Source: a virus
Virus record (IMG/VR): IMGVR_UViG_3300024306_000088
Span: 1-22,939 of that record
Reading direction: 5' to 3' (one strand)
DNA length: 22,939 bases
The notes beneath the pieces are model-generated. The model saw only the letters and a list, made by a program, of their open reading frames with translations, did no database searches and was not told the origin of the DNA. Positions 1 to 22,939 of this stretch are shown piece after piece (within the stretch, counting starts at the first letter, position 1; each line of letters opens with the position of its first letter). The translations under genes were made by a program, and so were the position numbers.

Positions 1-78
1 GAAAAAATTGATGCTGAATGTAAGATTGATCCGCAAGCCATAAAACTTTTAAATGAAGCAGCAGGAAATAAAAAATGA
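1..78 (+). CDS. C-terminal end of a probable inner-membrane spanin (i-spanin, Rz-like), partial
   Basis: The window opens inside an open frame that ends at TGA 76-78 and gives 25 residues finishing in LNEAAGNKK. Its stop overlaps the start of the next gene (ATGA at 75-78), and that gene encodes a small lipoprotein of o-spanin type. Rz/Rz1 pairs are normally adjacent or overlapping, with the inner-membrane subunit first, so the context supports an i-spanin. The spanin pair spans the periplasm and fuses inner and outer membranes at the last step of lysis of a Gram-negative host. Only the tail is visible, including one cysteine, so the TM helix and coiled coil expected upstream cannot be checked. 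The call rests mainly on the neighbour. Confidence 0.55.
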   Translation, partial: EKIDAECKIDPQAIKLLNEAAGNKK

Positions 79-344
79 AAACTCTTTTGCTAATACCTGC
101 AGCTTTTCTTTTAACTGGATGTCTATTTACAACAGTTCCAGTTAAAAGAACATTTCCAGAAGTTCCTAAGGAAATAATGGAAGCATGTCCTGACCTTAAA
201 GCTGTCCCAGATACAGAAAAACTATCTGAAGTTTTAAAGGTCGTTACAGAAAATTACTCACAGTATCAAGAGTGTAAGATTAAAGTTGATACTTGGGTTG
301 AGTGGTACAAGACTCAAAAAATCATATTCGATAGTGTAAAATGA
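75..344 (+). CDS. Outer-membrane spanin lipoprotein (o-spanin, Rz1-like)
   Basis: This is an 89-residue protein with a lipoprotein signal: a short basic start, a hydrophobic core and lipobox L13-T14-G15-C16, with C16 the predicted lipidated residue. The mature part carries further cysteines (CPDL near residue 38, QECK near 67) and ends in a charged, aromatic helix (WVEWYKTQ). Small lipoproteins placed directly after an inner-membrane spanin are the outer-membrane subunit of the phage spanin complex, which disrupts the outer membrane after endolysin action. From memory, marine T4-like phages carry close relatives with the same PVKRTFPE start to the mature part. Its start overlaps the upstream stop by ATGA and its stop overlaps the next start, so the three genes are probably translationally coupled. 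Confidence 0.75.
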   Translation: MKTLLLIPAAFLLTGCLFTTVPVKRTFPEVPKEIMEACPDLKAVPDTEKLSEVLKVVTENYSQYQECKIKVDTWVEWYKTQKIIFDSVK

Positions 345-709
345 GTCCTGTAATTGTTTCAACTTCGTCTAACAAAGAGTCCGAGATGATAGACCAAGAG
401 AGAGTAGCCAAATTGGAAACACAAGTAGAAGCCATTAAGGAAGATGTCTCTGAAGTAAAGAATGACATCAAAGAGTTACATTCACGCATAACTACTGGAA
501 ACCGAGAGGTTATTGAAAAATTTGAAGAAAAGATCGATGAACTTGCAAAAAATGATAAGGAACAACACACTGCTTTAAAATCTGCAATGGATAAAGTCAG
601 AGAACGTGTTGATGTTCTAGAAAGATGGCGTTGGATGATTGTCGGTGGTGCAATAGTTTTAGGATATGCTTTGGGGCATATCGATGTTTTGACAAGAATT
701 GTAAAATAA
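341..709 (+). CDS. Coiled-coil protein with C-terminal membrane anchor (XhlA/holin-accessory-like)
   Basis: This 122-residue protein has heptad-rich, highly charged sequence from about residue 17 to 95 (VAKLETQVEAI, VSEVKNDIKEL, MDKVRERVDVLE), followed by one TM helix at about 97-113 and a short basic tail. The arrangement, coiled coil then RWRW and a glycine-rich TM segment at the C-terminus, resembles the XhlA/hemolysin-type phage proteins that work with holins, and it lies directly after the spanin genes. A lysis role is therefore plausible but not proven. The ATG at 341 overlaps the previous stop but has little Shine-Dalgarno sequence. A second in-frame ATG at 386 has AAAGAG 7 nt upstream and would remove 15 poorly structured residues, so it may be the true start. 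Confidence 0.65.
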   Translation: MSPVIVSTSSNKESEMIDQERVAKLETQVEAIKEDVSEVKNDIKELHSRITTGNREVIEKFEEKIDELAKNDKEQHTALKSAMDKVRERVDVLERWRWMIVGGAIVLGYALGHIDVLTRIVK

Positions 710-711
710 AT

Positions 712-740
712 TTGCTTTAAATTGTGAACTAGGGTAAAAT
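712..740 (+). promoter_or_regulatory. Probable sigma-70 promoter for the primase-nrd gene group
   Basis: A TTGCTT -35 element (712-717) is separated by 17 bp from a TAAAAT -10 element (735-740). It sits in the 52-bp gap before the primase gene. The -10 is preceded by GGG, as in the stronger promoters near 17387 and 19926. The -35 is weak (3 of 6 matches to TTGACA) and the -10 is 5 of 6. Confidence 0.5.
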
Positions 741-761
741 AGTTACTCTAGTGGAGTTATT

Positions 762-1793
762 ATGTTATACATTGATGTTAAGTTTGCAAACATTCTTGGA
801 TCACGTCTAAGAAATTTCAAACAGAAAAAAGATTACCTTTGGAATTATTCTTGCCCAGTCTGTGGTGATAGTTCCAAAAACAAACTTAAAGCACGTGGTT
901 ACATTTATCGTGCTAAGTCAGACTTGCTTGTTAAGTGTCATAATTGTGGATATAGTACAAATCTTGGTAACTTAATTAAGTATGTCGATACAAAACTTTA
1001 TGATGAATATGTTCTTGAACGCTACAAAGGTGGCGCAACAAGATATAATGACCACAAAGACATTGCTGATACCAGTGTCGTTTTAGAAACTCCCAAAGAA
1101 GAATTGCTTGAAGATAATATTCTCGAGCCACTAACACGTATCGATAAATTACTAGATACGCATCCTGTCCTTCAATATATAAAGGACCGACAAATACCAG
1201 AGGATAAGTGGAATCTTCTCTACTTCGCTCCAAAATTTAAAGCGTATACTAATACAGTTACTCCAAAGTTTCAAGAGCCAATAGTAGATGAACACCCAAG
1301 ACTCATCATTCCTTACTTCACTGCTGCTGGTAAATGTTTTGCTTATCAAGCCAGAGCATTCGGTAGTGAAGAACCTAAGTATTATACAATTAAAGTAGAT
1401 GAAACGCAGGAGAAAATATATGGACTCGATCGCTTGGATTATAGCAAACGCATATACGTGGTTGAAGGACCAATCGATTCTTTATTCTTACCAAATGCAA
1501 TTGCTGTGTCAGGAGCAAGTTTTGATACCCCCACTGTTCGCCAGCTACTTACTAATGCAACGATCGTGATGGACAATGAGCCACGCAATAAAGATATAGT
1601 AAAGCAACTTGACAAATATATTGATCTGGGCTATAATGTTTGTATGCTGCCAGAAACCGTAATGCAAAAAGATATTAACGATATGGTTTTACATGGTAAA
1701 ATGACCACAGATGAGATTGTTAAATTGATAAATACATTTACGTTTTCGGGCATAGGTGCCAAATTGAGATTCGCAACATGGAGAAGAATTTGA
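762..1793 (+). CDS. DNA primase, T4 gp61-like
   Basis: This 343-residue protein makes RNA primers for lagging-strand synthesis together with a replicative helicase. An N-terminal zinc-binding domain is visible: C31-x2-C34 (CPVCGDSS) and C59-x2-C62 (CHNCG), in a setting like that of T4 gp61 and other zinc-ribbon primases. The C-terminal half has a TOPRIM pattern: VVEGPIDSLF with E235, followed by IVMDNEPRNKD with D271 (MDNE instead of the more usual DxD). Its length matches T4 gp61. A GGAG at 753-756 lies 5 nt before the ATG. The 3' end overlaps thyX by 16 nt, which suggests coupled translation with the nucleotide-synthesis genes that follow. The last 20 residues, within and just before the overlap, look unconstrained. 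Confidence 0.9.
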   Translation: MLYIDVKFANILGSRLRNFKQKKDYLWNYSCPVCGDSSKNKLKARGYIYRAKSDLLVKCHNCGYSTNLGNLIKYVDTKLYDEYVLERYKGGATRYNDHKDIADTSVVLETPKEELLEDNILEPLTRIDKLLDTHPVLQYIKDRQIPEDKWNLLYFAPKFKAYTNTVTPKFQEPIVDEHPRLIIPYFTAAGKCFAYQARAFGSEEPKYYTIKVDETQEKIYGLDRLDYSKRIYVVEGPIDSLFLPNAIAVSGASFDTPTVRQLLTNATIVMDNEPRNKDIVKQLDKYIDLGYNVCMLPETVMQKDINDMVLHGKMTTDEIVKLINTFTFSGIGAKLRFATWRRI

Positions 1794-2476
1794 AAGTTAA
1801 ATTAGTTAGTTATTCGAAACCAGCCCAAGAACTTTATCTTAGTGGTTTAACAGATGCTCAAGAACTTATAGCGTATTGCGCAAGAGTATCAAACCCAACA
1901 AATCAACTCAACACAGAAACATCAGAGAAGTTAATTCGTTATCTTATAAATCATAAACATTGGTCACCACTTGAGATGGTCTCTGCATGTTTAGAGATAA
2001 CTACTACTCGTGATATCGCAAGACAAATTTTGCGACATCGTTCGTTTTCATTTCAAGAATTTAGTCAGAGGTATGCAGATCCAACAAAAGATTTAGATTT
2101 CGTTTTTAGGGAACCACGTCTTCAAGATCCTAAGAACAGGCAAAACTCAATTCCTATTAATGGTTGGAATTTAAAAGAGCAACAACTGATTGAAGAATGG
2201 AAGTGGCATCAAGAAGATGTATTACGAACTGTGACACATGCATATGAATGGGCTATTAATAACGGAATAGCCAAAGAACAAGCAAGAGCAGTACTCCCAG
2301 AAGGAATGACTGTTTCTCGTTTATACATGAATGGAAATTTGCGTAGTTGGGTTCACTTTATCGAACTACGCAGTGCCAACGGAACACAGAAAGAACACAT
2401 GTTAGTAGCACGTGAGTGTGCGAAAGTTATAGCTGAAGTTTTCCCAATGATGGAAGACTTTGTAAATAAAGAATAA
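1778..2476 (+). CDS. thyX: FAD-dependent thymidylate synthase ThyX
   Basis: ThyX methylates dUMP to dTMP using methylene-tetrahydrofolate as carbon donor and NADPH with FAD as reductant. It is unrelated to the ThyA enzyme of T4 itself. The signature motif RHRxxSxxxxSxR is complete at residues 86-98 (RHRSFSFQEFSQR). Downstream, ARAVLPEGM and the SWVHFIELR segment match the conserved C-terminal half of the family. The 232-residue length is normal. The gene starts inside the primase 3' end and is followed after 22 nt by nrdA, so thymidylate and deoxynucleotide synthesis are co-expressed. Aquatic T4-like phages commonly carry thyX. I see no missing catalytic residue. Confidence 0.95.
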   Translation: MEKNLKVKLVSYSKPAQELYLSGLTDAQELIAYCARVSNPTNQLNTETSEKLIRYLINHKHWSPLEMVSACLEITTTRDIARQILRHRSFSFQEFSQRYADPTKDLDFVFREPRLQDPKNRQNSIPINGWNLKEQQLIEEWKWHQEDVLRTVTHAYEWAINNGIAKEQARAVLPEGMTVSRLYMNGNLRSWVHFIELRSANGTQKEHMLVARECAKVIAEVFPMMEDFVNKE

Positions 2477-2498
2477 TTAAAATATTTTGGAGTTACAT

Positions 2499-4301
2499 AT
2501 GGAAAGTGTCGTGCATGGCATTAGGGTTGACTACAGCCGAGATAAGTTGTTTGATGCATTGGGTTTGATGAGATTAAAAGAAAGTTACATGAAGGATGAA
2601 GAGCAATCACCACAAGAACGATTTGCATTTGTATCAAAACAATTCAGTTCGAATGCAGAACATGCGCAGAGACTATATGAATACAGCAGTAAGCATTGGC
2701 TGTCTTATTCTACTCCCATTCTTTCTTTTGGTCGTAGCAAGCGTGGCTTGCCTATATCATGTTTTCTTAACTATATTGAAGATACAGCGGAGGGACTAGT
2801 TGATAATCTTAGTGAAACTAATTGGCTTAGTATGCTTGGTGGTGGTGTTGGTATCGGTTTTGGTATTCGTTCAGCAGACGATAAATCTACTGGTGTCATG
2901 CCTCACCTCAAGATCTATGACTCCAGTTCTCTGGCATACAGGCAGGGTCGCACTCGCAGGGGTTCTTATGCTGCTTACTTGTCTATTGATCATCCAGACA
3001 TTATCCCATTTTTAGAGATGCGTAAACCAACAGGGGATCAGAATCTGAGAACCCTGAACATGCATCATGGTATTAATATTCCTGATGCTTTTATGCAGAT
3101 TATTGAGAAGTGTATGTTAGATCCAGAAGCAGATGATTCTTGGAATCTTATTGACCCACATTCAAAGGAAATTCGTGAAACTGTTTCTGCTAAAGAACTA
3201 TGGCAGAAAGTTTTGGAACTTCGCATGACTACTGGCGAGCCATATCTGCATTTTATTGACACTTCAAATAAACATCTACCGCAATGGTTGAAGGATAAGG
3301 GATTAAAGATTAATCAATCAAACCTTTGTTCAGAAATCATTCTACCAACTAACGAGAAGAGAACTGCTGTTTGTTGTTTGTCTTCATTAAACTTGGAGTA
3401 CTATGATGAGTGGAAAGACGATCCTTTATTCCTTCGTGATACTGCAGAAATGCTTGACAATGTTCTTGAGTATTTTATTTCTAATGCACCTTCCGCCATT
3501 AAACGTGCAAAGTACTCAGCCACTCGTGAACGCAGTATTGGCATTGGTGCGTTAGGATGGCATGCTTACTTACAGAAAAATAATTTGCCATGGGAAAACC
3601 CAATGGCAGTTGGAAGAAATAAGAAAATATTTAAACATATTAGAGAGAAATTAGATGTTGCAAATAAAGAACTGGGATCTGAACGAGGTGAAGCACCTGA
3701 TGCGCAGGGTACTGGTAATCGCTTTAGTCATCTTATGGCTATCGCTCCCAATGCTTCTTCTTCCATTCTCATGGGCAATACTAGTCCTAGCATTGAACCT
3801 TATCGTGCCAATGCTTATAGGCAGGATACTCTTTCGGGTTCTCACCTAAATAAAAATCGCTATCTGGATAAAATTATTCAGAAAGAAGCTGAGAATCATA
3901 AGGATGGTTGGGTTGACGAAGTTTGGTCCAGCATTATCGCAAATGATGGATCCGTTCAGCATTTGGAATGGATGGATGAGTGGACCAAGGAAGTATTTAA
4001 AACTTCAATGGAGATTGATCAGCGTTGGGTTGTTCAACATGCTGCAGATCGTCAAGAATATATTGATCAAGCCCAATCACTAAACGTATTCTTCCGTCCA
4101 GACAGTCATATCAAATACATCCATGCGGTTCACTTCCAAGCATGGAAGCAGGGATTAAAGACAATGTATTATTGTCGTTCAGATAAGATCGCTAAGGCAG
4201 ATAAAGTTGCTAAACGTATCGAGCGAGAAGTTATTAAGGAAATTGATTTAACAGCACTGGCATCAGCTGACGATGGTGCTTGCTTAGCATGCGAGGGATA
4301 A
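2499..4301 (+). CDS. nrdA: Class I ribonucleoside-diphosphate reductase, alpha subunit
   Basis: This is the large catalytic subunit, which reduces ribonucleoside diphosphates to deoxy forms. Starting at ATG 2499 (GGAG at 2489-2492, 6 nt spacing) it has 600 residues. An in-frame TTG at 2487 overlaps the ribosome binding site and is rejected. Catalytic features by analogy with E. coli NrdA are C88 (like C225), N275-L-C277-S-E279 (like N437/C439/E441) and C292 (like C462). The radical-transfer pair appears as MYYC near the C-terminus, and the tail ends CLACEG, the redox cysteine pair reduced by thioredoxin or glutaredoxin. At about 600 residues it is shorter than E. coli or T4 NrdA (about 750), and the N-terminal ATP-cone appears absent, so dATP feedback inhibition of overall activity is probably lost. 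The partner NrdB follows one small ORF later. Confidence 0.95.
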   Translation: MESVVHGIRVDYSRDKLFDALGLMRLKESYMKDEEQSPQERFAFVSKQFSSNAEHAQRLYEYSSKHWLSYSTPILSFGRSKRGLPISCFLNYIEDTAEGLVDNLSETNWLSMLGGGVGIGFGIRSADDKSTGVMPHLKIYDSSSLAYRQGRTRRGSYAAYLSIDHPDIIPFLEMRKPTGDQNLRTLNMHHGINIPDAFMQIIEKCMLDPEADDSWNLIDPHSKEIRETVSAKELWQKVLELRMTTGEPYLHFIDTSNKHLPQWLKDKGLKINQSNLCSEIILPTNEKRTAVCCLSSLNLEYYDEWKDDPLFLRDTAEMLDNVLEYFISNAPSAIKRAKYSATRERSIGIGALGWHAYLQKNNLPWENPMAVGRNKKIFKHIREKLDVANKELGSERGEAPDAQGTGNRFSHLMAIAPNASSSILMGNTSPSIEPYRANAYRQDTLSGSHLNKNRYLDKIIQKEAENHKDGWVDEVWSSIIANDGSVQHLEWMDEWTKEVFKTSMEIDQRWVVQHAADRQEYIDQAQSLNVFFRPDSHIKYIHAVHFQAWKQGLKTMYYCRSDKIAKADKVAKRIEREVIKEIDLTALASADDGACLACEG

Positions 4302-4302
4302 C

Positions 4303-4497
4303 ATGGACGCATACGAATTATTCTGGAAAATAAAAACTATTTGGATGGATAATACGGATAAAAACAGTGGCGTTGGACCTAAAAACACAATACACATGGC
4401 AACGATGGTAATGACTAAAAATGGTTATCGTGAAGTGGTTGCAGCTAAATGGAATAAAGAAATTAAAGCAATAGAACTAATATTAGACGAGGACTAG
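4303..4497 (+). CDS. Small protein of unknown function between nrdA and nrdB
   Basis: This 64-residue ORF begins one base after the nrdA stop and ends one base before the nrdB start, so it lies inside the ribonucleotide reductase operon with no spare sequence. The product is a mixed alpha/beta-looking, soluble protein: an aromatic N-terminal helix (YELFWKIKTIWMD), then two likely strands (MATMVMTKNGYREVVAAKWN and IKAIELIL). No cysteines, signal peptide or TM segment are present. I do not recognise the family. Its position suggests an accessory role in RNR expression or activity, but that is inference only. Confidence 0.75.
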   Translation: MDAYELFWKIKTIWMDNTDKNSGVGPKNTIHMATMVMTKNGYREVVAAKWNKEIKAIELILDED

Positions 4498-4498
4498 G

Positions 4499-5488
4499 AT
4501 GATTAAAAAGAATAATAAGATGACAGATGAAAGGAATTATTTTAAACCATTTAACTATCCATGGGCATATGAAGCATGGCTAAAGCATGAGCAAGCACAT
4601 TGGTTACATACTGAAGTTCCAATGGCAGAAGATGTTAAAGATTGGAAGAAAAAATTAACTAAAGAAGAAAAACAGTTTCTTACTAACATCTTTCGTTTCT
4701 TTACGCAAGGTGATATCGATGTGGCAGGTGGTTATGTTAAGAACTATCTACCATATTTTCCACAACCAGAAATCCGCATGATGCTTTCTGGTTTTGCAGC
4801 ACGTGAATCATTACACATCGCTGCATATTCACATTTGATTGAAACACTAGGTATGCCAGAATCAACATACAATGAGTTTCTTGAATACCAAGAGATGAAA
4901 GATAAACACGATTATGTTCTTCAACTCAGTTCAAAGAATGGAACATTAGAATCTACTGCTACTCACATCGCTGTATTCTCTGCATTTACTGAGGGTATGC
5001 AGTTGTTTAGTTCTTTCATTATGTTATTGAATTTCCCACGTCATGGTTTGATGAAAGGTATGGGTCAGATTATTACATGGTCAATCGTTGATGAAACCAT
5101 GCATGCAGAATCAATGATAAAATTATTCAAAGAATATATTAAAGAGAACCCAGAAATCTGGAATGATGAATTAAAATCAAAGATATATACTATTGCTGAA
5201 AAAATGGTTGCACTCGAAGACAAGTTTATTGATTTATCATTCGCTGGGTCACATATGCGTGACTTGGAACCAGAAGAAGTTAAACAGTATATTCGCTATA
5301 TTGCTGATCGTCGCCTAATTTCAATGGGTATGAAAGGGATATTCAAAGTTAAAAAGAATCCACTACCATGGGTTGAGGAAATGATTAATGCTCCAGTACA
5401 TGGTAATTTCTTTGAAAATCGTGTTACTGATTATGCTAAAGGTGCTTTATCAGGAAGTTGGGATGATGTTTGGGGTAAAGCAGCTTAA
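4499..5488 (+). CDS. nrdB: Class I ribonucleoside-diphosphate reductase, beta subunit
   Basis: This is the small RNR subunit, which houses the diiron-tyrosyl radical cofactor used by NrdA. It has 329 residues. Ligands and radical site by analogy with E. coli R2 are an Asp in FTQGDIDVAGG (D72 or D74), E103 and H106 with Y110 seven residues after E103 (ARESLHIAAY), E165 (FTEGMQ), and E199 with H202 (VDETMH). A radical tyrosine is therefore present, which argues against a Tyr-less R2 class. GAGG at 4489-4492 lies 6 nt before ATG 4499, so that start is preferred over the in-frame ATG at 4520. The stop overlaps the start of the desaturase gene (TAATG), so the two are coupled. Confidence 0.95.
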   Translation: MIKKNNKMTDERNYFKPFNYPWAYEAWLKHEQAHWLHTEVPMAEDVKDWKKKLTKEEKQFLTNIFRFFTQGDIDVAGGYVKNYLPYFPQPEIRMMLSGFAARESLHIAAYSHLIETLGMPESTYNEFLEYQEMKDKHDYVLQLSSKNGTLESTATHIAVFSAFTEGMQLFSSFIMLLNFPRHGLMKGMGQIITWSIVDETMHAESMIKLFKEYIKENPEIWNDELKSKIYTIAEKMVALEDKFIDLSFAGSHMRDLEPEEVKQYIRYIADRRLISMGMKGIFKVKKNPLPWVEEMINAPVHGNFFENRVTDYAKGALSGSWDDVWGKAA

Positions 5489-6198
5489 TGATAGAATTAC
5501 TTTACCTGTTAATAACAACGCACATTACTATAGTGTGCGTTACACTTTACCTGCATAGAGGACAAACCCATAGAGGTATAGAGTTTCACCCAGCACTATC
5601 TCATTTTATGAGATTTTGGCTTTGGTTAACAACAGGTATGGTAACAAAGCAATGGGTTGCTGTTCATCGTAAACACCATCAGATGTGCGAGAAACCTGGA
5701 GATCCACATTCACCACATGTATATGGAATTATGCATGTTTTATTTGGAGGAGCGTTATTATACCATGAAGCATCAAAAGATAAAAATATGGTTGATTCAT
5801 ATGGTGTTGGTACTCCTGATGATTGGATTGAGCACAACCTATACAGTTCTCACTCCAGACTTGGCATTGGCATTCTCCTTGTGTTCAACCTGATTGTATT
5901 TGGTTGGATTGGTTTATTACTATGGGGTATTCAAATGATATGGATACCTTTCTGGGCTGCAGGTGTTATAAATGGTTTAGGTCATTGGTGGGGATACAGA
6001 AACACCAATACTAAAGATCGATCGAAAAATATTTCTTTTTTCGGTATAATTATTGGGGGAGAAGAGTTTCATAATAACCATCACGCAGAGCCAGCAAACC
6101 CAAAATTAAGTAGAAAATGGTGGGAATTTGATATTGGATGGATGTGGTTTAAGGTTTTTAATACATTAGGATTAGCAAGGGTCAAAAATGTCGACTAA
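5488..6198 (+). CDS. Membrane fatty acid desaturase (acyl-CoA/acyl-lipid desaturase family)
   Basis: This is a 236-residue integral membrane diiron desaturase. The three histidine boxes are intact: H23-RGQT-H28, H60-RK-H63-H64 and H195-NN-H198-H199, with a further metal-ligand candidate at H166 (NGLGHWWGYRN), an arrangement typical of delta-9 acyl-CoA or acyl-lipid desaturases. Hydrophobic segments lie near residues 4-21, 41-52, 84-92 and 125-165. Such enzymes insert a cis double bond into an acyl chain using O2 and a reductant. The start overlaps the nrdB stop. Desaturase and RNR both use O2-activating diiron centres, but a functional tie is speculative. It may alter host membrane fluidity during infection. 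The reductant must come from the host, since no fused cytochrome b5 or reductase is present. Confidence 0.85.
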   Translation: MIELLYLLITTHITIVCVTLYLHRGQTHRGIEFHPALSHFMRFWLWLTTGMVTKQWVAVHRKHHQMCEKPGDPHSPHVYGIMHVLFGGALLYHEASKDKNMVDSYGVGTPDDWIEHNLYSSHSRLGIGILLVFNLIVFGWIGLLLWGIQMIWIPFWAAGVINGLGHWWGYRNTNTKDRSKNISFFGIIIGGEEFHNNHHAEPANPKLSRKWWEFDIGWMWFKVFNTLGLARVKNVD

Positions 6199-6337
6199 AT
6201 ATTTTGAATGTGAATCATGTGGAGCACGAGGAAAGATCGTTCTCAAAGGAGATGACCATTCAACAGAAGATGTGGTATATTGCCCAGTTTGTTCTGCTGA
6301 CATCTATGAAGAGGAGGATCTAGACGATGAAGAATAA
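6188..6337 (+). CDS. Zinc-ribbon microprotein (49 aa)
   Basis: This is a 49-residue ORF, ATG 6188 to TAA 6335-6337. It starts inside the last codons of the desaturase gene and its stop overlaps the next start (TAATG), so it fits the operon exactly. Two CxxC knuckles are seen, C8-x2-C11 (CESCG) and C32-x2-C35 (CPVC), about 20 residues apart, which is the classic four-cysteine zinc ribbon. The C-terminus is strongly acidic (EEEDLDDEE). Similar small acidic zinc ribbons in phages may act on transcription or bind nucleic acid or host proteins. No specific function can be assigned. Confidence 0.75.
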   Translation: MSTKYFECESCGARGKIVLKGDDHSTEDVVYCPVCSADIYEEEDLDDEE

Positions 6338-6762
6338 TGTGGTATTACCAAAACAAAGTAGTAGAAAATTTACCTGAGGATTGTGTTGGATTTGTTTATT
6401 TAATCACGAACAATACCAACAACAAAAAATACGTAGGTAAAAAATTAGCCAAGTTCGCAAAGACAACTTACAAAACAGTTAAGTTAAAAAATGGAACAAA
6501 GAAAAAGAAGAAGATTCGTTCTAGGATTGATTCTGATTGGCTAACATACTATGGGTCTAGCATTGAATTAAACAAAGATATTGAAAGGTTAGGCAAGGAA
6601 TCTTTCACACGAGAAATTCTATATTTTTGTAAATCGAAGGCAGAGTGTTCATACATTGAAGCAAGGGAGCAGTTTTCAAGAAAAGTTTTGGAGACAGAAG
6701 AATATTACAATGGACAAATCTCAGTGAGAGTCCATAAATCACACATACTACACAAACTATGA
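6337..6762 (+). CDS. GIY-YIG-like nuclease domain protein
   Basis: This 141-residue protein has an N-terminal segment, GFVYLITN at 18-25 followed by KKYVGKK at 30-36, that matches the GIY-YIG pattern (two short strands with an interrupted YVG) of this nuclease superfamily. A lysine-rich insert (KNGTKKKKKIRSR) and a WLTYYGSS segment follow. The central ERLGKESFTREIL and the late acidic EAREQ are compatible with the family fold. Some phage members are homing endonucleases, but I see no separate DNA-binding domain, so a resident nuclease or a degenerate member is also possible. It overlaps the zinc-ribbon gene by 1 nt and the following gene by 4 nt (ATGA). Confidence 0.6.
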   Translation: MWYYQNKVVENLPEDCVGFVYLITNNTNNKKYVGKKLAKFAKTTYKTVKLKNGTKKKKKIRSRIDSDWLTYYGSSIELNKDIERLGKESFTREILYFCKSKAECSYIEAREQFSRKVLETEEYYNGQISVRVHKSHILHKL

Positions 6763-7901
6763 AGTACTTACTATTCATTACCGCACTATCTTTATCAGCA
6801 GTTGCTGCTTACTACTCCATCATGGGATTAGTTGCAATTTTCGCTGCAGCTGCCATTCCAATTTTTATTATGGGTTCGTTGCTAGAAGCATCGAAACTCG
6901 TTGTAGCATCATGGCTTTATCGAACTTGGAAAGAAATTCCAATTTTGATGAAGTCATATTTCACATTTGCAGTGATTGTTTTGATGCTACTAACTTCTAT
7001 GGGAATTTTTGGATACCTAAGTAAAGCACACTTAGACCAAGCAATCCCATCAGGTGATGTGCAAGCAAAACTTGCACTAATTGATGAGAAAATTAAAACC
7101 GAAAAGGAGAACATAAATGCAGCTCGTAAAGCAATTACTCAACTCGATCAGCAAGTTGATCAAACCATCGCAAGAACAACAGACGCAGCAGGAGCCGATC
7201 GCTCCATCGCCATCCGTAGAGGTCAGCAAGGAGAAAGAAACAAACTCCTCACCGAAATCGGCACAGCGCAAACCAAGATCGCCAAGCTCCAAGAAGAGCG
7301 TGCGCCAATCGCAGCCGAAGTCCGTAAAGTCGAAGCAGAAGTAGGACCAATAAAATACATAGCAGCATTACTTTACGGTGATAATCCAGAAACGGATCTG
7401 CTAGAAAAAGCAGTCCGTTGGGTTATTATCATGATTGTTATAGTATTTGATCCTCTTGCAGTTCTTATGTTGGTTGCTGCTAACTGGCAAATGAAGAAAG
7501 ATGCTGGAATCATAAAACCAGCAATGGCTTCAAGTTCTATCGATACAAATACTGTAGAACCAATAGTATTAAAAGATAATAATCAATTAGAAGAACCAGA
7601 AGAGGATAAACCTAAATGGTCTGATATGTTCTTTAAAAAGAGTCCATTACCAGTAGATTCTAAGAAGATTATTGAAGACTTTTTTGGTAGAAAGAAACCA
7701 GAAGAACTAGAGCCAGAACAGATGGCTGAAATGAATAAAGAGCCAGATGTTGTTATACCAGAAACAACTCCAGCAGTAGAAGAGTATGGTACGTTTGGAC
7801 AACGTGAAAAGCGTATACATCTTGATACCAATGTAGAAGTTTCTGATAGTATTCAAATAGAATTACCTCCAGAAAAACCTCCAAGAATGCCACTTAGATA
7901 A
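6759..7901 (+). CDS. Multi-pass membrane protein with central coiled coil (DUF4407-like)
   Basis: This 380-residue protein has three N-terminal hydrophobic segments (about 4-20, 22-42, 67-88), a long charged coiled coil (about 105-200), another TM segment near 220-243 (WVIIMIVIVFDPLAVLMLVAA), and a long acidic, proline-rich cytoplasmic-looking tail. The layout resembles DUF4407-type membrane proteins found in bacteria and phages, whose role is unknown. The coiled coil is encoded by a stretch of clearly different base composition (7141-7320, 97 of 180 bases G or C against about 27% G+C in 7561-7620). Function is not assigned. An envelope or host-modifying role is possible. Confidence 0.75.
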   Translation: MKYLLFITALSLSAVAAYYSIMGLVAIFAAAAIPIFIMGSLLEASKLVVASWLYRTWKEIPILMKSYFTFAVIVLMLLTSMGIFGYLSKAHLDQAIPSGDVQAKLALIDEKIKTEKENINAARKAITQLDQQVDQTIARTTDAAGADRSIAIRRGQQGERNKLLTEIGTAQTKIAKLQEERAPIAAEVRKVEAEVGPIKYIAALLYGDNPETDLLEKAVRWVIIMIVIVFDPLAVLMLVAANWQMKKDAGIIKPAMASSSIDTNTVEPIVLKDNNQLEEPEEDKPKWSDMFFKKSPLPVDSKKIIEDFFGRKKPEELEPEQMAEMNKEPDVVIPETTPAVEEYGTFGQREKRIHLDTNVEVSDSIQIELPPEKPPRMPLR

Positions 7902-7910
7902 GGTAAATTG

Positions 7911-7920
7911 CCTAAATATA
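7911..7920 (+). promoter_or_regulatory. Possible T4-type late promoter element (CTAAATAT)
   Basis: The gap between the coiled-coil membrane gene and the exported-protein gene contains CTAAATAT, close to the T4 late promoter core TATAAATA, about 55 nt upstream of ATG 7976. It also lies in a short inverted repeat, CCTAA-n5-TTAGG. The motif is short and AT-rich, so chance occurrence is likely. Confidence 0.25.
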
Positions 7921-7934
7921 TTAGGTGAGACTTA

Positions 7935-7965
7935 TTTTTGTTATGCGAATTTAAAATAACAAAAA
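7935..7965 (+). promoter_or_regulatory. Perfect 10-bp inverted repeat in a 5' leader
   Basis: TTTTTGTTAT (7935-7944) and ATAACAAAAA (7956-7965) are exact reverse complements around an 11-nt loop. The right arm ends at the AAGG Shine-Dalgarno (7965-7968) of the gene starting at 7976. As RNA it could gate translation or stabilise the mRNA end. The stem is only A-U/G-C poor, so stability is modest. Confidence 0.4.
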
Positions 7966-7975
7966 AGGTTTAAAA

Positions 7976-8506
7976 ATGAACAAAAACATCGCTACAGCGG
8001 TGCTTTTTGTCATGTTTTCGTTTTCAGCAATGGCTCAGCCCATTGTTACTGACTCGACTAGTAGAAGTACCACTGAGTCTACTTCCAATAGCACCACTAC
8101 ATTAAAGTCGCCACCTCCAACAGCAGTGGCTCCAGCAATTACAACAATCAACAATGATGTTTGCGCAGTTGCAGCATCAGGAGCAGTACAAACACAAATT
8201 CTTGGTATCTCCATGGGTGGAACCATGAGAGATATGAATTGCGAAAGAATCAAACTTTCGAAGAACTTATATGACATGGGTATGAAAGTAGCTGCAGTTG
8301 CTACTTTATGTCAAGACGAACGTGTATTTGCAGCGATGTTAGCTGCAGGAACACCATGTCCAGTCGATGGTAAAATTGGCGAAAAAGCCAAAGAAGAGTG
8401 GAAAACTCGTGGGGTATTAGATAATGTGGATAAAAAAGCAGTAGGTAACTATGCTGTATTACCACCAGTAATTGATTTAAGTAAACCAGCAGATCCAGTC
8501 AAGTAA
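7976..8506 (+). CDS. Exported protein of unknown function, Thr/Ser-rich N-terminus
   Basis: This is a 176-residue protein with a clear signal peptide: hydrophobic core and SAMA cleavage site after A20. The mature N-terminus is rich in Ser and Thr (residues 25-43), then a proline patch, then a compact domain with cysteines near 63, 85, 112 and 124 that could form two disulfides. From memory, the core with GAVQTQILGIS and SKNLYDMGMKVAAVA recurs in aquatic T4-like phages as a conserved hypothetical protein. It is coupled to the next gene, which also encodes a secreted protein (stop and start overlap at 8506). A role in the periplasm or as a virion component is possible, but nothing more specific is supported. 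Confidence 0.8.
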   Translation: MNKNIATAVLFVMFSFSAMAQPIVTDSTSRSTTESTSNSTTTLKSPPPTAVAPAITTINNDVCAVAASGAVQTQILGISMGGTMRDMNCERIKLSKNLYDMGMKVAAVATLCQDERVFAAMLAAGTPCPVDGKIGEKAKEEWKTRGVLDNVDKKAVGNYAVLPPVIDLSKPADPVK

Positions 8507-10287
8507 TGAAAAAGTTATTGTGCAGCTTATTTCTCCTGTTTTCTGCGGTATGTAACGCAGAGATAGTGACCATCCCAATTCCAGGTGCACCTGGATTGAA
8601 CATCACTGTCGGAACAGGAGTTAATGCACTGCCATTACAAGACATACGTAATAATCCCAACGCAGTAAACATTACTACATGGGATGATTGGTTTAACGAA
8701 GTCCCACTGGGGTTTACTTTTCCATTTTATGGGCAGAACTTTACAACTTCGTGGGCTGCAACCAATGGTTATGTAACATTTCAAAATCCACAAACATCAG
8801 GACTGTGGGGTGGATGTTGTTCTGGTGTTGATTTAACTAGAACTACTGATCCAAGATATAACTATACGATCTATGGTCTACATACTGACTTATATTCGTG
8901 GAATGGAGCAAACCAATATTATCTACGTGGCACAAATGAGATGACTTATGGTTGGTATAATTTAAGTCAGTGTTGTTCTTCACAAGGTGGTAACAGTTTT
9001 GAAATTAAAATCAATTCATCTGGTTTAATTGATACTCGTATTGCTGGTGCAATGGTGAGTTGGAATGCTGTCACATCTGGTATGGCTGGTAATCTTGCTA
9101 ATGGAGAATATTATCAACACTATCATGGACAAGGATTAAATATCACTCCTGGATCTGCTAACATTTTTAGTTGGCAAGCATTGGGTGGAACAGGACAAGG
9201 TGTTGACCAATGCACAATTAATCCACTATATAATCCATCATGTCCTGGATATGCAGCAGCTTATCTATCACAACAGTGTACGATTAGTGCATTATATAAT
9301 CCATCATGTCCTGGATATGCAGCAGCATACTTCACTCAACAATGCACATTGAATCCTTTGTATAATGAAAATTGTCCAGGATATGCTCAAGCATATCTGG
9401 CGTATCAATGTTCAGTTAATCCACTATATTCAACAACTTGTGAAGGATATGAGCAAGCATATTTTAATCAGCAGTGTTCTTTAAGTGGCTTATATTCAAC
9501 GAGATGCCCAAATTATGCAGAAGCATATTTTAATCAGCAGTGTTCTTTAAGTGGCTTATATTCAACGAGATGCCCAAATTATGCAGAAGCATATGCTACC
9601 CAGCAAGCATTAAGACAAGCATCTAATACTACAAGCACTACAACAACCAATACTATTGCGCAGCCAACATCAACTTCTGGATCAACGACAGTAGCTGTAG
9701 TTTCTGATCCAGTAGTGAATACTGCAGTTACAACTACAGCAACCTCTGCTAGTCCTGCGCAAGCAGCTACAGCAACAGTTCCTTTAGTTCAATCCAACAC
9801 AACTACATCAACTACCAGCGCAGTTACAACTGTTGTAGTAGCACAAGAGAAGAAGGAGGAGAAAAAAGATGCTTCCACTACTAATACAAGTTCTTCGTCT
9901 TCGACAAGCACAACGACTACGTCGTCAGCGACAGAAGATAAGAAAGACCAACCAAAAACTGTCAGACAAGAACTACAAGAAAGAAGAGTAGCTGCAGCGA
10001 GAGCAGCTGCAGTTGAGTCTGGTAAAAATTTAGCAAGTAATATTGGGAAAGCAGCATCAATGGAACAACAGATAGCAGTTCAAAATGTTGTGATAGCTGC
10101 CATGGGATATACTCCTGGATTTGATTCTTATAATAAAATGATTATTCCAGACGGAGTTGGTTATAAACCATTTACAATTTATAACAACCAGAGAAATATT
10201 GATAACCCTGCAGGAAGAAGATTTATGACAGGGTCAGACGCATTACACAATCAAATGGTTGATTCACAGTATAATAGAGGAAATTAA
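8506..10287 (+). CDS. Large exported protein with six 22-residue Cys-rich repeats
   Basis: This is a 593-residue protein with a signal peptide (cleavage likely after A18, SAVCNA). Residues 19-235 form an aromatic and Gly-rich beta domain (PLGFTFPFYGQNF, TNGYVTFQ, Cys pairs GGCCSG and SQCCSS) reminiscent of nidogen-like/adhesin beta domains. Residues 236-367 are six exact-length 22-residue repeats, each starting with Cys, carrying an LY, then a second Cys followed by P/E-G/N-Y, and ending AY-x2-Q/YQ. Residues 373-475 are Ser/Thr-rich linker, followed by a basic alpha-helical region (RQELQERRVAAARAAA) and a C-terminal domain. It could be a secreted adhesin, a virion decoration or a surface-modifying protein. 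No enzyme motif was seen. It shares TAATG-type overlaps with both neighbours. Confidence 0.85.
   Translation: MKKLLCSLFLLFSAVCNAEIVTIPIPGAPGLNITVGTGVNALPLQDIRNNPNAVNITTWDDWFNEVPLGFTFPFYGQNFTTSWAATNGYVTFQNPQTSGLWGGCCSGVDLTRTTDPRYNYTIYGLHTDLYSWNGANQYYLRGTNEMTYGWYNLSQCCSSQGGNSFEIKINSSGLIDTRIAGAMVSWNAVTSGMAGNLANGEYYQHYHGQGLNITPGSANIFSWQALGGTGQGVDQCTINPLYNPSCPGYAAAYLSQQCTISALYNPSCPGYAAAYFTQQCTLNPLYNENCPGYAQAYLAYQCSVNPLYSTTCEGYEQAYFNQQCSLSGLYSTRCPNYAEAYFNQQCSLSGLYSTRCPNYAEAYATQQALRQASNTTSTTTTNTIAQPTSTSGSTTVAVVSDPVVNTAVTTTATSASPAQAATATVPLVQSNTTTSTTSAVTTVVVAQEKKEEKKDASTTNTSSSSSTSTTTTSSATEDKKDQPKTVRQELQERRVAAARAAAVESGKNLASNIGKAASMEQQIAVQNVVIAAMGYTPGFDSYNKMIIPDGVGYKPFTIYNNQRNIDNPAGRRFMTGSDALHNQMVDSQYNRGN
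9211..9606 (+). repeat. Six in-frame 66-bp tandem repeats (Cys repeats of the exported protein)
   Basis: Units begin at 9211, 9277, 9343, 9409, 9475 and 9541. Each encodes 22 residues with two cysteines. Early units are diverged at DNA level, but 9455-9528 and 9521-9594 are identical over 74 nt at an offset of 66, which shows a recent duplication of one unit. Confidence 0.95.
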
Positions 10288-10469
10288 TGAACCCATATTT
10301 TCAACCAGAGTGGATTGCATATTTCATTTCTATAATAGCAATTGGTATTGCTGCTTATGCAGTATATCTAGTGGTTGAATTGCGTGAATATGTTTTGTTA
10401 TTAAAGCAACATCTTAAAAATAATGTAGTACAAGAAAACACTTATTCATCAAAGATAAAAAGGAAGTAA
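10287..10469 (+). CDS. Small single-TM membrane protein
   Basis: This 60-residue protein has a short polar N-terminus, one TM segment at about 11-31 (WIAYFISIIAIGIAAYAVYLVV) and a basic tail ending KIKRK. The basic C-terminus suggests N-out/C-in orientation. It starts on the stop of the repeat protein (TAATG) and ends one base before the next ORF. I do not recognise a family. It belongs to a run of small membrane proteins between 10287 and 11975. Confidence 0.7.
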   Translation: MNPYFQPEWIAYFISIIAIGIAAYAVYLVVELREYVLLLKQHLKNNVVQENTYSSKIKRK

Positions 10470-10470
10470 A

Positions 10471-10950
10471 ATGTCAGAAGAAATTAAAGATGTCAACAAA
10501 AAGATTGACGAAGCAGAAGCTGCTATAAAGAAATATGCCAGTAAAGATACTGTTATCAGTATCGGTGGTTACGAGTTTACACCAGCTAAACTGATGGTAG
10601 CATTCACTATCGTCTCATCAATACTTGGTGGATTGTATGGAGCATTTGAAGTTTACAAATCTTATCAGGACATGCAGAAAAAGATTGCAAATTATGTAAC
10701 TCCAGATTTAACTGAGATTGAGAAGAAACTAGAAGTGGTTGTTGAAAAAGCTGAGAAATCAGTCCAATACACCCAAGATATTAAGAACGATCTGAAAACT
10801 GATATCCGTAGATTGGAAAAGGTAGTCGAGCAGGTTGAACGTGATGGAAAACAACTATCTCGTGAGACAGAACAGGATGTTCGCCAACTGCGCAAAGAGA
10901 TCGATCTTAAGATTCAAAAAGCTCTAGACAACCCACTGGCAGGCAAATAA
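10471..10950 (+). CDS. Membrane-anchored coiled-coil protein
   Basis: This 159-residue protein has a charged N-terminal helix (1-24), a short strand-like segment (VISIGGYEF), one TM segment at about 40-60, then a long C-terminal coiled coil (about 75-150: LTEIEKKLEVVVEKAEKS, LRKEIDLKIQKALD). No signal peptide or enzyme motif is seen. The topology, TM followed by a long coiled coil, resembles spanin or holin-accessory proteins but also many structural tethers. AAAAGGAAG lies just upstream of the ATG. Function unknown. Confidence 0.7.
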   Translation: MSEEIKDVNKKIDEAEAAIKKYASKDTVISIGGYEFTPAKLMVAFTIVSSILGGLYGAFEVYKSYQDMQKKIANYVTPDLTEIEKKLEVVVEKAEKSVQYTQDIKNDLKTDIRRLEKVVEQVERDGKQLSRETEQDVRQLRKEIDLKIQKALDNPLAGK

Positions 10951-10951
10951 T

Positions 10952-10960
10952 AATAAATAG
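10952..10960 (+). promoter_or_regulatory. Possible T4-type late promoter element (ATAAATA)
   Basis: The 19-bp gap before the ORF at 10970 contains AATAATAAATAGG, which includes ATAAATA, near the T4 late core TATAAATA. It is so close to ATG 10970 that the second in-frame ATG at 10988 would be the better start if it were used. It is a short AT-rich motif, so support is weak. Confidence 0.25.
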
Positions 10961-10969
10961 GATAATAAC

Positions 10970-11254
10970 ATGTCCTCGGGATACAAAATGAATGATAAAA
11001 AATTGTTTAAGTGGTTGGCTTTAATTATATTCTTACCATTGGGTTTGGCTATCGTGGGTGGCGATTCTTTTAGATATCCGTGCCAAGATCCTAAAAACTG
11101 GGATAAAGAAATATGTCAAAAGCCATTGTGTGATGTAACTAGAACTTGTCCAGAGCACGTTTTTAAAGGACAAAGAGATCCACGTCTTGGACCTCCTAGT
11201 GAAACAGAAACCACAAAAACACCAACACCAGCTACAGGAGTGAATTGCAAATGA
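10970..11254 (+). CDS. Small membrane-anchored Cys-rich protein
   Basis: This 94-residue protein has one hydrophobic segment at about 12-30 (LFKWLALIIFLPLGLAIVGG), followed by a Cys-containing part with C38, C49, C54, C60 and C93, likely disulfide-bonded in the periplasm, and a Pro/Thr-rich tail. From memory, aquatic T4-like phages carry relatives with the same GGDSFRYPCQDP segment. An alternative start at ATG 10988 would bring the hydrophobic segment close to the N-terminus. It overlaps the following gene by ATGA at 11251-11254. Function unknown. Confidence 0.7.
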   Translation: MSSGYKMNDKKLFKWLALIIFLPLGLAIVGGDSFRYPCQDPKNWDKEICQKPLCDVTRTCPEHVFKGQRDPRLGPPSETETTKTPTPATGVNCK

Positions 11255-11757
11255 ACTTTTTAAATAGAGAAAGATTAGAAAAAGTAGACGATAAGCCAGA
11301 AATGTCTAGCCAAGAAGTATTCATCTATACAGAAGATCAGCTTATGGCTCGTCTTCGTTTCTTCATTGGTATCTGCTTAGCACTTACTCTAACAGGTATT
11401 GTGTTTGTAGTTTTATACTCAATTATTTTCGTTACACAACCATTGAATGCGATCTCTCCAATCGATCAAAAGTTTTTTGAGTTGATTATCCCTATCGCTA
11501 CATTCTTAACTGGAACCTTATCTGGTATCATGTTAGCAGGTGGTGATAAAGATGCACAAAAGAAAGCATTAGAAGCAGCTACTGGTGGATGGAATAAACC
11601 TTCAACACCTCCTCCATCTTTACCAACACCAGGAATGCCACCAAGACCAATCGGAATGGGTGGTATGCCAGCACCAATGGGTATGCCATCGATGCCAGCA
11701 CCAAACTTTGGTTTGGAACCTGGAGATCCAATAAACAGAAATACTAGAAACGATTAA
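11251..11757 (+). CDS. Two-TM membrane protein with Pro/Met/Gly-rich tail
   Basis: This 168-residue protein is read from ATG 11251, which overlaps the upstream stop and has AGGAG at 11236-11240, 10 nt before. An in-frame TTG at 11245 is less likely. Two TM segments lie at about 37-61 and 76-97 (FFELIIPIATFLTGTLSGIML). The last 45 residues are low complexity, repeating P, M and G (PPRPIGMGGMPAPMGMPSM). Both termini are probably cytoplasmic. The hydrophobic hairpin could be holin-like, but the proline-methionine tail is not typical of holins. No assigned function. Confidence 0.7.
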   Translation: MNFLNRERLEKVDDKPEMSSQEVFIYTEDQLMARLRFFIGICLALTLTGIVFVVLYSIIFVTQPLNAISPIDQKFFELIIPIATFLTGTLSGIMLAGGDKDAQKKALEAATGGWNKPSTPPPSLPTPGMPPRPIGMGGMPAPMGMPSMPAPNFGLEPGDPINRNTRND

Positions 11758-11759
11758 TA

Positions 11760-11975
11760 ATGAATTGGTTTAATAGTATGTTATCAGACGGAATCAATGG
11801 TTCTGTCTCAAGCAAACGAGTAATAACCCTGTTAGCATTTTTAGTTTGCGCATTTGCAATGATCGCAGACATATTCGGTTATAAAGTTACACCTGCTTTA
11901 TTCGAGTCTATGATATACATCGTTGTTGCTGGATTGGGTTTTACTGCATCTGAAAAATTTGCTAAAAAGGAATAA
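11760..11975 (+). CDS. Small two-TM protein, holin candidate
   Basis: This 71-residue protein has two TM segments (about 21-40 and 47-65) separated by a short turn and flanked by charged ends (SSKR before TM1, EKFAKKE at the end). That size, topology and basic C-terminus match small phage holins, which form inner-membrane holes to release endolysin. It starts two bases after the upstream stop. The spanin genes are 11 kb away, so if this is the holin, the lysis genes are split. Other small phage membrane proteins share this topology, so the call stays a candidate. Confidence 0.7.
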   Translation: MNWFNSMLSDGINGSVSSKRVITLLAFLVCAFAMIADIFGYKVTPALFESMIYIVVAGLGFTASEKFAKKE

Positions 11976-11978
11976 AGT

Positions 11979-12404
11979 ATGTATCAATACAGAGCCAAAA
12001 TATTAAAGGTGTTAGATGGAGACACAGTTGATATTGATTTAGATTTAGGATTTAATATTGTTCTAGCCAACCAACGTGTTCGCATGGCAGGTATTGATAC
12101 ACCAGAATCAAGAACTACAAACACAGAAGAAAAAGTTCGTGGTCAACTTTCCAAAAAGAAATTAGCAGAAAAATTACCTGTTGGTTCTTATGTGATTATT
12201 GAAACACAAAAACCTGATAGTAATGACGACAAGTTCGGTAGAATCCTTGGTATTTTTATTCTTGAAGATGGAACTCGTGTCAATGATTGGCTAATCAAAA
12301 ATAATTATGCGGTTCCATACAAAGGTGAGAATAAAGAGCTGACTCAAGCAGAACATCAGGCTAATAAAAAGATTTTAATCGAGCGTGGCGAATTAAAAGC
12401 ATGA
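11979..12404 (+). CDS. Thermonuclease (SNase-like) family nuclease
   Basis: This 141-residue protein has the staphylococcal-nuclease (SNase) OB-fold motifs: D13-G-D15-T16 (Ca2+ site), R35 followed by D40-T-P-E43 (RMAGIDTPES) and R88 in KFGR. These correspond to catalytic D21, R35, D40, E43 and R87 of the S. aureus enzyme, so it should hydrolyse DNA and perhaps RNA. There is no signal peptide, so it acts in the host cytoplasm, possibly in host DNA breakdown. AAAGGA lies upstream of the ATG. It overlaps the next microprotein by ATGA. Confidence 0.9.
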   Translation: MYQYRAKILKVLDGDTVDIDLDLGFNIVLANQRVRMAGIDTPESRTTNTEEKVRGQLSKKKLAEKLPVGSYVIIETQKPDSNDDKFGRILGIFILEDGTRVNDWLIKNNYAVPYKGENKELTQAEHQANKKILIERGELKA

Positions 12405-12517
12405 TACACCCAATAGATCTTTGGGTTTGGTATTTTCTACAAGTATGGTTTCTTCCGTATCGCCTAGCAGGTAGCGTTGATACAGTCTGTAAAACCCCAA
12501 ATTTAGTCTTAAAATAA
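12401..12517 (+). CDS. Putative 38-aa hydrophobic microprotein
   Basis: This ORF starts by ATGA overlap with the nuclease stop and ends at TAA 12515-12517. The product has an aromatic hydrophobic segment (LWVWYFLQVWFLPY, about 7-20) and a polar tail. The stop codon is followed directly by a repeated hairpin that at its second copy (17331) also abuts the stop of a real gene, which supports this ORF being translated. No family is recognised, and the short length keeps confidence moderate. Confidence 0.5.
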   Translation: MIHPIDLWVWYFLQVWFLPYRLAGSVDTVCKTPNLVLK

Positions 12518-12535
12518 CCCTACAGTTTGTAGGGT
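12517..12535 (+). repeat. Stop-abutting hairpin, copy 1 (ACCCTACA/TGTAGGGT)
   Basis: This is an 8-bp perfect stem with a 3-nt loop, beginning at the last base of the upstream TAA. The same unit (AATAACCCTRCA, then TTGTAGGG) recurs at 17328-17347. No T-tract follows, so it is not a standard terminator. Confidence 0.7.
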
Positions 12536-12541
12536 CTTTCT

Positions 12542-12568
12542 AACCCCTCTCTGGTAGAGGGGTTTTTT
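12542..12568 (+). terminator. Rho-independent terminator
   Basis: AACCCCTCT and AGAGGGGTT form a 9-bp stem with a 5-nt loop, followed by a run of T (six Ts, 12563-12568, the first two also part of the stem). It closes the transcription unit ending with the nuclease and the 38-aa ORF and insulates the promoter at 12594. Confidence 0.9.
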
Positions 12569-12570
12569 CG

Positions 12571-12584
12571 TTGCAAATTTGCAA
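12571..12584 (+). promoter_or_regulatory. Perfect 14-bp palindrome upstream of a promoter (operator candidate)
   Basis: TTGCAAATTTGCAA is its own reverse complement and ends 9 bp before the -35 element at 12594. A near-identical element, TTGCAAAATTTGCAA, lies 18 bp before the promoter at 19903. The dyad without a loop suits a dimeric DNA-binding protein better than an RNA hairpin. Confidence 0.45.
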
Positions 12585-12593
12585 AACTGGGGG

Positions 12594-12622
12594 TTTACAA
12601 TAATTCAGATCTGATGTATAAT
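12594..12622 (+). promoter_or_regulatory. Strong sigma-70 promoter
   Basis: TTTACA (12594-12599), a 17-bp spacer and TATAAT (12617-12622): 5 of 6 and 6 of 6 consensus. It shares the 14-nt string TTTACAATAATTCA with the promoter at 17364. It reads into the small-gene cluster from 12653. Confidence 0.9.
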
Positions 12623-12652
12623 AGTCTTATGATGATTGAAAAAGGAAACAAA

Positions 12653-12922
12653 ATGATTGATGTAAAAGTTGGTGATTATATCCGTGCTTATGATTTCAAA
12701 CCGATGGTTGGTCGTGAAGACTGTTTCGTTGAAGGTATCGTTGAGCAAGTTAAGAACACTGAGCAAGGATACTTTGCTTACAAAATCACTGCTACCAAAG
12801 ATGTGTTCGGTGGCGAGATTCAAAAGAAAGGTAAGCATTCTCGTGTTGGTAAAATTGTTTTCGTACCCCATGAAGTTAGTTTCATGGAATATGCTGGTCG
12901 TGTAATCAACTTGACGAGGTAA
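12653..12922 (+). CDS. Small soluble protein of unknown function
   Basis: This 89-residue protein is read from ATG 12653, which has AAGGAA at 12642-12647 with good spacing. Upstream in-frame ATGs at 12614, 12629 and 12632 overlap or abut the promoter -10 and are unlikely starts. The sequence begins VKVGDYIRAYDF and ends FVPHEVSFMEYAGRVINLTR, mostly predicted beta strands, suggesting a small SH3- or OB-like barrel. No metal or catalytic motif is seen. It is the first gene after a strong early-type promoter, so it is probably expressed early and highly. Confidence 0.8.
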   Translation: MIDVKVGDYIRAYDFKPMVGREDCFVEGIVEQVKNTEQGYFAYKITATKDVFGGEIQKKGKHSRVGKIVFVPHEVSFMEYAGRVINLTR

Positions 12923-12924
12923 TC

Positions 12925-13077
12925 ATGATTAGATTTGTTTTAGGTTTAATGTTAGTTTTTGGTGCTGCTGGTGGTGTTGATAGTGCTAGTGATGTGGAAT
13001 TGTTTTACGTGCTAGCTGTTGCAGCAACTGGTCTTACGTTGATGTATTTCGGTTCTAAAAAGTTGGAGCAACAATGA
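12925..13077 (+). CDS. Two-TM microprotein (50 aa)
   Basis: This ORF has GAGG at 12916-12919, 5 nt before ATG 12925, and gives a 50-residue product. Hydrophobic segments lie at about 2-17 (IRFVLGLMLVFGAAGG) and 25-43 (ELFYVLAVAATGLTLMYF), with a basic end. The stop overlaps the next ATG (ATGA at 13074-13077). No known family is recognised. It is a likely small membrane protein expressed in the early cluster. Confidence 0.65.
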   Translation: MIRFVLGLMLVFGAAGGVDSASDVELFYVLAVAATGLTLMYFGSKKLEQQ

Positions 13078-13211
13078 TTGATCTAAATAAACTCACCCCA
13101 GAAGAAATTGAAGAACTGGAAAATTTGGAGCTGCAAAAACAGTATGAGTTCATGCAGTATGCTGAGGATGCAGCAAATCAAGATGCAATTTATTATGGAG
13201 AAATGAAATGA
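13074..13211 (+). CDS. Acidic helical microprotein (45 aa)
   Basis: ATG 13074 overlaps the upstream stop by ATGA, and the stop at 13209-13211 overlaps the next ATG at 13208. The 45-residue product is acidic and almost entirely predicted helix (LTPEEIEELENLELQKQYEF). Exact coupling on both sides supports translation. Function unknown. Small acidic phage proteins sometimes bind host enzymes, but nothing here shows that. Confidence 0.6.
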   Translation: MIDLNKLTPEEIEELENLELQKQYEFMQYAEDAANQDAIYYGEMK

Positions 13212-13441
13212 ATACAATTGAATATCGGGGTCAAGTTTTTGATCGCAGTCATGGTAGTCCCTTTGATCGTGGTGCTGCTGATAGCTGGTATAGTCGTCCG
13301 CAGGAACCACATTGGTATCCTGAAGGAACATATCGTGGTAAGCGTATCGAATCCAAAGATATGAGTATTGCTGAGATGCGTGCTTACTTTATGGGCTACG
13401 AATATAATGAGCAGTTTGGTGGTAAAAAGGATTACGATTAA
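13208..13441 (+). CDS. Conserved small phage protein of unknown function
   Basis: This 77-residue protein starts YRGQVFDRSHGSPFDRG and carries a central aromatic, Pro-rich stretch (WYSRPQEPHWYPEG) and a C-terminal helix (MSIAEMRAYFMGYEYN). From memory, phage proteins with the same DRSHGSPFDRG-A-DS-YY/WY pattern occur widely in T4-like and other phages, always small and uncharacterised. The start overlaps the previous stop by ATGA. There is no signal peptide or TM segment. Confidence 0.7.
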   Translation: MNTIEYRGQVFDRSHGSPFDRGAADSWYSRPQEPHWYPEGTYRGKRIESKDMSIAEMRAYFMGYEYNEQFGGKKDYD

Positions 13442-13466
13442 AAATAGTCTTTGTGGAGGAATATCC

Positions 13467-13574
13467 TTGGTAGACTTTAAACAACCTAAACAGCACCTGA
13501 TTGTTTGCGTGTGCCAACTATGCCAAAGAAACACGCATGAATTTTTAAGGAGTTGTTATGTTAGCATATTGTGA
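13467..13574 (+). CDS. Possible TTG-initiated Cys-rich microprotein (35 aa)
   Basis: GGAGGA at 13455-13460 is one of the strongest Shine-Dalgarno sequences in the window and lies 6 nt before TTG 13467. The reading frame runs 35 residues to TGA 13572-13574 and has a CVCQLC cluster plus another Cys. It overlaps the next gene by 17 nt. The start codon is TTG and there is no similarity evidence, so the gene is tentative, but no ATG gene uses this ribosome binding site. Confidence 0.4.
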   Translation: MVDFKQPKQHLIVCVCQLCQRNTHEFLRSCYVSIL

Positions 13575-13770
13575 TTATATCGCTAAAGTGATTAGCGAAG
13601 CGATGAAGAAAGATGCTTCTGGTAATTGGAGAACTTACATTGATAATGTAGGTAAGATTCGTTGGGATCTTGACGAGAACACTGGTGCATTCCTTTCTAC
13701 TAAGAAAACAATTTCTGTTATTGATAAAAATGGCAAGTCGTATCGTGTAACTGTTGAGGAAATTAAATGA
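13558..13770 (+). CDS. Small soluble protein of unknown function
   Basis: This 70-residue protein has AAGGAG (13546-13551) before ATG 13558. It has an N-terminal helix (YCDYIAKVISEAMKKD) and a C-terminal strand-rich part ending SYRVTVEEIK. There is no recognisable motif. It overlaps the following membrane protein gene by 4 nt (ATGA). Confidence 0.7.
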   Translation: MLAYCDYIAKVISEAMKKDASGNWRTYIDNVGKIRWDLDENTGAFLSTKKTISVIDKNGKSYRVTVEEIK

Positions 13771-13982
13771 CAGAAATTTTGAAATGGTTGGGAACTGCGT
13801 TAACTATTGCTGGCGCAGTTGCAACTTCTCTGGCATTAGATCCATTAAATGTGTATTTGTTTAATGCTGGTGCTTTGACATGGTTATTTGCTGCAATAAG
13901 AATGAAAGAGAAAAGTCTTATTGTAGTCAATGCTGGTTTGTTGGCAGTTTATGTATTTGGAGTTATCTATAGACTGCAATAA
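13767..13982 (+). CDS. Small membrane protein, PnuC/half-transporter-like appearance
   Basis: This 71-residue protein has three hydrophobic segments (about 7-25, 29-44, 50-68): GTALTIAGAVATSLALDP, YLFNAGALTWLFAAI and LIVVNAGLLAVYVFGVIY. The conserved-looking WLGT, LDPLN and NAGLLAVYV pattern recurs, from memory, in small phage and cyanophage membrane proteins resembling a fragment of the PnuC/SWEET fold. Whether it transports anything or only modifies the membrane is unknown. It starts by ATGA overlap with its neighbour. Confidence 0.7.
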   Translation: MTEILKWLGTALTIAGAVATSLALDPLNVYLFNAGALTWLFAAIRMKEKSLIVVNAGLLAVYVFGVIYRLQ

Positions 13983-13991
13983 TAAAATAAG

Positions 13992-14020
13992 TTGACATTA
14001 AAATGAAAGTAGTGTATAAT
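13992..14020 (+). promoter_or_regulatory. Perfect-consensus sigma-70 promoter
   Basis: TTGACA (13992-13997), a 17-bp spacer and TATAAT (14015-14020) match the E. coli sigma-70 consensus in every core base. The element overlaps the start of the small ORF at 14003, whose codons for V-Y-N contain the -10. It probably drives the genes from 14136 onward. Confidence 0.85.
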
Positions 14021-14152
14021 TCAATTAAACCTAGAAATCTTGTTGCTAAAGATTTGAGGACACCAAAGTATCGTATGCGTACTGTTGAGTCCAAGATTAA
14101 GTACACTCGCCAACCCAAACATAAGAAAGGTGGTTATGAATATCAATATTGA
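14003..14152 (+). CDS. Small basic conserved phage protein (49 aa), start uncertain
   Basis: This open frame encodes a 49-residue, lysine/arginine-rich product with core RNLVAKDLRTPKYRMR and a KIKYTRQPKHKKGG tail. From memory, many T4-like and other phages have a small protein with a very similar RNP-VAK-LRTPKYR core, so the coding call is reasonable. The odd point is the start: ATG 14003 lies inside the spacer of a consensus promoter and has no good ribosome binding site. It would have to be translated from read-through transcripts, or the real start is internal (for example ATG 14075, which would cut the conserved core). Confidence 0.6.
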   Translation: MKVVYNSIKPRNLVAKDLRTPKYRMRTVESKIKYTRQPKHKKGGYEYQY

Positions 14153-14381
14153 AATTAATAAACCCGATTTGCAAAGAGCAGTTGTAGTTAAATCGCATTC
14201 GTATGATATTGTTGAATTTACCATCAAACAAATTTCTTTCGACAAATCAGGTAAAGAGCTAACAAATAGTTACCATACCACGTTTTATTCTACGAAAGAA
14301 TTTAAAGATTTTTTTCAACCATTAATTGATGAATTAAAAGTGAGATTTGATAATGACAAAGAAGACAGTGTTCAAGGATGA
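14136..14381 (+). CDS. Small soluble protein of unknown function
   Basis: This 81-residue protein is read from ATG 14136, with AAAGG at 14126-14130. A longer in-frame TTG start at 14085 would overlap the basic small ORF fully and is rejected. The product has alternating strands (INIEINKPDLQRAVVVKSHSYDIVEF) and a C-terminal helix (KEFKDFFQPLIDELKVRF). It overlaps both neighbours (17 nt and 29 nt), typical of this compact region. No family is recognised. Confidence 0.7.
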   Translation: MNINIEINKPDLQRAVVVKSHSYDIVEFTIKQISFDKSGKELTNSYHTTFYSTKEFKDFFQPLIDELKVRFDNDKEDSVQG

Positions 14382-14658
14382 ACAAGAATTTGAAAAATTC
14401 AAAGAGTGGACATATGGATTACTATGCGATGAGCACGCAAAAGATCTGTGCATTACTTTTACCAAAAAAGATGGCACAGAAAGGAAAATGTTCTGCACTC
14501 TCTCCGCAGGAAGAATACCTGCAGACAAGACTCCAAAGGAAACGAGCAGCAACAGTAGCCAGACTTCTGGATCCGCAGTACGGGTTTTCGATACAGAAAA
14601 AGAAGAATGGAGATCATTCCGTTGGGACTCCGTGATTAAAGTGGAGTGCTCATTATGA
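14353..14658 (+). CDS. WYL_2 (DUF2693)-like SH3-barrel protein
   Basis: This 101-residue protein has FTKKDGTERKMFCTL in the middle and, at the end, VRVFDTEKEEWRSFRWDSVIKVE. This pair matches the small phage family formerly DUF2693, now WYL_2, an Sm/SH3-like beta barrel thought to bind nucleic acid or ligands as WYL domains do. The start at ATG 14353 is preferred to TTG 14347. A Ser/Thr-rich insert (PKETSSNSSQTSGS) separates the two conserved parts. A regulatory role is plausible, but no target is known. It overlaps the upstream gene by 29 nt and the downstream gene by ATGA. Confidence 0.7.
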   Translation: MTKKTVFKDEQEFEKFKEWTYGLLCDEHAKDLCITFTKKDGTERKMFCTLSAGRIPADKTPKETSSNSSQTSGSAVRVFDTEKEEWRSFRWDSVIKVECSL

Positions 14659-14864
14659 ATACAATTATAACAGTATTTGGTGTTGGAGTTGGTTTAGTGG
14701 TTATCATTATTTTAGCACTATTGTTTCCACTTTTATACATTTGGGCATTCAACACATTATTCCCTGTATTAGCAATCCCATATACAATTGAAACTTGGTC
14801 AGCAGCAGTGTTGCTCAGCATTTTCTTTTCGAAAACTATTGATATGAAAAAGGATAAAGAATGA
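14655..14864 (+). CDS. Small two-TM membrane protein
   Basis: Read from ATG 14655, which overlaps the upstream stop and has GGAG at 14643-14646, 8 nt before. The 69-residue protein has a long first hydrophobic segment (about 3-32) and a second one at about 38-58, with a basic C-terminus (KTIDMKKDKE). It overlaps the next gene by ATGA (14861-14864). It is similar in style to the other small membrane proteins here and its function is unknown. Confidence 0.7.
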   Translation: MNTIITVFGVGVGLVVIIILALLFPLLYIWAFNTLFPVLAIPYTIETWSAAVLLSIFFSKTIDMKKDKE

Positions 14865-15142
14865 ATTATGTATTGACACCTGAACAAAAAAAAGACCTGC
14901 AGAATGCCATTCGTGAAATTAGTAATTCAATGACACGAACTGAAGCAGAACGTGATTTAATTAAAGATATTGTAAAAGCACAATCTGACAATTTACAGAT
15001 TCCAAAGAAAATCATTTCTAAAATTGCCAAGACTTTTCACAAACAAAGTCTGCACCAAGAAGTTGCCGATCATGAAGATTTTGTTGAGTTGTATGAAAAG
15101 GTAACAAGTGTTAATCAACAGAAAAACCCCCAACAACCATAA
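14861..15142 (+). CDS. DsbA-like dsDNA-binding protein (T4 DsbA family)
   Basis: This 93-residue helical protein contains RDLIKDIVKAQSDNLQIPKK and, near the end, DFVELYEKV. As I recall T4 DsbA (89 residues), it has LIKDI near the middle and a VELYD motif close to the C-terminus at the same spacing, so this is probably a homologue. T4 DsbA binds double-stranded DNA and has been linked to late transcription. The gene starts by ATGA overlap with a membrane protein gene and its 3' end overlaps the hydrolase gene by 35 nt. Confidence 0.65.
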   Translation: MNYVLTPEQKKDLQNAIREISNSMTRTEAERDLIKDIVKAQSDNLQIPKKIISKIAKTFHKQSLHQEVADHEDFVELYEKVTSVNQQKNPQQP

Positions 15143-15746
15143 ACATAGACTTTTATATTTGATGGGTGTCACATGGAAGTATGACACCATGTTCAACTCT
15201 GCATTCACAGAACATAACTTTCAACAGCTGTTATTTAAAGCAGGTGTTGAAACTATCTCTGTAGATTATGAGTTGAGTGACACATATGAGAGTTTAGTTG
15301 AAGATGTAAATAAAATTACTCCAGAAGTAGACTTTATCATGGGGTATAGTTTTGGTTGCTTACTTGCTGTAGCCACTGCACAGAAAAATACAAAAGGTAT
15401 AATTCTCTTAGATGCTAACTCGCTAGGTGGTAATGCTGGATTGAATTATATTCAGGATAAAGAGACAGCGCAACAATTTTTCGAGAGAGATCTGGCTACT
15501 AAAAATGAAAAGTTGAAAGATATCCCTGAGAAGTTGATTATAAATCCCTATAAACCAAAAACATTTTTAATTTTTAGTGAGTATGGTGATAAGAATAACA
15601 ATCTGGCAACGCATGGTATGTATTTAAGAGCGTTGGGTAAAGTCAACAAAACTGTTATCAGACACTCATCTCATTACATAATGATAGAACCTGCTAGATT
15701 TGAATTGGCAAAAGAAGTTATAGGAATAATGAATGCACATACTTGA
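15108..15746 (+). CDS. Alpha/beta-hydrolase fold protein, small (first of the cassette)
   Basis: This 212-residue protein has a nucleophile elbow G79-Y-S81-F-G83 after the strand VDFIMG, a candidate acid in SEYGD161 and a histidine in HSSH (H186/H189), which together make a catalytic triad of an alpha/beta hydrolase. Start GTG 15108 is chosen because AAAAGG (15096-15101) lies 6 nt before it and because the strand RLLYLMGV, which should hold the oxyanion site, would be lost with ATG 15162. It lacks a signal peptide, so it is cytoplasmic. Substrate unknown: thioesterase, esterase or acyl transfer are all possible. It is followed directly by an aminotransferase (14-nt overlap) and then by a second hydrolase. 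Confidence 0.75.
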   Translation: MLINRKTPNNHKHRLLYLMGVTWKYDTMFNSAFTEHNFQQLLFKAGVETISVDYELSDTYESLVEDVNKITPEVDFIMGYSFGCLLAVATAQKNTKGIILLDANSLGGNAGLNYIQDKETAQQFFERDLATKNEKLKDIPEKLIINPYKPKTFLIFSEYGDKNNNLATHGMYLRALGKVNKTVIRHSSHYIMIEPARFELAKEVIGIMNAHT

Positions 15747-16557
15747 TTACCCAGCATGGAAAAATGGTAAGTACTGTAAAGTTAAAGATCTAAATGTTTC
15801 TGTTTTAGATCTTGGATTAATTCATTGTGATGCTACTTATGATGTTCTTGCAGTTAAAAACAATCAGATTGAAAACTTTGATGCACACCTAAGTAGATTC
15901 ATTCGTAGTTCTAAGGGATGGAGAATCCCTGTTAATTATTCTGATAATGATATTGAGATTGTCATACAGACTTTAATATCAATGACACCAGTAGACGATC
16001 TTTTAGTTTGGATTGGTTTGACGAGAGGTATACCATCTTCTGGGAACCCAAGAGATCTGGCTAACTGCGAACCAAATATATTCATATATGTCAAACCATA
16101 CTATGGGTTCAACAAAGACAACTCTGCTACAGTTTGTTTATCAAAACAAAAGAGAAATACATCAATTGATCAGACAATGAAGAACTTTTCTTGGAATGAT
16201 TTGAACCTTGCGCAGTGGGAAGCAATTGATCGTGGCTTTGATACTGCAGTTCTTCTTGATGATAAAGGTTATCTAACTGAAGGACCAGGATTCAATGTTG
16301 GTGTTATTAAAGAAAATTTTGTATATGCACCAAGACATAATTGTCTAAAGGGTACTGTTATGGATTTGGTTAAGTCTACTTGTGACAGAGAAGGTGTATG
16401 GTTTGAGTATGGCGACATATCGCCATCTTTTGTTGAAGATTGTGATGCAATGTTTTTAACTTCTACTGCAGGGAATGTAATCCCTGTTAAATGTTTTGAG
16501 GGTAAGTATTTTAATGATAATGAGGTTTTAACATGGTTACAACAGAAGTTAGTCTAG
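15733..16557 (+). CDS. Fold-type IV PLP-dependent aminotransferase (BCAT/(R)-transaminase-like)
   Basis: This 274-residue enzyme belongs to the class IV aminotransferases (branched-chain, D-amino acid, (R)-amine transaminases and aminodeoxychorismate lyase). Visible features are R55 (HLSRF, PLP phosphate), catalytic K150 in DQTMKNFSWNDLN, E183 in LTEGPGFNV (PLP ring nitrogen) and TSTAGNVIPV at 243-252 (phosphate site). The K150 region and the TEGPGFN motif look most like the branched-chain/(R)-amine transaminase group, but substrate specificity cannot be read with confidence, and a pABA-forming lyase cannot be excluded. It overlaps the upstream hydrolase by 14 nt and the downstream hydrolase by 25 nt, so the three are co-translated. 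AGGA at 15722-15725 precedes the ATG. Confidence 0.85.
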   Translation: MHILDYPAWKNGKYCKVKDLNVSVLDLGLIHCDATYDVLAVKNNQIENFDAHLSRFIRSSKGWRIPVNYSDNDIEIVIQTLISMTPVDDLLVWIGLTRGIPSSGNPRDLANCEPNIFIYVKPYYGFNKDNSATVCLSKQKRNTSIDQTMKNFSWNDLNLAQWEAIDRGFDTAVLLDDKGYLTEGPGFNVGVIKENFVYAPRHNCLKGTVMDLVKSTCDREGVWFEYGDISPSFVEDCDAMFLTSTAGNVIPVKCFEGKYFNDNEVLTWLQQKLV

Positions 16558-17330
16558 AACAAAATAAACATCTATTATTTCTGTTACCTGGACAAAGTTT
16601 ATCACCACGTGCATTCTGGGATTTTAAACTACCAGATGGTCACACTCACATAGATTATTTCCTTAGTGCTGGTATAGATGTAATTTTATTTGATCCATGT
16701 GGTTATGGTGAAAGCACTGACTACTATCAATATGACAGGATTGGATATGCAGATCAGATTGAATCTGCCATCAAAGAACTAAAGAAAAAATATGTTTCTA
16801 AAACTATCTTTGGTTTCTCAACTTCAACTGCGCCAGCATTGATCGCAGGTGAACGTGGACTTTTTGATAAAGTAATTATACACAGCCCATCAATTCGCAT
16901 GGATAAAAGATATTATGTTAAGATTGATACAGAGTATTTTGAAACTGGAATTGAAAAACTCAAAAAAGAACGTATCGAAAAAATTAGCGATAAACTAATA
17001 CCATCACCGAATAGAATCGAAGGATGGGAACAAAAAATTCTTGATGTGGTTGGCAGTGACACATGGAAAGTCCCATCACAACCTGTTTATGATATCAACA
17101 ATTATTGGGTTGATACAGGACAGTTAGGATTTGATCCTGCAAAAGTTCCACCGATCCTAAGCATTATTGGAGAGTTTGACTATGAGTCTACCACAGGTGG
17201 CTATGATACGTTTAAGGGACTGTTTCCAGACTCCAAGGAAGTAGTTATCCCCTACTCTACCCATTTCTCTATGTGGGAGAACTCATCGGCTCTAACTCGC
17301 TTAGAAATGATCCAATGGGTCTTGCAATAA
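16533..17330 (+). CDS. Alpha/beta-hydrolase fold protein (second of the cassette)
   Basis: This 265-residue protein has an oxyanion-type strand LLFLLPGQSLSP near the N-terminus, a strand ending DPCGYGES, a nucleophile elbow G94-F-S96-T-S98 (last Gly replaced by Ser), a candidate acid in GEFDYE (E214/D216) and catalytic histidine H244 in STHFSMWE. It is therefore a probable active serine hydrolase. It is cytoplasmic (no signal). GAGG at 16522-16525 lies 7 nt before ATG 16533, inside the aminotransferase gene. It differs in length and sequence from the first hydrolase, so they are not recent duplicates. The stop is followed at once by the repeated hairpin. Confidence 0.8.
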   Translation: MVTTEVSLEQNKHLLFLLPGQSLSPRAFWDFKLPDGHTHIDYFLSAGIDVILFDPCGYGESTDYYQYDRIGYADQIESAIKELKKKYVSKTIFGFSTSTAPALIAGERGLFDKVIIHSPSIRMDKRYYVKIDTEYFETGIEKLKKERIEKISDKLIPSPNRIEGWEQKILDVVGSDTWKVPSQPVYDINNYWVDTGQLGFDPAKVPPILSIIGEFDYESTTGGYDTFKGLFPDSKEVVIPYSTHFSMWENSSALTRLEMIQWVLQ

Positions 17331-17347
17331 CCCTGCAACTTGTAGGG
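17328..17347 (+). repeat. Stop-abutting hairpin, copy 2 (CCCTGCA/TGTAGGG)
   Basis: This is a 7-bp stem with one G-U pair and a 3-nt loop, directly after the TAA of the second hydrolase. It matches copy 1 at 12517 in sequence, loop size and position relative to a stop codon, and is likewise followed by a TTTACA promoter. Confidence 0.7.
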
Positions 17348-17363
17348 GAATGAAAAATAGTTC

Positions 17364-17392
17364 TTTACAATAATTCAAAAATAGGGTATAAT
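17364..17392 (+). promoter_or_regulatory. Strong sigma-70 promoter
   Basis: TTTACA (17364-17369), a 17-bp spacer and TATAAT (17387-17392). The first 14 bases equal those of the promoter at 12594, and GGG precedes the -10 as at 19926. It drives the gene at 17421 and probably RNase H. Confidence 0.9.
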
Positions 17393-17420
17393 TATATTAT
17401 AACAATGGAGGTGTAAACCT

Positions 17421-18515
17421 ATGGCTATGAATACAGCGAAACGTAAGGAACTGGTTGCTACTATGAAAGGTGGTGAACCTGAGTTGAACCCTGCTAACTA
17501 CAACAGTAGTTTTCTTGGGTTACTAAATTATTACAACTATAACAACGATGACAAAGATAAGAAGAAGTGGCTTATCAGTCATGTTGCTAAGACTAATAAA
17601 AAATTAGCAACACAACTTCTAAAAATTGACGAGAAACATTTTCGTTATGCTGGCATTCTAGCACGCATCGCTGATCGTGGTGGTCAACTAGAAGAAAAAC
17701 ACCAGCTGTTTTTGGAAAACAAAATCACAGAACTAACAAACTTCAAACCAAAGAAAGAAGTTAAAGTAGAAACCCCAGTAGTGACTAATGTTATTTCTAT
17801 TCAAGATAGAATGGATGAGAAAGCACACGAACTCGCAGGTGAGATTGAGGGTGCTATTGATGACTTTGTATTGGGTGGTTGTAAGTCTGACTTCTCAGCT
17901 AAAAATTATCTACTGGCACAACAAGTAGCAGCACCGATTGCTAAACGTATTGGTGAGTTGTTTGTTCCATTAGCTGATGAACTGCGTGAAACAATTGCTG
18001 GTGATGACGAACAACTTGTTGAAGGTTATTCAAACTTTACTAAACGTGAACTAAAGAAATTCTTGGAGTTCGTGGATAACATCGTTGCTGATTGTAACCA
18101 GATGGTTCAGACTGCTAAAGCGAATCGTGCTCCACGTAAACGTAAGGAAGTCCCTGCATCTAAGCAAGTAGCCAAGATGAAATATCTCAAAGAGTTTGCG
18201 GAGCTAAACCTAAAGTCTGTAAACCCCACAAGTATCATTGGCTCAACAGAGGTATGGTACTACAACACCAAATACAAACATGTTGGTGTGTATAAGGGTG
18301 AGAATGGTGGAACTCTATCTGTTAAAGGAACTACCATTATCGGTTTCGATATTAAAGAATCAAAGCGTATGACTCTACGCAAACCTGAAGAATTCTTCAA
18401 AGGGTTGTCGTTGGGTAAACGTGCATTGAATAGTGCAATCAAAACACTAAAGACTAAACCAGCAGTGCCGAATGGTCGATTCAATGAAGACTGCATTTTA
18501 CTTGGAGCATTTTGA
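17421..18515 (+). CDS. Conserved protein of unknown function, upstream of RNase H
   Basis: This 364-residue soluble protein has a helical N-terminal half with a basic, linker-like stretch at about 230-245 (RAPRKRKEVPASK) and a C-terminal beta-rich part (EVWYYNTKYKHVGVYKGENGG, SVKGTTIIGFD). GGAGG at 17407-17411 precedes ATG 17421, and an alternative ATG at 17427 is less well placed. From memory, aquatic T4-like phages (including cyanophages) have a protein with the same SVKGTT and TLRKP C-terminal region. Linkage to RNase H hints at a replication or repair role, but no catalytic motif is seen. Confidence 0.8.
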   Translation: MAMNTAKRKELVATMKGGEPELNPANYNSSFLGLLNYYNYNNDDKDKKKWLISHVAKTNKKLATQLLKIDEKHFRYAGILARIADRGGQLEEKHQLFLENKITELTNFKPKKEVKVETPVVTNVISIQDRMDEKAHELAGEIEGAIDDFVLGGCKSDFSAKNYLLAQQVAAPIAKRIGELFVPLADELRETIAGDDEQLVEGYSNFTKRELKKFLEFVDNIVADCNQMVQTAKANRAPRKRKEVPASKQVAKMKYLKEFAELNLKSVNPTSIIGSTEVWYYNTKYKHVGVYKGENGGTLSVKGTTIIGFDIKESKRMTLRKPEEFFKGLSLGKRALNSAIKTLKTKPAVPNGRFNEDCILLGAF

Positions 18516-19405
18516 TGATTTTAGTTTATTATTCTCAGGTAGCTCTGAGTAACATTTTATCTTTTCAGCGTGAACTGAAAGGTAGTGAGTCTGAGGTTGT
18601 GAATCTCATTCGTCATGTAACTTTGTCTACACTTAAATCATACAAAAAGAAGTATGGTAAAGAGTATGGTGAATTAGTTATTTGTTGCGATGGTCGTAAG
18701 TATTGGCGTAGAGAGTTCTTCCCGAACTACAAGGCTAATCGTAAGAAAGCACGTGATAACAGCGATCTAGATTGGACTCTTATCTTCGATACACTATCAA
18801 AGATCCGTGACGAGATTAGGGAAAATTTCCCATACAAAGTTCTCCATCTCGAACGTGCTGAAGCAGATGACATTATAGCTGTGCTTGCTAAGTGGAGCCA
18901 AAACAATGGACTAATTCAACAGGGGTTGGTGGAAGAACCGCAAAAGATTTTAGTTGTATCTTCAGATGGCGACTTTATTCAGCTACAGAAGTATGACAAC
19001 ATTACACAATGGTCGCCCATTCAAAAGAAATATGTTAAAGCAACTAAGAAAGAGTTGCACGAGAAAACTATTACGCATATCGTTAAAGCAGGTGATGATG
19101 GTATCCCAAACATTCTGAGTAATGATGATGTGTTCTTGAATGGCGAGAGACAGAAACCTGTATCCGCAAAAAGATTGCAAGAATTTATTGAGAAGGGATT
19201 TGATGCTTGTAAGAATCAAGAAGAGCGTCGCAATTGGCAACGAAATCAAACATTGGTTGACTTTGAATTTATCCCAGAAGATGTATCAAAAGAAATTATA
19301 GATACATATGTTAGCTACAAGACGACTGCAGATAAGATGACTATTATGAATTATTTGATAGCCAATAAATGTCGTTTACTATTAGATGAATTGGAGGAAT
19401 TTTAA
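18515..19405 (+). CDS. T4-type RNase H (FEN-1/5'-3' exonuclease family)
   Basis: This 296-residue homologue of T4 RNase H removes RNA primers and adjacent DNA from lagging-strand fragments. Family acidic residues are visible: CCDGR (D59), ERAEADDI (E116, D118, D119), SSDGDF (D151, D153) and GDDGIPN (D194, D195). The segment QWSPIQKKYV and the C-terminal FEFIPEDVS match T4 closely. Start ATG 18515 has GGAG at 18504-18507, and an in-frame TTG at 18512 is ignored. Oddity: where T4 has LIDFSQIALS, this protein reads LVYYSQVALS, so the first metal-binding Asp (T4 D19) is Tyr at position 5. It overlaps the upstream stop by 1 nt and the downstream start by 1 nt. Confidence 0.9.
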   Translation: MILVYYSQVALSNILSFQRELKGSESEVVNLIRHVTLSTLKSYKKKYGKEYGELVICCDGRKYWRREFFPNYKANRKKARDNSDLDWTLIFDTLSKIRDEIRENFPYKVLHLERAEADDIIAVLAKWSQNNGLIQQGLVEEPQKILVVSSDGDFIQLQKYDNITQWSPIQKKYVKATKKELHEKTITHIVKAGDDGIPNILSNDDVFLNGERQKPVSAKRLQEFIEKGFDACKNQEERRNWQRNQTLVDFEFIPEDVSKEIIDTYVSYKTTADKMTIMNYLIANKCRLLLDELEEF

Positions 19406-19869
19406 TGGCTACTAAATTGATTACTGAAATGTTGACTGAGATTAATGATAATCCTGTTACTATAACCAAATATAAAGATAATGGTGCATTGCGTTTGATT
19501 TTTGAACACGCATTTGACCCAAACAAGAAATTCTTTTTACCTGAGGGTGATCCTCCATTTAAGGAAGATGCTGCACCGATTGGTATGAGTCCTGCAAATT
19601 TACATATGGAAGCCAAGAAGCTGTATGTGTTTTGTCGTTCGGATTTGAATAAGGTGCGTAGAGAATCTCTTTTTATTCAGTTGCTTGAGAATGTTCATCC
19701 ATCTGAAGCGAAGTTGATTCTTGCAATTAAAGACCAGAAACTAACCAAGATGTATCCAAAGATTACACAGAAGTTAGTATCAGAATTCTTTCCTACTATC
19801 CCTGCTCCAGCAACAAAGGAAAAGAAAGCAAAAAACTTGCAGGCTCCAGCAACTGGAGCCACAGCTTAA
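19405..19869 (+). CDS. DUF6433-like conserved phage protein
   Basis: This 154-residue protein has NGALRLIFEHAFDPNKKFFLPEGDPPF and later KLYVFCRSDLNKVRRESLFIQLLENVHPSEAKLIL. I recall this pattern from a conserved family of aquatic T4-like phages, DUF6433, whose function is unknown. The C-terminus is a lysine/alanine/proline tail. It starts on the RNase H stop (TAATG) and ends directly before the inverted repeat at 19870, so it closes the transcription unit. Linkage to RNase H suggests a DNA-metabolism role. Confidence 0.75.
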   Translation: MATKLITEMLTEINDNPVTITKYKDNGALRLIFEHAFDPNKKFFLPEGDPPFKEDAAPIGMSPANLHMEAKKLYVFCRSDLNKVRRESLFIQLLENVHPSEAKLILAIKDQKLTKMYPKITQKLVSEFFPTIPAPATKEKKAKNLQAPATGATA

Positions 19870-19884
19870 TTGCAAAATTTGCAA
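19870..19884 (+). promoter_or_regulatory. Inverted repeat TTGCAAA-A-TTTGCAA (operator candidate)
   Basis: 7-bp arms with a single central base, starting right after the upstream stop codon and 18 bp before the -35 at 19903. It matches the perfect palindrome at 12571. No T-tract follows, so it is not a terminator. Confidence 0.45.
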
Positions 19885-19902
19885 GAAAGAAAAAATCATT
19901 AC

Positions 19903-19931
19903 TTGACAAAATTGTAGTATTCGGGTATAAT
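19903..19931 (+). promoter_or_regulatory. Perfect-consensus sigma-70 promoter
   Basis: TTGACA (19903-19908), a 17-bp spacer and TATAAT (19926-19931), all core bases consensus, with GGG before the -10. It is in a 93-bp non-coding gap and drives the genes from 19963. Confidence 0.92.
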
Positions 19932-19962
19932 ATTATTATGAAATATGTGAAAGGAAATACAA

Positions 19963-20655
19963 ATGCCTAATTGGTGTGATAACTCAGTTCGATTGACTTC
20001 TAGTAAAGAGAAGATCGATGCACTTGCAGCAGTACTTGAGAATGAAGATGATCGTCAAGTATTTCAACACCTACGTCCTCGCCCAGCAGACCAAGAAGAA
20101 AATTGGTATGATTGGAATATCAATCATTGGGGAACTAAATGGGACTTGTCATTGATTGACTGGAATCGTGATGATGACGAAACTATTTGGATTTCCTTTG
20201 AAACTGCTTGGTCTCCCCCGATTGCAATTTACGAATACCTATCAGAAAATGATTGGTATGTAGATGCTGTCTACCATGAGGGTGGCATGGGATTCTGTGG
20301 AATTTGGCAAGATGGTGAAGATGATTATTATGAATATAATCTTGATGACTGGGAAAGCATTGACTGTTTGCCAGATGAAGTAAAAGATTTCACTGGTCTA
20401 GTTGACTATTATGAAAGTCGCAAAGAAGAACTTGAGATGGAAGCAGAAACAGAAGCATACGAACAAACTGTTACTGAGTGGTTTCCAATTGAAACTAATC
20501 CTGATAAAGTTGGTTTCTACGAAACTAAAGAAAACAACAATTGGCCATTCTACAAATTTGCACACTGGAATGGTAAGAAGTGGACTATCGATGGGAAGAA
20601 ACCTAAAGATCCGATTGCATTCTGGAGAGGTTTGAAAGAACCTGTTGAGGTGTAA
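19963..20655 (+). CDS. Api92/DUF1281-like ferredoxin-fold protein with C-terminal DUF551-like region
   Basis: This 230-residue acidic protein begins MPNWCDNSVRLT, the hallmark N-terminus of the DUF1281/Api92-like family (a ferredoxin-like fold in phages and plasmids). Aspartate- and tryptophan-rich stretches follow (WGTKWDLSLIDWNRDDD, YHEGGMGFCGIW). The final part (WFPIETNPDKVGFYE to IAFWRGLKEP) resembles the short DUF551 domain common in phages. Neither domain has a known biochemical activity. AAAGGAA precedes the ATG, and it is the first gene after a consensus promoter, so early strong expression is likely. Very acidic early phage proteins may mimic DNA, but that is speculation. Confidence 0.8.
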   Translation: MPNWCDNSVRLTSSKEKIDALAAVLENEDDRQVFQHLRPRPADQEENWYDWNINHWGTKWDLSLIDWNRDDDETIWISFETAWSPPIAIYEYLSENDWYVDAVYHEGGMGFCGIWQDGEDDYYEYNLDDWESIDCLPDEVKDFTGLVDYYESRKEELEMEAETEAYEQTVTEWFPIETNPDKVGFYETKENNNWPFYKFAHWNGKKWTIDGKKPKDPIAFWRGLKEPVEV

Positions 20656-20656
20656 G

Positions 20657-20782
20657 ATGAAAATTCTATTTGCATTTATTTTGGGTATGGTCGTTGCAAC
20701 AGTTGGTGTCACTAATCTTGTTTCATTTGCAGACAAGCAAGTTAAAAATGCAAAGACTGTCATGAGGGATAATATAAAATGA
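20657..20782 (+). CDS. Single-TM/signal-anchor microprotein (41 aa)
   Basis: GAGG at 20647-20650 lies 6 nt before ATG 20657. The 41-residue product has a hydrophobic N-terminal segment (ILFAFILGMVVATVGVTNLV, 3-22) and a basic amphipathic tail. The stop overlaps the next ATG by ATGA (20779-20782). No family is recognised. Placement ahead of three exported proteins suggests a membrane role. Confidence 0.65.
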   Translation: MKILFAFILGMVVATVGVTNLVSFADKQVKNAKTVMRDNIK

Positions 20783-21075
20783 AATATTGCGCTGTTGCAC
20801 TTTGCTTAGTCGCAACTAATGCAGTTGCACTTGATTTTGATACAGAATGGAATCGTATTAAAAGTCATTTCCCCAAACCCAAATTGATTGCGGAAGAGAA
20901 AGTTAAAGTTGCACCGATTGATCCAGCTGATGATAAACCAGCTGTTATGGAACAGGTTGACCCAAAGTCGCCCGATCGTCTCGGATACAAACTGCAGGAT
21001 CCAGAGATGCGTAAACGTGTTATAGAAGCATATAACAAACCAAATGCAGTGGTATACACATACACAATACGATAG
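20779..21075 (+). CDS. Small periplasmic protein of unknown function
   Basis: This 98-residue protein has a signal peptide (hydrophobic core CAVALCLVATNAVA, cleavage likely after A17). The mature part starts LDFDTEWNRIKSHF and is followed by a proline/acidic linker (IDPADDKPAVMEQVDPKSPD) and a short helix. It precedes the lipoprotein and FlgT-like genes and is read in the same direction with a 12-bp gap. It is probably part of the same envelope gene group. No enzymatic motif. Confidence 0.7.
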   Translation: MKYCAVALCLVATNAVALDFDTEWNRIKSHFPKPKLIAEEKVKVAPIDPADDKPAVMEQVDPKSPDRLGYKLQDPEMRKRVIEAYNKPNAVVYTYTIR

Positions 21076-21087
21076 GAACTTTATATT

Positions 21088-21630
21088 ATGAATAAGCGAA
21101 TTTTTATTACAGCAATTTTATCTTTAAGTTTAGCTGCTTGTAGCACAACTAAACTATCTGAAGATATGACACCTGAGGGAACTAAGTTTGCTCAGGACTT
21201 CGGTAAGGTTGAGATTACATTCAACGATAAAGGTGAGTGGGAATCTATTAAATCAACTGCAACTTCTTTCGTACCCATCGAGAATGATGCTGGTATTGAA
21301 CAAGGTATGAATGTTGCAGCAATGCGAGCCAAACGAAATATTGTTGAGTTTATCAATACTGATTTGAAGTCGAAGAAAACCAGCGACACTATCACCAATG
21401 CATTGGCTGCAAATATGAAAGAAGATGGTAGTAATGCTGAGAGAAAAGCAGCAGATTTAACTACCAAGATTACAGAAAGTATTACTGTTGAAGCCAATGG
21501 TATTGTTCGTGGTGCTTATGTGATGGAACGTAAAGTTTCTTCGGATGGTAAGAATGTATCTGTAACTGTTATGGTCGATAAACGATCTATGCGTGCAGCA
21601 ACTTCTATTAAAGCAGCATTCGCAAAATGA
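21088..21630 (+). CDS. LPP20-like outer-membrane lipoprotein
   Basis: This 180-residue lipoprotein has lipobox L15-A16-A17-C18 followed by Ser, so outer-membrane sorting is expected. The mature domain contains NVAAMRAKRNIVEFIN, and, towards the end, VRGAYVMERKVSSDGKNVSVTVMVDK, an alpha/beta arrangement typical of the LPP20/FlgP type proteins related to the periplasmic domains of CsgG- and FlgT-like outer-membrane systems. AGGAAC lies upstream of the ATG. The stop overlaps the next gene by ATGA (21627-21630), consistent with joint function. Exact family assignment is from pattern memory, not a search. Confidence 0.65.
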   Translation: MNKRIFITAILSLSLAACSTTKLSEDMTPEGTKFAQDFGKVEITFNDKGEWESIKSTATSFVPIENDAGIEQGMNVAAMRAKRNIVEFINTDLKSKKTSDTITNALAANMKEDGSNAERKAADLTTKITESITVEANGIVRGAYVMERKVSSDGKNVSVTVMVDKRSMRAATSIKAAFAK

Positions 21631-22640
21631 AAAAACTTGCCATTGCTATGATGCTTGCATCTAGCGTGGCATTTGCAGAAGAAGTTACAGTCACTGGTTA
21701 TGGTAGTACCTTTGATAATGCACTTGCAAATGCCAAGATGCAAGCACTTGAGAAAGTCACTGGAACTTTTATTATTAGTGAAAGCGAGTATAAGAACAAG
21801 CAGTATAAAGAAACAGTAGACCAGTATAATGGTGGTATCATAAACAAATATGATATTGTGTCCTCTTCCAAAAAATCTAGTGGTTATGAGGTGACCATTG
21901 TTGCCGATGTCGATCGAAAGAAAGACAATCGAATGAAGGTCAATAAACCAGTTGAGTTGAATGCCCAGCAACAAGACTACAAAGAAAAAGAAAAGGTATT
22001 TGATAGACTTGACGATTTTTCAAAAGCAGTTTCAATACAGACATCACATTTAACATATAATGTTGGTAGAAACAATACCACGATAAACTTAAATGTTATT
22101 TTGTCGTTTCAACCTAAGTGGGTTTCTGATGTAAAATCTTTTGCTAAAGTTATTGACGAAGAGGGTAAGACCAGCAGTAACATTTATCCAACTATTCATG
22201 GTAGTGTTGTTGCATCACTGATGTCCCTCAATCCTTTTGCAGCTGTTGCTGTTGCTGAAGTTGGTAAACCAAAACAGGCGGAGAGGTCAGATGATATGAT
22301 GGTTTGTTTCGCAGAAAACAAACGCAGCTCCATTTCCTGTAAGAGTATAGGTGTAGATTTTAGAAACATGCACGCAACACCTCGTCTGGTAGTTTATGGT
22401 TCATATGGATCAGTTTATAATAAAAATGTTGAGTTGTGGTCGCAATATGCTCATCCAACAATTTATGAATTTGTTCAAGCTGGCGATAAAAGGTCAACAT
22501 GGTTTAGAAATATAAACAATACATATGATCAACCAGCATTGTTAGTTTATGAAAGAGAACAACAGGTAGTCAATATAAGATTTGTTGTTGACAATTCAGA
22601 ATTAGATAAAATTAAAGGTATTAAGGTAGTTTTACAATGA
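21627..22640 (+). CDS. Exported FlgT/LPP20-like periplasmic protein
   Basis: This 337-residue protein has a signal peptide (AFA cleavage after residue 17). The N-terminal mature domain (VTVTGYGSTFDNALANAKMQALEKVTGTFI through GGIINKYDIVSSSKKSSGYEVTIVADVD) matches the style of the FlgT N-terminal/LPP20 domain: a strand, an alanine-rich helix, then a strand pair. A middle region contains FDRLDDFSKAVSIQTSHL and two cysteines (VCFAENKRSSISCKS) that could form a disulfide. FlgT belongs to flagellar outer-membrane rings, and CsgG-related export proteins occur in aquatic phages. Together with the preceding lipoprotein it suggests a phage-encoded envelope complex. It overlaps the dCMP deaminase start by ATGA. 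Confidence 0.65.
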   Translation: MKKLAIAMMLASSVAFAEEVTVTGYGSTFDNALANAKMQALEKVTGTFIISESEYKNKQYKETVDQYNGGIINKYDIVSSSKKSSGYEVTIVADVDRKKDNRMKVNKPVELNAQQQDYKEKEKVFDRLDDFSKAVSIQTSHLTYNVGRNNTTINLNVILSFQPKWVSDVKSFAKVIDEEGKTSSNIYPTIHGSVVASLMSLNPFAAVAVAEVGKPKQAERSDDMMVCFAENKRSSISCKSIGVDFRNMHATPRLVVYGSYGSVYNKNVELWSQYAHPTIYEFVQAGDKRSTWFRNINNTYDQPALLVYEREQQVVNIRFVVDNSELDKIKGIKVVLQ

Positions 22641-22939
22641 AACAGAAATGGATTGATGCATTCATGGATACTGCTGAGAGATTTTCTCAGCTTTCAAGTG
22701 CAAAAAGATTACAAGTAGGTGCTGTGGTTGTTAAAGATAATCGTATCATATCGATTGGATATAATGGTATGCCATCAGGTTGGACCAACGATTGTGAAGA
22801 GATCATTGAGGTCCATGAAGATGGTGGTGTTGTGACGAAGACAAAAGATGAGGTTATTCATGCTGAAGCAAACGCTATTATTAAATTGGCACGTGATGGT
22901 GAGAGCGGAAATGGCAGTAGTCTATTCTGTACTCATGCT
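22637..22939 (+). CDS. dCMP deaminase (deoxycytidylate deaminase), 3' end cut by the window
   Basis: 101 residues are visible. This enzyme deaminates dCMP to dUMP, the substrate of ThyX encoded 20 kb upstream in this window. The zinc site motif is present: H75-A-E77 (HAEANAI), with the first cysteine of the expected PC-x2-C pair region approached at SLFCTHA (C98). The N-terminus (AKRLQVGAVVVKDNRIISIGYNGMPSG) is typical of the family. The window ends just before the second zinc-ligand segment. T4 dCMP deaminase is 193 residues, so about half is shown. It starts by ATGA overlap with the FlgT-like gene. Confidence 0.92.
   Translation, partial: MKQKWIDAFMDTAERFSQLSSAKRLQVGAVVVKDNRIISIGYNGMPSGWTNDCEEIIEVHEDGGVVTKTKDEVIHAEANAIIKLARDGESGNGSSLFCTHA

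Follow-up and report, generated by a model that had tools for sequence, protein, structure and literature searches.

What two hydrolases and an aminotransferase might do together in a T4-like phage is the question raised by three consecutive genes in a virus record of 22,939 bases, the whole of which is referred to here as the window. The genes, named HYD1, AT4, and HYD2, encode proteins of 212, 274, and 265 aa. Their ORF coordinates confirmed overlaps of 14 nt between HYD1 and AT4 and 25 nt between AT4 and HYD2, as an initial interpretation made from the DNA alone (the sequence-only reading) had claimed (Table 1).

Table 1. Positions of the cassette genes and neighbouring elements in the window.
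Feature	Position	Strand	Description
Candidate promoter of the operon ending with the cassette	13992..14020	+	TTGACA-N17-TATAAT, sigma-70-type, 12/12 consensus
HYD1	15108..15746	+	ORF with GTG start; small alpha/beta hydrolase; optional cassette member
AT4	15733..16557	+	Fold-type-IV PLP enzyme, (R)-amine-transaminase-like; from Pfam, PDB matches, 24 homologues, and a tree
AT4/HYD2 overlap, 25 nt	16533..16557	+	22 or 25 nt wherever both genes are adjacent and intact
HYD2	16533..17330	+	Alpha/beta hydrolase, triad S96 - D216 - H244; from Pfam, AlphaFold, and 28 homologues
Hairpin CCCTGCA-ACT-TGTAGGG	17331..17347	+	Follows the HYD2 stop immediately; another copy near 12518-12534
Promoter-like site of the next gene (17421-18515)	17364..17392	+	TTTACA-N17-TATAAT, 11/12

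The sequence-only reading had placed two hydrolases around a PLP enzyme, and both profile searches and structure prediction agreed. AT4 matched Pfam Aminotran_4 (PF01063) at 5e-35 (121.7 bits; cut-off 28.5), while HYD2 matched Abhydrolase_1 (PF00561) at 5e-6, barely over the cut-off (26.9 bits against 25.8), and the match of HYD1 to Abhydrolase_6 (0.002) was sub-threshold. AlphaFold models of both hydrolases resembled alpha/beta hydrolases, with a best Z of 21.5 and rmsd of 2.9 over 230 residues for HYD2 (pLDDT 90), and a best Z of 19.3 and rmsd of 3.2 over 207 residues for HYD1 (pLDDT 83). The predicted structures settle that HYD1 and HYD2 have the alpha/beta-hydrolase fold. The fold matches were generic and pointed to no particular substrate.

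Residue conservation was counted in homologue alignments of 24 AT4s, 28 HYD2s, and 14 HYD1s. In AT4, R55, K150, E183, L205, S244, and T245 were invariant, including all of the PLP-binding residues (R55, K150, E183, and T245). The protein has the hallmarks of a class IV PLP aminotransferase: the Aminotran_4 domain, the PLP lysine, the Glu to the pyridine N, and the phosphate Arg. K150 and E183, previously described as intact, were at the claimed positions in 24/24 homologues, and the HYD2 nucleophile S96 likewise in 28/28. Also invariant in HYD2 were H244, E218, and the G20-Q21 loop, with D or E at position 216, giving the nucleophile-acid-His triad that accompanies the fold in the alpha/beta hydrolase superfamily. 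In HYD1, G79, G83, D102, and H189 were invariant. Position 81, the proposed nucleophile S81, does hold the nucleophile but is not always Ser: it is Ser in 6/14 homologues and Cys in 8/14. Cys nucleophiles occur in the alpha/beta-hydrolase superfamily, for example in dienelactone hydrolase. HYD1 has the superfamily fold and, with S/C81, H189, and D102 as its probable acid, the triad, although its Pfam score is below the cut-off. The triads and the PLP lysine were therefore conserved, apart from the alternation between Ser and Cys in HYD1. Across pairs, dN/dS was 0.03-0.23 for the three genes (0.06-0.23 for HYD1), with several dS values >1 and saturated; at such ratios all three genes show every sign of being maintained, and the idea that they are neutral passengers was ruled out.

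On the TRANSAMINASE question for AT4, PDB sequence matches were led by (R)-amine-transaminase (R-TA)-type chains (1e-37 to 1e-25), with the Bacillus D-amino-acid enzyme at 4e-13 and the E. coli branched-chain enzyme at 4e-7. Several of the top chains were named branched-chain aminotransferase by their depositors, and TIGR01122 (ilvE_I) was the top NCBIfam match by score, as might be expected of an L-branched-chain transaminase supplying or draining leucine, isoleucine, and valine during infection. However, the score of 93.3 bits is far under the TIGR01122 cut-off of 245.55, and canonical branched-chain enzymes such as 1a3g score far below R-TA-type enzymes. In place of the branched-chain motif YxxxxF[ED]Gx[KR] (PMC8401098), AT4 has H31, Y36, D37, V38, and A/S40, and YxR is also missing. 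A branched-chain role, which would leave the hydrolases unexplained, is in our view unlikely.

We compared AT4 with the motif table for class IV enzymes (PMC8401098 Table 1, after Hohne et al.). R-TA motif 1, HxxxxYD[VT]x[STAHP] (PMC8401098), was present, with H31, Y36, D37, and V38 in 24/24 homologues and A or S at position 40 in 23/24. R-TA motif 2, [FY]V[EQAWNS]...[RKFGP]x[STANER] (PMC8401098), was matched in part: AT4 has L91-[VL]92-W93 and G104-N-P106 by ungapped count in a loop of uncertain alignment, where W93 is allowed, L91 stands instead of F/Y, and P106 instead of STANER. The N-terminal helix of R-TAs (about 20 residues) is missing, with phage residue 8 aligning to R-TA residues 30-50. 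In this respect AT4 is like the expanded-specificity enzyme CpuTA1, which also does not have the helix (PMC5131300). A canonical D-amino-acid transaminase was rejected at 74.7 bits to TIGR01121 (cut-off 277.45), with H31, A/S40, and L-x-W departing from the corresponding motifs, FxxxxYxV[IVA][KR] and HxY...[RK]xH (PMC8401098). AT4 was far under every NCBIfam equivalog cut-off. We interpret AT4 as a putative R-TA-like enzyme whose substrate may differ from those of R-TAs, given motif 2 and the missing N-terminal stretch.

The sequence-only reading had also suggested folate/pABA supply linked to ThyX, in which case AT4 would be an aminodeoxychorismate lyase (PabC). The two have a Pfam family in common, and a ThyX-type gene, as putatively assigned in that reading, lies at 1778-2476 of the window. 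Yet AT4 scored 19-65 bits against aminodeoxychorismate-lyase cut-offs of 177-308, and 0/12 related records, four of them >160 kb, contained a chorismate-binding (PabB-type, PF00425) gene, although host PabAB could serve. The PabC step has no place for two hydrolases. The suggestion was left unsupported, and we consider it very unlikely.

HYD1, AT4, and HYD2 were all without a match in PHROGs, and tblastn against INPHARED gave no match for HYD1 or HYD2 and four weak matches for AT4 (22-25% identity), in two unannotated Staphylococcus records and two Acinetobacter records annotated ilvE. These four look like bacterial rather than phage counterparts. In IMG/VR, the cassette genes recur in order in about 30 contigs from T4-like phages, so that co-occurrence extends to other phages; this recurrence and the dN/dS of 0.03-0.23 speak against a chance arrangement. 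Pattern scans of IMG/VR identified AT4 at 18 loci, HYD2 at 41, and close relatives of HYD1 at 8, several of these loci being copies of one virus. A limited literature search covering few subscription journals found no reports of phage class IV aminotransferases. The AT4-HYD2 gene pair is real and apparently undescribed as such; the enzyme families themselves are known.

Gene order was compared by clustering all ORFs, at about one locus per contig. Wherever both genes were readable, AT4 immediately preceded HYD2 and the two shared exactly 22 or 25 nt, usually at a ATGGTTAC-like junction, except in one lineage with a 199-aa gene between the two (L006, L021, and L022) and in L003, where the HYD2 frame is shortened. 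By eye, the 199-aa insert (L006:3821-4420, L021:7400-7999) is possibly of the 2OG-Fe oxygenase type; it had no NCBIfam match. HYD2 lacked an accompanying AT4 only in more distant lineages (L048, L049/L050), and AT4 was not found elsewhere in these partial records.

The AT4-HYD2 arrangement is kept in both of two genomic settings. In the first, which includes the window, the order is DsbA - (HYD1) - AT4 - HYD2 - p364 - RNase H - DUF6433, with the RNase H nearest to those of T4-like phages of Synechococcus and Pelagibacter (about 42% identity). In the second (L036, L038, L041/L052, L047, and L055), the pair lies inside a different gene block. HYD1 is directly before AT4 in most phages of the first setting, is 4.8 kb off in L038, and was not found in the near-complete records G002 (165.6 kb) and G004 (170.8 kb). 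Weak HYD1 matches in G003, G009, and G012 proved to be on HYD2 genes, and the G001 match was to a third gene for an alpha/beta hydrolase. Since HYD1 is elsewhere or absent in some phages while AT4-HYD2 is constant, the cassette is most aptly seen as a core of two genes with a third that is optional. The three-gene unit originally proposed thus holds for its AT4-HYD2 core but not for the trio as a whole. Distance-matrix correlations were modest (r 0.50 for AT4-HYD2, 0.48 for AT4-HYD1), and because HYD2-RNaseH was equally high (0.56), co-evolution of AT4 and HYD2 beyond shared position is unsupported. Separately, a FISKDGFVYAPRSNRL-like block in the C-terminal half of AT4 was common to otherwise distant AT4s (L027, L030, L032, L042, and L045), which suggests recombination inside the gene.

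The second setting raises the strongest rival reading, namely that AT4-HYD2 contributes one step to a longer phage pathway. Such a pathway would build or decorate a molecule (a tail-fibre peptide, surface glycan, tRNA, or small metabolite) and would also draw on methyltransferases, 2OG-Fe oxygenases, PP-loop synthetases, and symporters. Loci of this setting embed the pair among two methyltransferases, one of them CmoA-like, a small membrane protein with DUF6356, 2OG-Fe oxygenases, and in most cases a PP-loop protein, and PP-loop/c28 genes with a sodium-solute symporter lie downstream in some phages of the first setting. In most phages of the first setting, however, including the readable part of the window, these partners are not beside the pair but in a separate variable region, and we regard a longer pathway as doubtful.

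Several other accessory genes were recorded at these loci. L052:450-15613 and L038:737-10789 are dense accessory blocks with several 2OG-Fe oxygenases, two methyltransferases, DUF6356, PP-loop proteins, a radical SAM/SPASM protein, DctP and TctC solute-binding proteins, and a cupin. L027:12321-16663 carries Peroxiredoxin-like and AhpD-like genes followed by a PP-loop-like gene, an ATP-grasp ligase (GARS_A), and a third alpha/beta hydrolase in a row. A c28 and PP-loop pair adjoins a sodium:solute symporter in both settings (L029:5107-8478, L047:8764-12300). In the window, a fatty-acid desaturase-like gene (5488-6198; phrog_35201 match at 8e-19, no INPHARED tblastn match) lies directly 3' of a ribonucleotide reductase small-subunit-like gene.

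A repeated hairpin-promoter unit had been taken as the downstream boundary of the cassette. The hairpin does occur twice in the window (12506-12534 and 17319-17347), with TTTACA-N17-TATAAT 3' of both copies, at 12594 and 17364. The GGGTATAAT element (TATAAT) is conserved ahead of the gene at 17421-18515 in most relatives, and in the many relatives where the hairpin is missing the promoter-like site persists; the unit therefore belongs to the next gene and does not mark the cassette. Promoter-like sites were overall no commoner than in shuffles, and only its 12/12 score supports the site at 13992, from which host RNA polymerase would transcribe the operon early.

This consensus sigma-70 promoter, and a location among regulatory and replication genes of T4 type (DsbA, RNase H), would suit enzymes for DNA-base modification or for an attack on a host defence or signal molecule. 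However, the nearest families are small-molecule enzymes, and 11/12 related records do not have a gene of the thymidylate-synthase family, which includes the makers of hydroxymethyl-pyrimidines. With such a gene in 1/12 records only, the earlier suggestion of base modification gained no support, and the wider possibility of a base or defence target seems very unlikely. The one match, at 2412-2918 of IMGVR_UViG_3300025382_000007 (G007), contains one in-frame TAA.

In the tree, phage AT4s formed one group apart from the bacterial relatives found (98/96), on long branches. No bacterial operon with the pair was found: 13 bacterial AT4 relatives (27-35% identity) had no HYD1 or HYD2 homologues in their available flanks, in a scan with two peptide patterns that distant or differently patterned relatives may escape. 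Because the phage AT4s group apart and no bacterial relative adjoins HYD1 or HYD2 homologues, the pair seems to have been in phages for a long time and not to have come recently from a host.

Collectively, the genes and their conservation, the fixed AT4-HYD2 arrangement, the intact catalytic residues, purifying selection, and the nearest enzyme families were observed directly. As an explanation we tentatively favour, at a probability of roughly 0.45, an auxiliary metabolic cassette of uncultured T4-like phages in which hydrolysis by HYD2 is linked to (R)-amine or D-amino-acid transamination by AT4. AT4 would transfer an amino group between a keto acid and either a D-amino acid or an (R)-amine, and HYD2 would hydrolyse an ester, amide, or lactam, either releasing the AT4 substrate or clearing its product. 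The overlapping frames would have AT4 and HYD2 co-translated, probably at a near-fixed ratio. HYD1, optional and with Ser or Cys as its nucleophile, would be an additional hydrolase fitting the pathway to specific hosts or substrates. Of this scheme, we infer from the gene overlap the translational, near-stoichiometric coupling; that the enzymes share one pathway, the (R)/D stereochemistry, and the type of bond cut by HYD2 are likewise presumed. The dispensability of HYD1, the modest AT4-HYD2 distance correlation, and the lack of a bacterial operon with the pair to name a pathway count against it. The original suggestion of a small-molecule pathway, in contrast to those of folate supply and base modification, was strengthened by the co-occurring genes, conserved catalytic residues, and metabolic nearest families.

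A more speculative and rather improbable idea is that phages have a dedicated pathway not known from cells: the shortened transaminase and co-translated hydrolase would remodel a host D-amino-acid or amine metabolite (e.g., from cell-wall turnover) for the benefit of replication, and HYD1 would alternate between Ser and Cys catalysis from phage to phage. With the cassette, the metabolic genes of uncultured T4-like phages gain a recurrent two-gene core of transaminase and overlapping hydrolase that lies outside PHROG families. Should the (R)/D stereochemistry hold, phages would manage host D-amino-acid or amine pools, and enzymes known mainly as industrial biocatalysts would have a natural physiological setting.

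Among characterized systems, the best AT4 matches in the PDB, over nearly the full protein, were (R)-amine:pyruvate transaminases (Aspergillus terreus 4ce5, Arthrobacter-type 3wwh, and bacterial R-TA-like chains, among them 6fte). AT4 shares with fold-type-IV R-TAs the PLP residues, motif 1, the TRG segment, and a loop arginine (R107). Unlike them, phage AT4s are short, at 267-296 aa (mostly about 272) compared to 320-363, do not have the N-terminal stretch, differ in motif 2 at L91 and P106, and occur together with hydrolases. HYD1 and HYD2 resemble the aryl esterase / bromoperoxidase / MenH / C-C hydrolase superfamily in fold, nucleophile elbow, and the His after the last strand, but share only about 10-18% identity with known members and could be placed in no particular family. 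The S96-D216-H244 arrangement of HYD2 is canonical for alpha/beta hydrolases, whereas HYD1 differs in using Ser or Cys and in that its sole suitably placed invariant acid candidate, D102, follows strand 6. The transaminase-hydrolase pair is unlike known T4-like auxiliary metabolic genes in not being found in INPHARED isolates or PHROGs, but like them it consists of accessory enzymes whose genes occupy variable sites amid a T4-like core.
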